Origin: Bacteroidota bacterium
GTDB taxonomy: Bacteria; Bacteroidota; Bacteroidia; B-17B0; Aurantibacillaceae
Direction of reading: 5' to 3'
Length of the DNA stretch: 64,000 nt
Assembly (NCBI GenBank): GCA_017303905.1
Contig: JAFLBH010000001.1
Span: 248,001 to 312,000 of the forward strand
Shown here: piece by piece, positions 1 through 64,000 of the stretch
Layout of the letters: each line of letters opens with the position of its first letter
How positions within the stretch are numbered: position 1 is the first letter of the stretch
Notes under the pieces: generated by a model
Database searches by the model: none
Told to the model about the DNA's origin: nothing
The model's input: the letters and a program-made list of their open reading frames with translations, nothing else
Translations under genes and position numbers: made by a program

Positions 1-1067
1 TGCCCGGCCTTGCCGATATGCATGCGCATTTTCCTGATAAAACCAATCCCATTTCTTTACAACAGTATTTAAAATACAATTTAGCGGCCGGCGTCACAAC
101 TTTAAGAAGTATGCGCGGGGAAGAAAGTCAGCTTGCTTTACGTGACAGCATTAGCAAAAAACTAAAAGTAGCGCCGGACATTTATGTATCGTACGTATTT
201 CCCGATGACGATTCTACACTGACAAAAGATAAAATTGCCGACCTTATCTTTCAGGCAAAAATTAAAAAGTATGATTTTGTAAAATATTTAGGCGGATTGA
301 AAACAAAAAACATGAATCACCTTTCACAAAGTTGTTATGAATATAAAATTCCTTTGGCGGGACATGCTTACAATAAAAGTTTAGAAGAAAGTGTGGATTT
401 GGATTTTGTTTCTATTGAACATTACCAGCCTGTTCTTGCCGCCTACGAAAAATCGCCGGAAGGATTTTCTGCCCTCATCAAAAAAATGAAAGATAAAAAT
501 GTAGCTGTTTGCCCTACACTTTCATTCTATTACACGTATTCATTCTTGCAAGATGAAACACAACTTTTAGCACACAACGGCATGTCGCTTGTTTCCACTC
601 AGGTAAAAGATCAATGGTTGAAAGAATACAATGAAGCATTAAATGGAACCAAAGAACAATTGAAAGAAGAATTCGACACGAAATACAAAAGCGTTTATCA
701 AAAAAAGTTTGATGTGTTTAATACAGTGTTAAAGCAATTAGCCGATGAAAACATGTTGTTACTCCTGAGCGCCGATGAAGGACCCTTCAACGTTCCAGGC
801 TTTAGCATGGCTGAAGAAATGAAATTATACAGCAAAGCAGGTTTAAGTAATTACCAGATTTTGAAATCAGCCACGTATAATGCCGCCGTGTTTTTTGCCA
901 ACGATAAAAATACAGGAAGTGTGCAAGAAGGTAAACGCGCCAATTTGATTTTACTTAACGCGAATCCTTTGGATGCCATTGAAAACATTCAGAAAGTGGA
1001 AGGCACCATTCTGAATGGAAAATACTATTCACAAAAAGAACTTTTAGGAATTAGTCCGACTAAATAA
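1..1067 (+). CDS. amidohydrolase family protein, 5' end outside window
   Basis: The frame is open from base 3, and the first readable residues are PGLADMHAHF, the usual end of the first beta strand of the amidohydrolase TIM barrel, where the two histidines of HxH bind metal. The apparent ATG at 18 is therefore internal and the N-terminus lies left of the window. Further likely metal or catalytic positions are the His in AGHAYN (about residue 115 from the internal Met), the His in SIEHYQP (about 134) and the Asp in LLSADEGP (about 254). The C-terminal stretch NTGSVQEGKRANLILLNANP is the typical beta-sandwich closure of imidazolonepropionase/prolidase-like amidohydrolases. The substrate cannot be read. 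It converges with the aminotransferase gene, with 3 nt between the stops. Confidence 0.85.
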   Translation, partial: PGLADMHAHFPDKTNPISLQQYLKYNLAAGVTTLRSMRGEESQLALRDSISKKLKVAPDIYVSYVFPDDDSTLTKDKIADLIFQAKIKKYDFVKYLGGLKTKNMNHLSQSCYEYKIPLAGHAYNKSLEESVDLDFVSIEHYQPVLAAYEKSPEGFSALIKKMKDKNVAVCPTLSFYYTYSFLQDETQLLAHNGMSLVSTQVKDQWLKEYNEALNGTKEQLKEEFDTKYKSVYQKKFDVFNTVLKQLADENMLLLLSADEGPFNVPGFSMAEEMKLYSKAGLSNYQILKSATYNAAVFFANDKNTGSVQEGKRANLILLNANPLDAIENIQKVEGTILNGKYYSQKELLGISPTK

Positions 1068-1070
1068 TAC

Positions 1071-2213
1071 TTAAATTTTATTTATTATTTCAGCGGCTTT
1101 TTCTAAAGTCTCTTCCTTCTTCGCGAAGCAAAAACGTAATAAATTATTATCCGTAGGCTTCGAATAAAACACGGAGAGTGGAACGCTGGCCAGTTTATTT
1201 TCCTTGGTTAAACGAATGGCGAAGTCTGTGTCCTTTTCTTCCGTTATCCTTTTATAACCGAGCAATTGAAAATAAGTACCGGTACAATCTTCAATGGTAA
1301 AACGCGAATTCTTAATCAAACCTCTGAAAAAATCGCGTTTGGTTTGATAAAAGTTTTTTAAGTCGAGATATGTATTTTTATCGCCTAAATAATCGGCAAG
1401 GGCTAATTGAAAAGGATGATTCACCGCGAACACTAAAAACTGATGTACCTTTCTGAACTCTGTCATTAATTCGGCAGGAGCAGCAACATATCCAATCTTC
1501 CATCCCGTTGTGTGTACAGTTTTACCAAATGAAGAAACAATAATGGATTGACTTCGTAAAGTAGAATATCTTGCAACACTTTGATGCGGTTGATTATCGA
1601 ATGCCATGTGCTCATACACCTCATCACTCACCACAATAATATTTTTTCCTTTTACTAATTGCTCCAATTGCTTTAAATCATTTTCATTTAAAACCGTTCC
1701 GCTCGGATTGTGCGGTGTATTAATGATAATCATTTTGGTTTTATCATTCACCTTTGATTTTACTTCCTCCCAATTCACTTTAAATCCGGGGTATGTTAGT
1801 TGAACAGGAATAGCAATTCCGCCGTGCACTTCAATTGCAGGAATGTAACAATCATAAGCGGGTTCAAATATAATCACCTCATCGCCTTTATTAATAAATG
1901 CGGCAATAGATGTATAAATACCTTGCGTGGCGCCTGCAGTGATGGTGATTTCGGTATCCGCGTTATAGTTTGCCGAATAACACGTAGAAACAATCTCCGC
2001 AATACGTTCGCGTAATTGTATCACACCTTGCATGGGCGCGTACTGATTAAAGCCGGCGTTCATATGCTTTTGCGCCAACTCTAATAATTTAGGAGAACAT
2101 CCGAAATCGGGAAAGCCCTGTGATAAATTAATCGCATTGTGCTCTCTCGCCAACGCGCTCATTACTGTGAATATGGTGGTCCCAACTTTTGGGAGCTTAC
2201 TTTGTATCTGCAT
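1071..2213 (-). CDS. PLP-dependent aminotransferase, methionine aminotransferase-like (class I/II)
   Basis: A 380-residue fold-type I aminotransferase. Visible family marks are NLSQGFPDF near the N-terminus (about 29-37), the AGATQG cofactor-binding turn, NTPHNPSG (about 165-172), SDEVYEHM (about 196-203), the PLP-binding lysine in SSFGKTVHTTGWKIGY (K231), and a closing LRFCFAKKEETL. NLSQGFPDF and the overall pattern resemble the YbdL/kynurenine aminotransferase group that Bacteroidota annotations call methionine aminotransferase, which transaminates 2-oxo-4-methylthiobutyrate or aromatic amino acids. Exact substrate is inferred. It is monocistronic as far as seen; the ATG at 2213 is the natural start, because the N-terminal MQIQSKLPKVGTTIF is as expected for the family. 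Confidence 0.85.
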   Translation of the reverse strand: MQIQSKLPKVGTTIFTVMSALAREHNAINLSQGFPDFGCSPKLLELAQKHMNAGFNQYAPMQGVIQLRERIAEIVSTCYSANYNADTEITITAGATQGIYTSIAAFINKGDEVIIFEPAYDCYIPAIEVHGGIAIPVQLTYPGFKVNWEEVKSKVNDKTKMIIINTPHNPSGTVLNENDLKQLEQLVKGKNIIVVSDEVYEHMAFDNQPHQSVARYSTLRSQSIIVSSFGKTVHTTGWKIGYVAAPAELMTEFRKVHQFLVFAVNHPFQLALADYLGDKNTYLDLKNFYQTKRDFFRGLIKNSRFTIEDCTGTYFQLLGYKRITEEKDTDFAIRLTKENKLASVPLSVFYSKPTDNNLLRFCFAKKEETLEKAAEIINKI

Positions 2214-2688
2214 AAGAATTAACTAGCCCTAATTTAATCTTATTAATTTAATTTATCTCAATAAGTGTTGACTTAATTGAAAATAACCTTTGGCCAAACA
2301 AACAATTCTTTCTGTTGGTGTAAAAGCACTTGATCCTTTCATTACTATTTAGATGCAAAAAAAAATTGATTTTCTTTTTTGCTGCCATCAAAAAAGAAAC
2401 AAAAAAATCACCGCTTCGCCTTAATCAGCGCACCAGCCGGCCCGTCGCTAAAAAAGTTCACTGAACTTTTTCTTTACGCTCCGTCCTCCATAACGCATTT
2501 TTCTGCTGAAAGCTAAGAACTCGCTACGCTCAAACAGCTTAGCTTTCTACGCAGATAAAATGCTATGGGTCCCAAACTGCGGAGGCTGATGCGGTAGATC
2601 ACGTTAATCCAGTCTTCGAGAAGCTCCGAACGGAGTATATACGAAGTTGGGAGGTTTAGATAAAATAGAGTGAAATGTTCATCGGAGG

Positions 2689-2813
2689 AATCGACGCCAG
2701 GCAGCATAGTGAACAAAAAGCAGGGTGGGGTCTCCCGGCGAGGCGCAGCCGAGTTGGGGCCTGCTTTTTGGAACGGTGCGGCTACCGCCGCAATGCCTTC
2801 TGGCGTCTTGATT
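2689..2813. repeat. nested long hairpin inside the 539 bp element
   Basis: Outer arms AATCGACGCCAG (2689-2700) and CTGGCGTCTTGATT (2800-2813) pair with one bulge. An inner pair AAAAAGCAGG (2715-2724) and CCTGCTTTTT (2760-2769) is perfect, and TGCGG/CCGCA (2777-2792) forms a side hairpin. The inner loop is GC-rich. As RNA this would fold into a branched structure in either orientation. Confidence 0.6.
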
Positions 2814-2819
2814 TTTTTG

Positions 2820-2849
2820 TTTACTTTTTTCATCAAGGAAAAAAGTAAA
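2820..2849. repeat. 30 nt hairpin repeat, copy 1
   Basis: TTTACTTTTTTC, loop ATCAAG, then GAAAAAAGTAAA: a perfect 12 bp stem. The same 30 nt occur exactly, in reverse orientation, at 41763-41792. Just after it, 2857-2884 holds a degraded copy of a second hairpin whose intact form is at 42135-42164. Confidence 0.7.
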
Positions 2850-2928
2850 AAAGAAATTCTTTCAGCATCAAGGCAGAAAAGAAAGTATTAAATCCATTGA
2901 TGGCAGCAAAAAACAAAGCAGATAATCT

Positions 2929-2936
2929 TACCTTTG
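2929..2936 (+). promoter_or_regulatory. candidate -7 promoter box of hrpB
   Basis: TACCTTTG matches the Bacteroidota -7 consensus TAnnTTTG. It ends 10 nt before the ATG of hrpB, so transcription would begin only a few bases upstream of the start codon. No clear -33 element is visible. Confidence 0.4.
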
Positions 2937-2946
2937 CGCTTCTAAC

Positions 2947-5430
2947 ATGTCCTTCAATCCTTTTGATATTGATTTGCCTGTTCGCGACATTATTTCGGAT
3001 GTACGAGAACATCTTCATTCTGAAAACACCTTAATTGTAACCGCACCTCCGGGCGCCGGAAAAAGTACATTATTGCCGCTGGCCTTAATGAATGAAACAT
3101 TTCTGAACGATAAAAAAATCATTATGCTCGAACCGCGCCGTTTAGCCGCGAGAAGCATCGCCGAGCGTATGTCTGATTTATTAGAGAGCGAAACGGGAAA
3201 AGAAATCGGTTACCGCATACGTTTTGAAACACGCGTCAGCAATCAAACCAAAATTGAAGTAGTCACCGAAGGTATTTTAACGCGCATGTTGCAAAGTGAT
3301 AATGCTTTGGAAGATGTGGGGATGGTTATTTTTGATGAATTTCACGAACGTAGTTTAAATGCCGACTTAGCATTAGCGCTTTGTCGCGAAGCACAACAGG
3401 TTTTACGTCCCGATTTGCGAATCATGGTGATGTCGGCCACATTAAATGTTCCTGAGCTTAGTTCATTATTAAAATGCAAAGTCATACAAAGCGAAGGTAG
3501 GCAATTTCCTGTAGACATACATTACACAACTGATGCGGATGAATTTCTGTTACCGGAATTAGCAGCAAGAACCATTATTCAAGCCATACAAAAACACGAA
3601 GGGGATGTGCTCGTATTTTTTCCGGGTGAAGCAGATATTCGAAAATGCGAAGAACTCTTACTAAAAGATCTGTCGGATTTTTCTATTCACGCTTTATACG
3701 GACAGCTTCCAAAAAATCAGCAAATAGCCGCGATACTTCCCAACAGAAACGGAAAACGCAAAGTGGTATTAGCCACTTCCATTGCAGAAACAAGTTTAAC
3801 GATTGAGGGAATCCGGATAGTAATAGATACAGGCTTCGGAAAAATTTCAAGATTTGATACGCGCTCAGGATTAACCAAATTGGAAACAGTTCGCATTTCA
3901 AAAGATTCTGCCGACCAGAGAGCAGGTCGCGCCGGACGATTAAGCAGTGGCGTTTGTTACAGAATGTGGACGAAAGCAACGCATGAACGCCTGGCAGAAC
4001 ACCGCATCCCTGAAATCATGGAAGCCGATTTAGCTTCCTTGGTTTTGGACATGGCACAATGGGGCGTTCACGATATTGCTCAACTAACGTGGCTCAGCCC
4101 TCCTCCAAAAGCAGCCATTGCCCAAGCGAGCGATATTCTCGAAAATATTAACGCGCTGGAGAATGGAAAAATTACGGCGCATGGCAAAGACATACACAAG
4201 TTGCCTTGTCACCCCCGCATTGCACACATGTTAATCTTAGCAGAGGGAGATTATAATAAAGCCTTGGCCTGCGACATTGCCGCCATTATAGAAGAACGTG
4301 ATCCGCTTCCAAAAGATTCGGGTATCGACATCAACTTACGTATTGAAGCTTTGCGAAGAGCAAGAAACAATAACAGTAGCGGTGGGAAATTTTCACGCAT
4401 CGAAAAAATAGCCTCATCGTACCGCAACATGCTTAAAATTGAAATGAGTAATGATCCTGTTGATCCATTTGAAACAGGATTACTCTTAGCCTATGCTTAT
4501 CCGGAGAGGATTGCTTCTGCCCGTCCGGGTAATAACGCGCAATTCCAATTAGCTAACGGTAAGATTGCCGCGGCAGGTCACAAAGATGATTTGGCGCATG
4601 AAAGCTGGCTGGCCGTTGCACATATGGATTTAAGAGAAGGATTAGGAAAAATATTTTTAGCCGCTCCACTCAATCCGAAAGATTTAGTTGCCTTGGTAAA
4701 AGAAAGAGAAATCATTACCTGGGATACACGTAAAGGAGGCATCGTTGCCAATAAAGAATTACGTATTGGAAATATTGTTTTACAAAGTAAAGCTCTCACA
4801 AATCCTTCGGAGGAAAAAATAAACGAAGCCTTGTGTAACGCCATTAAAAAAGAAGGCGATGCTTTGCTTGATTTTAATGAGGAAGTAAAACAATTACAAA
4901 ACAGAATTCTGAGTTTGCGTAAATGGAATTCTGAAGAAGCTTGGCCGGATGTAAGTAACGAAACTTTATTGCAGAGCTGCGACAAATGGCTGGCGCCTTA
5001 TTTAAAAGACATCAAGAAAAACGAAGATTTTAAGAAACTCAATCTCTCACACATTTTACTCCATTCCTTAGAATGGGAACTGCAACAGAAATTAGAAGAA
5101 TTAGCGCCAGCTCGAATAGAAGTGCCCAGTGGTTCTAAAATCAAAATAGACTATTTTCCGAATGGCGCGGCGCCTGTATTAGCCGTGCGATTACAGGAAG
5201 TGTTTGGTTTGAGCGATACACCAAAAATAAATCAGAATAAAATTTCATTGGTGATGCATCTTTTATCTCCGGGATATAAGCCGGTGCAAGTCACCACCGA
5301 TTTAAGAAGTTTCTGGAACAGTACTTATACTGAAGTGAAGAGTGAATTAAAGCGTCGTTATCCAAAACATGCCTGGCCGGAAGATCCCTGGAGTGCGACA
5401 GCTGTTGCAAAAGGCCGTAGTCATAAATAA
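2947..5430 (+). CDS. hrpB: ATP-dependent helicase HrpB
   Basis: An 827-residue DEAH-type superfamily 2 helicase close to the usual HrpB length. Motif I is PPGAGKST (GAGKS at 36-40), motif Ia LEPRRLAARS, motif II DEFH (130-133, the HrpB variant of DEAH) followed by ERSLNADLAL, motif III MSATLN, motif V TSIAETSLTIEG and motif VI DQRAGRAGRL. The C-terminal half has the HrpB-specific region ending in YPKHAWPEDPW, a pattern typical of this family. The role of HrpB in bacteria is poorly defined beyond nucleic-acid unwinding. The ATG at 2947 fits the family N-terminus and lies just after a TAnnTTTG box. Its stop directly abuts the stop of the convergent small gene at 5431. Confidence 0.95.
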   Translation: MSFNPFDIDLPVRDIISDVREHLHSENTLIVTAPPGAGKSTLLPLALMNETFLNDKKIIMLEPRRLAARSIAERMSDLLESETGKEIGYRIRFETRVSNQTKIEVVTEGILTRMLQSDNALEDVGMVIFDEFHERSLNADLALALCREAQQVLRPDLRIMVMSATLNVPELSSLLKCKVIQSEGRQFPVDIHYTTDADEFLLPELAARTIIQAIQKHEGDVLVFFPGEADIRKCEELLLKDLSDFSIHALYGQLPKNQQIAAILPNRNGKRKVVLATSIAETSLTIEGIRIVIDTGFGKISRFDTRSGLTKLETVRISKDSADQRAGRAGRLSSGVCYRMWTKATHERLAEHRIPEIMEADLASLVLDMAQWGVHDIAQLTWLSPPPKAAIAQASDILENINALENGKITAHGKDIHKLPCHPRIAHMLILAEGDYNKALACDIAAIIEERDPLPKDSGIDINLRIEALRRARNNNSSGGKFSRIEKIASSYRNMLKIEMSNDPVDPFETGLLLAYAYPERIASARPGNNAQFQLANGKIAAAGHKDDLAHESWLAVAHMDLREGLGKIFLAAPLNPKDLVALVKEREIITWDTRKGGIVANKELRIGNIVLQSKALTNPSEEKINEALCNAIKKEGDALLDFNEEVKQLQNRILSLRKWNSEEAWPDVSNETLLQSCDKWLAPYLKDIKKNEDFKKLNLSHILLHSLEWELQQKLEELAPARIEVPSGSKIKIDYFPNGAAPVLAVRLQEVFGLSDTPKINQNKISLVMHLLSPGYKPVQVTTDLRSFWNSTYTEVKSELKRRYPKHAWPEDPWSATAVAKGRSHK

Positions 5431-5694
5431 TTAAATGACCTTGTTGAGATAAAAGCTCAGTAAATTATAAGATTTCGAAAAATCATCTTTGTATTGTGGC
5501 GAGCTGAATTCCGCAGCAGCGGCATAAGCCATTTTTTCGAAGTCGTTTAAAATTTGATTAAACACATCATGCTCCAACACGTCCAAAAAAAGAGTTTTAT
5601 TATTTTCGAGGATGTTGTAAATATCGAAAGCCGCTTTACGTGGTGTATTATTTTTGAGTTCGTGGATTTCGTTAATAAGATCGTGGATGCGCAT
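5431..5694 (-). CDS. small conserved-looking protein of unknown function (87 aa)
   Basis: An acidic, helical 87-residue protein without signal peptide or membrane segment. The sequence MRIHDLINEIHELKNNTPRKA followed by amphipathic helices reads like a real soluble protein rather than a shadow frame: there is no competing frame and codon use matches its neighbours. Its stop TTA (5431-5433) touches the hrpB stop, so the genes converge with zero spacing. I do not recognise the family and assign no function. Confidence 0.6.
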   Translation of the reverse strand: MRIHDLINEIHELKNNTPRKAAFDIYNILENNKTLFLDVLEHDVFNQILNDFEKMAYAAAAEFSSPQYKDDFSKSYNLLSFYLNKVI

Positions 5695-5752
5695 AACTCA
5701 CTAAATTAACCATTAGGCTGTGGTTTTCCAATAAATAAATTATATTCGCTGT

Positions 5753-7852
5753 ATGTTTAAGCGCAAAATCAGCTATACTATACTTCTTATTATGGTATTT
5801 TGCGTTGCATTCTCTCAATCCAACGTTAATCGTTTATTAGAAGAATTAAAAACGGCGAAGAATCCAAAAAGCACAGTGGATTTAAAGGCCAGCATTTTCT
5901 TAGAGTATTTCATGTCAGGGAATAAAATTTTAGGCAGAAAATACTTAAACGAAGCTGTGATAGAAGCGACAAGAATTGGTTATAAAAGAGGTCTTGCCGG
6001 TATTTATAATAATTACGGAACGTATTGTTTTAATAATAATGATTTTGACTCGGCACTTGTGTATTATGAAAAATCAAGAGAACTGGGATTAAAGGGAAAG
6101 GACAAAGAATTTAGTATTAAACCCCTCAATAACATTGCCTCACTTCGATACATGAAAGGCGATTATAAAGAAGCCCTTGAGATATATACAAGAGCTATGC
6201 GTGCTGAAGATTCTCTTGGCATTAAAGAAGGCACTTATGTTAGTCTAAATAATATTGGAGCTATATATATTGAACTGGCCATTTTTGAAGAGGCTCATAA
6301 AATATTTTTAAAGGCCGAAAAAATCTACTCTACAAAAGAGAAAAAAGGATCTTTGCTTTATACGTATGATGGACTATCCGAAACCTCATTAAAATTAAAT
6401 CGTTATGACAGTGCCATTTATTATGGGCATAAAGCACTGGATTTATGCCTAGAACTAGATGACAAATTTGAATTAGGTTACATATGTGCCAATCTTGGTT
6501 CTGTGTATTGCAGAACAGGAAATTACGAAAAGGGTATTGAACTTTTCAATATTGCACTCAAGCATTATAAAAACACGGACGATTATCGCTTAGGCATGTC
6601 TATTTACACACATTTGGCAGAAGCTTATGAAAAAACAAATAAACTAAAAGAAGCTGATGCTTGTTTTGAACAAATGATGCTTCTGGAAAAAAGATTTAAC
6701 ATTGCTGCAGATAAAAAAAATTTCTACAGAATTTTTGCCGAATTATCCTTTCGTAGAAAAGAATATAAAAATGCCTATTTGTATTTAAATGATTACATCA
6801 TCAGTCGCGACAGTTCCTATACTATTGAAGTTACACAACAGCTAACAGAATTACGCACGCGATACGAAACCGATAAAAAAGACAAAGAGAATGCGCTTCT
6901 TCAAAAAGACAAAGACAAAGCAGAATCAGATTTAAACAACCAGCGTACTGTTCGGAATTACTTAATAATACTCATTGTCTTATTTGTTTTCATTTTAATT
7001 GGCGCGTTTCTTGGTTTCAAAAAAATCAAACGTATCAATGCGCAATTGGAAAGCAACAATGCCGTCATTCAACAGAAAAATCATTTGTTGGAAGAACAGA
7101 AAAAAGAAATTGTTGATTCAATCACATATGCAAAACGTATACAAAGCGCCATTTTAGCTCCTCAACGCATCGTGAAACAATATTTACCAAATAGTTTCAT
7201 TTTGTACAAACCAAAAGACATAGTTGCCGGAGATTTTTATTGGTTAGAAAATATTGGCGATACAGTTTTATTTGCGGCAGCAGATTGTACAGGCCATGGT
7301 GTACCGGGCGCAATGGTGAGTGTAGTGTGTAATAATGGATTAAACAGAAGTGTAAGAGAATACGGATTAACAGATCCGGGAAAAATATTGGATAAAACAC
7401 GAGACATTATTATACAGGAATTTGAAAAAAGCGATGAGGAAGTGAAAGACGGGATGGATATTTCATTGTGCGCATTAAACACAAAGACCAAAACTATAAA
7501 ATGGGCCGGTGCCAACAATCCGATATGGATAATAAGAAAAAGTGGCGATTTAGAAGAGATAAAAGCCAACAAACAACCAATTGGCAAATATGCAGAATCG
7601 CAACCATTCACCACTCACACTATCAATTTACAGGAAGGTGATACAATTTATGTTTTCACGGATGGGTATCAAGACCAGTTTGGAGGAGAGAAAGGAAAAA
7701 AATACAAAGCCAGTCGATTAAAAGAGCTATTACTAAGCTTACAATCCAACGAAATGGGACAGCAATATTTACATATTAATCAATCATTCGAAGAATGGAA
7801 AGGCAATATTGAGCAAGTGGACGATGTGTGTATAATTGGCGTTCGCGTGTAG
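5753..7852 (+). CDS. TPR sensor with C-terminal SpoIIE (PP2C-type) serine phosphatase
   Basis: A 699-residue membrane sensor. A signal peptide (MFKRKISYTILLIMVFCVAF, about 1-21) is followed by periplasmic tetratricopeptide repeats (about 40-340, with repeated YNNYGTYCFN/LNNIGAIYIE type helices), a charged coiled coil (about 360-395), one membrane span (about 400-420), a second coiled coil with the linker DSITYAKRIQSAIL, and a SpoIIE domain (about 480-699). Metal-binding aspartates of the PP2C fold are visible in AGDFYW, ADCTGHGVPGAM, DGMDISLC, FTDGYQDQFGG and DDVCIIG. It should dephosphorylate a serine on an anti-sigma-antagonist or SiaC-like partner. No such partner lies next to it; the SiaB/SiaC pair at 52.7-53.5 kb has its own phosphatase. 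TATATTCG at 5741-5748 is a near-match promoter box. Confidence 0.9.
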   Translation: MFKRKISYTILLIMVFCVAFSQSNVNRLLEELKTAKNPKSTVDLKASIFLEYFMSGNKILGRKYLNEAVIEATRIGYKRGLAGIYNNYGTYCFNNNDFDSALVYYEKSRELGLKGKDKEFSIKPLNNIASLRYMKGDYKEALEIYTRAMRAEDSLGIKEGTYVSLNNIGAIYIELAIFEEAHKIFLKAEKIYSTKEKKGSLLYTYDGLSETSLKLNRYDSAIYYGHKALDLCLELDDKFELGYICANLGSVYCRTGNYEKGIELFNIALKHYKNTDDYRLGMSIYTHLAEAYEKTNKLKEADACFEQMMLLEKRFNIAADKKNFYRIFAELSFRRKEYKNAYLYLNDYIISRDSSYTIEVTQQLTELRTRYETDKKDKENALLQKDKDKAESDLNNQRTVRNYLIILIVLFVFILIGAFLGFKKIKRINAQLESNNAVIQQKNHLLEEQKKEIVDSITYAKRIQSAILAPQRIVKQYLPNSFILYKPKDIVAGDFYWLENIGDTVLFAAADCTGHGVPGAMVSVVCNNGLNRSVREYGLTDPGKILDKTRDIIIQEFEKSDEEVKDGMDISLCALNTKTKTIKWAGANNPIWIIRKSGDLEEIKANKQPIGKYAESQPFTTHTINLQEGDTIYVFTDGYQDQFGGEKGKKYKASRLKELLLSLQSNEMGQQYLHINQSFEEWKGNIEQVDDVCIIGVRV

Positions 7853-7956
7853 TAATAACTCTTACAATAAAGCACGTTCCCATAAAAAACTGAGCATCAA
7901 GGGTCAAACAAGCTGCTTTTTTTGTGAATTTTAAACGGTAATTATCAAAAAAACCC

Positions 7957-7964
7957 TATTTTTG
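7957..7964 (+). promoter_or_regulatory. candidate -7 promoter box upstream of tRNA-Cys
   Basis: TATTTTTG is a full match to TAnnTTTG. No other plus-strand gene lies between it and the tRNA, so transcription from about 7970 would pass through the broken tRNA copy and then tRNA-Cys to the terminator at 8211-8240. A hairpin TAGTGA/TCACTA lies near 8005-8022 in the leader. Confidence 0.4.
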
Positions 7965-8054
7965 CTATCCCTATTTGAGGATAGAGGAGTTAGGAAGAAG
8001 GGTTTAGTGATTTTTTCACTACCTCCTATATCCTAAAAACCTGAATCCTAAAAA

Positions 8055-8108
8055 GGTCCTGTAGCCGTCCCGATAGCTATCGGGAGGCTAGGCGGAGCAG
8101 AAAAGCTC
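8055..8108 (+). pseudogene. broken tandem copy of the 5' half of tRNA-Cys
   Basis: Starting 70 nt upstream of the true tRNA, the sequence repeats its 5' side: GGTCCTGTAGCCG (tRNA: GGTCCTGTGGCCG), then GGCTAGGCGGAGC and AAAAGCTC, matching the D-arm and anticodon-arm segments. In place of three D-loop bases there is an 18 bp palindrome (8068-8085), and the anticodon loop is deleted. No T arm or 3' acceptor follows. It cannot be a working tRNA; a partial tandem duplication is the simplest reading. Confidence 0.7.
8068..8085. repeat. 18 bp perfect palindrome
   Basis: TCCCGATAGCTATCGGGA reads the same on both strands. A near copy with a small insertion, TCCCGATAGCTATCG followed by AGACGGGA, is at 41796-41818, so this is a dispersed element rather than chance. 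Confidence 0.75.
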
Positions 8109-8124
8109 AAGTAAAAATCAAAAA

Positions 8125-8195
8125 GGTCCTGTGGCCGAGTGGCTAGGCTGAGCTCTGCAAAAGCTCCTACAGCGGTTCGAATCCGCTCGGGACCT
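8125..8195 (+). tRNA. tRNA-Cys (anticodon GCA)
   Basis: A full cloverleaf can be drawn: acceptor GGTCCTG/CGGGACC (one T-G pair), D stem GCC/GGC, anticodon stem GAGCT/AGCTC around loop CTGCAAA giving anticodon GCA, short variable region, and T stem AGCGG/CCGCT around TTCGAAT. The discriminator is T and CCA is not encoded, so it would be added after transcription. GCA decodes the cysteine codons UGC and UGU. Confidence 0.95.
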
Positions 8196-8210
8196 CGATA
8201 AAAGCAAAAG

Positions 8211-8240
8211 GCTCCAACTTTGTTGGAGCTTTTCTTTTTT
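8211..8240 (+). terminator. intrinsic terminator after tRNA-Cys
   Basis: Perfect 8 bp stem GCTCCAAC/GTTGGAGC with a 3 nt loop, preceded by AAAAG and followed by TTTTCTTTTTT. Confidence 0.85.
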
Positions 8241-8468
8241 CAGACGGGGCCGTCAAGCTTTGCTTGTAAGGCAGCGGATGGAAAAAGAAAATGAAACACG
8301 CTAGTGTTTAAATTTGCTTTTTGACTCCAGGCATGCCCAATGCGGATCATGTAATAATCCATCGGGGCCGTCAAAAAAATCCAACATATGCGGGTTTTTG
8401 TTTTTACCGGAGTTACGATAGTCTTTCCTAAGGCTAATAAAAATCATTTAGTTTCTATTATTCCTACG
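8241..8468. other. non-coding spacer before copA
   Basis: No gene, RNA fold or repeat that I can support, apart from the short string CGGGGCCGTCAA, which occurs twice (near 8245 and near 8362). Confidence 0.5.
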
Positions 8469-8476
8469 TAACTTTG
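8469..8476 (+). promoter_or_regulatory. candidate -7 promoter box of the copper ATPase gene
   Basis: TAACTTTG is a full match to TAnnTTTG and ends 9 nt before the ATG at 8486. An open frame can be extended through it to a TTG at 8474, but that TTG is part of the promoter box, which argues for the ATG. Confidence 0.5.
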
Positions 8477-8485
8477 CAAACAATA

Positions 8486-10705
8486 ATGCCTACCATTAAA
8501 ACCACATTTCCAGTTACAGGTATGAGCTGCGCGTCTTGCGCGGTGAGCGTAGAAAGTATGCTCGCTGCTCAGAAAGGTGTATTGTCAGCCGCCGTCAACT
8601 TTGCTACAGGTAATGTGATGGTTGAATACAATCCCGATGCCATCACGCCTGCACAAATGAAAAGCACCGCGCAAAGCATTGGCTACGATATTGAAATTAC
8701 TGCCAACGAAGACGCGCAAAAACAAATTGAAGAAATCAAACTCAAACAACACCAACAACTGCGTTTCAAAACTTTTGCTTCTATCGCACTAGCTATTCCT
8801 CTCATTATTGTCGGCATGTTTTTTATGCATGCACCTTACGCGAACTACATCACCTGGATTTTAGCAACGCCTATTGTTATCGTTTTCGGGCGACAATTTT
8901 TTATTAACGCCTGGAAACAAACTAAAAATAAATCAGCGAATATGGATACATTGGTGGCACTGAGCACCGGTGTCGCTTATTTATTCAGTGTGTTTAATAC
9001 GCTGTATCCTCAATACTGGCATCAAAAAGGCTTACATGCACAAGTGTATTTTGAAAGTGCCGGAGTAGTCATCGCATTTATTTTATTGGGGAAATATTTA
9101 GAAGACAATGCCAAAGCGAATACCTCTACAGCGATTAAAAAATTAATGGGACTCCAACCCAAAACAGTTTTGAAAATAAATACAGATGGCACCGAGCAAA
9201 ATATTCCGATTGCGCAAGTGAATATCAACGATGTATTATTGGTAAAACCGGGTGATAAAATTCCGGTGGATGGCATTGTAAAATCAGGAAGTTCGGCCAT
9301 CGATGAAAGTTCCATTACCGGTGAACCTATTCCCGCCGAAAAACATCAGGGCGATAAAGTATTCGCGGGCACCATCAATCAAAAAGGTTCTTTACAAATC
9401 GTCGCGCAAAAAGTGGGCGACCAAACTGTCTTGTCGCAAATTATTAAAATGGTGCAGGAAGCACAAGGCAGCAAAGCGCCCGTACAAAAACTCGTCGACA
9501 AAATTGCGGCTGTGTTTGTACCGAGCGTTATTGCCATTGCTATTCTTACTTTTATTGTGTGGATGATTTTCGGTGGAGAAAACGCATTTACACACGCTTT
9601 GCTTTCCATGATTACAGTACTTGTGATTGCTTGTCCATGCGCTTTAGGATTAGCTACACCAACTGCCATTATGGTGGGAATAGGAAAAGGCGCCGAGCAT
9701 GGCATTTTAATTAAGGATGCGGAAAGTTTAGAGCAAAATAAAAACATTGACACTATTATTCTTGATAAAACAGGCACCATTACAGAGGGAAAACCAACCG
9801 TGACTGATTTAATCTGGAAAGAAAATAGTGATGTGATTCAGTATGCCGCGATATTGTTTTCCATAGAACAACAATCCGAACATCCTTTAGCGGATGCCGT
9901 AACAAAACATTTGACGGCAAGTAAATCTAATCCCATTACGTTTGAAAAATTTGAAAGCATCACCGGAAAAGGCGTTGCCGCGGTGAAAAATCAAAAAGCA
10001 TATTTAGTAGGGAATAAAACACTAATGCTCGATAAAGGCGTTATGATCTCCGGACAAGAACAAAACACGATTGATCAATTATTAAATCAAGCTAAAACAG
10101 TTATACTCTTCGCGGAAGAAAAAACATTAATCGCCATTCTCGCCATTAGCGATAAAATAAAAACAAGTTCTGCTTCAGCGATACAACAATTCAAAGACTT
10201 GGGCATAGAAGTATACATGCTCACCGGTGATAATGCAAAAACCGCGAAAGCCGTTGCGGATGCCGTTGGTATTTCTCATTATCAATCGGAAGTACTTCCA
10301 TCCGATAAATCCGCTTTTATAAAAGAATTACAGAGTAAAGGAAAAAGAGTAGCGATGGTGGGTGACGGTATTAACGATTCGCAAGCACTCGCGCAAGCGG
10401 ATGTAAGCATCGCCATGGGTAAAGGTTCCGACATAGCGATTGATGTGGCTAAAATAACAATCATTTCTTCCGACTTGTCTTTAATTCCGAAAGCAATTCG
10501 CCTTTCTTCGCAGACCGTTAGTGTGATTAAGCAAAATTTATTCTGGGCCTTTATTTATAACGTCATAGGAATTCCTTTAGCCGCCGGAATTCTCTACCCT
10601 GTTAATGGTTTTTTACTCGACCCTATGATTGCGGGCGCGGCGATGGCACTCAGTTCCGTGAGTGTAGTAAGTAATAGTTTATTATTGAAATTGAGAAAAC
10701 TTTAA
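8486..10705 (+). CDS. copA: copper-translocating P1B-type ATPase
   Basis: Exports Cu+ across the inner membrane at the cost of ATP. The 739-residue protein has one N-terminal heavy-metal domain with GMSCASC (12-18), paired membrane helices (about 95-145 and 165-210), the actuator motif SSITGEPIP, the transmembrane metal site CPC in IACPCALGLATP (383-385), the phosphorylation site DKTGTITEGKP (D427), the P1B His-Pro in SEHPLADA, MLTGDNAKTAKAVA and the hinge GDGINDSQAL (626-631). CPC with a CxxC domain indicates copper or silver. The start is the ATG at 8486, not the TTG 12 nt upstream, which lies in the promoter box. The next gene begins 2 nt after its stop. Confidence 0.95.
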   Translation: MPTIKTTFPVTGMSCASCAVSVESMLAAQKGVLSAAVNFATGNVMVEYNPDAITPAQMKSTAQSIGYDIEITANEDAQKQIEEIKLKQHQQLRFKTFASIALAIPLIIVGMFFMHAPYANYITWILATPIVIVFGRQFFINAWKQTKNKSANMDTLVALSTGVAYLFSVFNTLYPQYWHQKGLHAQVYFESAGVVIAFILLGKYLEDNAKANTSTAIKKLMGLQPKTVLKINTDGTEQNIPIAQVNINDVLLVKPGDKIPVDGIVKSGSSAIDESSITGEPIPAEKHQGDKVFAGTINQKGSLQIVAQKVGDQTVLSQIIKMVQEAQGSKAPVQKLVDKIAAVFVPSVIAIAILTFIVWMIFGGENAFTHALLSMITVLVIACPCALGLATPTAIMVGIGKGAEHGILIKDAESLEQNKNIDTIILDKTGTITEGKPTVTDLIWKENSDVIQYAAILFSIEQQSEHPLADAVTKHLTASKSNPITFEKFESITGKGVAAVKNQKAYLVGNKTLMLDKGVMISGQEQNTIDQLLNQAKTVILFAEEKTLIAILAISDKIKTSSASAIQQFKDLGIEVYMLTGDNAKTAKAVADAVGISHYQSEVLPSDKSAFIKELQSKGKRVAMVGDGINDSQALAQADVSIAMGKGSDIAIDVAKITIISSDLSLIPKAIRLSSQTVSVIKQNLFWAFIYNVIGIPLAAGILYPVNGFLLDPMIAGAAMALSSVSVVSNSLLLKLRKL

Positions 10706-10706
10706 T

Positions 10707-11060
10707 ATGTCGAATACCCAAACAGAAGTTGCGGAAAAAACGGAAACACTCGTCAGCGCTGAACGCCAAACCATTGTGCATTGTACTTGCGGTGATACCT
10801 ATGCCTACCGCGTTTGGCCCAGCACTTTTTTAATTGAACACGGCACAGGCAAGCGTGCCAAATTAATTACGGCCTTTAATATTTCCTTCGCGCCACAATG
10901 GACTTACAACGACGGCAAAGGATTTACACTCATATTTGAGGGTTTGAGCAAAGAATGCTCCTTGTTTGATTTAGTAGAAATCATTCCCCAAGACGGTGGC
11001 TTCGAATACAAAAACATTGTCCGCAATAACAGCGATGTTTACACAATTGAACTTAGTTAA
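10707..11060 (+). CDS. small protein of unknown function, co-transcribed with copA
   Basis: A 117-residue soluble protein with no signal peptide. The ATG comes one base after the copA stop, so the two are almost certainly in one operon and may be translationally coupled. The sequence contains one CTCG pair of cysteines (about 27-29) and a further Cys near residue 80, and looks like a small beta-rich domain. The cysteines and position make a metal-related role conceivable, but this is only inference and I do not recognise the family. Confidence 0.75.
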   Translation: MSNTQTEVAEKTETLVSAERQTIVHCTCGDTYAYRVWPSTFLIEHGTGKRAKLITAFNISFAPQWTYNDGKGFTLIFEGLSKECSLFDLVEIIPQDGGFEYKNIVRNNSDVYTIELS

Positions 11061-11106
11061 ACGCTATTTAAGTTTAAGATTACCGTTTTAACGAGTGAAT
11101 CTTTTC

Positions 11107-11114
11107 TATTTTTG
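11107..11114 (+). promoter_or_regulatory. candidate promoter of the T9SS cargo gene
   Basis: TATTTTTG matches TAnnTTTG; TTTT at 11086-11089 could serve as the -33 element with a 17 nt spacer. The leader to the ATG at 11165 would be about 45 nt. Confidence 0.45.
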
Positions 11115-11164
11115 AGTAAGCATCGTCGATACAATTTACATTTTTCTTAATTTCACTCTCACAA

Positions 11165-12376
11165 ATGAAAACAACTATAAAATATTGCGTGTTGCCACTC
11201 TTAATTTTTTCTTCTTTAGCGAATGCTCAGGAATTAAAAACAATAACCCTGGATGATGGCACCAAAGTTGACGCCTCCACCTATTCCTTTATCGCCGATG
11301 TTGACAACAATAAATTAATGAGTCCGATGGCCTGTGCTTCGGGTTCAAACCTTGTTACTTTTTACGCTACGAATAATGCGCAACGCGGACACATGTTTGA
11401 TATTTATGCGAACAATTGTGTAACGATTAATTGTTTTGAAATGAATTTCAGCGCAGGAACATCCAATGTTGAAATTTATACGAAAACCGGTACTCATGTT
11501 GGTTTCACCAATAACGCTGCCGCCTGGACCTTAATCGGCACCGCCTTGAATGTTGCATCGGCCGGAGTAAATGTGCCAACGTCTATTCCAATTAACGTGA
11601 ACCAAATTATCGCCACCGGTGCTATTCGTGCCTTTTACATTACACGAACTACTTTAAGCGGACCAACTGTAGCTTATACCAACGGAACAGCTGTAGGAAA
11701 TACACTTGCCTCTGATGCTAACATAATTTTGCGTGAAGGAACCGGAAAAGAATATCCCTTCTCTACTAATTTTACACCGCGTCAGTTTAATGGAAGGGTG
11801 TTTTATACTGTAAATCCTCCTTGTGTGTTACCAATTGAATTAAAGGAGTTCAATGCCGTTCCAAAAGGAAATGGCGTTGACATTAATTGGTCAACCGCCA
11901 CAGAAACCAATAACGATTATTTCACCATTGAACGTTCACGCAACCTGGAACAATTTGAAGCCATTCAACAAGTGCCCGGGTCTGGTAACAGTTATACCAC
12001 TAAATATTATTCATACACCGACAAACAACCGCTGCAAGGTTTATCCTACTACCGCATTAAACAAACCGATAAAGACGGAAAGTATAGCTACTCCGAATTA
12101 AAAGCCGTAGGTTATCAGCGTAATTTATCCAACGTTTCGGTGAGTCCGGTACCAACACAAAAAAGTATTTTAGTTTCATTTAACGCGATTGAAAAAGGAA
12201 ACTATACTTTAAATATTTACAATGTGGAAGGCAAATTAATGCTTAGCAAGGATCTTAACGCTGAAAACGGCATTAACGATAATTCCATTGATGTAAGTGA
12301 ACTGCCTTTGGGAATTTATCAATTAATGCTTAGCAATGGCGTAGAATTAGAACACGCCAAGTTTATTAAAGAATAA
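11165..12376 (+). CDS. secreted protein with T9SS type A sorting domain
   Basis: A 403-residue exported protein. A signal peptide (about 1-21, ending SLANAQ) leads into an N-terminal beta-rich region of unknown function (about 25-215). The segment PIELKEFNAVPKGNGVDINW (about 220-240) starts the fibronectin-like beta domain that commonly precedes a T9SS tail, with DYFTIERSRN and SYYRIKQTDKDGKYSYSE. The last 80 residues (VSVSPVPTQKSILVSF to LEHAKFIKE) have the type A C-terminal domain pattern (P-N/V-P motif, YNVEGKLM, LPLGIYQL), which directs passage through the type IX secretion system and attachment to the surface. The N-terminal role is not recognisable. Confidence 0.85.
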   Translation: MKTTIKYCVLPLLIFSSLANAQELKTITLDDGTKVDASTYSFIADVDNNKLMSPMACASGSNLVTFYATNNAQRGHMFDIYANNCVTINCFEMNFSAGTSNVEIYTKTGTHVGFTNNAAAWTLIGTALNVASAGVNVPTSIPINVNQIIATGAIRAFYITRTTLSGPTVAYTNGTAVGNTLASDANIILREGTGKEYPFSTNFTPRQFNGRVFYTVNPPCVLPIELKEFNAVPKGNGVDINWSTATETNNDYFTIERSRNLEQFEAIQQVPGSGNSYTTKYYSYTDKQPLQGLSYYRIKQTDKDGKYSYSELKAVGYQRNLSNVSVSPVPTQKSILVSFNAIEKGNYTLNIYNVEGKLMLSKDLNAENGINDNSIDVSELPLGIYQLMLSNGVELEHAKFIKE

Positions 12377-12378
12377 GT

Positions 12379-12486
12379 TTACTCTTCTCCCTTACTAAAA
12401 AAATAAATCAGGTAAGGCAAGGTTAAAAGCGTGATCAACACACTGCCCATCACCACTAACACCGATACTATTATTCTATTCATCAT
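12379..12486 (-). CDS. predicted small membrane protein (35 aa)
   Basis: Starting at tandem ATG codons (12486 and 12483) the minus strand encodes a 35-residue peptide: MMNRIIV, one hydrophobic helix of about 23 residues, a Leu-Pro-Tyr-rich end and a charged tail SKGEE. A purine-rich AAAGAAAG lies just upstream of the start. One transmembrane helix with charged ends is typical of real small membrane proteins. It lies 2 nt from the stop of the convergent T9SS gene. Its length is too short for statistics, so this is a moderate-confidence call. Confidence 0.4.
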   Translation of the reverse strand: MMNRIIVSVLVVMGSVLITLLTLPYLIYFFSKGEE

Positions 12487-12523
12487 TACTTTCTTTGACG
12501 CCGGAAATAAAGCAAGGTTTAAT

Positions 12524-12580
12524 TTGAAACGTAATAATTATCGTTATGCATATTGCTGCCACAGCGCACAACAACCTCTC
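12524..12580 (+). repeat. direct repeat flanking the MITE-like cluster, copy 1
   Basis: About 57 bp, beginning TTTGAAACGTAATAATTATC and ending in ACAACCTCTC, recurs at 13024-13080 with only a few changes. It marks the left flank of element A and of partial element C, indicating that the 0.5 kb between them arose by duplication or by insertion of repeat units into one ancestral copy. Confidence 0.75.
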
Positions 12581-12737
12581 ACCCTGCTAAGGGGGAGTCC
12601 GCGAAGCGGGAGGGGGTTTATCACTTACACAACAAGCGGGGTAGATACTATAATACAACAAGGAGTTTTAAACTGCATACAACTTCTAAAAACAAAACCC
12701 CTCTGTCTTTCAGACATCTTCCCTTCGCAGGGGAGAA
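12575..12737. mobile_element. MITE-like palindromic element, copy A
   Basis: About 163 bp. The left end reads CTCACCCTGCTAAGGGGGAG, then a small hairpin CCGC-GAA-GCGG and AGGGGGTTT. The right end is an inverted form: AAACCCCTCTGTC, TTTCA, GACATC, TTCCCTTCGCAGGGGAG. Reverse-complementing the right end gives the same plan as the left, so the element has terminal inverted repeats of about 43 bp, each holding two stem-loops. Copies A and B differ at only a few positions. No coding capacity; apparent frames across it are chance. Confidence 0.75.
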
Positions 12738-12814
12738 TGCTGTCGTAGTAAATTTAAAATTTTTTAGCAACGATTATTCTTTCATTACAACTTTAGCCCA
12801 ATCAAAAACGGGCA

Positions 12815-12978
12815 GCCTCTCCCCCTGCTAAGGGGGAGTCCGCGAAGCGGGAGGGGGTTTATCACTTACACAACAAGCGGGGTAGATTCTATAATACAAC
12901 AAGGAGTTTTAAACTGCATACAACTTCTAAAAACAAAACCCCTCTGTCTTTCAGACATCTCCCCTTCGCAGGGGAGAA
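12815..12978. mobile_element. MITE-like palindromic element, copy B
   Basis: Nearly identical to copy A throughout, including the internal non-palindromic part, but with a different left flank (AAAACGGGCAGC, shared with copy D). Left end CTCCCCCTGCTAAGGGGGAG; right end CTCCCCTTCGCAGGGGAG. The near identity to A points to recent duplication. Confidence 0.8.
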
Positions 12979-13023
12979 TTCTGTCGTGGTAGATTAATCT
13001 GCCCTACAAAACATGAGCTTCAT

Positions 13024-13080
13024 TTGAAACGTAATAATTATCGTTATGCAAAATGTTGCCACAGCGCACAACAACCTCTC
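13024..13080 (+). repeat. direct repeat flanking the MITE-like cluster, copy 2
   Basis: Second copy of the 57 bp unit at 12524-12580, directly preceding the solo terminal repeat C. Confidence 0.75.
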
Positions 13081-13131
13081 CCCCTGCTAAGGGGGAGATG
13101 TCGCTTGCGACAGAGGGGGTCGGGAGGGGGT
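13075..13131. mobile_element. MITE-like element, solo left end (copy C)
   Basis: Only one terminal repeat is present: CTCCCCCTGCTAAGGGGGAG, then ATGTCGC-TT-GCGACA and GAGGGGGT. In this copy the second hairpin is GTCGC/GCGAC, whereas copies A and B have CCGC/GCGG in the same place: different sequence, same fold. Confidence 0.75.
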
Positions 13132-13210
13132 TTAAAGAAGTTGAATTTCATAACTCCCCTTCCATTGTTAACATCCATTTTCTATATTGGCTTATCTAAA
13201 TTTTACAAGC

Positions 13211-14998
13211 ATGAAAAAGATATTATGTATTCACGGCATTGGCGGTAAAGACGCCATCATGGATGAATGGTCGCCGAAATGGCGTGAAGAGATTGCACGC
13301 TCTTGCAACATGGAAGCACATCAACTCGAATTTGATTTCCTCAAGTTCGATCACATCTTTGCGAAATACAGCGATAAGAACGGCATCAAATATGTAGGCA
13401 CCATCGCCAAACTCATTCGCGATTGGCTTACCGTTTCCATTTTTAAAGAAGCGCGTGATTTAGGTTTCCGTGAAAAAATCCGTTGGTATGCCGGTATGGT
13501 GGTGCAATTTGTGGAAGACGATGAACTCCGTAACGAAATGCATTATTTACTGCGCGACAAATTAAAAAACTTTGAACCCGATATTATTTACACCCACAGT
13601 TTAGGCACCTTACTAACGTACGACTTCCTGCGGCAGGAAGCAGTGAAAGGCAAAAGCCGCGATTTAACACTCGTGACTTCCGGTTCTCAGATTGGTCACC
13701 CTGCCCTGCTCAAATTTTTTGGCGGATACATTCAACCGCTCAATGTAAAACATTGGTATAATTTCTATAATCAAAACGATAAAGTCTTCGCTTACGAACC
13801 CATTGCCATCGACGCGGATAATTTTACGGAATTAGAAACGTCTTTCTCCAACGGATTGCTTAGCGATAATCATGAAGCCTTACAATACATTAGTCATGAT
13901 GTGGCCATTGTACAAGGCTGGCAGGCGATTCTTGATTTAAAAACCTCGCGCGCGCTCACTAAAAAAACAGCCGCGAAAAAAGTGAAAGCAAAAAAGACAT
14001 CACCCAAAAATATCAGCATCAGCAATACCAACGCCAGAGTGTTACTGGTGGGCATCAACGATTATCCCGATGAAGCCAATCAACTCAATGGTTGTTTAAA
14101 TGACGTGTTCCGCATGAGTGAAGTATTGCAGGAAGCCGGCATTGCGCCCGAAAATATTAAAGTGGTATTGAATGAGCGGGCCACTTCCAAAAACATACGC
14201 ACCATGATGGATTGGTTGTTGAAAGACGCGCGCAGCGGTGATTTCCGCTTCTTCTATTACAGCGGACACGGTGCTCAAATTCCTTCGGGGGGAATGGACG
14301 GAGAAGACGATCACCTCAACGAATGTTTGGTGACGTATGATTTTGATTGGACCAATGAGAATGCCTACACCGATAAAGAATTTTTAGCAGCCTACAGTAA
14401 ATTAGATTACGGTGTCAATTTCATCACCATGCTCGATTGTTGTCACTCGGGCGGCATGGCACGCGATGGTTTATTTAAAGCCAGAGGGCTCAACGCCCCG
14501 GATGATATCAGACACCGCACCATTAAGTGGGATCCTAAGCGACAGATGTGGATACCGCGTGATATGGAATTAGCCAAACGTAATTTATTTGACAGACGAT
14601 TTAAAGCCGAAGACAAAGAATTATACGTGGGCAGCAAACAAAACTTACAGCGCTTCGGGCGGGGCGTAGCCTTGTGGGAAGATTACCAGAAATTTGAGAA
14701 AGCCAAAAAGACTTATGGTACTTATGGCCCATATATGCCATTGATTATAGAAGCCTGCCGTGAAAACGAATACAGTTACGAATACAAACACGGCGTAACA
14801 TCTTATGGTGCCTTCACCTATAGCGTAACCACCATTTTACGGGAGCTCAACCGTAAAAACAAAGCCAGTAAAATTTCGTATTACGAATTAATAGAAAAAG
14901 TAAAAGTATTGTTACGCGAAATTGGTTACGAGCAAACCCCGCAATTGGTAGGCCCGAAATTTAAATTAGATGCGCCGGTGCCTTTATTGAATATTTGA
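13211..14998 (+). CDS. fusion of alpha/beta hydrolase and metacaspase-like (C14) peptidase
   Basis: A 596-residue cytoplasmic protein of two enzymes. The N-terminal part (about 1-240) begins ILCIHGIGGKD and has HSLG at 129-132, the nucleophile-elbow pattern of serine hydrolases and lipases. A Lys/Ala-rich linker (about 250-270) follows. The C-terminal part (about 275-596) is a caspase-fold peptidase: ARVLLVGINDYPD starts it, the catalytic histidine lies in YYSGHGAQ (H353) and the catalytic cysteine in LDCCHSGG (C411). An acidic patch MDGEDDHLNE may bind calcium, as in metacaspases. The ATG at 13211 is preferred over a TTG 24 nt upstream, because MKKILCIHGIGG starts directly with strand beta-1. 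Substrates are unknown. No regulatory partner is adjacent; the defence island begins 5 kb downstream. Confidence 0.85.
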   Translation: MKKILCIHGIGGKDAIMDEWSPKWREEIARSCNMEAHQLEFDFLKFDHIFAKYSDKNGIKYVGTIAKLIRDWLTVSIFKEARDLGFREKIRWYAGMVVQFVEDDELRNEMHYLLRDKLKNFEPDIIYTHSLGTLLTYDFLRQEAVKGKSRDLTLVTSGSQIGHPALLKFFGGYIQPLNVKHWYNFYNQNDKVFAYEPIAIDADNFTELETSFSNGLLSDNHEALQYISHDVAIVQGWQAILDLKTSRALTKKTAAKKVKAKKTSPKNISISNTNARVLLVGINDYPDEANQLNGCLNDVFRMSEVLQEAGIAPENIKVVLNERATSKNIRTMMDWLLKDARSGDFRFFYYSGHGAQIPSGGMDGEDDHLNECLVTYDFDWTNENAYTDKEFLAAYSKLDYGVNFITMLDCCHSGGMARDGLFKARGLNAPDDIRHRTIKWDPKRQMWIPRDMELAKRNLFDRRFKAEDKELYVGSKQNLQRFGRGVALWEDYQKFEKAKKTYGTYGPYMPLIIEACRENEYSYEYKHGVTSYGAFTYSVTTILRELNRKNKASKISYYELIEKVKVLLREIGYEQTPQLVGPKFKLDAPVPLLNI

Positions 14999-15181
14999 CA
15001 GAGGCGATTCGTCTGACAGAGAAGAAGCATCAAAACAATTTCTTGTAGAATAATAACTACAAAACGCACGTAAAAATACTTGGCTTAAACCGCAAAATAC
15101 TCATTTATGGTATGCGGAGTTTTTCTATATTGCATGAGAAAAAAGTAAGAGTATTGTTTATCAATGAAAATTTGACTTAAT

Positions 15182-17599
15182 ATGAAAAAAAAATATTTAC
15201 TTATTATTCTTGTTTGTATTGCACAAATAGGCTCATCACAGAAATGCAAGTCATTAATTGAAATATCATCAGATGGAAAATTATTGGAATTACCTAATAA
15301 GGACGCAATTATTCTAAACCGTGAATTAACGGATAAATACTCTATCGAATTAAGAAAAGAAGAATTTAATTTTATCAAAAATAAAAGTAAAAAAACACTA
15401 GAATTGATTAATAAAAATGATTCTGAGTTGTTGGATTTCTATAATTTCTTAGGAATAAGGCCCACTCTGATTGATTCAATCAAATCGGATTTAGAAATAG
15501 TTTCTAACTATGATTATAATAAAAACACGGCTATAAATTTGAAATATTTAAAAGGGTTGTCAAGTATTAACGCAAATTCATTAACTAGCACCTCATCAAT
15601 CACCTACACTACAATTATTGAAAAAGATAATATACATATAGTCCGAACTAATGATTTTAAACTTTGGTATAATAAATATATAAATGAAATTTTCAAGAAA
15701 AATGAAGCATCGATAAATAAATTCAATCTTGTCAACTATATTGATAACGTGGTCTATTTACAGTTTTACAAAGGGAAAATTGATTCTGTTATAAATGAAC
15801 TTAAATCCCCAAAAAACTACAATAATGCTAGGCTTATCGAATATACAACCGAGCTCGAAGAACGCATAATAAACATCAAATTAAACACGATTAAAAATAG
15901 CTTATGCAATCCATGGTTTTTAGAATTAGCATGGATAAACGAAGGGAAATTACGTTTAAACCCGTTAGATGCTAGTTCGGAAGAGAAAATTATAACAAAT
16001 AACGATGAAGCAAAGGAAAAAGCACGACTTTTCAATGAATACATCAAACATATGGTTGATTGGTATATTGCTAAAGATACGACTGGAAATATTATTAAGT
16101 TTAAAGAAATATTAAGTCAATTAAATCAAGGTTCAAATATTTATAAACCAGCTGTTGACCCTGAAACTAAATTTTACAGCGCTCCGTTAAGTATAATACT
16201 ACCTAAAACCATTATACTTAATAAAATAAATCTTGCAAGCTTAGAAAAACCTAATAGAAATTTATTCGCTAATAAGGAGAATGAAGTATTAGGCAATTAT
16301 TTTACGCGACCAGAAATAACAGAAAACGATAAATCAATTTATATACAGAACGTGCATAAAGCTTCGAAAATAAAGATTGATACCTCTTTAAAAACTATTC
16401 TTGATCAATCTAAATTTCAAGAAAATCTAGGAATTATTACGGAGGATGCTGCTACTTTAGGGGCTGTTGTCTTAAGCCTTGCTGAAAACAGTGGGCTCCT
16501 CAATTTTCCGTTACCACTACCAAACAATAATACAATTATTAATAAAAATGAAAATCTACTGCCTACTTTTGAGATTAGTGGGCTTCTATCCAATAATAAA
16601 AACTCGAATTTAAGGTCAGATGCAATAATTGATGAGGAAAAGCATTATATGATTGAAGTTTTAGAAAAACTCGAGAATGAGTTCATTGAATCTAATTTAT
16701 ACCTTGAATTTGTTTATAACAAAACCTTTCACCAGCATGATACTGCCACGTATTTTAATCTTATCACGAAAAGCAATATAAAAGAAAAAAATAAAGCTTT
16801 TAATTATTTATCTGAAACCTACTCTAAGAAATTCAAGAAACTATATGCTGCTAATTTTGAAAATTACTTTGATAGTGTCTATAAAGCGACTAGAAATTTG
16901 TCTGTTAACTTAGGAATGCTTTGCGACGTCTTTTCAAAATCTTCATTACCACATAAATTATTTGATGAAAGCGATGCGAAACCGGAGCCGCTCCATCAAA
17001 CTAAAAAAATAGAAGTTAAAACATTAGATAAGCCGGCATTGGTGAATGTTAGCATTAAAAATGTTGGAGAAAAAGAAACCAAAGAAATCGCGAAGTTTAA
17101 ATTCAGAACAGGAAAAGCCTATAGAATTCAGCTTGGTGCAGGTTTAGCGTATACAGATTGGAGATTAATTAAAAAAGACCGTGAATTTATTCAAACCACA
17201 ATTACAGAAAATAACGGAACCATTGATATTAAAAATACCTATCAGCCAGTAAGATTTGTTGCGGGTATGCACATTCAATTAGGGAAAGGACTTCTTCTTC
17301 AGAATAACGGTTTTGTGTTTTGCCACGGCATAACTAATTTACTTGGCCGTACTTCAATATTTATTGGTGTTGGAGTACCTAAGCCACTTGAAAACATTTA
17401 CACAGGTTTAGGCCTTGACTTATGGCCGGGCTTAAAGGCAACAGCGGGTATTCACTGGTATCGTAACGATTTTTATACCATTACTAATAATAAAATTGTA
17501 GCGCAAAAACCAAACTTCAATGGCGCGCCATTTATTGGAATAAATATTGATCCAACTAGTTTATTAAAAGGATTAGGTGTAATTAAAAAATTGAATTAA
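15182..17599 (+). CDS. large exported protein of unknown function (805 aa)
   Basis: A signal peptide (MKKKYLLIILVCIAQIGSSQ, 1-20) is followed by a mostly helical, Asn/Lys-rich region (about 25-610) with no motif I recognise. The last 180 residues change character: RIQLGAGLAYTDW, RFVAGMHIQLGKGLLLQNNGF, RTSIFIGVGVP and GLKATAGIHWYR have the alternating, Gly/aromatic-rich look of outer-membrane beta strands, so the C-terminus may sit in the outer membrane. Base composition is clearly more AT-rich than in the genes to the left, like the defence island to the right, which suggests acquisition. The lipoprotein gene begins 2 nt after its stop, so the pair should be co-expressed. Confidence 0.75.
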   Translation: MKKKYLLIILVCIAQIGSSQKCKSLIEISSDGKLLELPNKDAIILNRELTDKYSIELRKEEFNFIKNKSKKTLELINKNDSELLDFYNFLGIRPTLIDSIKSDLEIVSNYDYNKNTAINLKYLKGLSSINANSLTSTSSITYTTIIEKDNIHIVRTNDFKLWYNKYINEIFKKNEASINKFNLVNYIDNVVYLQFYKGKIDSVINELKSPKNYNNARLIEYTTELEERIINIKLNTIKNSLCNPWFLELAWINEGKLRLNPLDASSEEKIITNNDEAKEKARLFNEYIKHMVDWYIAKDTTGNIIKFKEILSQLNQGSNIYKPAVDPETKFYSAPLSIILPKTIILNKINLASLEKPNRNLFANKENEVLGNYFTRPEITENDKSIYIQNVHKASKIKIDTSLKTILDQSKFQENLGIITEDAATLGAVVLSLAENSGLLNFPLPLPNNNTIINKNENLLPTFEISGLLSNNKNSNLRSDAIIDEEKHYMIEVLEKLENEFIESNLYLEFVYNKTFHQHDTATYFNLITKSNIKEKNKAFNYLSETYSKKFKKLYAANFENYFDSVYKATRNLSVNLGMLCDVFSKSSLPHKLFDESDAKPEPLHQTKKIEVKTLDKPALVNVSIKNVGEKETKEIAKFKFRTGKAYRIQLGAGLAYTDWRLIKKDREFIQTTITENNGTIDIKNTYQPVRFVAGMHIQLGKGLLLQNNGFVFCHGITNLLGRTSIFIGVGVPKPLENIYTGLGLDLWPGLKATAGIHWYRNDFYTITNNKIVAQKPNFNGAPFIGINIDPTSLLKGLGVIKKLN

Positions 17600-17600
17600 T

Positions 17601-18269
17601 ATGAAAAAACTCATCTTATTTTACGCAGCTATTATTTTACTTGCTTCTTGCGAGAAAAAAACAATTAATGATAAAATTTATTTAAGGGGTCGTTTATTTT
17701 TAACGGATACAGTTAATCAAAACATAAAAGACCTTCCATTAGCTAACAACACGGTTTATTTGTCGTTTTACGATCCTGAGAATAATCCCAATTTTATTCA
17801 ATCTATAAAAAGTGATGCTGAAGGTTACTTTATATTTAGTTTAGATCCGGCGCATGAACGCAACTATTATGTATACAGCGAATACAAATCAAATGACTTA
17901 TTATTTAAAAACACATTTCATTCTGTAGATAGCACCAATATTTCATTGATATTAAAATTTGACGCTAACAAGCAAAACGGATTTAAGGTTACATTGAAGG
18001 ATAGTATAACCAATGGATTTTTACCCGGAATTTCTGTGAATATTTATAACAGTCTACTAGTTGCACAATTAGATGATACTTTAGGGACAAATGCGTTTAA
18101 GAAAATAACAAGCGATAATAGCGGTATAGTAAAGGCCTTTAACCTGGCAAAAGGCAAGTATTATTTAAATGCACGTAAACGATTTGGGGGAACTGTTATT
18201 CAGCAAAAGCTAAAGGAGGTTGAAGTCAATGAAATTGGAATTGCCTACAATTCAATGCTATTAAAGTAG
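17601..18269 (+). CDS. lipoprotein of unknown function, paired with the 805-aa protein
   Basis: A 222-residue protein with a lipoprotein signal peptide: MKKLILFYAAIILLASCEKK, lipobox LASC with Cys17. The mature part looks like two beta-sandwich (carboxypeptidase-regulatory or transthyretin-like) domains: about 30-115, with LPLANNTVYLSFYDPENNP and AEGYFIFSLDP, and about 120-215, with SITNGFLPGISVNIYNS and NLAKGKYYLNARKRF. Such domains are structural. With the upstream exported protein it forms a probable two-gene surface module. No function is assigned. Confidence 0.7.
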   Translation: MKKLILFYAAIILLASCEKKTINDKIYLRGRLFLTDTVNQNIKDLPLANNTVYLSFYDPENNPNFIQSIKSDAEGYFIFSLDPAHERNYYVYSEYKSNDLLFKNTFHSVDSTNISLILKFDANKQNGFKVTLKDSITNGFLPGISVNIYNSLLVAQLDDTLGTNAFKKITSDNSGIVKAFNLAKGKYYLNARKRFGGTVIQQKLKEVEVNEIGIAYNSMLLK

Positions 18270-18318
18270 GTACGGGAAATCGAGCTTACTAATTTCAATT
18301 AAAATAAATCTTCCTAAA

Positions 18319-18343
18319 ATTTATCTCACAAAATGAGATAAAT
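18319..18343. promoter_or_regulatory. probable operator of the XRE regulator
   Basis: A perfect inverted repeat with 10 bp arms, ATTTATCTCA and TGAGATAAAT, separated by 5 bp (CAAAA), 38 bp upstream of the XRE gene. It covers the place where a -33 element would lie relative to the candidate -7 box TACCTTAG (18357-18364). That is the arrangement expected of a dimeric HTH repressor or controller acting on its own promoter and on the downstream restriction operon. Confidence 0.65.
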
Positions 18344-18356
18344 ATATATTTTTTTT

Positions 18357-18364
18357 TACCTTAG
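18357..18364 (+). promoter_or_regulatory. candidate -7 promoter box of the defence operon
   Basis: TACCTTAG fits TAnnTTTG at seven of eight positions and lies 16 nt before the XRE start, preceded by a T-rich tract. Confidence 0.35.
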
Positions 18365-18380
18365 GATTTTATTAAACAAA

Positions 18381-18587
18381 ATGAACCGAATCAAAGAAAT
18401 TTTGGAAGAAAAAGGTTTAACCCAAACCTGGCTATCCGAAAAATTAGGTAAGAGTTATAATATGGTGAATTCATATGTGCAAAACAGAAGACAACCGAGT
18501 ATCGAGGTATTATTTGAGATTGGAAAAATTTTGAAATCAGACCCAAGAGAACTTTTAGTAGTTAAATTAAAGAAAAAAGAACAATAA
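18381..18587 (+). CDS. XRE-family helix-turn-helix regulator (68 aa)
   Basis: A single-domain Cro/CI-type DNA-binding protein. LTQTWLSEKLGKSYNMVNSYVQNRRQPSIEVLFEIGKIL contains the five-helix HTH pattern, with the recognition helix around SYNMVNSYVQNRRQPS (about 26-41). At 68 residues it has no ligand or oligomerisation domain, which matches the controller (C) proteins of restriction-modification systems. It precedes hsdM by 6 nt and is probably the first gene of the operon. It likely binds the inverted repeat at 18319-18343, delaying or limiting expression of the restriction genes when the island enters a new cell. Confidence 0.9.
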   Translation: MNRIKEILEEKGLTQTWLSEKLGKSYNMVNSYVQNRRQPSIEVLFEIGKILKSDPRELLVVKLKKKEQ

Positions 18588-18593
18588 TATTAT

Positions 18594-20600
18594 ATGTCCA
18601 AACAACATCAAGATCATACAAATCTCATCTGGCAAATTGCCGAATTACTTCGTGGACCATATAGACCTCCGCAGTACGAACGTGTAATGTTACCATTAAC
18701 AGTCCTCAGACGATTTGACTGCGTATTAGAAACTACTAAGCCAGCAGTATTAGCCAAATATGAAAAGCTCAAAGCGGGAAAATTGAAGGGCGAAGCATTG
18801 GATACAATGCTCAATAAAGTTTCAGGCCAGAAATTTCATAATCATTCAAAGCTGTCATTTGAAAAAATGAAGGGTGCCCCGGAAACTATTGCACGTGATC
18901 TTGTGAGTTATATCCGTGGGTTTTCTAGTAACGTTCAGCGCATCTTCGACTATTTTGATTTTGAAAGGGAGATTGAGAAAATGAATGAAGCTAATATCCT
19001 ATACCTCGTTGTTTCTCAATTCAGCAATGTTGATTTACACCCAAAAAGAAAAGATGGAACAGGAGTTGATAATATTGAGATGGGGCAAATTTTTGAACAT
19101 TTGATTCGAAAATTTAATGAAATTGCAAATGAAACGGCTGGGGATCACTTTACACCACGTGAAGTAATTAAAGTGATGGTGAACATGCTTTTCATAAATG
19201 ATGATGACTTGCTTTCAAAGCCCGGCACAATTCGCAAAATGCTTGATCCTACTTGTGGAACTGGCGGAATGTTAGCCGAAGCGCAGGCATATTTAAAGGA
19301 TCATCATCCAGATGCGATTTTATATGCATACGGACAGGACTATAACAAACGCGCCTTTGCTACTGCAGCTTCCGATATGCTCATCAAAGAAGTAGCGCAC
19401 AATGGTGCAGGCGAAAATATCCAATATGGAGACAGTTTAATTGATGATAAGTTTGAAGGTTATCATTTCGATTACCTCATTGCTAATCCTCCCTTTGGAG
19501 TGGACTGGAAAAGACAACAAGCTGAAATCACCAGACAACACGAAAAGCTTGGATACTCTGGACGTTTCGGAGCTGGGCTCCCGAGAGTGAATGATGGTGC
19601 CCTACTTTTTTTGCAACACATGATCAGTAAGTTTGAGCCAGTGGATGAAAAAAATAAGAAATTCGGGTCACGTCTTGCTGTGGTGTTCAGTGGATCGCCG
19701 ATGTTTAGTGGTGGTGCAGGTTCCGGAGAAAGTAATATCAGGCGATGGATCATAGAAAGTGATTGGCTGGAAGCTATCATTGCTTTGCCAGAGCAAATGT
19801 TTTATAACACAGGTATCGGTACTTATATCTGGATTGTGACAAATCGTAAAGAAAAAAGGCGAACAGGAAAAATTCAACTTATTGATGCACGTGAATATTA
19901 TATCCAAATGAAACGAAGCTTGGGAAACAAGCGCAGGAAAATTGGCGAAAAAGAAGAAGGTGAACCTGACCAAGTTGGAGACATTGTTAGGTTGTATGGT
20001 AAATTTCAAGACAATAAGCATTCTAAAATTTTCAACAATACAGATTTTGGATATACTCGGGTTACAGTTGAACGTCCTCTTCGATTGCGTTACGAAATGA
20101 CATTGGAAGACAAATCTCGTTACTTGGATGCTTTCCCACATTTGCTAGATGATATTCAGCAGATTGATAAGGAACTAGGACGAAAACCTCTTTTGGACTG
20201 GAACGAAGCTTCTAAAAAAATAGACAAAATACTCAAGAGCAATGAAAGCAAGTGGAAAGCGAATGAATGGAAGCAATTCCGTGAAGTATTTACGCATACC
20301 GACCCCAAAGCAATAGAAGTAAGAATAGGGAAAAATGAATTTGAAGCAGATGCTGCTTTAAGAGATTTTGAAAATGTTCCTTTAGAACAGGATATTGATT
20401 CCTACTTTAAAACAGAAGTGCTGCCTTATGTGTCCGATGCTTGGATGGACAGAAGTAAAGACAAAGTAGGTTTTGAAATTAATTTTAATAATCACTTCTT
20501 TAATTATCCAAAACCAAAAGAATTAAAAGTAATTGATGAGGAACTAAAAACTGTACAAAATGAAATTCTTAGGCTTTTAAATTCAACAATTAAAAAATAG
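18594..20600 (+). CDS. hsdM: type I restriction-modification methyltransferase subunit HsdM
   Basis: Adenine-N6 DNA methyltransferase of 668 residues. The N-terminal HsdM helical domain (about 1-160) starts with TNLIWQIAELLRGPYRPPQYERV. The SAM-binding motif I is LDPTCGTGGML (from residue 217) and the catalytic motif IV is NPPFG (from residue 298), both preceded by ETAGDHFTPREVI, which is nearly invariant in HsdM. The C-terminal 200 residues are longer than in the shortest HsdMs and end in a helical tail likely to contact HsdS. With HsdS it protects host DNA; with HsdR it restricts. hsdS begins 4 nt after its stop. Confidence 0.95.
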   Translation: MSKQHQDHTNLIWQIAELLRGPYRPPQYERVMLPLTVLRRFDCVLETTKPAVLAKYEKLKAGKLKGEALDTMLNKVSGQKFHNHSKLSFEKMKGAPETIARDLVSYIRGFSSNVQRIFDYFDFEREIEKMNEANILYLVVSQFSNVDLHPKRKDGTGVDNIEMGQIFEHLIRKFNEIANETAGDHFTPREVIKVMVNMLFINDDDLLSKPGTIRKMLDPTCGTGGMLAEAQAYLKDHHPDAILYAYGQDYNKRAFATAASDMLIKEVAHNGAGENIQYGDSLIDDKFEGYHFDYLIANPPFGVDWKRQQAEITRQHEKLGYSGRFGAGLPRVNDGALLFLQHMISKFEPVDEKNKKFGSRLAVVFSGSPMFSGGAGSGESNIRRWIIESDWLEAIIALPEQMFYNTGIGTYIWIVTNRKEKRRTGKIQLIDAREYYIQMKRSLGNKRRKIGEKEEGEPDQVGDIVRLYGKFQDNKHSKIFNNTDFGYTRVTVERPLRLRYEMTLEDKSRYLDAFPHLLDDIQQIDKELGRKPLLDWNEASKKIDKILKSNESKWKANEWKQFREVFTHTDPKAIEVRIGKNEFEADAALRDFENVPLEQDIDSYFKTEVLPYVSDAWMDRSKDKVGFEINFNNHFFNYPKPKELKVIDEELKTVQNEILRLLNSTIKK

Positions 20601-20604
20601 TTAT

Positions 20605-21213
20605 ATGCAAATAATCAGATTAAAATATCTATTTGAAAAAAGAATTGGAGGCGCTTGGGGAGAAGAACCCGAAATCAACAACTCTTATGTTTGCATTAGA
20701 GCCGCTGATTTCTTAACTGATAAAATTGCGCACAAAACAACTGACTTGACCCGAAGAAGTTTCAAAACAGAAGAAATTGAAAAGAAACAACTGAAAGAAG
20801 GAGACATCATAGTAGAAAAATCAGGCGGTGGTGAAAATCAACCTGTAGGTAGAGTTGTTTTGTTTTCATTAGACGAACCTGCACTTTGTTCGAATTTCCT
20901 TGAAATTTTAAGGCCAAACTTAAATATTCTTGACCCTAAATATGGGGCGTACTTATTGTATTCTTTATGGGCCAGCCGCATCACAACCAAATCAATTAAA
21001 CAAACAACTGGCATTCAAAATTTGGACTTATCTGAATTTTTGGATAACAAAGTTGTTTTGCCTAGCATTTCGGAACAAAGGAAAATAGTTGATAATTTGG
21101 AGACGGAAATATTGCAAATTGATACTATGTATAAACATACGTTAAAATCACTAGAGTTGCTAGAAGAAAGAAAATCATCGTTGATTATAGAAAAATTACC
21201 AGGTCAAAAATAA
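20605..21213 (+). CDS. hsdS: half-length type I specificity subunit HsdS (single target-recognition domain)
   Basis: Only 202 residues, about half the usual 380-450. It contains one target recognition domain (about 1-150; IIVEKSGGG and ALCSNFLEILRPN are typical TRD strands, and QTTGIQNLDLSEFLDNKVVLP ends the domain) and one conserved helical spacer (about 155-198; PSISEQRKIVDNLETE and LLEERKSSLI, the standard HsdS coiled-coil ends). A second TRD is absent, and no remnant of one is found before the next start 4 nt later. Known half-S proteins work as homodimers and read symmetric split sites, so this may do the same. A truncation is the alternative. The gene lies in frame with intact ends, which favours a working half subunit. 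Confidence 0.85.
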   Translation: MQIIRLKYLFEKRIGGAWGEEPEINNSYVCIRAADFLTDKIAHKTTDLTRRSFKTEEIEKKQLKEGDIIVEKSGGGENQPVGRVVLFSLDEPALCSNFLEILRPNLNILDPKYGAYLLYSLWASRITTKSIKQTTGIQNLDLSEFLDNKVVLPSISEQRKIVDNLETEILQIDTMYKHTLKSLELLEERKSSLIIEKLPGQK

Positions 21214-21216
21214 ATT

Positions 21217-22518
21217 ATGCAAATTAAAAAAATTACGCTCACTAACTTTAGAGCATACGAATATGCTGAGTTCAATTTTAAGGAAGGAATGAACTTATTA
21301 GTTGGTGTAAACGGCGCTGGTAAATCCTCCGTTTTGGACGTTCTAAATGTGTGCTTATCGGTTATTTTTTCTAACATTTCAGAAGCAAAGGTTAAAAGGC
21401 TAAGTTTCTCAAACGATGACATTAGTCTTGGAGCTACACGTTTACAGGTTTCATGTAATTTTACATATTTGAGTGTTAACTATAATTTATTGATTGAAAA
21501 AAACAAAGAGCGAAGGATTCTAACCATTAAGCCGGAAGAAGAGGAAGGGTTAAAAAAGAAAAGAAGAACTAAAGCAAAAGTAGAGAACATTTTTATTGAT
21601 GATCAAGTAGTATTTACACCCCAGTTCAAATTACGTTCAAAGAAGCTCAGTCAATTAGGAAATGAATCAATAGCGGTACTGTTCTCAACTAAGCGCTCTC
21701 TGATTACTAGAGAAATTCCAAGTAAAACAGCCATTGCAGGTGGCTTAGCCGCTGCTTATTCAGAAGCTTTTAGTGCAGATAGATTTTTCAATTTACGAAT
21801 TTTTTCTGATTGGTATAAAGTACAGAAAGTATTATCTAAAGAAAAGAGCAAAACAAAAAAACACGTCTCAACTTTAGACAGAGCAATAGAGCTATTTTTG
21901 CCCGGCTTTAATAATCTTAGAGTGCATTCTGATCGACGCCAAACTGAATTCTATATTGACAAGAATAACAAAAACTTCAAGTTGCGACAATTATCTGACG
22001 GCGAAAGGGGAATGATAGCTTTAGTTTTTGATATTGCGCGGAGAATATCCCAGGCGAATCCAACAAGTTCAGACCCGTTATCAGAAGGAAATGGAATTGT
22101 ACTTATAGATGAACTTGATTTGCATCTACATCCCAAATGGCAAAGGACTATTGTGGAAAATCTGTCAAACACATTTCCAAAAATACAGTTTATAGCCACT
22201 ACACATTCTCCACAAATTATTCCTTCGATTGAACCAGAAGGAATTCAATTAATAGAAAGTGGGGCGGTCGTTATACCAGATCGGTCTTTGGGAATGGATT
22301 CGAATTGGATTTTAAGAAATCTTTTGGACTCCGAGGACAGACCGGTAAAATCTTTAAAAGCAATTAAGTCGGTTGAAGAGTTAATTAATACAGGTGAGCT
22401 AATTAAGGCAAAATTGGCAATAAAGAATTTTAAAGAGAAAGGGTCCTTAGATTTAGCCGAATGGGCGACACTTGAAGCTCGCATTTCAAAACTAGAAATA
22501 CTGAAAGGAGAAAAGTGA
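21217..22518 (+). CDS. ptuA: Septu-like ATPase PtuA (AAA/SMC-type), inside the type I operon
   Basis: A 433-residue ABC/SMC-class ATPase. It opens MQIKKITLTNFRAYEYAEFNF, the usual start of RecF/OLD-like ATPases. Walker A is GVNGAGKSS (30-38), the signature-like motif LSDGERG is at 259-265, Walker B is GIVLIDELDLHLHP with D298 and E299, and the switch histidine is in TTHSP (H330). There is no TOPRIM nuclease domain, so it is not an OLD nuclease; nuclease activity must come from the partner. Its stop overlaps the GTG start of the HNH nuclease gene by 4 nt (GTGA). An AAA_21-type ATPase followed directly by a TIGR02646-like HNH protein is the Septu (PtuA-PtuB) arrangement. No reverse transcriptase is present, so this is not the retron Ec78 form. 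Confidence 0.8.
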   Translation: MQIKKITLTNFRAYEYAEFNFKEGMNLLVGVNGAGKSSVLDVLNVCLSVIFSNISEAKVKRLSFSNDDISLGATRLQVSCNFTYLSVNYNLLIEKNKERRILTIKPEEEEGLKKKRRTKAKVENIFIDDQVVFTPQFKLRSKKLSQLGNESIAVLFSTKRSLITREIPSKTAIAGGLAAAYSEAFSADRFFNLRIFSDWYKVQKVLSKEKSKTKKHVSTLDRAIELFLPGFNNLRVHSDRRQTEFYIDKNNKNFKLRQLSDGERGMIALVFDIARRISQANPTSSDPLSEGNGIVLIDELDLHLHPKWQRTIVENLSNTFPKIQFIATTHSPQIIPSIEPEGIQLIESGAVVIPDRSLGMDSNWILRNLLDSEDRPVKSLKAIKSVEELINTGELIKAKLAIKNFKEKGSLDLAEWATLEARISKLEILKGEK

Positions 22519-23243
22519 AAAGAATATTAAAGGCTGGCTCTCCCAAACAATATTCTGATTGGGTAAAAAACATGAAAGGTCAGGAAAACGAACATTATCA
22601 TTCGCTTCAGAATCCTGAAAAAGGAATTCTTCACGATACATTATTGAGTGAACAAGGATCTTTGTGCGGATATACCATGAAAAGAATTAGTAGAACAACC
22701 TCACATATAGAGCATATAAAGCCCGAGGTTGTTTGTCGGGCCGAACAGAAGGGATTAGATTTGGACTATGTTAACCTAATTGCATGTTACCCTAAAGAAG
22801 GCATGAAAGCAAGTTGTAGATATGGTGCTCAGGAAAAAGGATCTTGGTGGGATGATAATGGCAGAGATTTTATTTCACCACTATTAAGCAATTGTGAATC
22901 TGTTTTTACTTTCAATATCAAAGGCGAAATCGGTTGTGTGGCGAATAACCTGCGCGCAAAGAAAACCATTGAAGTTTTGAAGCTGGACAATAAAGAGCTC
23001 ACCGAGGATCGAAGAAGGGCAATAGACGAGTTCTTGTATGGCGAAAATTTAAATTCACCTATAAGTAAAGGTGAAGCCACTAGAATTAAAAGCGAAGTTG
23101 AAAAAAGGAAGAATGATGGCAGCTTCGTTGAGTACTGTGTAACAATAAAACATGCTTTAGGTCATTATATCGAGTTGCTTGATAAAAATTCGAAGCAAAA
23201 GAAGTTTGCGTCTAAAAGCATAAGAAAACAAAAGAGAAAATGA
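22515..23243 (+). CDS. ptuB: Septu-like HNH endonuclease PtuB
   Basis: A 242-residue nuclease. The HNH core is CGYTMKRIS (51-59), HIEHIKP (H64, E66, H67) and DYVNLIACYP (N87), with the large spacing between the second His and Asn typical of TIGR02646/PtuB. Many relatives have a second Cys at the position of T54 (CxYC), so the zinc site may be altered here. In Septu, PtuA ATPase holds PtuB inactive until phage infection, then PtuB cleaves nucleic acid. The start is GTG at 22515, overlapping ptuA; the 3' end overlaps hsdR by 4 nt (ATGA). The two overlaps tie its translation to both the ATPase and the restriction subunit. The Lys-rich C-terminus (KKFASKSIRKQKRK) may bind nucleic acid. Confidence 0.8.
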   Translation: MKRILKAGSPKQYSDWVKNMKGQENEHYHSLQNPEKGILHDTLLSEQGSLCGYTMKRISRTTSHIEHIKPEVVCRAEQKGLDLDYVNLIACYPKEGMKASCRYGAQEKGSWWDDNGRDFISPLLSNCESVFTFNIKGEIGCVANNLRAKKTIEVLKLDNKELTEDRRRAIDEFLYGENLNSPISKGEATRIKSEVEKRKNDGSFVEYCVTIKHALGHYIELLDKNSKQKKFASKSIRKQKRK

Positions 23244-26200
23244 GCAACAAAATCCTAAAAGAAATCTCCTTCGAAACAGTGATTGAAAATTGTTTATTGG
23301 AAAGTGGCTATCAAACCATAAACAAAGCAGGTTTCGATAAAGAACGGGCCATTTTCCCGAAAACTGTTTTAGACTTTATTCGTGCCACCCAATCCATTGA
23401 GTGGCAAAAGTTGGAGACTCTTTTAGGCGCCAACACTGAAGAACAAGTATTAAGTGATTTATGCAAATGGCTAGATACTTATGGCTCACTTACCACGTTA
23501 CGACATGGTTTTAAATGCTATGGTAAGCAATTGCAGGTGGCCTTTTTCAAAGCATCCCATACAATGAACCCGGAGCTTGAAACCAATTACACAAAAAATA
23601 TTTTGGGATTAACAAGGCAGCTGCAATATTCCACACGAAACAATAATTCATTGGATGTTACTTTAAGTGTCAATGGAATACCAGTCATCACCTTAGAGCT
23701 CAAAAACCCATTGACAGGTCAAAATGTTGAGCACGCTAAAGTTCAATATAAAAATGACCGCGATCCTCGTGAAATAATCTTTGAATTCAAACGCAGAACA
23801 CTGGTTCATTTTGCGGTAGATACAGAACAAGTATACATGACAACTCGTTTAGCCGGTCCAGCAACTTACTTTCTACCTTTTAATAAAGGAAATGAAGGTG
23901 GGGCAGGAAATCCGCCCGACAAAGAGGGACGTACTTATAGAACAGCTTATTTGTGGGATGAAGTTTTACAACGTGACAGCCTATTTGATATTCTAGCCAG
24001 ATTTATACACCTACAGGTTGAGGAAAAATTGACTGATGAAGGTCGCAAGATTAAAAAAGAGACAATGGTCTTTCCACGTTTTCATCAATTACAAGCTGTT
24101 CGTAATTTAATTCGTGCTGCCGGACAAGATGGTGTTGGAAATAATTATTTAATTGAGCATTCGGCTGGAAGCGGAAAGAGTAATACTATTGCATGGCTCG
24201 CACATCGACTTGCCTCTCTTCATCATTCTGATAACAGAAAGGTTTTTAATTCTGTAATTGTAATTACCGACCGCGTCGTCCTTGATAAACAGTTGCAGGA
24301 TACAATTTACCAATTTGAACATAAGCAAGGTGTTGTCCAAAAAATTGATGAAAATTCAAAGCAGTTGGCAGAGGCGTTGGAAAATTCTGTTCCTATCATT
24401 ATTACCACTCTACAAAAATTTCCTTTTGTCTCAAACCAATTACTGAAGTTGGCAGAAGAGCGTGGGCAAAAAGGTAGTGGTGTTTTGCAAACCAAACGGT
24501 TTGCTGTTTTAGTAGATGAAGCCCATAGCTCGCAAAGCGGTGAAACATCAGCAGATCTGAAAGAGGTTTTGGGTGGAAATGAACTGGTTGAAGAAGCTAA
24601 AAGGAAAGCGCAAGAAGAAGGCTTGGAACACTTGGAGGAATTGTATCGCAGTATGGCTAAACGGGGAAAACAAGACAACCTTAGTTTTTTTGCTTTCACT
24701 GCGACACCAAAGCACAAAACTTTGGCGGTTTTCGGCGATAAAGGTAAACCTTTTCATAAATACACCATGCGTCAAGCCATAGAGGAGGGTTTTATCATGG
24801 ATGTATTGAAGAATTACACTACGTATGCTACTTATTACAAATTGATAAAATCAAGTGAAGAAGATCCGCAGGTAGAGCGTAAAAAAGCTGCCAAGGCTCT
24901 TGCCAGATTTTTGAAATTACACCCACATAACATCACGCAAAAAACAGAGGTAATGGTTGAGCATTTCTATGCGGTTAGTCGTCATAAAATTGGTGGCCAT
25001 GCTAAAGCCATGGTCGTTACTGGCTCACGCCTCGAAGCGGTAAGATACAAGGAGAGTTTTGATGCTTACATTAAAAGCAAAGGTTATCCGATAAAATCAC
25101 TTGTTGCATTTTCAGGAATTGTGACAGACGATAAAGTGAAAGATAAAACTTATACTGAAGAAGGCATGAACAATGGAATTAAGGAACGTGAATTACCTGA
25201 AAAATTTGCTTCACCTGACTACAATGTGTTGTTAGTGGCAGAAAAATATCAAACGGGATTTGATCAACCATTGCTTCATACTATGTATGTAGATAAGCGC
25301 CTTTCTGGAATTCAAGCTGTACAAACACTATCACGACTGAACCGTATCCATCCTCTGAAGGAAGATACTTTTGTTTTGGATTTTGTGAATGACAGAGAGG
25401 AAATACGCCAATCCTTTAAAACCTATTACGAAGGCGCTGAAATTGGAGAAGAAGTTGACCAGGCTCACTTGTATCAAATTCAAATTGAACTCGACCAATG
25501 TAATATCTACATGAAGGAAGATATTGAACGGTTCTGTTCCATCTACTTTAAACCGAAGCAAAAACAAAGTGCAGCGGATCATGAGGCATTAAATGCTGCA
25601 TTAGATCCGGCAGTTTCCCGTTTTTCGACATTATTGAACTCAAAAGAAGAAGAGGCAGAATTAATCAGAGGTAAAATCGGCTCATTCAAAAATCTATATA
25701 GTTTTCTTAGTCAGATCATACCATATCAAGATAGTGATTTAGAAAAACACTTCGTCTATTATCGCCACTTGTCCGCCAAATTACCTCATAGAAAATCGGC
25801 CCCCAATTATACATTTGACGATACAATACGGTTAGAATACTATAGACTTCAGAAAATCAGCGAGGGGTCTATCTCACTTAAAGAAGGGACGCCATATAAA
25901 CTAGATGGGCCCACAGATGTAGGCACTGGCTCAGTAAGAGAGCCGGAAGTTCCGCTTTCCAAATTAGTAGATATCGTTAATGAGCGCTTTGGAACAGATT
26001 TTAATCAAGCGGATCAATATTTCTTCGATCAAATTGTAGAAACTGCAATTCTTGATGAAAGTTTGATGAAAGCAGCGGAAGTAAATCCAGAAGACAAATT
26101 TGAATTGGTGTTTAAAAATCTGTTAGAGAAACTATTTATTGAACGTATTGATCAGAACGAAGATATTTTTGAACGTTATATGAATGATGCGCAATTTCAA

Positions 26201-26260
26201 AAACTAGTAACTGCATGGTTAGCATCACAGGCTTATTCTAAATTAAGAACAAAGAAATAA
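23240..26260 (+). CDS. hsdR: type I restriction subunit HsdR (translocase and nuclease)
   Basis: A 1006-residue motor-nuclease. The N-terminal PD-(D/E)XK domain has SLDVTLSVNGIPVITLELKN (E153, K155). The helicase core has Walker A HSAGSGKSNTIAW (S308-S314), DEAHSSQ (D426-H429) and FTATPKHKTLAVFG, followed by QTGFDQPLLHTMYVDKRL and QTLSRLNR (motifs V and VI). A C-terminal helical domain (about 750-1006) would bind HsdM/S. It translocates DNA past the enzyme and cuts at a distance from an unmethylated site. It starts at the ATG overlapping the ptuB stop and ends the tightly coupled part of the operon; the next gene starts 53 nt later. Confidence 0.95.
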   Translation: MSNKILKEISFETVIENCLLESGYQTINKAGFDKERAIFPKTVLDFIRATQSIEWQKLETLLGANTEEQVLSDLCKWLDTYGSLTTLRHGFKCYGKQLQVAFFKASHTMNPELETNYTKNILGLTRQLQYSTRNNNSLDVTLSVNGIPVITLELKNPLTGQNVEHAKVQYKNDRDPREIIFEFKRRTLVHFAVDTEQVYMTTRLAGPATYFLPFNKGNEGGAGNPPDKEGRTYRTAYLWDEVLQRDSLFDILARFIHLQVEEKLTDEGRKIKKETMVFPRFHQLQAVRNLIRAAGQDGVGNNYLIEHSAGSGKSNTIAWLAHRLASLHHSDNRKVFNSVIVITDRVVLDKQLQDTIYQFEHKQGVVQKIDENSKQLAEALENSVPIIITTLQKFPFVSNQLLKLAEERGQKGSGVLQTKRFAVLVDEAHSSQSGETSADLKEVLGGNELVEEAKRKAQEEGLEHLEELYRSMAKRGKQDNLSFFAFTATPKHKTLAVFGDKGKPFHKYTMRQAIEEGFIMDVLKNYTTYATYYKLIKSSEEDPQVERKKAAKALARFLKLHPHNITQKTEVMVEHFYAVSRHKIGGHAKAMVVTGSRLEAVRYKESFDAYIKSKGYPIKSLVAFSGIVTDDKVKDKTYTEEGMNNGIKERELPEKFASPDYNVLLVAEKYQTGFDQPLLHTMYVDKRLSGIQAVQTLSRLNRIHPLKEDTFVLDFVNDREEIRQSFKTYYEGAEIGEEVDQAHLYQIQIELDQCNIYMKEDIERFCSIYFKPKQKQSAADHEALNAALDPAVSRFSTLLNSKEEEAELIRGKIGSFKNLYSFLSQIIPYQDSDLEKHFVYYRHLSAKLPHRKSAPNYTFDDTIRLEYYRLQKISEGSISLKEGTPYKLDGPTDVGTGSVREPEVPLSKLVDIVNERFGTDFNQADQYFFDQIVETAILDESLMKAAEVNPEDKFELVFKNLLEKLFIERIDQNEDIFERYMNDAQFQKLVTAWLASQAYSKLRTKK

Positions 26261-26313
26261 TTCGAAATGAATTCTGCTTTTTTTAATCGTTCAGAATAAA
26301 ATATAATTTCCTA

Positions 26314-27939
26314 ATGACTCCTGAATTTTTCACAGCAGATAATATTGCACTCCTAAATAGATGGGGAAGTGTTATCTATAATAAGAAAAATGCCCTTCAA
26401 AAGCAAGCAGTAAAGAGTATTATGGACGAGGTTTGGGAGCCAAGCTATTATTGGGCAAGGCAAATTTGCGAAAATAATTCAGGTTATTCTTTTAAGGGTA
26501 GAGCTAATTGGAAAGAAGGTGCCGGACCGGGGAAATTTAAATTTAAGCACTATACTTGGTATAAAATTTTCCCAACAGGATCATTTCATCCTGAACTTTA
26601 TTTTACGGTTGGTGTTGATGGCAAGCATGATGCTTTAATCATTAAAATAGATTTCCAGAGAGAGAGCTCTGAATTTTTAAACTCTGCGCAAAAAAAGTAT
26701 CTTAATTCAAAGGTCGATCGAAACCTCGGGGGGCCTTACTGGACAAAAATTCCTGCGACAGATCTAAGTAATTATAATTGGGAAAGCCTGATAGATTTTT
26801 CCAACAATTTTATTAGAAAACACATTCCTTTATTCAATGAAATTTCCGTAATACTTCAAAATTTATCGTTAGAACATAGGATAGCTCGCCTTGCTTGGAA
26901 TAGTAATGGCTGGCTTTTTCCTTCAGGTCAAGACGGCAAATCAACAGATAAAAAATCGCATGAATTCAAATACGGTTATGGTCATGAAGAGTGGTTGTTT
27001 GACTTGAATAAGAAATACAAAGGATATCATTACGGCTTTTTAGAGCCAATTAGAAAGCAACAGAATGCATTTATAGGTAATCAATATAAAGTGTGGCTCT
27101 ATACAATTGACGGAGTAACAAAGAAACGATACTTCGTGGGAAACATAGAAAGGATCGAGGTATTAACTAAAGAACAAGCAGAAGAAGTTAAACTGGAATA
27201 TAAGAAACGGGGATGGCTAAAGGAAATGGAAGATCAAATTCCAAGAGTCAATAAAAATCATAAAGGATTCTCAGGATACAAAGGTTTAGATATTTTTAAT
27301 ATTCGTTTTAAAAGTCAAGACCTCAAGGATTACGAGCCCTATCTTGAATTACCAGGTAGTCACCCTATATATAAGCAATCTCGATATGTTTTTGGTCGTT
27401 ATGATGAATCATTTGATATCGAAAATTATGAAGTAGATGATTTTTCATTAGAAGATTCTAATGTTGATGATGACTCAGAAGATTATAAGAAAGTAAAAAA
27501 GAAGACTTATAAAAGGGAACCCAAAGCAATTCAAATTACATATCTACACGAGGCAATTAGTAAGCAATTGACGAAACACCTTAAATCAATTTATGGAAAA
27601 AATAAAGTTTGGCGTGAAAAGAATGCCGGATATGGTTCAAATAGGATAGATATTGTTGTAGAAACTCAAAATAGAGTTATTTTTTATGAAATTAAAACAT
27701 ATAATAATGTTAGAACTTCGATTCGAGAAGCAATTGGTCAATTGCTTGAGTACTCATGTTGGCCAAATAAAAGAAAAGCTCAAGAATTTGTAATTATTAC
27801 ACAACCAGTTTCAAACACTAAAAAAGCTATAGAATATTTGAAACATCTTAATTCCATCATGAGTATTCCGGTTTTCTACCAAAACTTTGACGTAGAGACA
27901 AACCTTCTTTCTGAGAGGAATTTGATAAATGTAGAATAA
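26314..27939 (+). CDS. unknown protein with C-terminal PD-(D/E)XK nuclease domain
   Basis: A 541-residue protein. The last 130 residues form a recognisable nuclease: GSNRIDIVVETQNRVIFYEI places D446 and E459-x-K461, followed by the helix SIREAIGQLLEYS, the layout of the PD-(D/E)XK fold (Card1/VRR-like in style). The first 400 residues match no family I know; they are rich in aromatic residues (WEPSYYWARQ, HYTWYKIFPTG, RLAWNSNGWLFPS) and may be a sensor or DNA-reading domain. An acidic stretch (VDDFSLEDSNVDDDSEDYKK, about 372-391) links the halves. Same strand, 53 nt after hsdR. Probably a restriction or abortive-infection effector; that is inferred from fold and location. Confidence 0.75.
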   Translation: MTPEFFTADNIALLNRWGSVIYNKKNALQKQAVKSIMDEVWEPSYYWARQICENNSGYSFKGRANWKEGAGPGKFKFKHYTWYKIFPTGSFHPELYFTVGVDGKHDALIIKIDFQRESSEFLNSAQKKYLNSKVDRNLGGPYWTKIPATDLSNYNWESLIDFSNNFIRKHIPLFNEISVILQNLSLEHRIARLAWNSNGWLFPSGQDGKSTDKKSHEFKYGYGHEEWLFDLNKKYKGYHYGFLEPIRKQQNAFIGNQYKVWLYTIDGVTKKRYFVGNIERIEVLTKEQAEEVKLEYKKRGWLKEMEDQIPRVNKNHKGFSGYKGLDIFNIRFKSQDLKDYEPYLELPGSHPIYKQSRYVFGRYDESFDIENYEVDDFSLEDSNVDDDSEDYKKVKKKTYKREPKAIQITYLHEAISKQLTKHLKSIYGKNKVWREKNAGYGSNRIDIVVETQNRVIFYEIKTYNNVRTSIREAIGQLLEYSCWPNKRKAQEFVIITQPVSNTKKAIEYLKHLNSIMSIPVFYQNFDVETNLLSERNLINVE

Positions 27940-27978
27940 TAAAAAATCAAAATAAATAATCACTGAGAACGATATTTT

Positions 27979-28917
27979 ATGCCTATACCAAAACACAACG
28001 AGTTAAGAGTTCCTGTACTCGAATTCTTAAAAAAGAATGGGGTTTCTACAACTAAAGAAATGGTTATCCCATTAAGTGAGTATTTTAGATTGAACCCCGA
28101 AGAGGTTAGTCAAATGTATGAGTCCGGTAACGGTCCAATATTTAGGGATAGGATTTCATGGGCTATAACTTATCTTGGGTTTACTGACTTAATTTCAAAA
28201 CCTAAACGAGGCGTGTATGAAATTACGCCGAAAGGAATTGAGATGCTTAAAACACCAGAAAAGATAGAGGAATACGTCGATGTGGCAGCAGCAGCAAGAG
28301 ATTCTCTTAAATCGAATTCGGAATCAACTACTTCAGATTCTATCACTACTGAAATTACATCAAAATCCGAAAAGGCAACCCCTCAGGAAAAATTATACCA
28401 GTCTTATGCAAACATAAAGAAGACAACCAAAGACGAAATATTAGAAACTATTTTGAGTAAAACTCCTGGGGATTTTGAAAAGCTGGTAGTTTCGTTATTA
28501 CAACGAATGGGTTACGGAGGAGAAATAAAGGATTCCGGCACTGTTACAAAAGCAACCAATGATAAAGGAATAGATGGCATTATTAAAGAAGATATTCTTG
28601 GCTTAGGTCGAATTTACATTCAATCTAAGCGATATGCCCTAGATAACTCAATTGGCAGAGAAGAAATACAAAAGTTTGTTGGAGCCTTAGCTGTGGCTCA
28701 ATCAAATAAAGGTGTATTTATAACTACCTCGAGCTTTAAAAAAACAGCCATTGATTATGTTAATTCATTAAATGGAGCTACAACTATTGTCTTAATAGAT
28801 GGAGAGCAGCTAGCAGAATACATTTATGAATTTGAGCTTGGAATGCAAGTAGAACAAGTAATTAAAATTAAAAAGCTGGATAGCGATTTTTGGGATGCTA
28901 TGCAGGATGATGAATAA
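27979..28917 (+). CDS. mrr: Mrr-type restriction endonuclease
   Basis: A 312-residue methyl-directed restriction enzyme. The N-terminal winged-helix domain (about 1-92; VPVLEFLKKNGVSTTKEMV to KRGVYEITPKGIEML) is the Mrr DNA-reading domain. A Ser/Thr-rich linker follows (about 105-130). The C-terminal nuclease domain (about 155-300) has DFEKLVVSLLQRMGYGG, DKGIDGII (D199) and IQSKRY (Q215, K217), the Mrr variant of PD-(D/E)XK with Gln in place of Glu. It cuts foreign methylated DNA. Beside a type I system this gives defence against both unmodified and wrongly modified DNA. It starts 39 nt after the previous stop, and the next gene follows 6 nt after its own stop. Confidence 0.92.
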   Translation: MPIPKHNELRVPVLEFLKKNGVSTTKEMVIPLSEYFRLNPEEVSQMYESGNGPIFRDRISWAITYLGFTDLISKPKRGVYEITPKGIEMLKTPEKIEEYVDVAAAARDSLKSNSESTTSDSITTEITSKSEKATPQEKLYQSYANIKKTTKDEILETILSKTPGDFEKLVVSLLQRMGYGGEIKDSGTVTKATNDKGIDGIIKEDILGLGRIYIQSKRYALDNSIGREEIQKFVGALAVAQSNKGVFITTSSFKKTAIDYVNSLNGATTIVLIDGEQLAEYIYEFELGMQVEQVIKIKKLDSDFWDAMQDDE

Positions 28918-28923
28918 TATATT

Positions 28924-29967
28924 ATGGAGAAAAAGACGTGTTTTATTATAATGCCATTCACTAAGGTGAAAGCGACTAACCTTGATTTGGATGAAAAGAC
29001 TTTGACTTATATTTATGAAAACATGATATACAAAGCCGTCTCCGATTTCAAACTAAAGAATCGTAAAGTATTTAACGAAATATCTAGGTACAATTCAAAA
29101 ATCGGCTCCATAATATCAGGAATTACACGTAATTTAAATGAATCAGATTTAGTCATTGCCGATCTTACAGGACTTAATCCAAACGTAATGTATGAGTTGG
29201 GTGTTCGTCATACTTTAAAAAGGGGGACAATTATTATAACCCAAGATATTACATCGATACCTTCTGATTTAAGAGATTATATGTGTGTTGAATATAAGTA
29301 TTCAGCAAATACCATAGAACAACAAGACAATTATGATCACTTTAAAGTTGATCTACACAAATCTATAAACGAACTATTTCAAACGAATAAGTTTGATTCG
29401 CCTGTTTTAAGTTATTTAAAAGGTAAAGAAAAATACTGGCATGAAGACGAGCTAAAAATATTTAAGACAAACTTAATAATTTCGAAATACTTATTTCAAA
29501 ATTTCAATGATGTAGTTCAAATTGTAAATGATATAGACAAAAAGCAGACAAATATTCCATTATCTATAATAAATGCTCTTCTTAATAACATTAGTAACGC
29601 ACTGAATGATTTAAATATTTCATTCGAAGACCTTAATCTATATGAAGATTTACAAAACGCAAAGGCCATTCTTCAAGAAGTCTTAAAGAAGGCATTCATA
29701 ACTGATTATTTCGGAAGTATTTTTAATCAAATTCCTGATGATGAATCAAAAAAATATTTTCCTAGTATATTAAATATAAACGATAAATCATTCTTAAATC
29801 ATTTTGAGCTTTATTCTGGAAAATATGAACAAGTAAGTTTCAAGGAAATTTTCTCGAATAAAGGAGATTTTTATAAAATATTCTTATTGTCTCTTGAAGA
29901 ATATATTGATGATAAAATACTAGAATTTAAAATTTCTAATAAGGAATTAAAGAAGATAATTCAATAA
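28924..29967 (+). CDS. nucleoside deoxyribosyltransferase/TIR-like N-domain protein with unknown C-terminal domain
   Basis: A 347-residue protein, 6 nt downstream of mrr. The first 145 residues have the Rossmann-like fold of nucleoside 2-deoxyribosyltransferases and TIR-like domains: CFIIMPF (6-12), SDLVIADLTGLNPNVMYELG (74-93) with the likely catalytic E91, then a conserved strand GTIIITQD. The ADLTGxNPNVxYELG motif is common in prokaryotic conflict proteins that bind or cleave nucleotide substrates such as NAD. The remaining 200 residues are helical, Asn/Lys-rich and unrecognised. Position at the end of a defence operon makes an effector or nucleotide sensor likely, but the reaction is not known. 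It is the last AT-rich gene; TspO follows in different base composition. Confidence 0.75.
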   Translation: MEKKTCFIIMPFTKVKATNLDLDEKTLTYIYENMIYKAVSDFKLKNRKVFNEISRYNSKIGSIISGITRNLNESDLVIADLTGLNPNVMYELGVRHTLKRGTIIITQDITSIPSDLRDYMCVEYKYSANTIEQQDNYDHFKVDLHKSINELFQTNKFDSPVLSYLKGKEKYWHEDELKIFKTNLIISKYLFQNFNDVVQIVNDIDKKQTNIPLSIINALLNNISNALNDLNISFEDLNLYEDLQNAKAILQEVLKKAFITDYFGSIFNQIPDDESKKYFPSILNINDKSFLNHFELYSGKYEQVSFKEIFSNKGDFYKIFLLSLEEYIDDKILEFKISNKELKKIIQ

Positions 29968-30021
29968 TAATTTTAATTGAAAGGCCTTCGTGTCATGTCA
30001 AATCATGTTTACAGTATAACT

Positions 30022-30029
30022 TATATTTT
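30022..30029 (+). promoter_or_regulatory. candidate -7 promoter box of tspO
   Basis: TATATTTT matches TAnnTTTG at seven of eight positions and ends 9 nt before the ATG, the same spacing as at copA and hrpB. Confidence 0.3.
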
Positions 30030-30038
30030 AACTCTGTA

Positions 30039-30497
30039 ATGTCAAAACTCATCCTCTTTTTAGTCCTCAACTTCGCAGCCTTGGCCCTGGGTGGTTTGGC
30101 TACCGGTAGTGGTGTAACATCAGAATGGTACGCCAATCTCAACAAAGCACCGTGGACACCCCCGGGCTGGGTGTTTGGCTTCGCCTGGACCAGCATCATG
30201 ATTTGCTTTTCGTTTTACATGGCGCTCTTGTGGCCAAAGCTTGAAAATGAAAACATGTTTCTTCTTATTCTCTATTCCTTGCAATGGTTATTAAACGTGA
30301 GCTGGAATCCAGTGTTCTTTTCTTGGCATCAAACCAAATTCGCTTTGGTATTAATTGTTGCCTTAACTCTTTTAATCGCGTATTTCCTCTACTCCTATTG
30401 GCCGGCTTTAAAATTAAAATCTTTACTCCTCCTGCCCTACTTTCTGTGGCTGCTTATTGCCACTTCGCTGAATGCCTTTATTGTTATAAAAAACTAA
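30039..30497 (+). CDS. tspO: TspO/MBR family membrane protein
   Basis: A 152-residue protein of five membrane helices. Family marks are WYANLNKAPWTPPGWVFGFAWT (about 28-49), the LPY/F-type helix ends, QWLLNVSWNPVFF (about 85-97) and the final WLLIATSLNAFIV. TspO proteins bind tetrapyrroles and related hydrophobic ligands and have been tied to tetrapyrrole turnover and stress; the precise role in non-phototrophs is unsettled. It starts 71 nt after the last defence gene and has the base composition of the core genome, so the right border of the island lies between 29967 and 30039. Confidence 0.92.
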   Translation: MSKLILFLVLNFAALALGGLATGSGVTSEWYANLNKAPWTPPGWVFGFAWTSIMICFSFYMALLWPKLENENMFLLILYSLQWLLNVSWNPVFFSWHQTKFALVLIVALTLLIAYFLYSYWPALKLKSLLLLPYFLWLLIATSLNAFIVIKN

Positions 30498-30714
30498 TTT
30501 CAAAAAAATCTCATTCTGTGTTTCGCGACTACCTAATTACAACAACAGCTCAACCTTTCATCTAACGTTCGGCGCTTAGCGGCAAAAGATTATCAACTGC
30601 TAGTAAGCAAGTTAAGTATTATTTAGAATCCGCTTGTAACATTTTGGGCGTGTCATCGTCATATTAATATGATTTTTGCACTCCCATTTTTATGTTCTCT
30701 TTAAAACAAGTTCT

Positions 30715-32067
30715 ATGATTAAAAAGTTACTTCACTCGTTCTTCTTTCTATTTGCAATTTCTTTAACTGCACAAGATACTGCTCACTACCGCTTACGCCT
30801 GGATGTTCCGCTCTTCGATTTTCCACAAAACACCAGTCTTCCTTACAAAGCCCCATCCATGGATCAGGCTTTGAAATTTTCCTACGATCTTTATGATATT
30901 TCCTATTGGGGTATCGACAAACTAGGCGACAAAATTTTTGTCCCTAAAACTAAACCCAATACTAAGCTGCGAAAATTTTCAAATGCTGCTTTTAAGTTTG
31001 GGCTTGGATTAGCTTTTTCTTTTTATGGGAGCGAATTACCCATTCCACTCGGGGTTTGGGGACATGAAGAGTTTCATCGCGCTGTACTCGGCGTCAATAA
31101 AATCGATTCGAAAAATGGTAACTGGATTTTGCACCGCTGGGATGGTACGGTATATGGTGTTTCCGATTCAACCCTCAGTCAATTAAAACGAAACGATGTT
31201 AATGAATTACTCTACTCTTACGTTTCGGGAGTACAATATGAAGTGGCGCTCAATGAAAAAATAACTTTACAACAATTCTACAAGTCGCGCACCTTAAGTA
31301 AAAATTCTTTGATGTTGTATAATGCCTATTATGTATTCAATTACTTTCGCTTCTCTACCGGCGCATTGACCGATTCGGTAAAAAAGTTGGCGCCACCGCA
31401 CGAAAACAAATTATCGCACGAACGTGATTTCGCGGGTGCGGATCTTACTGCCTGGGTCTATGATATGTTCAATCCGCAACAAGCATACATTGTCCGCGAT
31501 TCTTTTCCGAATGGAGAAGGTGTAAACCGTCGCGTAGGTTTCTCCGACTTAAGTCCCGAGGCCCAAGCTTACCTGAAGGAGCAGAAAAATCTTTCTCTAC
31601 TTAATTTTATAAACCCTTCCTTGTTCTTTGTTAACCGTATTCGTGTGAACAGCAATTTTGCATTTAATCTTTTTACACAATATGCGCCTACTCATTTTGG
31701 AAACGACATTGCTTTATTTGTTCCGCTTCAATACAAGCAATTTGATGTGTTAGTGAATCTGCACCAATACACGAATCGCAACAATCGCGGTTATGGGATT
31801 GGTTTGGGATTATACAATTTTAAAATCACGCCAAAACTTGAAAGCGACATTACATTGAATGTTTGGGAACAGCCAAGTACCTTTTACGGAAATAATAAAT
31901 TAGTGGGCGGCTCTTTAGGATTAAAAATAAACTACTACTTAAGCTCCGGCTTTTCAGCTTATGTTTCGGGTGTTGGTAAAACAGACGGATGGATGTTAGG
32001 CAATCCTTACATAAAGAGTAATGTCTCGGCACAAATTGGTTTGAATTATAATTTGGCGAAGAAATAA
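30715..32067 (+). CDS. exported protein with HExxH-like motif and beta-rich C-terminus
   Basis: A 450-residue protein with signal peptide (MIKKLLHSFFFLFAISLTAQ, 1-20). WGHEEFHRAVLG (about 109-120) contains H-E-x-x-H, the zinc-binding helix of metallopeptidases, and stands next to a hydrophobic stretch AFKFGLGLAFSFYG. The last 130 residues (NFAFNLFTQYAPTHFG, YGIGLGLYNFKITPKL, LGLKINYYLSSGFSAYVSG) look like outer-membrane beta strands. A membrane-bound zinc peptidase is possible, but I do not recognise a family and the motif could be coincidental. The ATG at 30715 is preferred to a TTG 39 nt upstream because it begins the signal peptide. Confidence 0.75.
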   Translation: MIKKLLHSFFFLFAISLTAQDTAHYRLRLDVPLFDFPQNTSLPYKAPSMDQALKFSYDLYDISYWGIDKLGDKIFVPKTKPNTKLRKFSNAAFKFGLGLAFSFYGSELPIPLGVWGHEEFHRAVLGVNKIDSKNGNWILHRWDGTVYGVSDSTLSQLKRNDVNELLYSYVSGVQYEVALNEKITLQQFYKSRTLSKNSLMLYNAYYVFNYFRFSTGALTDSVKKLAPPHENKLSHERDFAGADLTAWVYDMFNPQQAYIVRDSFPNGEGVNRRVGFSDLSPEAQAYLKEQKNLSLLNFINPSLFFVNRIRVNSNFAFNLFTQYAPTHFGNDIALFVPLQYKQFDVLVNLHQYTNRNNRGYGIGLGLYNFKITPKLESDITLNVWEQPSTFYGNNKLVGGSLGLKINYYLSSGFSAYVSGVGKTDGWMLGNPYIKSNVSAQIGLNYNLAKK

Positions 32068-32070
32068 ATA

Positions 32071-32088
32071 AGCCCCGTAAGCGGGGCT
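32071..32088. terminator. bidirectional terminator between convergent genes
   Basis: Perfect 7 bp GC-rich stem AGCCCCG/CGGGGCT around TAAG, 3 nt after the stop of the plus-strand gene and 23 nt before the stop of the minus-strand gene. No strong T tract follows on either side. Confidence 0.6.
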
Positions 32089-32111
32089 ATTAAACGTAAA
32101 CGGATCATCAT

Positions 32112-33143
32112 TTATTTTTTCTTTGATACGTTTCTGTCAAGGTATTTAGAGACCGCGCTATTCCAATTATTTAACGCGTTGCTTCTTTTGCTATTTAATT
32201 CGTTATTGATGTTATTAAACGCGTTGCTTGCTTTGTTGTAATCGTTTACAGCGGCATTAAACTCATCTATTTCCTGCTTAGAAGCATTCTGACCTTTTTT
32301 ATCTATGGCCGTTTTCAGCTTGTCAAACTTTTCTTTCTTTAAGAAAAAATCAACCAATGCAGGTATTTTTTCATCAGCTTCATAGATGTAAAAATTCATC
32401 ATCTCGGTACAGGCCGATTTTAATGTTGTGTTGTTATTATATGCTTCCACCTGCTTTATTTTTTCCTTGGCTTCCTTTGCTAATTTTGAAAGCGCTTCTT
32501 GATTTTGTTTCACCGCATTAATATCCCCTTTATTTTGAGCGTCTATTAAGTAGGCTTCTTGCTTAAAAGGTTTAAAGAAGAGTAAGTATACTTTATTGTA
32601 ATACTTAAACACTTCGCTGGCCTTTTCCAGTTTTTGCTCTGTTTTGGAATCTACATCATGCAATATGATGTTATTCTTTGCCGCAAATGCTTTTTGCGAA
32701 TTAGAGGCTACTTCAAAAGCAGCTTCAAGTTTTTCGTTTGCTTTTTCCTGTGCCATCATATAAGCTTCCATGGCATCATAAGATTGTTCGGCTATTTCCT
32801 CCATATCTACAATCTTTGAATAGTCGTTATTTAATACCGCGTAACTTAATTCAAGATAGCGTGCAGTTGAATCGCGATAGGCTCCGTCGCCATTAAATGG
32901 AGCCATATTCTTAATTTTGTTAAGCGCCTGGCGATTGGCATTCAACATATCTCTTCTTCTGTTCTCAATTTGTTTTCCTTTTTTGTTATGCGCAATAGCT
33001 CTGGTATAATCCCATGTTTCTTCAGATATTTTATTGAACTCCTTTCCTATCTGATCCATATACTGAACTGCGGTTTGTGCTTTAGTGCCAACTAAAAATA
33101 ACATTGCCGCACTAAACAAGGTGTTTCTTACTAGGGTTTTCAT
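32112..33143 (-). CDS. exported helical protein of unknown function (343 aa)
   Basis: A signal peptide (about 1-22, MKTLVRNTLFSAAMLFLVGT then KAQ) precedes an almost all-helical, Lys/Asn/Ala-rich protein. AVQYMDQIGKEFNKISEETWDY at the mature N-terminus and the general size resemble what databases call LIC11966-type surface proteins, but I hold that match loosely. It follows the S41 protease gene with 1 nt between, so the two are one operon and the helical protein may be a partner or substrate of the protease. Confidence 0.7.
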   Translation of the reverse strand: MKTLVRNTLFSAAMLFLVGTKAQTAVQYMDQIGKEFNKISEETWDYTRAIAHNKKGKQIENRRRDMLNANRQALNKIKNMAPFNGDGAYRDSTARYLELSYAVLNNDYSKIVDMEEIAEQSYDAMEAYMMAQEKANEKLEAAFEVASNSQKAFAAKNNIILHDVDSKTEQKLEKASEVFKYYNKVYLLFFKPFKQEAYLIDAQNKGDINAVKQNQEALSKLAKEAKEKIKQVEAYNNNTTLKSACTEMMNFYIYEADEKIPALVDFFLKKEKFDKLKTAIDKKGQNASKQEIDEFNAAVNDYNKASNAFNNINNELNSKRSNALNNWNSAVSKYLDRNVSKKK

Positions 33144-33144
33144 T

Positions 33145-35178
33145 TTATTTAGGTTGTTGATTTATTAAATCGTTTATTATTAAATATGATTCGTTTATAA
33201 ACATGTCTTGACTAATTGCCTCGATAACGCGTGTATTAAAATCTTTGACTGTTTGGTTTACTTCATATAACTTTTTATCAAAAGAATTATTAAAGCATGA
33301 TATAACATTGTTCTTTCCCTTTAAAGCTTGTTCAAGCCCCGTAAATAACCGGTCGCTGTGAATTTTATTCTTTAAATAGCCCGTTCTGCTTAACGCTATT
33401 CTATGCATTTTACCAATGTAGGTGTTCACGCTGTCTGAATAAAGTGTGAACTTTTTAAAGTCGGGCGAAGAATTAACTCGCGTTTGTGATGCTTGCGTAA
33501 TTTGCGCGATGCCTAAAGCCGGATGCGGTGTATAAACTACCTTCTTAACAATGGAATCGGGCGTTAAATAAAACTCTTCTTTACATTCCTTTATAAGGGA
33601 ATATCCCGGTGTAGCAGGCAACTGAACATGTGGCACTACACCTTTTCCTTGATGTGTGCTCCCATTTAAGCGATAAAATTTTCCATTCGTAATTTTAATG
33701 TAATCTGTTTTTAACCGGTTGAAATTTCTGTTTATCAAAAGCATAGTGTCTAAGGGGATAACTTGTTGCGCTGTACCTTTTCCATAGGATGTTTGTCCAA
33801 CTACTATTCCCAAATTATAATCTTGTACTATATTACTGAATAATTCCGAGGCGGATGCGCTTGCTTCGTTTATTAATACGACGAGTGGCTTTTTAAAAAT
33901 GGAACCTCTGTTAATATCCTTTATTAGTGCGGGCTTTTTATTTTTTTCCTTGTAAATAAATAATGGCCCTTCATCAATAAATATTCCTGCCAGATTAATT
34001 GCCTCTAGCATTGACCCGCCACCATTATTGCGTAAATCTAAAATTAGGCCTTGAACAGAATCCCCCTCAAGCTTTAACAATTCTTTAGCCACATCGTTTG
34101 CACAACCCGGTAAAGTTTGGTTTTGCATATCGGTATAAAAACTCGGTAAAGCCATATAAGCTACCACTGCACCATTTCCTCTTAATATGTACCCTTTTAC
34201 GGAATTCTCGTCGGAGGCTGCTTTATGCTTTACCAATTTTACTGTTTTCTGCAAGCCATTTTTTTTTCGTAACGTAAGCGTCATAGTCTTTTCATCGGAA
34301 GACTCCATCTTTTTTTGTAATTCATCTGCGCTAAAATCTTCGTTAGTATAGATCACATTCCCTAATTGCATTGAAATAAACAAATCGCCCTCATGAACTT
34401 CATTGCTCATCCAGGCGGCGCCACCCGGTTCGATGTAACCTATTTCCGCTACCGCTTTATCATTTTCATTAAAATAAAACCCAAACGATTCTACTTCAAC
34501 TGCAAGATGTTTGCTGAACTCCTGCTTCTGTTCATCTGTAAAAAAATTAGAATGCGGATCATAGCGATGGGCTAAAGCATTGAGTAAACAGGATTCTGTA
34601 TATTGATATGAGTTATTTAATAATTCCTGAACATTTCTCTTTATGTTTTTAATTATCGGTTTTGAGAATTCACGTGCTTTTGCATAAAATTGCTCTTCAT
34701 TTAACTTATCATAATCAACTGTGTTTAATACTCTGTCTAAACTTACACTTTTAATATAACGTTCTATCCTGGCCATATGTTTTTTTATGTCGGGAGAATA
34801 AAACGGCTTAGATGTATAAGGCAAAAAACTTATGCTGTCTTTATCACTAAACAAAAGTCCTTTTAAATTGATAATAGTAAGTATTGAATCGTATGAATTT
34901 AATGCCCGTTTAAAAATAGCATGAGCGTTGGTTATATACTCGTCGTTTTTCGACTCTATTTGTTCAAACAAACCCGAGCCATTGCGCTTAATTGCGTTTC
35001 TGTCGTACTCAGTAAGTATAAAGCCCGAGCGATCTAATTCATCCACAAATAAATTTACTACTTCTGTAGCGGCTTCACTATTTAACTCAAAAGGTTTGGG
35101 ATGATATACTTTAAAGGTTCCATTGAGCATTTGTGCCTTCACATAAAACGGGGTCGTTTGAGATCTTAAAACCCCCAA
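33145..35178 (-). CDS. exported S41 (C-terminal processing) family serine protease with PDZ-like domain
   Basis: The 677 readable residues contain an N-terminal helical region, a PDZ-like domain (about 225-320; IGYIEPGGAAWMSNEVHEGDLF) and an S41 catalytic domain (about 325-535): QGLILDLRNNGGGSMLEA, INEASASASELF with the catalytic Ser, and GQTSYGKGTAQQV with the catalytic Lys. Only a TTG (35178) is available as a standard start, and it lies inside what looks like a signal peptide: upstream in frame the codons give LRNIFIIIICFGLG, ending LRSQ before TTPF. A perfect TAnnTTTG box lies at 35242-35235 on this strand, so the true start is probably a rare codon (for example CTG at 35211) between the box and 35178. 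Confidence 0.85.
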   Translation of the reverse strand: MGVLRSQTTPFYVKAQMLNGTFKVYHPKPFELNSEAATEVVNLFVDELDRSGFILTEYDRNAIKRNGSGLFEQIESKNDEYITNAHAIFKRALNSYDSILTIINLKGLLFSDKDSISFLPYTSKPFYSPDIKKHMARIERYIKSVSLDRVLNTVDYDKLNEEQFYAKAREFSKPIIKNIKRNVQELLNNSYQYTESCLLNALAHRYDPHSNFFTDEQKQEFSKHLAVEVESFGFYFNENDKAVAEIGYIEPGGAAWMSNEVHEGDLFISMQLGNVIYTNEDFSADELQKKMESSDEKTMTLTLRKKNGLQKTVKLVKHKAASDENSVKGYILRGNGAVVAYMALPSFYTDMQNQTLPGCANDVAKELLKLEGDSVQGLILDLRNNGGGSMLEAINLAGIFIDEGPLFIYKEKNKKPALIKDINRGSIFKKPLVVLINEASASASELFSNIVQDYNLGIVVGQTSYGKGTAQQVIPLDTMLLINRNFNRLKTDYIKITNGKFYRLNGSTHQGKGVVPHVQLPATPGYSLIKECKEEFYLTPDSIVKKVVYTPHPALGIAQITQASQTRVNSSPDFKKFTLYSDSVNTYIGKMHRIALSRTGYLKNKIHSDRLFTGLEQALKGKNNVISCFNNSFDKKLYEVNQTVKDFNTRVIEAISQDMFINESYLIINDLINQQPK

Positions 35179-35234
35179 ACCAAAGCAAATAATTATAAAA
35201 ATATTTCTCAGAAAAAAGTAAACTCGATTTGATT

Positions 35235-35242
35235 CAAATATA
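35235..35242 (-). promoter_or_regulatory. candidate promoter of the S41 protease operon
   Basis: TATATTTG on the minus strand, a full match to TAnnTTTG; TTTA about 16 nt further upstream could be the -33 element. It limits how far upstream the coding start can lie. Confidence 0.5.
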
Positions 35243-35324
35243 TAAAATTTGATATAATTAAATGTTTCTTATCTTGATTTTTTCATAGAAATATTTGTAT
35301 TTATTATTTTACTATATTTATTTC

Positions 35325-35465
35325 ATGCAAGCTAAACTGACTCTATTAAGTATCATACTACTTGTTTATGGTTGTTCTTCCGATAAAATAGAAAACGGCA
35401 CAAAAACGGTTTACTTTAATGGCACCGAAATAGTAAGCAAATGTTCAACGACTATTGTGATATGA
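35325..35465 (+). CDS. predicted small lipoprotein (46 aa)
   Basis: In the 340 bp gap between two divergent minus-strand genes, the plus strand has a 46-codon frame with a clear lipoprotein signal: MQAKLTLLSIILLVYGCSSD, lipobox VYGC with Cys17, then a short polar tail. TATATTTA lies about 10 nt upstream of the start as a near-match promoter box. It may be a complete small lipoprotein or the surviving front of a longer decayed gene: the following 50 bp hold no continuation that I recognise. Nothing else was found in this gap. Confidence 0.5.
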   Translation: MQAKLTLLSIILLVYGCSSDKIENGTKTVYFNGTEIVSKCSTTIVI

Positions 35466-35518
35466 CTAAGCATATCATCATAGCTTCATTCGGTTTAGAA
35501 TTATAAAATAGAGATAGT

Positions 35519-36445
35519 TTAGCGGAATCGGGGAAAAAACCGTCCGACTCTTTTCTGATAATCTTTATACGCCGGGTATTTAGTAGCTGAAATACCTTCC
35601 GAAAAATCAGAACTGCCTTGAAATAAAATTAATAATAATAAACAGCCGGCCATACTCCAATTAATGATTTGGCCGGAAGCTAAAACACCAAACAAATAAA
35701 ACACTATCCAAATACTTTGCTCGGCGGCATAATTCGGATGTCTTATTTTAGCCCATAATCCTGTGTGCACAAAACCAAGTGCATATTCGCCTTCTAGTTT
35801 CTTTCCTTCTTTAAGTACCGCGTGTTTTTTATTCTGATAATTCCATTGTTGTTGATCGGCTACGGTTTCCATCACCACAAATAATAAAAACAATATCGCT
35901 AACACTATCTCTCCAATTGAAATCGCTGTGCCGGGCGATTTAAATAAAATAAGCATCGGTAAAGTAAATGCTAAAATGAGCGCGTTCTGATACAAGGAAA
36001 TAAAAAACAAATTGAATAAGGTCCATTTTACTTTTCCTTTTAAGGCAGGATTTTCACGCAACACTGCCCAACGATAATCTTCTTCTCCACTCCAAAATTT
36101 CCAACTGTAAGCGCCGCGTCTGCTAAAATTATACGTCAAGCGCGCGCCCCAAATAGTCGCAAGAATCGCCATTAAATTTAAGCGGGCATCAAAATTACCT
36201 TTGTAGGCCATGTACCAAACATAAATGATGGGAAGTACACTCCACAATTTATCGACCTGACTGCAGTTGCCGGTGGCTGTGCTTACCGTAAAACAAAGTA
36301 ATGCCGCAGCTAATGCCATAAAAGCTAATTGGGTGAGTGTTTGCTTTTGCAAATCGTTTAGCGGTTCGTCAAAATAAAAACTGACTACAGGAATAACAAT
36401 AACTGTAAATAAAAGTATAATGATTGTTTTAACCAGACTTTGCAT
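35519..36445 (-). CDS. DUF1295/steroid 5-alpha-reductase-like membrane protein
   Basis: A 308-residue protein with about seven membrane helices. The C-terminal part carries the family signature GLWAKIRHPNYAAEQSIW (about 229-246), SSDFSEGISATKYPAYKDYQ and RVGRFFPR, known from DUF1295 proteins, which are related to 3-oxo-5-alpha-steroid 4-dehydrogenases and isoprenylcysteine methyltransferases. The earlier WGARLTYNFSRRGAYSWKFW (about 99-118) is also typical. The fold suggests an enzyme acting on a lipid or isoprenoid using NADPH, but no substrate is established. No partner is adjacent. Confidence 0.88.
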   Translation of the reverse strand: MQSLVKTIIILLFTVIVIPVVSFYFDEPLNDLQKQTLTQLAFMALAAALLCFTVSTATGNCSQVDKLWSVLPIIYVWYMAYKGNFDARLNLMAILATIWGARLTYNFSRRGAYSWKFWSGEEDYRWAVLRENPALKGKVKWTLFNLFFISLYQNALILAFTLPMLILFKSPGTAISIGEIVLAILFLLFVVMETVADQQQWNYQNKKHAVLKEGKKLEGEYALGFVHTGLWAKIRHPNYAAEQSIWIVFYLFGVLASGQIINWSMAGCLLLLILFQGSSDFSEGISATKYPAYKDYQKRVGRFFPRFR

Positions 36446-36573
36446 ATCATTTATTTATGGTGAATAAAGTTAATATTTTACTTGCGTGTTGAAAAGACAT
36501 TTTTTTGTTGATAATTGCAGCTCACAAAATTATTTGAGCACATTGCGATAACATTGGCTTAATAAACGCGCTC

Positions 36574-36581
36574 TACTTTTG
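36574..36581 (+). promoter_or_regulatory. promoter box of the candidate small RNA
   Basis: TACTTTTG is a full match to TAnnTTTG; ATTG at 36553-36556 may serve as the -33 element with a 17 nt spacer. No plus-strand gene follows for 4 kb, so it would drive only the small RNA. Confidence 0.45.
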
Positions 36582-36587
36582 AATTAA

Positions 36588-36676
36588 TACTTATAACCAC
36601 TAACCGACGGCTAAGCTGAAGCACTGCCGGGATACGGGAAAATTTAAGCCGGAGATGTTGCGCTCCGGCTTTTTTA
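36588..36676 (+). ncRNA. candidate orphan small RNA (about 89 nt)
   Basis: Between a consensus promoter box and a strong terminator lies a GC-rich, non-coding stretch inside AT-rich spacer. It contains CGGC/GCCG pairing around GCTAAGCTGAAGC, then CGGGATACGGG, and ends in the terminator hairpin. Both neighbouring genes are on the minus strand, so it is not the leader of a gene. The 5' end is set from the usual distance after the promoter box and is approximate. I do not recognise the RNA family. Confidence 0.45.
36646..36676 (+). terminator. intrinsic terminator
   Basis: Perfect 9 bp stem AAGCCGGAG/CTCCGGCTT with an 11 nt loop followed by TTTTT. The T tract is on the plus strand, which favours plus-strand termination (the small RNA), though the hairpin also directly follows the minus-strand flavin reductase stop. 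Confidence 0.75.
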
Positions 36677-36677
36677 A

Positions 36678-37313
36678 TTAAGCTACTTTTTGAAATTGTT
36701 GCGGCTTGGCGTAAGGCAAACGCTCCAGTGGCTTGCTTACAAAATAACTGTCGAGTCCGGCTGTTGTAACACTGCCCGCTTTATTTAAATCAATATATCC
36801 GTCTTCAGCTATACAATCTTGCGGCAAAACAACTTCCTTGATTTTTGCAATGATGATAATGGTGTTGTTGACACTTACATCAATGCGCTGGGAAAATGTA
36901 GCGTAAATTTTAACGCGACTTTCTTTTACATAGGGAACATAGTTTCCATTTAGAAATTCCTCTGTTAATCCTACCGCATCGAATTCCGATATTTCTTTTT
37001 CGTAACGCGCCGATGTTTGATGCGCTTTGGTATAAAAACTTTCTGCTACATGATTTACGGTAAATTCTTTGCAGTCCATGATATTAATCAAGGTGTGACG
37101 ATCCACCGAATCGGGACGAACGACAAATCCAAAATAAGGCGGGTTTGCTCCCACATGAAAAAATGAATTAAATATGGCCAGGTTGGTATAACCGTCGCCA
37201 CCCATGCTACCAATGAGCGCCGTACTTTTAAAACCGCCCAGTGAGTTAATAAATGTGGTGCGATAGCGTTGCTCGTAATTTAAGATGTCTTGAAGTGAAA
37301 TATGTTTTTCCAT
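36678..37313 (-). CDS. flavin reductase-like (FMN-binding split barrel) protein
   Basis: A 211-residue protein of the flavin reductase family. RYRTTFINSLGGFKSTALIGS, TNLAIFNSFFHVGANPPYFGFVVRP and the segment KEFTVNHVAESFYTKAHQTSA (about 83-103) match the split-barrel FMN-binding pattern. Such proteins reduce free flavin with NAD(P)H or hold FMN for other redox work; the substrate here is unknown. Its ATG overlaps the stop of the DUF2805 gene by one base (TAATG), so translation of the pair is likely coupled. Confidence 0.85.
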   Translation of the reverse strand: MEKHISLQDILNYEQRYRTTFINSLGGFKSTALIGSMGGDGYTNLAIFNSFFHVGANPPYFGFVVRPDSVDRHTLINIMDCKEFTVNHVAESFYTKAHQTSARYEKEISEFDAVGLTEEFLNGNYVPYVKESRVKIYATFSQRIDVSVNNTIIIIAKIKEVVLPQDCIAEDGYIDLNKAGSVTTAGLDSYFVSKPLERLPYAKPQQFQKVA

Positions 37314-37651
37314 TAGCGTTTAGTGATTTTATTGTTAGAAATACTGCGTTGTAATTTACTTTTAAACCGAGAGATGCCTGTTTGCCTTGTTCGCAAATGT
37401 TTGGTAGAACAGGCTTCCACTCGTTTGCGCCACAAGACATAACTACTGAACTTTAATTTTTTCTTCATGAGGCCGCGCACATCACTCTCATTTAAATCAA
37501 ACTGAATTTTAATGGCTTCAAACGGCGTGCGGTCTTCCCAAGCCATTTCAATAATGCGATTAATATCCGCCTCTGATAAAACCGCTTGTGGTTTTATTTT
37601 TTCATAGGCCCATGGTGATGGCAGATCGCTGTAATAACAATGTGTATCCAT
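37313..37651 (-). CDS. DUF2805/TIGR03643-type small protein
   Basis: A 112-residue basic protein. The core SEADINRIIEMAWEDRTPFE continuing to IKIQFDLNESDVRGLMKKKL and LWRKRVEACSTKH is the conserved signature of the DUF2805/TIGR03643 family, whose role is unknown; the helical pattern resembles a helix-turn-helix. The frame can be read from a TTG at 37687, but the ATG at 37651 is better: the extra residues are hydrophobic and outside the family pattern. It is the first gene of a two-gene operon with the flavin reductase. Confidence 0.8.
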   Translation of the reverse strand: MDTHCYYSDLPSPWAYEKIKPQAVLSEADINRIIEMAWEDRTPFEAIKIQFDLNESDVRGLMKKKLKFSSYVLWRKRVEACSTKHLRTRQTGISRFKSKLQRSISNNKITKR

Positions 37652-37688
37652 ACACCATAAAAACAAACAAATCGAAAGTTTGTTCAAT

Positions 37689-37718
37689 AAAAAAGGCCCT
37701 CGTGATGAGAGCCTTTTT
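37689..37718 (-). terminator. intrinsic terminator for the FG-GAP gene
   Basis: AAAAAGGC and GCCTTTTT arms with inner CTC/GAG pairs and one mismatch, 19 nt beyond the stop of the minus-strand gene at 37737; A and T tracts on both sides make it work in either direction. Confidence 0.7.
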
Positions 37719-37736
37719 AAGAGGAAAAACTAAATT

Positions 37737-39065
37737 CTAGTTTTTCTGAAGTTTTTTCACTTCAAAGCTTCCGTTCTCATGGGTAATTTTAACCGTGTAA
37801 ACGCCTTGTGCTAAGTCCTTCACAGAAATTTGTTTTGAATTTTCTTTGTACTGAGCGCAAACTTTACCTGTTACATCCATAATTTCAACGGATGTAATGA
37901 ATTCGCTCCATGGTCCGCTAATGGTAAATGATTCCACCGCGGGATTTGGAAACACATGCAATGATGTGGCTTCTGTCATCTCCTGACTCTTGATACCGGT
38001 TGCGTTTAAACGTTCGAAGTAATTTAAATTACCATCGTAATCGCCACACATCAAATCTTTATCGCCATCGTTATCAATATCCGCAAAACTCATCATGGCG
38101 TAACCATTTACAGCGGTTAAGCTAAACGGATTCATTACAGGAGCAGCGAATGCAGGCGCCGAAGCGGTTCCGGTGTTAGCGAAATAATAAAAATCGCCAT
38201 TCGCATCTGTAGCCATAACATCTAAATCACCATCACCATCCATATCAATAAAGGTTGGTGCAGCTACTGAATTGGTAGCAGTTCCTAAAGCTGTTAATCC
38301 AAACGGATTGCTTTGCGCGGTACCAAATGCAGGGGCAGTTACTGAACCTGTATTCTGAAAATATTTAATATTTCCACCAACTTCTCCAACTAATAAATCC
38401 TTATCCCCGTCATTATCTAAATCACCAAATGAAGGCATTCCGAAAAGATTGACTGCTGCTAATCCGAATGGGTTTTGTGTTGGTGCCGCAAATGCAGGAG
38501 CGGATGCCGTTCCTGTATTCATGAAATACTGAAAATTACCATAAATTTCAGAAGAGATCATGTCTTTATCGCCATCATTATCCAAATCAACGAATGACGG
38601 AGTTGCAAAATAATACGTTGCCGTTAATCCGAAAGGATTGCTTTGTGCCGCGCCAAAGGCAGGTGCAGATGCAGTTCCGGTATTTTGGAAATAATTCCAA
38701 TCACCATAATATCCACCTACCATTAAGTCTAAGTCGCCATCGTTATCCAAATCCACAAAAGCCGGACTTGAATTGTAGTTAACAGCGGTTAAGCCAAATG
38801 TGTTTTGTTGTACGGCTGCAAAGTTTTGTGCCTTTGCAGTGTTGGTAAACGTAATTCCCGCAAATAATGCAGCAGCTCCTAATACTTTTTTTAGTTGCCA
38901 TACTGCAAATACGTTGCGCAGTTCGTTCACCAATCGTTTCACGCGGGAAATTAAATTTTCTAATTCCGCAGAAACAGAAACGCTTGATTGCATTTGTTTA
39001 ATCCGCTTGCTCAGCGATTTTAACTGACGCAACTTACGTTTGTGAGTTGTGTAACTGTGTTTCAT
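37737..39065 (-). CDS. FG-GAP/VCBS repeat protein with T9SS sorting domain and extended signal sequence
   Basis: A 442-residue surface protein. About six repeats of the type SFVDLDNDGDLDLMVG fill residues 85-350; each DxDxDGDxD loop is a calcium-binding FG-GAP motif, and together they would form a beta propeller. The tail (HVFPNPAVESFTISGPW to FEVKKLQKN, about 370-442) is a T9SS type A sorting domain. The N-terminus is unusual: a highly basic 55-residue stretch (KRKLRQLKSLSKRIKQM, then RVKRLVNELRNVF) precedes the hydrophobic core VLGAAALFAGITFTNTAKAQ (about 61-80), so the signal peptide has a very long n-region. There is no ATG between, and the frame is consistent, so the extension is probably real. 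Confidence 0.9.
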   Translation of the reverse strand: MKHSYTTHKRKLRQLKSLSKRIKQMQSSVSVSAELENLISRVKRLVNELRNVFAVWQLKKVLGAAALFAGITFTNTAKAQNFAAVQQNTFGLTAVNYNSSPAFVDLDNDGDLDLMVGGYYGDWNYFQNTGTASAPAFGAAQSNPFGLTATYYFATPSFVDLDNDGDKDMISSEIYGNFQYFMNTGTASAPAFAAPTQNPFGLAAVNLFGMPSFGDLDNDGDKDLLVGEVGGNIKYFQNTGSVTAPAFGTAQSNPFGLTALGTATNSVAAPTFIDMDGDGDLDVMATDANGDFYYFANTGTASAPAFAAPVMNPFSLTAVNGYAMMSFADIDNDGDKDLMCGDYDGNLNYFERLNATGIKSQEMTEATSLHVFPNPAVESFTISGPWSEFITSVEIMDVTGKVCAQYKENSKQISVKDLAQGVYTVKITHENGSFEVKKLQKN

Positions 39066-39089
39066 ACTTGTTTTGTTTTATATTATTAA

Positions 39090-40193
39090 TTATTCGTTCT
39101 GATTATTTATCGCTGCCCAATAGGTGGCGCCCGGTATACTCAAAGCTCCTTTGTAATCATTGGTGAGCGTATTCAAAATGTTTGGTCGTATTTTTCCGGG
39201 AATCACATGTATATCGTAAATCTCATCTACTGAATTCGTATAAGTCAGCGATCCTGCAATACTTCCACTCGGTAAATGCACGGCGGTAATGGTACATTTA
39301 TTGGCTTTTTCGGCGAAGGCTAACTTCGCAAAGGTGGAAGAGTTTTTACGCAACTTAGAAGTACCAATAAATAAATACTCCTTGTGTAAACTCATGCCTC
39401 TTACAAATCCTTCGATTCGCGTTACTACATCGTACTTACCTGTGCTAATGTTTATTTTTGCTAACTCACCGGTTGCTGATAACAACACATACAATTCGTT
39501 ATTGTAAATTTTTGGTGAGTGCGGCATGGGTAAATTAGCGGCGACTACTTCATGGCTATCGACATCAAAAATAACGCCACCGGTTGTTACTGTATCACGC
39601 CAGCTCTGATGGGTGTTTCCTAAACCAAATGCCGATGCGTATTTTGGTTTTCCGTCTTTTAATGCCATCCCGTTTAAATGACAACGGTCTTCAGACACCA
39701 GCTCTGTGATATGTTTTGGTTTCCAAACCGGTACAAAATTATAATCGTCATTTAATTTAACTAAACAAGAAAATAAAGTATTCACGCCATACAAAGTATC
39801 ATTCTCGCCAAATTGTAAATCATGAATATCCAATGCGCCGGTGTGATACGTTAAACGCGGCAAAAACATGGTATCATATGTATTCGGTGATTTCGGATAA
39901 TGCCTTGCTAATTCTTCGTTGGCTTTAAAAACAATAACCTGATCGCGACAGGCTAATGCCAGTTTATCTTGCGCGTTATTCAATGAAAAACCCATGGGCT
40001 TATCAAACGTACGCGGTAATTGCACCAGATAATTTTCATCCTTAGGAGAAATAAAAATTAATTTTCCGGCCTGATAAGTAGAAATAGCTAAACTACAATT
40101 CAGTTTCAACAATAATTCCGGCAACTGTGCTGTATAGGTACAGGAAAATGGTGTTAAATTATTGGCCGGTGTGGTGTTTGTCATAAAGCTCAA
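39090..40193 (-). CDS. TIGR03032-type beta-propeller protein
   Basis: A 367-residue protein. SFSCTYTAQLPELL-like start, LAISTYQAGKLIFISP (about 37-52), CHLNGMALKDGKPKYASAFG (about 171-190) and LPMPHSPKIYNNELYVLLSATGEL (about 222-245) are the hallmarks of TIGR03032 (DUF4915) proteins, which fold as propellers and are found in several bacterial phyla without established function. No signal peptide is visible, so it is probably cytoplasmic. The gene upstream of it on the same strand ends 70 nt away; it stands 24 nt before the FG-GAP gene and could be read through into it. Confidence 0.85.
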   Translation of the reverse strand: MSFMTNTTPANNLTPFSCTYTAQLPELLLKLNCSLAISTYQAGKLIFISPKDENYLVQLPRTFDKPMGFSLNNAQDKLALACRDQVIVFKANEELARHYPKSPNTYDTMFLPRLTYHTGALDIHDLQFGENDTLYGVNTLFSCLVKLNDDYNFVPVWKPKHITELVSEDRCHLNGMALKDGKPKYASAFGLGNTHQSWRDTVTTGGVIFDVDSHEVVAANLPMPHSPKIYNNELYVLLSATGELAKINISTGKYDVVTRIEGFVRGMSLHKEYLFIGTSKLRKNSSTFAKLAFAEKANKCTITAVHLPSGSIAGSLTYTNSVDEIYDIHVIPGKIRPNILNTLTNDYKGALSIPGATYWAAINNQNE

Positions 40194-40263
40194 ATTTAAC
40201 AGTATTCCTCATTCGCAAAAGTGTAATGAGGTTAAATTCTTAAAAACAGTGTTAAAATATCAT

Positions 40264-40905
40264 CTAAAATTTTAAATATTTTGGAATCATAAAACACAAC
40301 CAGGTAATGAAGGGGGCTGCCACTACATCCATGGTATAATGTGCATGTTGCAAAAGAATTAAAATGGCTACGGTGATAACAACTCCCAAAAAGATTTTTT
40401 TTAATTTCGGATAAGGATTTGCCAAATACAATAAATACACCGTAGCTACATGTCCGGAGAAAAACAAATCTTTCGTAATGCGTGTGTGTCCGTAAAAAAA
40501 TGTTTCTACAAAGGGATCTTGTAAAGGGATAATTCCTTCCGGCGCTTCCAAGGGAAAAAAGTAAATACTCGGTAAACGAAATAATAAAATAAGAAAATAG
40601 GCTTGCACCGCTTGGATAAATTGAATGGGACGGGGCAATAAATTAACGATACTGAGCAAGGCCGAGAGATAAATAATTATAAATGTAATGACTGATACAT
40701 TATAAGAAGGCAGGAGTTGCAGAATGGCATCCGCTAGTTGTGTACCGCTCCTGGTTTCGATATACGTAAAAAAATAACTGAGACTGCTTAGCAAAATAAC
40801 CAGTAATAGTGCTGTTAGGCTGACATTCAACTTAAATCGTCGTGAGGATAATGCTCCGCTCCAGTTGAGCTTAAATTCCTTACTATTGAAGTAAATCCAT
40901 TTCAC
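40264..40905 (-). CDS. PAP2-like membrane phosphatase/transferase (sphingomyelin-synthase-related)
   Basis: A membrane protein of six helices. The two halves of the PAP2_C active site are visible: FFSGHVATVYLLY (SGH, about residues 163-165 from this start) and QHAHYTMDVVAAPFI (H-Y-T-M-D). This is the pattern of sphingomyelin synthase-related enzymes, which move or remove a phosphate-linked head group on lipids at the outer face of the membrane. The start is uncertain: a TTG at 40938 extends the frame 11 codons, but the GTG at 40905 (MKWIYFNSKEF) gives a more natural N-terminus. Divergent from the rluF gene. Confidence 0.8.
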   Translation of the reverse strand: MKWIYFNSKEFKLNWSGALSSRRFKLNVSLTALLLVILLSSLSYFFTYIETRSGTQLADAILQLLPSYNVSVITFIIIYLSALLSIVNLLPRPIQFIQAVQAYFLILLFRLPSIYFFPLEAPEGIIPLQDPFVETFFYGHTRITKDLFFSGHVATVYLLYLANPYPKLKKIFLGVVITVAILILLQHAHYTMDVVAAPFITWLCFMIPKYLKF

Positions 40906-40961
40906 ATTGCAAATTAGTTTACTTATTACACAAATCAAAACACTTATATGAATTGATTTAG

Positions 40962-40969
40962 TAACTTAG
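40962..40969 (+). promoter_or_regulatory. candidate -7 promoter box of rluF
   Basis: TAACTTAG, seven of eight matches to TAnnTTTG, ending 8 nt before the ATG. Confidence 0.3.
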
Positions 40970-40977
40970 AGCTGTAC

Positions 40978-41673
40978 ATGAAAGTAGATAAATTTATTAG
41001 CCAAAGCGGCTTTACATCCAGGCGGAAGGCTTGTGATTTAATTGAAGAAAACAGGATTACCGTTAATGGAAAAGTTGCAAATTTCAGCACAAAAATAAAA
41101 GAAGGCGATGTTGTTAAGGTAGATGGAAAAATAATTGAGGCGAAAGAATTTAAACCAGTTTACATCGCTTACCATAAGCCCAAAGGCATTGTTTGCACGA
41201 CAGAGAAAATTAAAGGCAATATCATTGATGCCATAAATTATCCGGAAAAAATATATCCGGTGGGCAGATTGGATAAAGACTCGGAAGGACTAATACTGCT
41301 CACCAATCACGGGGAAATCATCAATAAAATATCGCATGCGGAAGAAGGTCACGAAAAAGAATACATCGTTACTTTAAATCTACCGGTAAGAAAAAAATTC
41401 CTGGAAGAAATTTCCGAAGGCATTGAAATATTGGGAGAGATAACCAAGCCTTGTAAAACAGAACTAATTCCGGGTACTAAACGCTTATTCAAAATAATTC
41501 TAACGCAAGGATTAAACCGACAAATCCGCCGTATGTGTAATGAATACGATTATCAAGTTATCCGTTTACAACGCGTACGTGTCATGAATATTCATCTTGG
41601 AAAATTAAAACCCGGAGAATGGAGAGAGTTAAGCGAAGAAGAATTAAAAACTCTAATGAAAGAGTTGGAATAA
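40978..41673 (+). CDS. rluF: 23S rRNA pseudouridine synthase, RluF-like
   Basis: Converts a uridine of 23S rRNA (U2604 in the E. coli enzyme) to pseudouridine. The 231-residue protein has an N-terminal S4 RNA-binding domain (about 1-55; KFISQSGFTSRRKACDLIEE), the catalytic GRLDKDSEGLILLTN (about 99-113, Asp102 nucleophile), HEKEYIVTL (about 125-133) and GLNRQIRRMCNEYDYQVIRLQRVRV (about 179-203). The GRLDKDSEGL and HEKEY combination favours RluF over RluB or RluE. It is monocistronic, followed by 500 bp of repeat-rich spacer. Confidence 0.93.
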   Translation: MKVDKFISQSGFTSRRKACDLIEENRITVNGKVANFSTKIKEGDVVKVDGKIIEAKEFKPVYIAYHKPKGIVCTTEKIKGNIIDAINYPEKIYPVGRLDKDSEGLILLTNHGEIINKISHAEEGHEKEYIVTLNLPVRKKFLEEISEGIEILGEITKPCKTELIPGTKRLFKIILTQGLNRQIRRMCNEYDYQVIRLQRVRVMNIHLGKLKPGEWRELSEEELKTLMKELE

Positions 41674-41762
41674 ATTGAATCCGTTTTATTGAATTCTTTA
41701 ATGAAATTTTTTTTATGTTACTTTTTGGTTCGCCAATTGCCAGCGTTAAGATAAATTATTCC

Positions 41763-41792
41763 TTTACTTTTTTCCTTGATGAAAAAAGTAAA
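41763..41792. repeat. 30 nt hairpin repeat, copy 2 (inverted)
   Basis: TTTACTTTTTTC, loop CTTGAT, GAAAAAAGTAAA: the exact reverse complement of 2820-2849. Confidence 0.75.
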
Positions 41793-41795
41793 CAA

Positions 41796-41818
41796 TCCCG
41801 ATAGCTATCGAGACGGGA
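41796..41818. repeat. variant of the TCCCGATAGCTATCGGGA palindrome
   Basis: TCCCGATAGCTATCG then AGACGGGA: same core as 8068-8085, with extra bases in the right arm. Confidence 0.6.
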
Positions 41819-41874
41819 TAAGCTCTTAGCTAAAGAGAAAATTTTGTGGTGTAATTAGCTGCATTAGAAACGGA

Positions 41875-42010
41875 CAGCTTCTCGCCCTGCTAAGGGGGGA
41901 GTGCACTTCCGTGTAAGCGGAAGAGCGAGGGGGTTTAACAACAAGCAATTTTTTTACTTATAACATAAACCCCTCTGTCCTGCGGACATCTCCCCTTTGC
42001 AGGGGAGAAA
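41875..42010. mobile_element. MITE-like palindromic element, copy D
   Basis: Left end CTCGCCCTGCTAAGGGGGGAG, then hairpin CTTCCG/CGGAAG and GAGGGGGTTT; right end AAACCCCTCTGTCC-TGC-GGACATC and CTCCCCTTTGCAGGGGAG. Same plan as copies A and B but with diverged internal sequence and different hairpin stems, while pairing is kept. It lies 29 kb from the cluster at 12.6 kb. Confidence 0.75.
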
Positions 42011-42134
42011 TCAGTCGTGGTTCATTTTAACATTGCGTTCCCAATATTCTACCATGTTCCTTTGGAGAAACACTAGAAGACGATACGTCTGAAATCCGGC
42101 CTCACAAAATTTTATGCAGCCTTGATTTCTTTTG

Positions 42135-42164
42135 TTTCTTTTCTGCATCAAGGCAGAAAAGAAA
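42135..42164. repeat. hairpin with 12 bp perfect stem
   Basis: TTTCTTTTCTGC, loop ATCAAG, GCAGAAAAGAAA. A degraded copy is at 2857-2884, next to copy 1 of the 30 nt hairpin. Lying 11 nt past the ridA stop, it may also help end that operon. Confidence 0.7.
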
Positions 42165-42174
42165 ACACAAAGAC

Positions 42175-42561
42175 CTATTTCACAGCAATAACAGAAATCT
42201 CAACATTCACATCCAGAGGCAAACGACTTACCTGCACCGTTTCTCTTGCCGGAAAATTCCCGGTGAAATAAGAACCGTAAGCTTCATTCACTTTAGAGAA
42301 ATTATTCATATCGGTTAAGAAAATTGTGGTTTTAACCACATTTGTAAAATCCATTCCTGCATCAATTAAAATCGCTTTTACATTTCCCATCACCTTATGT
42401 GTTTCTTTGCTGATATCATCCAGCGTTAATGCGCCCGTTACTGCATCCTTGGCAACTTGTCCGGATACAAATAAAAAATTCCCGCTTGCCGGTACCATGT
42501 TTGCATGACTGTATGGACCGATTGGCGCCGGAGCACCTGATGATGTAATTACTTTTTTCAT
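42175..42561 (-). CDS. ridA: RidA-family enamine/imine deaminase
   Basis: A 128-residue Rid protein. APAPIGPYSHA (about 9-19), NFLFVSGQVAKD (about 28-39), the catalytic Arg in FPARETVQVSRLP (about R105) and NVEISVIA with Glu120 are the RidA active-site set. RidA speeds hydrolysis of 2-aminoacrylate-type enamines that PLP enzymes release and that otherwise damage other PLP enzymes. It lies 4 nt after two PLP-enzyme genes on the same strand, which fits clean-up of their by-products or a step in their pathway. Confidence 0.95.
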   Translation of the reverse strand: MKKVITSSGAPAPIGPYSHANMVPASGNFLFVSGQVAKDAVTGALTLDDISKETHKVMGNVKAILIDAGMDFTNVVKTTIFLTDMNNFSKVNEAYGSYFTGNFPARETVQVSRLPLDVNVEISVIAVK

Positions 42562-42565
42562 GTAC

Positions 42566-43738
42566 TTAAAATTTAGAGATTAAATTATTTTGTTGGATTA
42601 GTTCTGAGATCGCATTATATAAAACATCCAAATCATGTTGCGAGTTAAATGCATTAATGGAATAACGCAAATATACCTTATCACCGTGACGCATCACAGG
42701 GATTTCAATTTTATAGTGCTCAAATAAATGACGCTGTAATTTCTCCGGCTCTTTGGTGTTGATTGGAATACTGAACAGCTGTCCGAGAAATTCATCTGAT
42801 ATCGGACACAAAGGTTGTGAGCCTGCGAGTTCACAAAAACGTAAAGCATTATCACGCACTAATTTTTTACATCTAGCACTTACTTCCTTCCAATTGTATT
42901 GATTCATGAATTCAATCGCTTTAGGAATCGTTAGAAAAGCGGAATAATCACGTGTCCCATTCATCTGATGCCAGTCGAGAAATTTGGAATCAGAAGGGAA
43001 GAACGCTTCGTAACCCCAACTTACTACAAGAGGATCAAATCTTTCCTGTAATTCCTTCTTCACATATAAAAAAGAAGAGCCTTTTGGTGTCATCATCCAT
43101 TTGTGACAAGCGCCTGTATAGATATCAGCATTTAGAGCGGTTAAATCTAAATCCACATGCGCCGGTGCATGCGCTCCGTCAACAAAAACCAACACACCTC
43201 TACGTTTCGCTTCTGCTACAATTTCTTTTACAGGAAATATTAATGCCGTTGAACTGGTGATATGGGAAATAAAAACCAATTTAGTTTTGGATGTAAATCC
43301 TTTGAAAAACTCTTCTACAAACTTTTCCTTTGTAGTTAATGGCAGAGAAATAGATTGTTGTACATACTTTGCTCCGGTCTTTTTGCAATAGTAATTCCAG
43401 GCTTTATCACAAGCGCCATATTCTAAATTGGTAGTGAGTATTTCATCGCCTTGCTGCAAATTCAAACTCTTCGCAATGGTGTTCACCGCATAGGAGGGAT
43501 TGGTTACATATACTAAATCTTTTGCGCCACAATTTAAAAAAGTGGCCAGTGTTTCGCGGGATTTCTCCAGATAGCGCAAGCCGTTCACCGTTATAAACTG
43601 AACCGGTTCTTGCTCCAGTTCGTATTGCCATTTTTGATAATCTTCAAAGATTGGTTTTGGACAAGCACCGAATGAACCAAAGTTCAGAAAGGTGATATCC
43701 TTTCGTAATAAAAATAAATCTCTGATATCGAAGCTCAT
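42566..43738 (-). CDS. class V aminotransferase-fold PLP enzyme (isopenicillin-N-epimerase-like)
   Basis: A 390-residue PLP enzyme. TFLNFGSFGACPKPIFEDYQKW (about 16-37) is the start typical of isopenicillin-N epimerase/cysteine-desulfurase-like enzymes; VFVDGAHAPAHVDLDL (about 187-202) holds the PLP-ring Asp, and the Schiff-base lysine is in ACHKWMMTPKG (K213). HGDKVYLRYSINAFNSQHDLDVL ends the small domain. No signal peptide, so cytoplasmic. Its gene begins 1 nt after the stop of a paralogous enzyme and is followed by ridA, so the three form one operon. Substrate is not evident; epimerase, desulfurase and lyase chemistry all occur on this fold. Confidence 0.88.
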   Translation of the reverse strand: MSFDIRDLFLLRKDITFLNFGSFGACPKPIFEDYQKWQYELEQEPVQFITVNGLRYLEKSRETLATFLNCGAKDLVYVTNPSYAVNTIAKSLNLQQGDEILTTNLEYGACDKAWNYYCKKTGAKYVQQSISLPLTTKEKFVEEFFKGFTSKTKLVFISHITSSTALIFPVKEIVAEAKRRGVLVFVDGAHAPAHVDLDLTALNADIYTGACHKWMMTPKGSSFLYVKKELQERFDPLVVSWGYEAFFPSDSKFLDWHQMNGTRDYSAFLTIPKAIEFMNQYNWKEVSARCKKLVRDNALRFCELAGSQPLCPISDEFLGQLFSIPINTKEPEKLQRHLFEHYKIEIPVMRHGDKVYLRYSINAFNSQHDLDVLYNAISELIQQNNLISKF

Positions 43739-43739
43739 A

Positions 43740-45005
43740 TTATTTTGTGTTTATCATATCCTTTAAGGCCTTCACGAATTTATCTAATTCCTTCGTGGTG
43801 GTATAAAGGTTTGGTGTAATTCTGCAACCTTGTACGCCTTTACCATCAATTGCTACGGTGTAAATTCCATACTGCTTTAATAAGCGTTCTGCCATCGCTG
43901 CGGGCTTCATGCCTTTAATCCCAACATTGGCAATGGCACAACTTCGTGCCGGATCTTCCGGGGTGTTTAAAATAACTCCCGGTAAATTTCTTACTTGCTT
44001 GGTCCAGTAATTTTGCAAATAACGTAAACGTTCTTCTTTTCGTTTGGCTCCGATTTTTGCATAATAATCTGCCGCATTCGCGATAGCTAAGTCGGTATGA
44101 ACAGGAATGGTGCCTGTATGATTAAGACGGGAAATATCATTCGGTTCTTTTGGACTTTCAGCCAATAAAGGCCAAACTTTAGAAATATTTTCTTTCCTAA
44201 CGTAAAGCAACCCTGCTCCTAATGGATTACTTAACCATTTGTGCAAACTGGCTCCGTAATAATCGCAGTTTAAATCCGTAATCTTAAAATCAAGATGAGC
44301 AAAGGCATGCGCGCCGTCTACCATTACCTGAACACCTTTTTTATGAGCCATGTCACAAATCTTTTTAACCGGAAGAATTTGTCCGGTAATGTTAATCATG
44401 TGACACACCATTAAAAGTTTTGTTTTTGGCGTAATCGCATTTTCATACAATGAAACTATCTCTTCATCAGATTGAGGATGATTAGGAACCGAAATGATTT
44501 TATTAACCATACCGTATCGTTTTGAAACTTGTTCAAACATATCCAGCATGGCGCCGTAATCTTGTTGCGCCATCACAGCTTCATCGCCAGGTTTCCAATC
44601 AAGACCGCCAATAATCATATCCAGTGATTCGGTGGTGTTGCGTGTAATTATAATTTCTTCGGTTGTGCATCCGGCAATATCCGCCAGACGTTGCGTCATT
44701 GCTTTTTTATTATCGTACTGAACGGTGCGCATGTAATAAGCGCCTTGTAAATTTATTTCTCGAAGATGTTTGATGTAACTCTCTAAGATTTCCTCTGGCT
44801 GAATGCAATAATAACCATTCTCGAGATTAATATAATCCGGTTTTAATTTATAGCCGTTACGGATCTGCAACCAGAAATCTTCGTCAGATGCTAATTGCCC
44901 GGCAGGAATCGCCTCAAATTTTTCTATGATTGATTCGAGAATTGGAAATGAAAATAATGCGCCAAGTCCGCTTGCCGATGTTTTTAAAAAATCGCGTTTA
45001 TTCAT
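43740..45005 (-). CDS. class V aminotransferase-fold PLP enzyme with N-terminal export-like sequence
   Basis: A 421-residue paralogue of the next gene. YINLENGYYCIQPEEILES (about 58-76), VMVDGAHAFAHLDFKI (about 226-241) and LHKWLSNPLGAG (K256, Schiff base) show the fold. The first 30 residues, MNKRDFLKTSASGLGALFSF, look like a twin-arginine leader, but the motif is K-R rather than R-R, so export by Tat is uncertain. The two tandem enzymes may form a hetero-oligomer or carry out linked steps. First gene of the operon with the 390-aa enzyme and ridA; TACATTTA about 20 nt upstream is a near-match promoter box. Confidence 0.87.
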   Translation of the reverse strand: MNKRDFLKTSASGLGALFSFPILESIIEKFEAIPAGQLASDEDFWLQIRNGYKLKPDYINLENGYYCIQPEEILESYIKHLREINLQGAYYMRTVQYDNKKAMTQRLADIAGCTTEEIIITRNTTESLDMIIGGLDWKPGDEAVMAQQDYGAMLDMFEQVSKRYGMVNKIISVPNHPQSDEEIVSLYENAITPKTKLLMVCHMINITGQILPVKKICDMAHKKGVQVMVDGAHAFAHLDFKITDLNCDYYGASLHKWLSNPLGAGLLYVRKENISKVWPLLAESPKEPNDISRLNHTGTIPVHTDLAIANAADYYAKIGAKRKEERLRYLQNYWTKQVRNLPGVILNTPEDPARSCAIANVGIKGMKPAAMAERLLKQYGIYTVAIDGKGVQGCRITPNLYTTTKELDKFVKALKDMINTK

Positions 45006-45046
45006 GTTTACACTTCTTAGCTTAAATGTATAAAATCAATTTCAAA

Positions 45047-45523
45047 TTATGGAATCACTGAGTCAATTCGTACCACCTTAATAAAACGTTTTTTATAATA
45101 GGGTGAGGAAGAATACGATGTGATGATAATGCCGTTTGCTTTTTTGCCGGAAGAAGAATGTATGAATTTCATTTCCTCACCGGGATGCGAGAGTACTATG
45201 CCAACATGTCCGGGTTTACGCACTTTCACATTTGTTCCGGTAAAAACAATTATATCACCGGGGCGAGCCGAATCAGGATGAATGATTTTACCCTGTTTTT
45301 CATAGTCCATACTCGCGCGCGGCACTTTAATATTAAAATGTCCGAATACATAATATACAAATCCTGAGCAGTCGAATCCCTTTTGCGGCGTGCAATTAGC
45401 ATAGCAGTATTTTGTTCCCAAATGCTTTTTGGCAAATGCGATTAAAGAATCGGCTTGCGCCTGTTGAGAAAAACCGGAGCATACATTAAAGAGAAAAAAG
45501 AAAATCAAAAACGATCTCATCAT
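45047..45523 (-). CDS. NlpC/P60 family cell-wall peptidase
   Basis: A 158-residue exported cysteine peptidase that cuts peptide stems of peptidoglycan. Signal peptide about 1-20 (MMRSFLIFFFLFNVCSGFSQ). The catalytic triad is visible as FDCSGFVYYVF (C52), PGHVGIVLS (H106) and FIHSSS (H122). SARPGDIIVF (about 85-94) is the usual strand before the His. It is shorter than most family members and has no added SH3 or LysM domain. It lies 21 nt upstream-to-downstream of the long Ala/Lys-rich gene at 45545, on the same strand, so the two may be read together. Confidence 0.92.
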   Translation of the reverse strand: MMRSFLIFFFLFNVCSGFSQQAQADSLIAFAKKHLGTKYCYANCTPQKGFDCSGFVYYVFGHFNIKVPRASMDYEKQGKIIHPDSARPGDIIVFTGTNVKVRKPGHVGIVLSHPGEEMKFIHSSSGKKANGIIITSYSSSPYYKKRFIKVVRIDSVIP

Positions 45524-45544
45524 AGGAACATCTTAAAAAAGATG

Positions 45545-47998
45545 TTATTTATTTAGCAAGGTGTTTACCTCTGCCAATTTTTTAGTAGCGTAAGGATCTT
45601 CCGGTTTTATTTTCAGAACATCTTCGTAGGCTGTTTTTGCCTCTGCATAACGTTTCATTTTAAAATATCCTTCCGCCTTATTTAAAGCTTCTTTATATTT
45701 CACCGAACTTAGTCCGAGCGGTTGAGCTATTTTTCTTCGTGCATCACCATCTACATTTTCAGGTCCTTCACCGGCGGAGCCTCCACCCGATTCTTTTTCT
45801 TTAGCCGCTTGTTCTGCCGCTAATTTTTCTGCAGCCGCTTTCTCCTTTGCTTCCTTCTCTGCTTGTTCTTGTGCCAACTTATCGGCAGCGGCCTTTTCTT
45901 TCGCCAAACGATCCGCTTTCGCTTTATCTGCAGCCGCTTTTTCCTTTGCTAATTTATCAGCAGCGGCTTTATCTTTTGCAGCTTGCTCTTTCGCAATTTT
46001 ATCAGCGGCCGCTTTTTCTTTTGCCAGTTTATCTGCTTCTGCTTTTTCTGCTGCAGCCTTTTCCTTTGCAATCTTATCGGCAGCAGCCTTATCCGCTGCT
46101 GCTTTTTCAGCCGCTAACTTATCTGCGGCTGCTTTGGCTTTTGCTTCCTCATCCGCTTTCGCTTTCAATTCGGCAGCGGCTTTATCAGCGGCGGCCTTTT
46201 CTTGTGCAGCTTTCTCAGCCGCTATTTTATCTGCCTCCGCTTTTGCTTTCGCGTCTTGTTCTGCTTTTAATTTAGCTTCAGCCTCTGCCTTTTCTTTTGC
46301 TAATTTTTCCGCGGCTGCATTTTCCTTTGCTATACGATCTGCTTCCGCTTTTGCTTTCGCCTCTTCTTCGGCTTTCGCTTTTGCGTCAGCATCTGCTTTC
46401 TCTTTTGCCAGTTTATCAGCGGCAGCCTTTTCTGCTGCGGCTTTCTCTGCTGCCACTTTATCGGCGGCGGCTTTTGCTTTTGCCTCTTCTTCGGCCTTAG
46501 CTTTCGCTTCTGCCTCTGCTTTTTCCTTTGCAGCTTTTTCAGCAGCTAACTTTGCTTGCTCTTCTTTTGCTTTCGCCTCTGCAGCCGCTTTTTCAGCCTC
46601 TGCTTTCTCTTTTGCTAAACGTTCTGCTTCTACTTTTGCTTTCGCTTCTTGCTCTGCTTTCGCTTTAGCTTCAGCAGCTGCTTTTTCTTTCGCTAATTTA
46701 TCAGCAGCTGCTTTTTCCGCTGCGGCTTTCTCCTTTGCTATACGATCGGCCTCTTCTTTGGCCTTAGCTTCTGCTTCCGCCTTTGCTTTGGCTTCTGCAG
46801 CGGCTTTTTCCTGAGCGGCTTTTTCAGCGGCTGCTTTTTCGGCAGCCAATTTTTCTGCTTCGGCCTTCGCTTTCGCTTCTGCTGCTGCCTTTTCTTTTGC
46901 GATTCGTTCTTCCTCTGCTTTAGCCTTCGCTTCTGCATCTGCCTTCGCTTTGGCTTCCGCTGCGGCTTTCTCTTGTGCAGCTTTTTCGGCAGCTGCCTTT
47001 TCTTTCGCAATTCTTTCTGCTTCGGCTTTTGCTTTGGCTTCTTCCTCCGCTTTTGCTTTAGCTTCCGCAGCCGCTTTCTCCTTTGCAATTCTCTCCTCTT
47101 CCGCTTTTGCCTTCGCTTCTGCATCCGCCTTTTCTTTTGCGGCTTTCTCTGCCGCTAATCGTTCTGCTTCGGCCTTGGCTTTCGCTTCCGCTGCGGCTTT
47201 TTCAGCAGCGGCTTTTTCAGCAGCCAATTTCTCTGCTTCCGCTTTAGCTTTGGCATCTGCTTCGGCCTTGGCTTTTGCATCTGCTTTCGCTTTTGCTGCA
47301 GCTTCTTCTTCCGCTTTCTTTTTAGCGTCTTCTTTCGCTTTAAAACAATTGTTTACTTTAGTGAGCTGTTCCTTGGGATACGATTCATCCGGCAACAATT
47401 TATTCGCCGTTTCATAATTTATCTTTGCGTTTTCACAATCGTTTTTTACTAAGGCCGCGTCACCGGCTTTGTTGGCTGCTGCATATTTCTCTAATAAGAT
47501 TCTTTCCGCTTCTCTGATTTTCATGAGTGCACCTAACATCTGACTAGTGTACACTTCATCATCCATAAATTTCTTCTTGGAAGGATTGTAAGAAATTTGC
47601 GTCATTGGCTGACTTAAAGCCGAGTAATCAATTGTAGGCAAAGGCTTCGACATGGTGACACCTTCGATCTTTACAACCGCCTTAAAATTACTTTTATTCA
47701 TATCGGCAGGAACGCCGGTTGTATTCACGGAGAATTTTTTTGAATTACATCCATCCTTTGAAATTGTTACAACATAATTTCCGTTAGGTGGAATTTCCAC
47801 CATAAAATTTCCATCACCTGCGGTTACGGCACTGGCTACTTTTGTAGCACCGGAAGAAACAGTAATTAAAGCGCCGGGACAAGGCTGACCGTCTTTTTCA
47901 ACAACACTACTAAATTTTAAAGTCCAATCGGGGGTTTGAGAAAAAATCCAACCGGTTAAAAACACCAGCATTATTGCCGGCAACACTCTCTTCATCAT
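45545..47998 (-). CDS. exported protein with very long Ala/Lys/Glu coiled-coil segment and TPR ends
   Basis: An 817-residue protein. Signal peptide about 1-20; a carboxypeptidase-regulatory-like beta domain about 28-110 ([20 protein letters not shown]); a TPR-like helical region about 160-220 ([22 protein letters not shown]); then about 510 residues built from [15 protein letters not shown]-type units; and a C-terminal TPR pair about 755-817 ([20 protein letters not shown], then [20 protein letters not shown]). The middle would form a very long single helix or coiled coil, as in TolA, spanning tens of nanometres in the periplasm. The repeats are also repetitive at DNA level and produce long false frames on the opposite strand. 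Its neighbour at 48124 is a shorter paralogue. Confidence 0.88.
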
Positions 47999-48123
47999 AA
48001 ACTCTGTATTCGAATTAATATTTAAAAATAAATAAAATATCTCAACACTTTATTGAAAAAGAATGAAGAAAAAGCGCTAATTACCAGGAGTTATAAAAGT
48101 TAATTAACGATTATGAGGCTCAT

Positions 48124-49422
48124 TTACTTCGCAAGTAATTTATTTACTTCAGCGAGTTTATTGGTAGCGTATGGATCAGCAGGTTTTACTTTCAGAACAT
48201 CTTCATATGCTGTTTTTGCCTCTGCATAACGTTTCATTTTAAAATATCCTTCTGCCTTATTTAAAGCTTCTTTGTATTTAGCTGATGCGCCACCCAAAAC
48301 TTGTGGTACCTTATGCTTACTATCGCTCTTATCAGGATCGCCTAATTGTTCCTCTTCAGGTGGTGGCATTTCCTTTGGCTTCGGCTGTTCCGTTTTAGCA
48401 ACAGGTTTTGGTTTTTCCGATGCCGCTTTCTCCTTGGCTATTTTGTCTTTTTCAGCCTTCTCTTTAGCAGCCTTCTCTTTTGCTGCTTTATCTGCCGCTG
48501 CCTTTTCAGATGCTGTTTTGTTTTTCGCGGTTGCATTTTCTTTCGCGACTTTATCTTTTTCAGCTTTGTCTGCAGCCGCTTTCTCTTTTGCTATTTTATC
48601 GGCCGCTGCTTTATCCTTGGCAGCTTGGTCTTTGGCTGCTTTATCGGCAGCTGCCTTTTCCTTGGCAATTTTATCGGCCTCTTCTTTTGCTTTAGCAGCC
48701 TCAGCAGCTTTCTGTGCCGCTTCTTCCTTAGCTTTTAAACAGTCGCCCACTTTTTTTAATTGTTCTACAGGATACTGCTCTCCGGGAATCATCGCGATCG
48801 CTTTTTCGTACAGCATTTTTGCCAATGGACAGTCCGGTTTTGCCAATGCAATATCTCCTTGCTTATTGGTGTTACAAAAATTATTAATAAGAATATTTTC
48901 AGCACTCGCTATTTTCATCACAATGCCCAAGCCTGCATCCGTGTATGGTTCATCATCGTCAAAGTTTTTTATTTTAGCTTCATAAACTACTTTCACTAAT
49001 GTTTGTTGCAAGCCAGAATAATCAATCCCGGGAAATGGTTTTGCCATCACAAATCCGCCAATACTAAAACTAGGTTTCCAGGTCGGGTCGTTTTGCAGTT
49101 CTTGCGGCACACCGGTTGTTACGATAGAGAATTTTTTCGCATTACACCCGGGATAAGAAACGGTTAAAACATACTCGCCGTTTCCGGGAACCATTACACT
49201 AAAATCGCCATTGCCGTCGCTGGTACCCTGACTGATTATTTTAGCGCCTTGATACAAGGTGATGGAAGCTCCTAACAAAGATTTTTCTTCTTTATCAGCC
49301 TTAGTCGTCAGTTTCCAGGTGCGTAATTCAACATTACTGCTGATTTTCACCGACCAGTTTTGCGCCCAATAAAAATTGGCGAGGCAGGAAAAAAGACTAA
49401 AAAAGATAATAATTCTGTTCAT
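48124..49422 (-). CDS. shorter paralogue: exported TPR protein with Ala/Lys-rich segment
   Basis: A 432-residue protein of the same plan as the 817-residue neighbour: signal peptide (about 1-21), carboxypeptidase-regulatory-like domain (about 40-115; [18 protein letters not shown]), TPR region (about 170-235), an Ala/Lys/Asp-rich helix of only about 110 residues (about 238-345), a Pro/Glu-rich hinge ([20 protein letters not shown]) and the same C-terminal TPR pair. The C-terminal parts agree almost base for base over about 85 nt with the neighbour (48190-48273 against 45610-45693), pointing to duplication and perhaps gene conversion. Function unknown; both are probably periplasmic scaffolds. 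Confidence 0.87.
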
Positions 49423-49508
49423 AAATTAAGAGGTATCTAAGATAGTAATTAAGCTCTCATGACGGAAAATAATTTTATAAAGACTAATACGGTATTTATT
49501 AATATCCA

Positions 49509-49516
49509 TACCTTTA
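49509..49516 (+). promoter_or_regulatory. candidate -7 promoter box of the ytxJ gene
   Basis: TACCTTTA, seven of eight matches to TAnnTTTG, ending 9 nt before the ATG. Confidence 0.3.
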
Positions 49517-49525
49517 CCAAAAAAC

Positions 49526-49852
49526 ATGAACTGGATAGCACTTACATCTCTTGATCAACTTTCTGAGATTGATGAATTATCAAAAATTCAGCCGGTGATG
49601 GTTTTTAAACACAGCACGCGTTGCAGTATAAGTAATATGGCGCTCAGTCGTGTTGAAAGCAAATGGAAAGATGATTATAATCTTAAAGCGTTTTATTTGG
49701 ATTTATTAAGTCACCGCGATGTTTCAGATGCTATTAGTAGTCGCTATAAAGTTACTCACCAATCGCCACAAGCCATGTTGATTGTTAACGGAATTTGTAC
49801 CGCCCACCAAAGTCATTCCGGAATTAACATCAGCGAACTTCTTAACCATTGA
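49526..49852 (+). CDS. ytxJ: bacillithiol system redox-active protein YtxJ
   Basis: A 108-residue thioredoxin-fold protein. MVFKHSTRCSISNMAL (about 25-40) places a single active-site cysteine (C33) in the TRCSIS context of YtxJ (DUF2847), and THQSPQAMLIVNG (about 77-89) holds the cis-proline strand, though the usual Pro is preceded by Ser. YtxJ proteins are thought to remove bacillithiol from proteins after oxidative stress, in Firmicutes and in Bacteroidota that make bacillithiol. No other bacillithiol gene is in the window. Confidence 0.88.
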   Translation: MNWIALTSLDQLSEIDELSKIQPVMVFKHSTRCSISNMALSRVESKWKDDYNLKAFYLDLLSHRDVSDAISSRYKVTHQSPQAMLIVNGICTAHQSHSGINISELLNH

Positions 49853-49897
49853 TACTTTAATTAGTAATCGTTAATTTGGCGTTATATTATTAGCCGT

Positions 49898-51865
49898 TTG
49901 CGAAAAACAGTACAGATATTATTGGGAGCATTTATTGCCTTTACATTAACATTAAATGCACAAAACGATTCATTAATAAAAAAATTAATGGATGGCGTAC
50001 GAGATGCTTCTTACTACGATTCATTAAAAGTTTTTAAGGCGGGAGTGGAAGTATTAAAGGAAGGAAAGGACTTTAATCAACATGAACTTCTTTCAGAATT
50101 AAATATCTATTACGGCAATCACTTCTTCTATACTATCAATTATGCGCGTGCGAAATATTATTATGAATTGGCACTAAAAGAAGCGCAACTTGCAAAATCA
50201 TCCCACCTGAGTGTATTGGCACGCTTACGCTTAACGTACATTGAAAGTGAAACAGAACCATTAGAACAGATTGAAAAAAAAATCAAAATACTGGAGAAAG
50301 AAGCCATAGCCGGTGGTGATGTCGAAAATCAGGCAGAAATACTTAATATGTTTGGTGTGTTAAATAATGATGCCGGTAAATCGGATGCGGCCGCACGTTA
50401 TTATGTAGAAGGACTCGATCTCGCAAAAACCAAAAATCTACCTTACTATGAAGCTACATTTCACAATAATCTTGGATTGATTAAATACGTATTAAACGAC
50501 ATTGATAATGCCTTGCTTGATTTTTCAGAGGTGATTAAAATTTCTAGAAAAATAAACAACAAACGTCTTCAAAGTCATGCTAAGCTTAATATGTGCCTGA
50601 TTTTACTGGCTAAAGAAAATTATAAAGAAGCGCATGAATTATTTGCCGAGGTAATTGAATATGCTTCTGCCAATCATCACCCCTTAGAATTAGCAAGCGC
50701 TTATGCGAATTTAGGCGCCGCTTATGTACAGAATAAAAATCCAAAACTAGGTTTACAGTATGCCGACAGTGCCATTCATGTATTGGAAAAATTTGATTTA
50801 AAAAATGAAATGACGGAAGCTTTACTTGGTAAAAGTCAGATAGAAATTGAACTTAGTAAGTTTAAAGATGCAGAGAATACGCTTAATAGAGCCCATCAGT
50901 TAATTTTAAAATCTAAAAACAAAGAGCAGGAATCGCAATATTACCTCGCCGTTTACGAACTTTATAATAGACAAAAAAACTACAAGAAAGCACTGGAATA
51001 TTATTTGCTATTCACCTCCAGCGAAAAAGAACTTGAATCGAAATTAAATAGTAAAGCCTTAGAGGAATTACAACTCAAATACAATGTACAAGCGAAAGAA
51101 ATTGAATTGGAAAAGGAAAAAACAAAATCCATTTTACTCGAAAAAAGTAATCAGGAAGAGCGCTTTATCCGTTGGATAACAATCGGTGCTTCTTTGCTCT
51201 TAATCTTTCTTGTTTCCATGTTTCTTTACAATCGTTACATCCGCAGCGTACGTGAACAACAAGCTGCTTTTAGCAGGGAGTTAATCAAAAATTCAGAGGC
51301 TGAACGCAGTCGTTTAGCAAAGGATTTACATGATGATATCGGTCAATCCTTATCGATTTTAAAATCAAAATTCACTAACAAAAATCAATTTGAAAACACC
51401 GATATTATCAGTAAAGAAATAGAGCGTGTAATTGACCAAACGCGAGAAATCTCACGAAACTTATACCCTTCGTACCTCGAAAAAATCGGTTTGGAACGCG
51501 CTATTGCGGGAATAACCGAAAGTGTTCAAAACAATTATCACATCGAGTGTAGTTACGATATTACGGGAGCTGATAGAATTCCAATGGCGACGGCAACACA
51601 TATTTACCGCATATTGCAAGAATGCATTAATAACACGATTAAACACAGTGGTGCAACAGCATTAAAAATTTCAATCGAACACAGTAAAAATGAGTACGTC
51701 TTAAATTACATGGATAATGGTAATTGGAAAAAAGGAAATATTAAAGAATCCGGTATTGGACTTCTATCCATAAAAGAACGCGCTAAAATTATTGGTGGAA
51801 ACTTAACTATTGATGAAAATGATACCAAAGGATTTAAATTAACTCTTAAATTTGACCTGTCATGA
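49898..51865 (+). CDS. TPR-sensor histidine kinase (HisKA_3/NarX-like)
   Basis: A 655-residue membrane kinase. Signal peptide about 1-22 (MRKTVQILLGAFIAFTLTLN), periplasmic TPR repeats about 50-390, a coiled coil, one membrane span (about 425-445), then the kinase. The phosphorylated His is in RLAKDLHDDIGQSLSILKSK (H478), and the ATPase domain has RILQECINNTIKHSGA (N box) and ESGIGLLSIKERAKIIGG. The start is TTG: no ATG lies nearby, and the signal peptide begins exactly there. Its 3' end overlaps the response regulator gene by 4 nt (ATGA), so this is a cognate pair. Confidence 0.92.
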   Translation: MRKTVQILLGAFIAFTLTLNAQNDSLIKKLMDGVRDASYYDSLKVFKAGVEVLKEGKDFNQHELLSELNIYYGNHFFYTINYARAKYYYELALKEAQLAKSSHLSVLARLRLTYIESETEPLEQIEKKIKILEKEAIAGGDVENQAEILNMFGVLNNDAGKSDAAARYYVEGLDLAKTKNLPYYEATFHNNLGLIKYVLNDIDNALLDFSEVIKISRKINNKRLQSHAKLNMCLILLAKENYKEAHELFAEVIEYASANHHPLELASAYANLGAAYVQNKNPKLGLQYADSAIHVLEKFDLKNEMTEALLGKSQIEIELSKFKDAENTLNRAHQLILKSKNKEQESQYYLAVYELYNRQKNYKKALEYYLLFTSSEKELESKLNSKALEELQLKYNVQAKEIELEKEKTKSILLEKSNQEERFIRWITIGASLLLIFLVSMFLYNRYIRSVREQQAAFSRELIKNSEAERSRLAKDLHDDIGQSLSILKSKFTNKNQFENTDIISKEIERVIDQTREISRNLYPSYLEKIGLERAIAGITESVQNNYHIECSYDITGADRIPMATATHIYRILQECINNTIKHSGATALKISIEHSKNEYVLNYMDNGNWKKGNIKESGIGLLSIKERAKIIGGNLTIDENDTKGFKLTLKFDLS

Positions 51866-52524
51866 AATTACTAATTGCCGACGATCATCCTATTTTCAGA
51901 AAAGGCCTTAAAGATCTTTTAATTGATACCTATCCGGGCGTTGAAATCATTGAATGTTCAACCGGACTGGAAGCATGGAATAAAATTGAAGAACATAAGC
52001 CGCAAGTTTCCATTTTAGATATCAATATGCCTGAGATGAATGGCTTGGAGGTTACTAAAAAAATCAGATTAAACCGTATTAATACAAAGGTGATTATTCT
52101 CACCATGTATAAGGAAAAAGAAATGATCCGGAAAGCGATGATAGAAGGTGCAAGTGGTTTTGTATTAAAAGATTTCGCGGTAAACGAATTAATGGATTGT
52201 ATTCAAAAAGTACGCGACAACAAGAAATACATTGGTCCCGCCTTGCAAAATGCTTACAACGAAATCACTTTTGAGGATAAGAAAAAACAAGAAATGCTTG
52301 AGAAGCTTAAAAATTTAAGTCAGGGCGAGTTAAAAACATTGAAGTTGGTTAACAACAACAAAACATCAAAAGAAATAGCAGAACTTTTGTTTTTATCTGA
52401 GAAAACCATCGAAAACTATCGCTCAAAAATTTGTCAGAAATTGGGTTTACCACCTCGAAACAATAGCCTTGTGCTTTGGATTAACGAAAACAAGGAACTG
52501 TTATCAGCCTTAAACGAGTTTTAA
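51862..52524 (+). CDS. NarL/FixJ (LuxR-type) response regulator
   Basis: A 220-residue regulator. The receiver domain (about 1-120) has LLIADDHP (acidic pocket, D7 and D8), the phospho-acceptor in ILDINMPEMNG (D53) and the switch residues in IILTMY and GFVLKDF (Lys106 region). The C-terminal LuxR-type HTH (about 150-212; LSQGELKTLKLVNNNKTSKE and LSEKTIENYRSKICQKLG) binds DNA. It is translated together with the kinase. Target genes cannot be seen. Confidence 0.95.
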   Translation: MKLLIADDHPIFRKGLKDLLIDTYPGVEIIECSTGLEAWNKIEEHKPQVSILDINMPEMNGLEVTKKIRLNRINTKVIILTMYKEKEMIRKAMIEGASGFVLKDFAVNELMDCIQKVRDNKKYIGPALQNAYNEITFEDKKKQEMLEKLKNLSQGELKTLKLVNNNKTSKEIAELLFLSEKTIENYRSKICQKLGLPPRNNSLVLWINENKELLSALNEF

Positions 52525-52613
52525 CTCAATAGTTATACTACCTCACTCAATAAAGTATACGTCGCTGATAATCTAAAGAACTAAAATTTTAAATTGCCTA
52601 AACTTTCATCCCC

Positions 52614-52724
52614 ATGAACAAGTTTATACGCAACCGATTTACTTCTATTCAGGATTTACAAACCTTTTTATTTTGGTTTTTTCTGTTAAGCTCAGTTTTG
52701 GCTTCCGCGATTTTTGCGCTTTAA
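52614..52724 (+). CDS. predicted small membrane protein (36 aa)
   Basis: A 36-codon frame 89 nt after the response regulator stop. It encodes a basic, polar start (MNKFIRNRFTSIQD) followed by one hydrophobic helix of about 20 residues (TFLFWFFLLSSVLASAIFAL), i.e. a positive-inside single-span protein. Its stop overlaps the stop of the convergent SiaC-like gene by 2 nt. Too short for statistical support. Confidence 0.4.
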   Translation: MNKFIRNRFTSIQDLQTFLFWFFLLSSVLASAIFAL

Positions 52725-53083
52725 AACAATTCTATTGTAGGCGTAAGTCCGGTATTAAAAACCAAAGTATTTGCGCTTTCGGCTAAATCTTCTTCTTCTT
52801 TATCAATAAAGAATTTCAAATTTACCTTCCCCGGATTGTTTTGATTAATTGTTTTAAGAAACAAATTCATGATTTGGATACTGCTGGTATTATAGTAGCC
52901 CATTGTAATGTCGATTCTAAACATTTCGCCGTCCGGTACTCTATATCCCAATAACCATGTATTTAATGAGGAATAGAACTGGCTTGGGTTTGCCATAAAT
53001 GAGTTTCCCTTCATAATCATATAATGCTGTGAAGGGTCTAAACAAATGTAGGGTGAATTTTCTCTGGCCTCAATTAATATCAT
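52721..53083 (-). CDS. SiaC-like regulatory phosphoprotein (DUF1987)
   Basis: A 120-residue protein. YICLDPSQHYMIMKGNSFMA (about 12-31) and FRIDITMGYYNTSSIQIMNLFLK (about 55-77) match the SiaC/DUF1987 family; in SiaC the phosphorylated Thr lies in the same short YYNTSS loop (here about T66). In Pseudomonas the kinase SiaB phosphorylates SiaC and the PP2C phosphatase SiaA reverses it; free SiaC activates the diguanylate cyclase SiaD. No cyclase is found here, so the output partner must differ. Last gene of a four-gene operon; it overlaps the SiaB-like gene by 14 nt. Confidence 0.85.
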   Translation of the reverse strand: MILIEARENSPYICLDPSQHYMIMKGNSFMANPSQFYSSLNTWLLGYRVPDGEMFRIDITMGYYNTSSIQIMNLFLKTINQNNPGKVNLKFFIDKEEEDLAESANTLVFNTGLTPTIELF

Positions 53084-53555
53084 CTAACTTAATTTTAAAT
53101 GTTACGAATAAATTTTTTCCTGTTTGCTTACTGTTTAATTTTAAATTTCCTTTACAGCGATTGTAGATTTCAATCAAACCCAAATTAACCGACTTATCAT
53201 AGGAAACAGATTTCAGCTGCTCATTATAATGATCCTTTACATTTTTAATTCGCTTAACCACATCGAGATTAGACTCAATTCGCTTTAAATTCGCGTCACT
53301 TACGTAATTCCCGCAGGTGATAATTACTTGCCCTTCGTTATCCTCCAGAGAAATTATACCATAAGAACTGGATGAATAATGGGAAATTATATTCGTAATT
53401 AACTCGATCAAAATAAATTTAATATGACTCTTTGCGCGGTTAGGTAATAACCTCGTGTCAGATATTTTTTTAATAAAAAAAACTAACACGGTTTCGTCAA
53501 CCTCTCCTTCGTAATATAAAATGTATCTGTTTGTTATGTCGCCTTTCTTTATCAT
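53070..53555 (-). CDS. SiaB-like protein kinase (DUF6272)
   Basis: A 161-residue protein of the histidine-kinase-like ATPase fold used by anti-sigma kinases. FILIELITNIISHYS (about 47-61) is the N-box-like helix, and KSVNLGLIEIYNRCKG (about 120-135) corresponds to the glycine-containing lid region. The same arrangement defines SiaB/DUF6272. Predicted to phosphorylate the SiaC-like protein encoded next to it. Its gene begins 3 nt after the phosphatase gene. Confidence 0.83.
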   Translation of the reverse strand: MIKKGDITNRYILYYEGEVDETVLVFFIKKISDTRLLPNRAKSHIKFILIELITNIISHYSSSSYGIISLEDNEGQVIITCGNYVSDANLKRIESNLDVVKRIKNVKDHYNEQLKSVSYDKSVNLGLIEIYNRCKGNLKLNSKQTGKNLFVTFKIKLDDIN

Positions 53556-53558
53556 TTA

Positions 53559-56500
53559 TTAAAATTTAATTCCGATTACACAAACATCATCAATTTGCTC
53601 ATTCTCCCCTCTCCATGTTTCAAACTCCTTATCCAAAATTTCGCGCTGTTCATCTGAACCGAGTAATTGCATATCTGTAAAGATTTGTTTCATTCGTTTA
53701 GTAGAAAAACGCCGGTTCTTTTCTCCGCCAAACTGATCGCCATAACCATCACTAAACATATAAAACGAATCGCCTTTATTTATTTGATAAGAAATCTCGG
53801 TATATACTTTGTCGTTCCCGTCAAAATATCCTCCGATGGAGAATACATTTGCTTTGGTTTCCTTTAATTCGCCATCTATGAAATAGTAGATGGGGCGGTT
53901 TGCTGAAGCAATCGTAATTTCCCTTTTATCTTTGGTGATTCTGCAAATAACCATGTCCATTCCATCACCAATTTTATTATCCGGATTATTTTGCTTAAAT
54001 GCCGCGTAAATTTTTTTGTCTAATTCATACAAAACTTGTGAAGGAAGAGGATCTTTATTTTCAATCATAACCTGATCAATGTAGGTGGAGCCTAACAAAC
54101 TCATAAATGCACCCGGTACACCATGTCCGGTACAATCCACTACCGCTACATAATTATATTGTGGTGTAGAGTAATACCAATAGAAATCTCCACTAACTAT
54201 GTCACGAGGTTTATACAGTACAAACAGATTTAGTTCCTTAAACATATTTTCTGTTTGAGGTAACACTGCATTCTGAATGCGCTTCGCGTAAGTAATACTA
54301 TCTGTAATATCTCTATTCTTTTCGTGTAATAGGTCGTTGGCTTTTTCCACTCGTTCCTTTTCAACAACCAATTCTTTTGTTTTCTCCGTTACCATCTCCT
54401 CCAACTTAATTTTCTCTTGCTGCAATTTGATGGTTCTGGCTCTGAAAAACAAAAAGATTCCGCCTATTAAAACACCGCCAATAACAACATAAAACCAGGC
54501 TTTTTTCCAAATTGGTTCTTTAATGCTGAAACTAAACGTTAATGGTTGCTGTGATTCAAATCCATCATCATTCTTTGCGTAAATAATAAAACGGTAATTT
54601 CCATCCGCTAATCCCGGGTATGCAATTCGGCCATCGTCACCGGTTCTCCATTTATCTTCAAAACCCTCCAATTTATATCTATAAGTTACTCCGGCAGGGT
54701 TTGTCAAAGATACGCCAATCACTTCCATATTTAATTCATACTTACCATAATCAAAAACAAAGTTGGTGTCGGTTGTGCTTTTCACTGAATCATTAAATGT
54801 TAACCGAAGAACAGAGAGCACAGGCGGAATGGAGTTTATTTTATCCTGCATCGGACTGTACTTTATCAATCCTTCCGTACTTCCTATCCAAACATAACCA
54901 TTCTTGTCTTTGAAAATAGCATTACTGTTAATTGTGTTAGCGGGCAATCCGCTATTCTTATTAATAGCTCTGAATGTTTTTAAACTCGCGTACTTTACAC
55001 TAATTCCGTTTTTATGGCAAGTAATTACATCGCCGTTATTGGTCGCCATAATTCCATAGATGTAATCAGAGGCCAAACCTTTAGATGAAGTAAATCGCTG
55101 GTATTTAGGATTACGGTTCTTTTTGTAAGTAAATACGCCATCGCCCTCGGTACCAAACCATACCATGTCGTTTTTATCTATTGTAGCTGAATTAAAACGG
55201 AACGAAACAGATGAGTCCAAATCTTTTTCCAGTGTGATCTCACCGTTATACAAATTATAGAGCGGAGTCATTGGAGAAAAAATCCAATAGCGATCCAGTT
55301 GATCAACGAAGAAAGCCGTAAAATTATTATGCGGTGCTCCGCCATCCGTATTAAAAACTTTAACGACTACATTTTTTTCATTCAGATAATACAAGCCCTC
55401 AATCGTACACACCAAAATTTGACCGAGATTGTCTTTTGAAATATAATTGATGGCCTTTTCTTTAAAATCGGCCAAGGTGGATTTTAATTTAGGTTTGCCG
55501 CCGGTTACATCCATTATATATAAATTTTTGTCGGTTCCTATCCACAATTCATTTGTAGCTTTATTAAGGTAGGAACAACGAATGATTTCACCGGTGCCGC
55601 ATAAATTTAATTTTGTTTTCAAACTATCCTTAGGATTAAACGCAAGCACAGTTGATTCGTCAGCTACAAATACATTGTCGGCATCATCAACCGCCACTGT
55701 AATCACGTTATCGAAATCCAGAAAATTCTTCTTATTAAACAATTCGAATCGGTCGGAAATAAATTGGAACAAACCACTTCCTATACTTCCTAACCATAAG
55801 TTTTGTTCTTTATCAAGGAAGATTTTACTAATGAATACACTTCCCAATCCATTCTTAGGGGCAATGGTTAATTGCTTTTCTATTTGTTTACTGTTATTAA
55901 ATTTTAAAACAGATAAACCTTCATTAGTTAACGACACCCATAATTCTGAGCCGTTTTTAAAACAAATATCTTTTACATTAAGAGATTTGCTTTTTAATTC
56001 GGTTGAATAGGTTGTAACGGTAGTAAAACTTTTATTCTCTCTTCGTATACATTCAATACCTACTTCATCAATCCCGGCAAAAATTTCGTTATTCACAAAC
56101 TCGATACAAGTCACATTCTTGTCCTTTGTATTACCGATAGCCTTGTACTCCTTTTTTCCCGAGCTTAAGTCAATTACCAACAAACCTTCCTGACTGGCAA
56201 TAAACATTTGATTATCTTTGATTCTAATTTCGCTTACAGGCGGTAACTCTTCGATTAAAAATGGCACAATGCTATCACCCGCGATTGTGTAAATAGAACC
56301 CGCCGAATTGGCGTAATAAATAGTTTGCTTGGCATCTTCAGCGATGGCAATGACCTTGGCAGCTTGCGCTGAAGATGTTTTAATTTTTTTGAATTGCCCA
56401 TTTTCATAACAACTTATCCCTCCTTCAAAATGTCCGATCCATATCCTTTGTTTTGAATCGGCGTATAATGCACTGCAAAAATTTTCAGATAAGCCAACGC

Positions 56501-56708
56501 GTTTACTGAATTTACTGATGCGCTGTCCTCCATACGTTGCCAATCCATCACCGGTTGCTATGTATAAAAACCCATTCTTCGCTTGGATAATATCATATAC
56601 GTAAGGCTGTGGTAATCCTTCTTCCTGGCCGAACACACTGAACTTATACTCTTGAGCAATGGCAAGAGAAGCAAAAAAGGCTAGAAGTATTACTAAGTGT
56701 TTTTTCAT
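53559..56708 (-). CDS. two-component-type propeller sensor with C-terminal SpoIIE phosphatase
   Basis: A 1049-residue membrane protein. Signal peptide about 1-18; two-component regulator propeller repeats about 25-630 (FLYIATGDGLATY, RIWIGHFEGGISCY, ELWVSLTNEGLSVL, NLWLGSIGSGLFQF, MVWFGTEGDGVFTY, YVWIGSTEGLIKY); a Y_Y_Y domain about 645-735 (YRYKLEGFEDKWRTG); one membrane span about 745-765; a coiled coil; and a SpoIIE phosphatase about 830-1049 (VSGDFYWYY, VDCTGHGVPGAFMSLLG, GDGMDMVICRI, FSDGYGDQFGGE, DDVCVIGIKF). It takes the place of SiaA: a periplasmic sensor that would dephosphorylate the SiaC-like protein. It overlaps the secreted-protein gene upstream by 4 nt. Confidence 0.93.
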   Translation of the reverse strand: MKKHLVILLAFFASLAIAQEYKFSVFGQEEGLPQPYVYDIIQAKNGFLYIATGDGLATYGGQRISKFSKRVGLSENFCSALYADSKQRIWIGHFEGGISCYENGQFKKIKTSSAQAAKVIAIAEDAKQTIYYANSAGSIYTIAGDSIVPFLIEELPPVSEIRIKDNQMFIASQEGLLVIDLSSGKKEYKAIGNTKDKNVTCIEFVNNEIFAGIDEVGIECIRRENKSFTTVTTYSTELKSKSLNVKDICFKNGSELWVSLTNEGLSVLKFNNSKQIEKQLTIAPKNGLGSVFISKIFLDKEQNLWLGSIGSGLFQFISDRFELFNKKNFLDFDNVITVAVDDADNVFVADESTVLAFNPKDSLKTKLNLCGTGEIIRCSYLNKATNELWIGTDKNLYIMDVTGGKPKLKSTLADFKEKAINYISKDNLGQILVCTIEGLYYLNEKNVVVKVFNTDGGAPHNNFTAFFVDQLDRYWIFSPMTPLYNLYNGEITLEKDLDSSVSFRFNSATIDKNDMVWFGTEGDGVFTYKKNRNPKYQRFTSSKGLASDYIYGIMATNNGDVITCHKNGISVKYASLKTFRAINKNSGLPANTINSNAIFKDKNGYVWIGSTEGLIKYSPMQDKINSIPPVLSVLRLTFNDSVKSTTDTNFVFDYGKYELNMEVIGVSLTNPAGVTYRYKLEGFEDKWRTGDDGRIAYPGLADGNYRFIIYAKNDDGFESQQPLTFSFSIKEPIWKKAWFYVVIGGVLIGGIFLFFRARTIKLQQEKIKLEEMVTEKTKELVVEKERVEKANDLLHEKNRDITDSITYAKRIQNAVLPQTENMFKELNLFVLYKPRDIVSGDFYWYYSTPQYNYVAVVDCTGHGVPGAFMSLLGSTYIDQVMIENKDPLPSQVLYELDKKIYAAFKQNNPDNKIGDGMDMVICRITKDKREITIASANRPIYYFIDGELKETKANVFSIGGYFDGNDKVYTEISYQINKGDSFYMFSDGYGDQFGGEKNRRFSTKRMKQIFTDMQLLGSDEQREILDKEFETWRGENEQIDDVCVIGIKF

Positions 56709-57673
56709 TTGGCCGGCTTCACTCCGATTTTATACTTAAACTTTGGAACGCCACCAATTGGTGTCGCATAAAATGCGAGTAATTTTCCGTATTGATTTTT
56801 AATTGTAACAGCAACGTTATTATTTTTAACGGCTCTTTTATTGATGAATTGAATATCTAATGAAGTATTTAACTCTTCGGTTGTAATCGGAAATTTAATC
56901 TGCGACCAGGTTCCTTCAGTGCTTGAACCCGACATGTCGCCCTTTTTAGCCACAGAAACAACGCGAACAATTCCGGCATCATCATAATCAAACACACTCA
57001 CTTCGCAACTTGTTACGTCCGGCGGAATAAATGGATAAATATGGCACACCGATGTCATGTCTTCCGCTAAGCGAAAAGTATACTCATAGCAAAACGCGTT
57101 TCCGCCCTCTACTTTTACGTTTTTATCTTTTTGCGACGACAAATACATTTTAAATAAATTTCCATCGTCTCCTTCAAGACCTTCAATCACTACTTTAAAA
57201 ACATAACCGCCGTTTTCAGTTTGCAACTCTCCTTCTTTTGGATTAAAGGGGCCGAAACTATACCAATTGCCATCTGTTGTAGGATCTTCACCAAAAGTTT
57301 TACCGGTAATAAATACACCGGATTTGTAATTGCCTTTTGGCGAATCTGATTGCGCGTCTTTATCAGAATGTGCTCCCTTTCCGCCATAAAATGAATATTT
57401 TGTTTTGGAATTGAAAGCTGCTACTTTTTCATCAATAGTTCCGCCGATATCCGGATCAAATACCCGAATGTAAAAAGGGTCATTCGATTTTTCAGGAATA
57501 ACGAAGAAGTAAATAGTAGCATTATCATCATCACCAAAGGAAGGTTTACCTCCTTTGCTGAAAACAGTAAAGTGTTGAATTTTCTCATCTTCGGATGGAA
57601 ATGGCTGCGCCGATAAATTAAGGCCAATAAATAGACTTAGAAAAACGAGCCATGGGGAGATGCTTTTTTTCAT
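56705..57673 (-). CDS. secreted protein of unknown function, first gene of the Sia-like operon
   Basis: A 322-residue exported protein with signal peptide (MKKSISPWLVFLSLFIGLNL, ending SAQ at about 23). The mature protein is beta-rich, without Cys pairs or catalytic motifs I recognise. A frame extension to a GTG at 57697 adds eight residues before the natural MKKS start and is rejected. Its stop overlaps the propeller-phosphatase start by 4 nt, so the protein is made in step with the sensor and could present or be the signal for it. The last point is inference. Confidence 0.75.
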   Translation of the reverse strand: MKKSISPWLVFLSLFIGLNLSAQPFPSEDEKIQHFTVFSKGGKPSFGDDDNATIYFFVIPEKSNDPFYIRVFDPDIGGTIDEKVAAFNSKTKYSFYGGKGAHSDKDAQSDSPKGNYKSGVFITGKTFGEDPTTDGNWYSFGPFNPKEGELQTENGGYVFKVVIEGLEGDDGNLFKMYLSSQKDKNVKVEGGNAFCYEYTFRLAEDMTSVCHIYPFIPPDVTSCEVSVFDYDDAGIVRVVSVAKKGDMSGSSTEGTWSQIKFPITTEELNTSLDIQFINKRAVKNNNVAVTIKNQYGKLLAFYATPIGGVPKFKYKIGVKPAK

Positions 57674-57754
57674 AAATGATGATATAGGTTTAGTCACCCA
57701 AAATAAAAAAAATATTCCAATTATTTGTCTGTTTTTCCTGATAAAATAACTGTT

Positions 57755-60454
57755 TTAACGATTAATTTTCACATCTACTCTTCGGTTCAAACGGCGTGTT
57801 TTTTCTGCAGAATTATCGTATTTCGGTGTCGTTTCGCCAAAAAACTTAGGAATAATGGTCGCATTGGTAAATACTTTAATTTCCTTCTCAACCGCAAACA
57901 CCCTTCGCTTACTGAGTTGATAGTTATAATCGGTTGGTCCGAGGTAACAGGCATGTCCTTCCAACGTAACTTGATTTATTCTTTTGGCAGAGAAATTTCT
58001 GAAATAATAATCCAATTTTTCTAATTCATCTTTAACAACTATGGAAGAATTTAAATCAAAAAAGATGCTGATTTCATTTTCTACCGCTTCAACTATACTA
58101 ATCCGTTTACCATCTTGATAAGGCGTAATAAACACATGCGTATACCCCATTTGTAACAATGCATTCTTAACGTCGTTAGCGTTTTCCAATGTTTTTAAAT
58201 CCTGCGTCATGTATTTGTACCAACCCTCTTCTGTTTTCTCTTCAATGACACCGCTAACTTTTCCAAAAGCATTCTTAGGTTTTTTATTTTGATAAGCTCC
58301 TATTTGCACGCGATACGTTATTTCTCCTGATGCAGGAACATAGTCAGGAATAACAGTTGTTGTTTTGGTTGGCGTGGCAGTTTGCTGATTTGTATTGGTG
58401 TTTACTTGCGTGGTGTTTGTTTTTACACTGGTAATCGGGTCTTTTACATTATTGGTGTTTACAGGGTCTTTACCTACAGTTGGTGTTGAAGTTGCAAGTA
58501 AAGTATTGGTGATAACAGGTGCCTGTTCCAATGTATCCTTATGAAGCATGTAACGATATTGCATATTCGGATTATTGATAAGTGAATCACTTAAGAATAA
58601 ACTCACAATTGACGATTTAAATCCGGCCTTTTGCGCTTTTTCATAATACGGTAAAATATCGGACAGGGATTTTTCGCTACCGAGGAAATAGTGATACAAA
58701 CTATCCTTACGCAACGCTGTTATCACCTGAAGTCCTTTAAACACCGGATTGTTCGGGTCAATTTTTTCCTCTGAAACTCCCACATGAACTTTGAAGCGAA
58801 TGCTTGTGTCGCGTCCGTTAATGTTTGGAGTGGTTAATGGCTTTCCGTCGTTATTCGCAATGGCAATGGAATCCAACTTCTCCATTTTTACAATGAAATC
58901 ATGAAATGGCTTATCGTATTTTTCAAGGCTATCCAACAATTGTTTTTTCATGTCCTCCTTTTTCTTTGGTTTTTTTGGAGGCGTGAAAGAATACACCGTG
59001 CTGTCGGTTAAATTGTTGACTTTAATTTTTTTGGTGGCACAATCTTTAAACGGCAAATTGTTTCTCTTTCCTGTAACACCAAGCGTGATTACATAGGTTC
59101 CTTCTTTTTGATAGGCGTGCTTTGGTGCATCCTGAAAAGAATAGTTATTGTCACCAAAGTCCCAGTAATATTTATCTATTTGCACACTGTCGAGGTTGGT
59201 GTAGTAAGGATGTATAAGCACTTCCAACCCTGTTTTCACTGTATCGGGCGCATGAATGTACAGTTGCTTTTCGTTTTTAATTTCAAATTCATAGGTTACT
59301 TCATTGAAGAAAAGTAATCCTGTCGTTTTGTCTACCACGTTTAGTTCAACATTGTAAATTCCTTCATTCTCGAAGCAATGACTGGCTTCTAATCCTCTTT
59401 TCTTTGCGCCATCACCAAAACTCCATTCGTAAGTCATGCCCAAAGTATCTTTAGAATCCATACTGGCCTCTTCGTAAAACGTATAGCAATACAAATTATC
59501 CTTCATGTCTTTACAATTCTTGAATGAAGGGAAAATGTTTTTGAAGTAATACAAATCATCATTACCACTGCGATTACTGCTGAAATAACCACTCACCTGA
59601 TTGGTGTCCATACAAATTCCAAAATCATCGGATGAGGAATTAATCGGATTGCTGAGCAATTCAAGTTGAGCATCCGGATTAAATAAATCAACCGCATAGA
59701 TATCAAGTCCGCCAAATCCTCCGGGTCTGTCGGATGCGAAATACAATTTTCCATTTACATAGTACGGAAACGATTCATTGTACTCTGAATTAACTTTCGC
59801 GCCACAATTCATTGGTAATTGCCAGATGCCATCGCGCTTAACACTGTAAAACAAATCGATTTTTCCGTAACCACTTCCAATATTACTTGCAAAGAACATC
59901 AGTGTATCTGCCCACACACTTGGTTGTGCACAGGAAACCGTATCATGTAATCCGAATGTTATTTTCTTTGGCTTTTTTACTTTTTTGTTGATGGTGTCTT
60001 TCTCTAAAAATGAAATTTGCAGAGGAAGTGTTTTACGTTTCCGCAATACCCCTTCATTATTCACCGTGCAGTAATAGCCCTTATCGGTCTCACAACTCGG
60101 GCCGATGTAATATTTTGTCTTCAGTTGCTTACTAATGAGATCGGGTTTTGTAAAATTCACCGAATCGAGCAATAAACATTTGTACAAATCGGTAAATTGC
60201 TTCGATGTGGCGTTGTCGTAATACACAACTGCATACTCATTTTCACGGTCGGAGATGAAAAAAAAGTTGTTTTTATAGCGATAAGGGGAATATTCGCCAT
60301 CCTTGGTATTGAGCATCGACAGCGGAAGGATCTTTATTTTGGTTGTATCGTACTGTAAGGTTTGAGAATGCAGACAAAAAGAAAACAGGTATAGTGTTGC
60401 TATACAGAAAGTTACAAATATATTAGAGCGCGAAAGCTCGTGGGTTCCTCGCAT
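57755..60454 (-). CDS. OmpA-family protein with PD40-like, PKD and SPOR-like domains
   Basis: An outer-membrane-associated, peptidoglycan-binding protein of about 899 residues. After the signal peptide (IFVTFCIATLYLFSFCLHSQ) come PD40-like beta-propeller segments (about 40-300; SVWADTLMFFASNIGSGYGK and KLYFASDRPGGFGGLDIY), two PKD domains (about 320-490; YEWSFGDGAKKRGLEASHCF and YYWDFGDNNYSFQDAPKHAY), a Thr/Asn-rich linker (about 655-715), a SPOR-like domain (about 725-790; TYRVQIGAYQNKKP) and a C-terminal OmpA domain (about 800-899; LEGHACYLGPTDYNYQLSKRRVFAVE). The start is ATG at 60454 rather than TTG 15 nt upstream. It overlaps the PorP/SprF gene by 32 nt. Confidence 0.9.
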   Translation of the reverse strand: MRGTHELSRSNIFVTFCIATLYLFSFCLHSQTLQYDTTKIKILPLSMLNTKDGEYSPYRYKNNFFFISDRENEYAVVYYDNATSKQFTDLYKCLLLDSVNFTKPDLISKQLKTKYYIGPSCETDKGYYCTVNNEGVLRKRKTLPLQISFLEKDTINKKVKKPKKITFGLHDTVSCAQPSVWADTLMFFASNIGSGYGKIDLFYSVKRDGIWQLPMNCGAKVNSEYNESFPYYVNGKLYFASDRPGGFGGLDIYAVDLFNPDAQLELLSNPINSSSDDFGICMDTNQVSGYFSSNRSGNDDLYYFKNIFPSFKNCKDMKDNLYCYTFYEEASMDSKDTLGMTYEWSFGDGAKKRGLEASHCFENEGIYNVELNVVDKTTGLLFFNEVTYEFEIKNEKQLYIHAPDTVKTGLEVLIHPYYTNLDSVQIDKYYWDFGDNNYSFQDAPKHAYQKEGTYVITLGVTGKRNNLPFKDCATKKIKVNNLTDSTVYSFTPPKKPKKKEDMKKQLLDSLEKYDKPFHDFIVKMEKLDSIAIANNDGKPLTTPNINGRDTSIRFKVHVGVSEEKIDPNNPVFKGLQVITALRKDSLYHYFLGSEKSLSDILPYYEKAQKAGFKSSIVSLFLSDSLINNPNMQYRYMLHKDTLEQAPVITNTLLATSTPTVGKDPVNTNNVKDPITSVKTNTTQVNTNTNQQTATPTKTTTVIPDYVPASGEITYRVQIGAYQNKKPKNAFGKVSGVIEEKTEEGWYKYMTQDLKTLENANDVKNALLQMGYTHVFITPYQDGKRISIVEAVENEISIFFDLNSSIVVKDELEKLDYYFRNFSAKRINQVTLEGHACYLGPTDYNYQLSKRRVFAVEKEIKVFTNATIIPKFFGETTPKYDNSAEKTRRLNRRVDVKINR

Positions 60455-61319
60455 TGGCTGAATAGCCAAAATAGTATCTTATAAGTAACTCGTGAGACCC
60501 ACTGTTATAATGTTTTAAACGATTTAATCCACAATCGTAACTATAGCTGAATTTGAACTGATCGTTGATGCCGAACTCCAAAATTCCGACAATAGATTCG
60601 TTAGTTCGGTACGAAACTCCCACACCCAAACGCTGACGGAAGTAGTAATTAACGTTAATATCACCCTGAATTGGTGACCCATTGATGTATTTAACCAAAA
60701 ATGAAGGTTTTATTCCATGGTCGTCTGTTAATGAAAAATAGTAGCCCCCTGTTGCAAGTATTGGATTTTCTATTATAAAATTCTTATTCAAAGTATTTAC
60801 GAGGTACGGAGCGCTTAATCCGGCGAAAATATTTTTTCCATAAAAATAAATTCCGGCGCCACTTAAAAATCCAACACTTGTAGGGTTTTGATTTTGCAGT
60901 AGAGCATCTTGTTGATCGTTACGAGTCAACTTATCCCAATTTGTTCTCTTGATCATCACACCATTTTGAAGACCTAAGCTTAATTTATATTTACGCTTAA
61001 TTCGGATGCGATAAGCATACATCACATTCAAGATTTGACTGTTATATACGCCCACTTTATCATTGATAATTCCTACACCAACGCCAATTGATTTAATTCG
61101 AAGCGGTGTATTTAATCCAAATGTAGTTGTTTGTGGAGCGCCATCAAAACCAACCCATTGCTGACGATGCCCCAGCGTTACATCCATCGCTTCATGTCTT
61201 CCCGCATAAGCCGGATTAATAATAAATCCATTGATTACATATTGGCTAAAACCGGGATAGTGCTGCGGTTTGGCGACCGTTGCCCATAAAATAAACACTA
61301 TGTAAAGTATTCTCTTCAT
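60423..61319 (-). CDS. PorP/SprF family type IX secretion membrane protein
   Basis: A 298-residue outer-membrane protein. HYPGFSQYVINGFIINPAYAG (about 20-40) is the diagnostic PorP/SprF N-terminus, followed by GHRQQWVGFDGAPQTTTFGLN (about 51-71) and beta strands ending in HELLIRYYFGY. These proteins anchor or help export large surface adhesins through the T9SS, usually the product of the gene just upstream in the same operon, which here is the giant repeat adhesin. Its ATG overlaps the adhesin stop by one base (TAATG). Confidence 0.94.
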   Translation of the reverse strand: MKRILYIVFILWATVAKPQHYPGFSQYVINGFIINPAYAGRHEAMDVTLGHRQQWVGFDGAPQTTTFGLNTPLRIKSIGVGVGIINDKVGVYNSQILNVMYAYRIRIKRKYKLSLGLQNGVMIKRTNWDKLTRNDQQDALLQNQNPTSVGFLSGAGIYFYGKNIFAGLSAPYLVNTLNKNFIIENPILATGGYYFSLTDDHGIKPSFLVKYINGSPIQGDINVNYYFRQRLGVGVSYRTNESIVGILEFGINDQFKFSYSYDCGLNRLKHYNSGSHELLIRYYFGYSANARNPRAFAL

Positions 61320-64000
61320 TAATTTGATTTAATTACCAAATAACCCGTGTATTTTTTTCCTTGCGCTTCAATAATAAAATAGTATGTATCATCAGCAAGT
61401 TTTACACCGTCATTGTTCTCACCTTTAAAGCTGTCTTTATAATTTTCGTGATGATACACCTGATTACCCCAACGATTGAACACAAGTAATTTCACATCAT
61501 TAACATCCGCTAATCCGCGTACTTCGAAGAAGTCGTTACTTCCGTCTCCATTAGGCGTGATGACTTGCGGAATTAACAATGGATTTATGATTAAAATCAT
61601 GGTATCGGAAACCGCTGTACACACACCGTTAGTTAATGTCCAAACCAATTCATAAGTGCCTGCTTCATTAGCTGTAAAATTACTTAACGGATCACCTGTA
61701 TTTGCAAAACTTCCTCCCGGTCCTGATAAAATTGACCAAGCTCCCGCGCCGATAGTTGGCGTATTACCCGCCATTAAATTGTTTAACAAGTCGGAACTTA
61801 TATCCGGGCCTGCATTTGCGGATCCGGGTAAAATTGGTGTATACGCTTGAACAAACATGGTATCACTTGTGCTAGGACAAACCGATGAGTTTGTAACTGT
61901 CCAAACAAATCCGAATAATCCCTGATTGTTTACATTTGCTTCCGAACCCGGGTTTCCGACTAAAGTAACAGTTGAGCTGCCTGTAGATAACGGTGACCAA
62001 ACACCGACACCAATACTAGGTGACATTGCTGCTAAATTAGTAGAGTAAGAACAAATTGATTGATCTGGACCGGCGTTAGCCGCACTTGGCGGAGCATATG
62101 CAAATACTACCATCGTGTCATTCTCAACCGGACAAGTTCCGTTACCAATCGACCATACATAAGTATATGTACCGGTATTCGTAAAGCTTACTGAAGTAAT
62201 AGTAGATGTTGGACTACTTACAGATGGTGAAGCCCCCACTTGAACCCAAGTTCCTGTTCCAATGGCCGGTGTATTTCCAGTTAATGAAGTTGTGAGTGCA
62301 CAAATAGCTTGATCTAATCCTGCATTTGATATGCTCGGATTTAAATAGGTTGTTATTTGAACCGTGTCATTCTCAACCGGACATGTTAAATATCCTACAG
62401 ACCACACATACGTATAGGTGCCTTGACCTGGAACAGTAAACGTAGAATTAGCTAATGTTGGCGTAGCCACTGCGGGAGCGCCACCGAGTGGAATCCATGT
62501 TCCTGTTCCTACAGCATGAGGTGTTGCATTGAGTGTTGGTGTTAGAGTACAAACAAATTGATCCGGACCTGCAACAATTGGTAATAAATTAATCAATACA
62601 TCTATTTGTAAGGTGTCTATTGACGGAGGGCATATACCGTTAGTAGTTGTCCATTGTAATAGGTTGGTTCCTACAACAAGATTAGTAGCAGAAGTTGAAG
62701 CAAGCAATGAGTTTGTAACTACGCCTGTACCACTTATAACAGTCCAGCTTCCTGTACCAATGGTTAACGGTGTAGCACTTATTGTGGAATTAGGTGAACA
62801 GATGATTATGTCGGAACCGGCATTAGCAGGAGTTGGTAAATCATCTACTTTAACATTCATGGTGCTTGATGAAACCGCACAAACTCCGTTTGATATTGTC
62901 CATTGAATAATATTGTTTCCAACCGATAAACCGGAAATTGAAGAACCCGGATTGTTCACGGCAGCAACGGTTCCGGTTCCCGTAATCACGCTCCATGTTC
63001 CAACACCAACTCCAGGTGTGTTTCCTGCTAAAATTGTACTTCCCGGATTAATACAAATGGTTTGGGATGGTCCGGCAACTGAATTAGTCGGCATATCATC
63101 CACCTGAATACTCATAGTTGAGGTCGAGTTAGCACATACACCATTCGAAATGCTCCATTGTAAAACAGTGGTACCAACAGCTAAACCATTAATTGATGAA
63201 GACGGATTGTTAACAGCAACAATCGTACCGCTTCCCGATACAATACTCCAGGTACCTACTCCTACACTTGGGGTATTCGCTGCTAAAGTTGCGCCGCCTA
63301 CACTCACACATATCGTTTGGGAAACTCCTGCTATACTTGTTGCTGGAACATCATCTACTTGAATCGTTGTTGTAGAAACGGAAGACGGACACACGCCATT
63401 AGCTATACTCCATTGTAACACATTTATTCCAATAGGTAAAGTTGTAACCACACTTGTTGGGCTATTAACCGAAGATACCGAACCACCACCAGCAATAACA
63501 CTCCAAGTACCTACACCAACTGTCGGTGTGTTTCCCGACAATGTTGTAGAGTTAGAAGATATACATAAAGTTTGTGAAGCACCTGCGCTTGAAATTGTAG
63601 GAACATTATCCACCTGAATATTTAATGTGGTGGTAAGCGCACCACACGATCCGTTTGCTATGCTCCATTGTACAACTGTGTTACCAACTGTTAATGCTGT
63701 TATTGTAGTTATCGCAGAAGTTGAAGATGTAATAACACCGCCACCAGACAAAACACTCCAAGTTCCTACGCCAACGGTCGGCACATTGCCTATCAAATTA
63801 GCACTTCCTGTACTAACACAAACTACACCTGCAGAGCCGGCAATCGGAGTTGTTGGTACACCATCTACCTGAATACTCATCGTGGATGTTGAATTCGCAC
63901 ATACACCATTAGAAATTATCCATTGTAAAACTGTTGTACCAACAGTTAAACCCGTGACGGTTGTTGTTGGAGAGTTTATTGATGTAACAACACCGCTACC
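61319..64000 (-). CDS. giant Ig-like repeat adhesin with gliding-motility-associated C-terminal domain, 5' end outside window
   Basis: The frame is open from base 64000 to the stop at 61319, 893 codons; the Met at 63880 is internal. It consists of about ten repeats of 75-85 residues, each with a VGVGTWSV-type core and a WSISNGVC-type end; the first five or six are very alike, while the later ones vary (IGTGTWVQVG, CPVENDT). The last 85 residues (PQVITPNGDGSNDFFEVRG, VFNRWGNQVYHHENY, LADDTYYFIIEAQGKKYTGY) are the CHU_C/T9SS type B sorting domain found in gliding adhesins of the SprB kind. With PorP/SprF and the OmpA protein downstream, this is a surface-adhesin export operon. Confidence 0.92.
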   Translation of the reverse strand, partial: GSGVVTSINSPTTTVTGLTVGTTVLQWIISNGVCANSTSTMSIQVDGVPTTPIAGSAGVVCVSTGSANLIGNVPTVGVGTWSVLSGGGVITSSTSAITTITALTVGNTVVQWSIANGSCGALTTTLNIQVDNVPTISSAGASQTLCISSNSTTLSGNTPTVGVGTWSVIAGGGSVSSVNSPTSVVTTLPIGINVLQWSIANGVCPSSVSTTTIQVDDVPATSIAGVSQTICVSVGGATLAANTPSVGVGTWSIVSGSGTIVAVNNPSSSINGLAVGTTVLQWSISNGVCANSTSTMSIQVDDMPTNSVAGPSQTICINPGSTILAGNTPGVGVGTWSVITGTGTVAAVNNPGSSISGLSVGNNIIQWTISNGVCAVSSSTMNVKVDDLPTPANAGSDIIICSPNSTISATPLTIGTGSWTVISGTGVVTNSLLASTSATNLVVGTNLLQWTTTNGICPPSIDTLQIDVLINLLPIVAGPDQFVCTLTPTLNATPHAVGTGTWIPLGGAPAVATPTLANSTFTVPGQGTYTYVWSVGYLTCPVENDTVQITTYLNPSISNAGLDQAICALTTSLTGNTPAIGTGTWVQVGASPSVSSPTSTITSVSFTNTGTYTYVWSIGNGTCPVENDTMVVFAYAPPSAANAGPDQSICSYSTNLAAMSPSIGVGVWSPLSTGSSTVTLVGNPGSEANVNNQGLFGFVWTVTNSSVCPSTSDTMFVQAYTPILPGSANAGPDISSDLLNNLMAGNTPTIGAGAWSILSGPGGSFANTGDPLSNFTANEAGTYELVWTLTNGVCTAVSDTMILIINPLLIPQVITPNGDGSNDFFEVRGLADVNDVKLLVFNRWGNQVYHHENYKDSFKGENNDGVKLADDTYYFIIEAQGKKYTGYLVIKSN

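Follow-up and report, generated by a model that had tools for sequence, protein, structure and literature searches.

In the window, the 64,000-nt stretch of Bacteroidota DNA analyzed here, ptuA and ptuB, the genes of the two-protein anti-phage system Septu, lie between hsdS and hsdR of a type I restriction-modification (RM) operon. Does this pair function together with the RM enzyme, or does it only share its operon? A precedent is PrrC, an NTPase tRNA nuclease that is silenced by its RM enzyme (PMC3014915, PMC2610378), is encoded in the order hsdM-hsdS-prrC-hsdR (PMC3014915), and is invariably linked to type I RM (PMC2610378, PMC3014915). PrrC thereby illustrates that a tRNA nuclease can have an RM enzyme as its tripwire. 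A word search of the literature found no report of Septu within a type I operon, which the preprint on embedded defence systems by Payne et al. 2024 may contain.

The open reading frames confirmed the first-pass annotation of five genes on one strand, in which ptuB starts at a GTG within the ptuA stop codon (GTGA overlap) and ptuB and hsdR overlap by ATGA; Pfam, PADLOC and NCBIfam profiles likewise confirmed all five family names. The small HTH gene, which ends 6 nt before hsdM, and the 10-bp inverted repeat (Table 1) had not been mentioned previously. A conserved upstream regulator was considered and found unsupported: most relatives lack an HTH gene ahead of hsdM, a similar gene (75 aa, 14 nt upstream of hsdM) was present in L116 alone, and L161 carried another HTH type.

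Table 1. Features of the operon and its upstream region, with positions in the window.
Feature	Description	Positions	Strand	Remark
inverted repeat	perfect 10-bp, ATTTATCTCA-N5-TGAGATAAAT	18319..18343	.	candidate operator from repeat search; role inferred
HTH gene	68 aa, XRE-like	18381..18587	+	candidate repressor/regulator; HTH by eye from sequence
hsdM	type I DNA methyltransferase subunit, 668 aa	18594..20600	+	
hsdS	half-size specificity subunit, 202 aa, one TRD	20605..21213	+	
ptuA	SMC/Rad50-like ABC ATPase, 433 aa	21217..22518	+	
ptuB	HNH nuclease, 242 aa	22515..23243	+	
hsdR	type I restriction/translocase subunit, 1006 aa	23240..26260	+	

HsdM matched Pfam N6_Mtase (1.7e-52) and HsdM_N (4e-21), and its NPPF and CGTGG motifs were found in 26 of 26 complete embedded operons. 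HsdS, the product of the sole PF01420 gene of the genome, matched Methylase_S (3.3e-9) and had EcoKI HsdS as its nearest solved structure (3e-8). Its length of 202 aa, as compared to 328-513 aa in complete relatives, had also escaped the initial reading. HsdR matched HSDR_N (6e-14), SWI2_SNF2 (3e-27) and TIGR00348, the last with an E-value of 6.6e-58 and yet below the NCBIfam cut-off. Catalytic motifs were retained in all four enzymes of the embedded operons, with few exceptions, which were in HsdR. The presence of HsdM, HsdS and HsdR with these motifs places the host operon among type I RM systems, of which it is a member with a half-size HsdS and a sub-cut-off HsdR.

The PtuA protein matched the PADLOC PtuA profile (5e-114), and its matches in the PDB were retron and Septu PtuAs (6e-49 to 4e-33). 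PtuA structures were also the top PDB matches of its AF2 model, which was of moderate quality (mean pLDDT 77), so that fold evidence ranks behind sequence here. PtuB matched the PADLOC PtuB profile (1.7e-58) and NCBIfam TIGR02646 (72 bits, cut-off 52 bits); its AF2 model (pLDDT 93) gave 11 PDB matches at E <= 0.001, all of them PtuBs of retrons or Septu. Walker A K36 and Walker B D298/E299 of PtuA were invariant (27/27), as were H67 and N87 of PtuB (26/26), and the PtuB of L067 also reads as an HNH PtuB. The two proteins are thus those of Septu, an ABC/AAA_15-type ATPase with Walker A/B motifs and a TIGR02646-like HNH nuclease. Unlike stand-alone Septu, the pair is embedded in an hsd operon, both in the window and in each of the 31 clade members sampled; this is a difference in context, not in the PtuAB proteins.

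Relatives of PtuA were collected by a scan of species genomes, from which the best 80 matches among those listed were used. In this sample, the 16 closest loci (L105-L120) all lay within type I hsd operons and nowhere else, and 15 of them had the complete hsdM-hsdS-ptuA-ptuB-hsdR arrangement, the exception being a Planktothricoides locus (L110) that has kept ptuAB, with no hsdR nearby. The composite system proposed in the first-pass annotation called for relatives that occur with hsd genes, and this is what the scan returned. The same gene order recurred in at least eight phyla, which argues that the arrangement did not arise by chance. On the PtuA tree, embedding required 2 changes, as compared to 26.7 in shuffles. 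With long-branch rows (L036, L104, L173) omitted and free rows thinned, a single branch (SH-aLRT 98) separated 31 of 31 embedded PtuAs from 41 free Septu and retron PtuAs. Similarly, all 29 embedded rows in which the motif was found had LS[DE]GER, and 49 of 55 such free rows had LSxGEK. Embedded PtuA represents a sublineage of Septu that is dedicated to this setting and has spread horizontally. Since its closest relatives share the same position across at least eight phyla, the Septu pair and the RM enzyme probably operate as a single composite defence system, or at least move together.

A first alternative is that PtuAB acts as a Septu system in its own right, sharing a promoter, a regulator and mobility with the RM genes and depending on Hsd proteins neither physically nor for its regulation. 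The gap between hsdS and hsdR would then be a cargo slot, with selection maintaining co-transfer and co-expression. Operons of the same HsdR clade in five Chlorobiaceae genomes indeed held cargo other than ptuAB, indicating that this RM enzyme can dispense with the pair. Across the same and related HsdR clades, the slot contained an M78 peptidase with DUF4411, a DEAD helicase, a 23S_rRNA_IVP-like protein, RloA/RloB, SLFN AlbA_2 or FRG. Most of this cargo likewise had 4-nt overlaps, so we rejected gene overlap as proof of a composite system; the first-pass argument from strict coupling with hsdR is not discriminating. Furthermore, the TgvAB pair of a type I operon needs no HsdR activity for protection (PMC11411939), DarTG2 occupies the same slot (PMC12255303), and an Enterobacter plasmid (L188) carries free-type ptuAB in the slot of an unrelated type I system. 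The last is an independent capture. The Chlorobiaceae cargo, its 4-nt overlaps and the L188 capture each weaken a strict reading of the genes as locked together. However, independent cargo predicts repeated exchange with free Septu, but the PtuA lineage forms a single branch in at least eight phyla, has no free member in our sample, and stays with one HsdR clade. We consider independent cargo a serious contender that nevertheless falls short of an even chance.

The HsdRs of operons with a PtuA of the embedded clade all fell (25/25) within one starred 30-row clade, to which this PtuA clade is exclusively linked in the sample. Mean identity across phyla was 70% for HsdR versus 37% for PtuA, and distance correlations were 0.69 for PtuA-HsdM, 0.63 for PtuA-HsdR and 0.90 for HsdM-HsdR. 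Evolution is much faster in PtuA and PtuB than in HsdM and HsdR, the window's PtuA and HsdR group with different operons, and ptuB types are mixed among embedded operons; thus, no tightly conserved interface is evident. HsdR of the window was up to 72% identical to HsdRs of ptuAB-bearing operons in distant genomes, and no HsdR above 53% identity was found in relatives of the window's genome, so the cassette is mobile. The flanking genes of the defence region had no match in seven congeners searched. Among 72,556 plasmid records, PtuA matches above 160 bits came from four Ketogulonicigenium records alone; same-family hsdR was present in all four, and the same operon in the one examined. Carriage of the cassette by a conjugative plasmid, the mobility of HsdR, and the toxicity of retron-Eco7 PtuAB without its partner (PMC11555353) would suit an addiction module, in which PtuAB is a toxin restrained by the RM complex, loss of the operon kills daughter cells, and persistence matters more than defence. 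Against this, Chlorobiaceae operons persist without ptuAB; we regard addiction as very improbable.

That hsd and ptuAB form one composite unit is well supported by the comparisons above. Of the ways in which the unit might work, a PrrC-like second line of defence appears most likely, by analogy. In this scheme, HsdM/S would methylate self DNA and HsdR would destroy unmodified invading DNA, while PtuAB, an ABC ATPase with an HNH nuclease, would be held latent as an effector and respond to the state of the RM complex on DNA. Should a phage block or survive restriction, the altered HsdRMS-DNA complex, or the ends that it generates, would free PtuAB, which would then cut tRNA (or DNA) and stop both phage and host cell. 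Septu targets differ, being either tRNA or DNA. The retron-Eco7 pair, toxic alone, is neutralized by its sensor partner, and tRNA-Tyr is depleted or cleaved by PtuAB of both retron-Eco7 and one Septu (PMC11555353, PMC13096335). The idea of a guard gains from this action on tRNA-Tyr and from the prrC precedent in the same slot. The same tRNA-Tyr target in two characterized pairs speaks against a different order of events, in which PtuAB degrades nicks, ends or translocated DNA produced by HsdR and restriction itself is the trigger. The Rad50/SMC-like nature of PtuA and the assembly of five genes into one cassette are consistent with such a sequential nuclease, but the L110 pair is retained with hsdR not nearby, and we consider this mechanism unlikely.

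On balance, we tentatively favour, at somewhat less than even confidence, a composite cassette of type I RM and PtuAB, in which we infer that, as with PrrC, the activity of PtuAB depends on the state of the RM complex. The L188 capture of free-type ptuAB by an unrelated type I system favours this reading, and it is weakened by L110, by the variety of Septu targets and by the protection that TgvAB affords without HsdR activity. It is possible, although we hold it with more doubt, that HsdMS/R is both sensor and silencer of a tRNA- or DNA-cutting PtuAB, built into a widespread type I class. If so, PtuAB would serve as an effector module for two or more unrelated sensors, among them retron RT-msDNA and type I RM, and RM-linked PtuAB would be a convergent equivalent of PrrC. 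Whether RM enzymes silence and trigger Septu can be tested directly on a PtuA lineage that, in our sample, is confined to type I RM operons and spans at least eight phyla, and the hsdS-hsdR gap is a candidate hunting ground for new defence effectors.

Several known systems resemble this locus. The RptR-RM-DarTG2 island of EPEC, with DarTG2 between hsdS and hsdR (PMC12255303), and TgvAB of VPI-2 (PMC11411939) are likewise two-gene defence modules within type I operons, and the EPEC island also has a small upstream regulator gene; cargo and regulator differ from those found here. Septu is also joined to a multi-gene system in its association with Hma (PMC8565338; embedding stated in PMC12255303), although that host is not type I RM. 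Type I-A retrons (Ec78/Eco7, Ec83) share PtuAB as a modular effector with a separate sensor/silencer. We rejected retron identity, as ptuA follows hsdS instead of a reverse transcriptase, and none was present in the eight genes scanned (18594-29967); PtuA is 433 aa here versus ~550 aa in Ec78. Classical type I Septu consists of the same protein pair, encoded in the same order by overlapping genes, and agrees with the locus in catalytic motifs and predicted folds. It is a free two-gene system, whereas this clade lies inside type I operons and carries LS[DE]GER, and the window's PtuB shows CGYT at a site that is CCYC in many PtuBs. PrrC of EcoprrI differs in its nuclease, which is non-homologous: PrrC carries its anticodon nuclease domain within a single polypeptide, whereas here a separate HNH protein accompanies PtuA, which scored 25.3 bits against AAA_13 (PF13166), below the 36-bit cut-off. 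The resemblance lies in the shared slot, in an ABC-type NTPase tied to a nuclease, and in a linkage to type I RM as regular as that of PrrC, with 31 of 31 clade members in hsd operons and most of them between hsdS and hsdR.

Open reading frames read from the window DNA bore out the arrangement proposed in the first-pass annotation, hsdM-hsdS-ptuA-ptuB-hsdR on one strand, together with the sharing of GTGA by ptuA and ptuB and of ATGA by ptuB and hsdR. Family searches agreed that its SMC-type ATPase and HNH nuclease are a Septu-like pair. The solved structures nearest to this PtuA in sequence were retron and Septu PtuA. For the predicted PtuB structure (mean pLDDT 93), all 11 PDB matches with E <= 0.001 were PtuB, from retron Ec78/Ec83 or Septu, and the predicted PtuA structure, of moderate quality (mean pLDDT 77), had PtuA in all of the top PDB matches listed.

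Features of the operon and its surroundings (window positions)
Feature	Position	Strand	Evidence
inverted repeat, perfect, 10 bp	18319-18343		repeat search; ahead of HTH gene
HTH gene, 68 aa	18381-18587	+	upstream of hsdM
hsdM	18594-20600	+	ORF reading, family searches
hsdS	20605-21213	+	ORF reading, family searches; 202 aa, half-size
ptuA	21217-22518	+	PADLOC PtuA, 5e-114
ptuB	22515-23243	+	PADLOC PtuB, 1.7e-58; NCBIfam TIGR02646, 72 bits (cut-off, 52 bits)
hsdR	23240-26260	+	HSDR_N and SWI2_SNF2 (Pfam)
Mrr-type restriction enzyme	27979-28917	+	Mrr_cat, 4e-31

Species genomes were scanned with a PtuA profile, and the best 80 of at least 580 confirmed stretches were kept, their contexts being read directly from the DNA. 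The gene order that the first-pass annotation had proposed to look for recurred: within these best 80 of at least 580, all 16 best matches lay inside hsd operons, 15 of them complete. The exception, a Planktothricoides locus (L110; PtuA match, 10001-11230), lacked any hsdR that could be detected in the 21 kb around it; it retains hsdM-hsdS-ptuA-ptuB and offers a natural test of the need of PtuAB for HsdR. When 89 PtuAs were placed in a maximum-likelihood tree, 27 rows from hsd operons (embedded) formed one starred clade, and the distinction between these and free pairs, i.e., Septu or retron ptuAB outside hsd operons, needed 2 changes versus a shuffled mean of 26.7, the second because of one free long-branch row (L036). 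A reduced tree, from which we chose to omit the long-branch rows L036, L104 and L173 and in which free near-duplicates were thinned, placed 31/31 embedded rows on one side of a single branch (SH-aLRT 98). The signature LS[DE]GER was present in 29/29 embedded rows with the motif, and LSxGEK in 49/55 free rows. Embedded members came from Pseudomonadota, Cyanobacteriota, Chloroflexota, Acidobacteriota, Gemmatimonadota, Chlorobiota, Myxococcota and the window's own phylum, taken as Bacteroidota in the wide GTDB sense, Chlorobiota included. In an independent collection of 72,556 plasmid records, only four, all from Ketogulonicigenium vulgare, exceeded 160 bits for PtuA, and the one read carried the same operon as the window. 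The embedded PtuA lineage is exclusively linked to type I operons in this sample. A Phocaeicola dorei plasmid (L190, 7001-8851) carried a single 1851-nt gene annotated as an HNH endonuclease, in which the PtuA match starts at the very first residue; this gene may be a naturally fused PtuA-PtuB.

The gap between hsdS and hsdR in related operons is usually filled, by an M78 peptidase with DUF4411, a DEAD helicase, a 23S_rRNA_IVP-like protein, RloA/RloB, SLFN AlbA_2 or FRG; the first three are among the cargo of near RM relatives in a Chlorobiaceae-like family (L069-L072, L044). Such other cargo mostly shows the same short overlaps as ptuAB. The overlap is therefore a trait of such operons, and the strict coupling previously taken to indicate one composite system is no evidence for it. 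A Tn7-like element on an Enterobacter sp. MGH 14 plasmid (L188, 2925-12297) also carried hsdM-hsdS-ptuA-ptuB-hsdR, followed by an SprT-family metalloprotease gene. Its HsdR is unrelated to that of the window (23% identity, over a part only) and its PtuA is of the free type, grouping with a free Paraburkholderia PtuA, so ptuAB came into the gap on at least two occasions. Its E. coli relatives, in both genomes read (2 of 187 matching), were a free ptuAB at the smrB locus.

All 25 HsdRs of ptuAB operons included in the HsdR tree fell in one starred clade of 30 rows; as they were gathered largely via PtuA, this shows the partner clade and not the rate of ptuAB carriage. In an HsdR-led, context-blind sample of the window's phylum, ptuAB was present in 4/9 resolved operons of the clade, the window's own counted, and the remaining 5/9, all from the one Chlorobiaceae-like family, held other cargo instead. 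Over 26 complete operons, mean identity was 70% for HsdR, 63% for HsdM, 37% for PtuA and 31% for both PtuB and HsdS, and distances correlated at 0.90 (HsdM-HsdR), 0.69 (PtuA-HsdM), 0.63 (PtuA-HsdR) and 0.57 (PtuA-PtuB). Identities between the Ketogulonicigenium operon and the one in the window were 67% for HsdM, 70% for HsdR, 36% for PtuA and 33% for PtuB. Embedded ptuB (L033, L105-L123 and others) occurred as at least three sequence types out of step with the PtuA tree, suggesting that ptuB was swapped between operons. The window PtuA clusters with cyanobacterial and Chloroflexota operons and its HsdR with different ones; this discordance and the mixed PtuB types show cargo exchange within the HsdR clade. 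Among relatives sampled at genus, family and class level, no HsdR exceeded 53% identity to the window's, and the cassette was therefore probably acquired horizontally.

The first-pass annotation did not mention that HsdS is half-size, versus 328-513 aa in complete embedded relatives; it is the sole PF01420 gene and the sole specificity subunit of the genome. The upstream HTH gene plausibly encodes a repressor, with the inverted repeat as its operator; a similar small HTH gene occupies the corresponding place in just one relative, L116, and L161 has another HTH type. Downstream of hsdR, three genes at 26314-29967 share its strand; their products are a protein of 541 aa without family match, the Mrr-type enzyme and a protein of 347 aa that weakly matches a TIR effector. 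Judged by these neighbors, the ptuAB-RM composite is part of a larger defence island.

The Walker residues of PtuA and H67 and N87 of PtuB were invariant among the embedded operons compared. HsdM NPPF and CGTGG were present in 26/26 complete operons, as were the DEAH-type and TATP motifs of HsdR, with GSGKS in 25/26 and EL[KR]N in 24/26. All enzymes of the embedded operon appear to be kept by selection.

PrrC, an NTPase-anticodon nuclease encoded in the order hsdM-hsdS-prrC-hsdR (PMC3014915), binds HsdR, is latent, and is activated on unmodified DNA by the T4 Stp peptide (PMC3014915; PMC2610378). Retron-Eco7 PtuAB is toxic alone, is neutralized by RT and msrmsd, and depletes tRNA-Tyr; retron-Eco4 PtuAB causes no tRNA depletion (PMC11555353), and tRNA-Tyr is also cut by one Septu of E. 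coli (PMC13096335). By analogy, we tentatively favor a model in which the HsdRMS complex would act as sensor and silencer of the PtuAB effector. Its main rival, that ptuAB is independent, complementary cargo of the RM operon, has a precedent in TgvAB, which lies in a type I operon (PMC11411939), and is a possibility to which we give somewhat less credence. Sequential action of the nucleases seems unlikely, and pure addiction very improbable.

Our searches of the literature, with bioRxiv preprints outside their coverage, found no earlier description of Septu with a lineage restricted to type I operons. Linkage to type Ic RM is invariable for PrrC orthologues and rare for RloC (PMC2610378). The PtuA and PtuB proteins are already known, as are defence modules embedded in type I operons, namely DarTG2, TgvAB, rlo genes and prrC.
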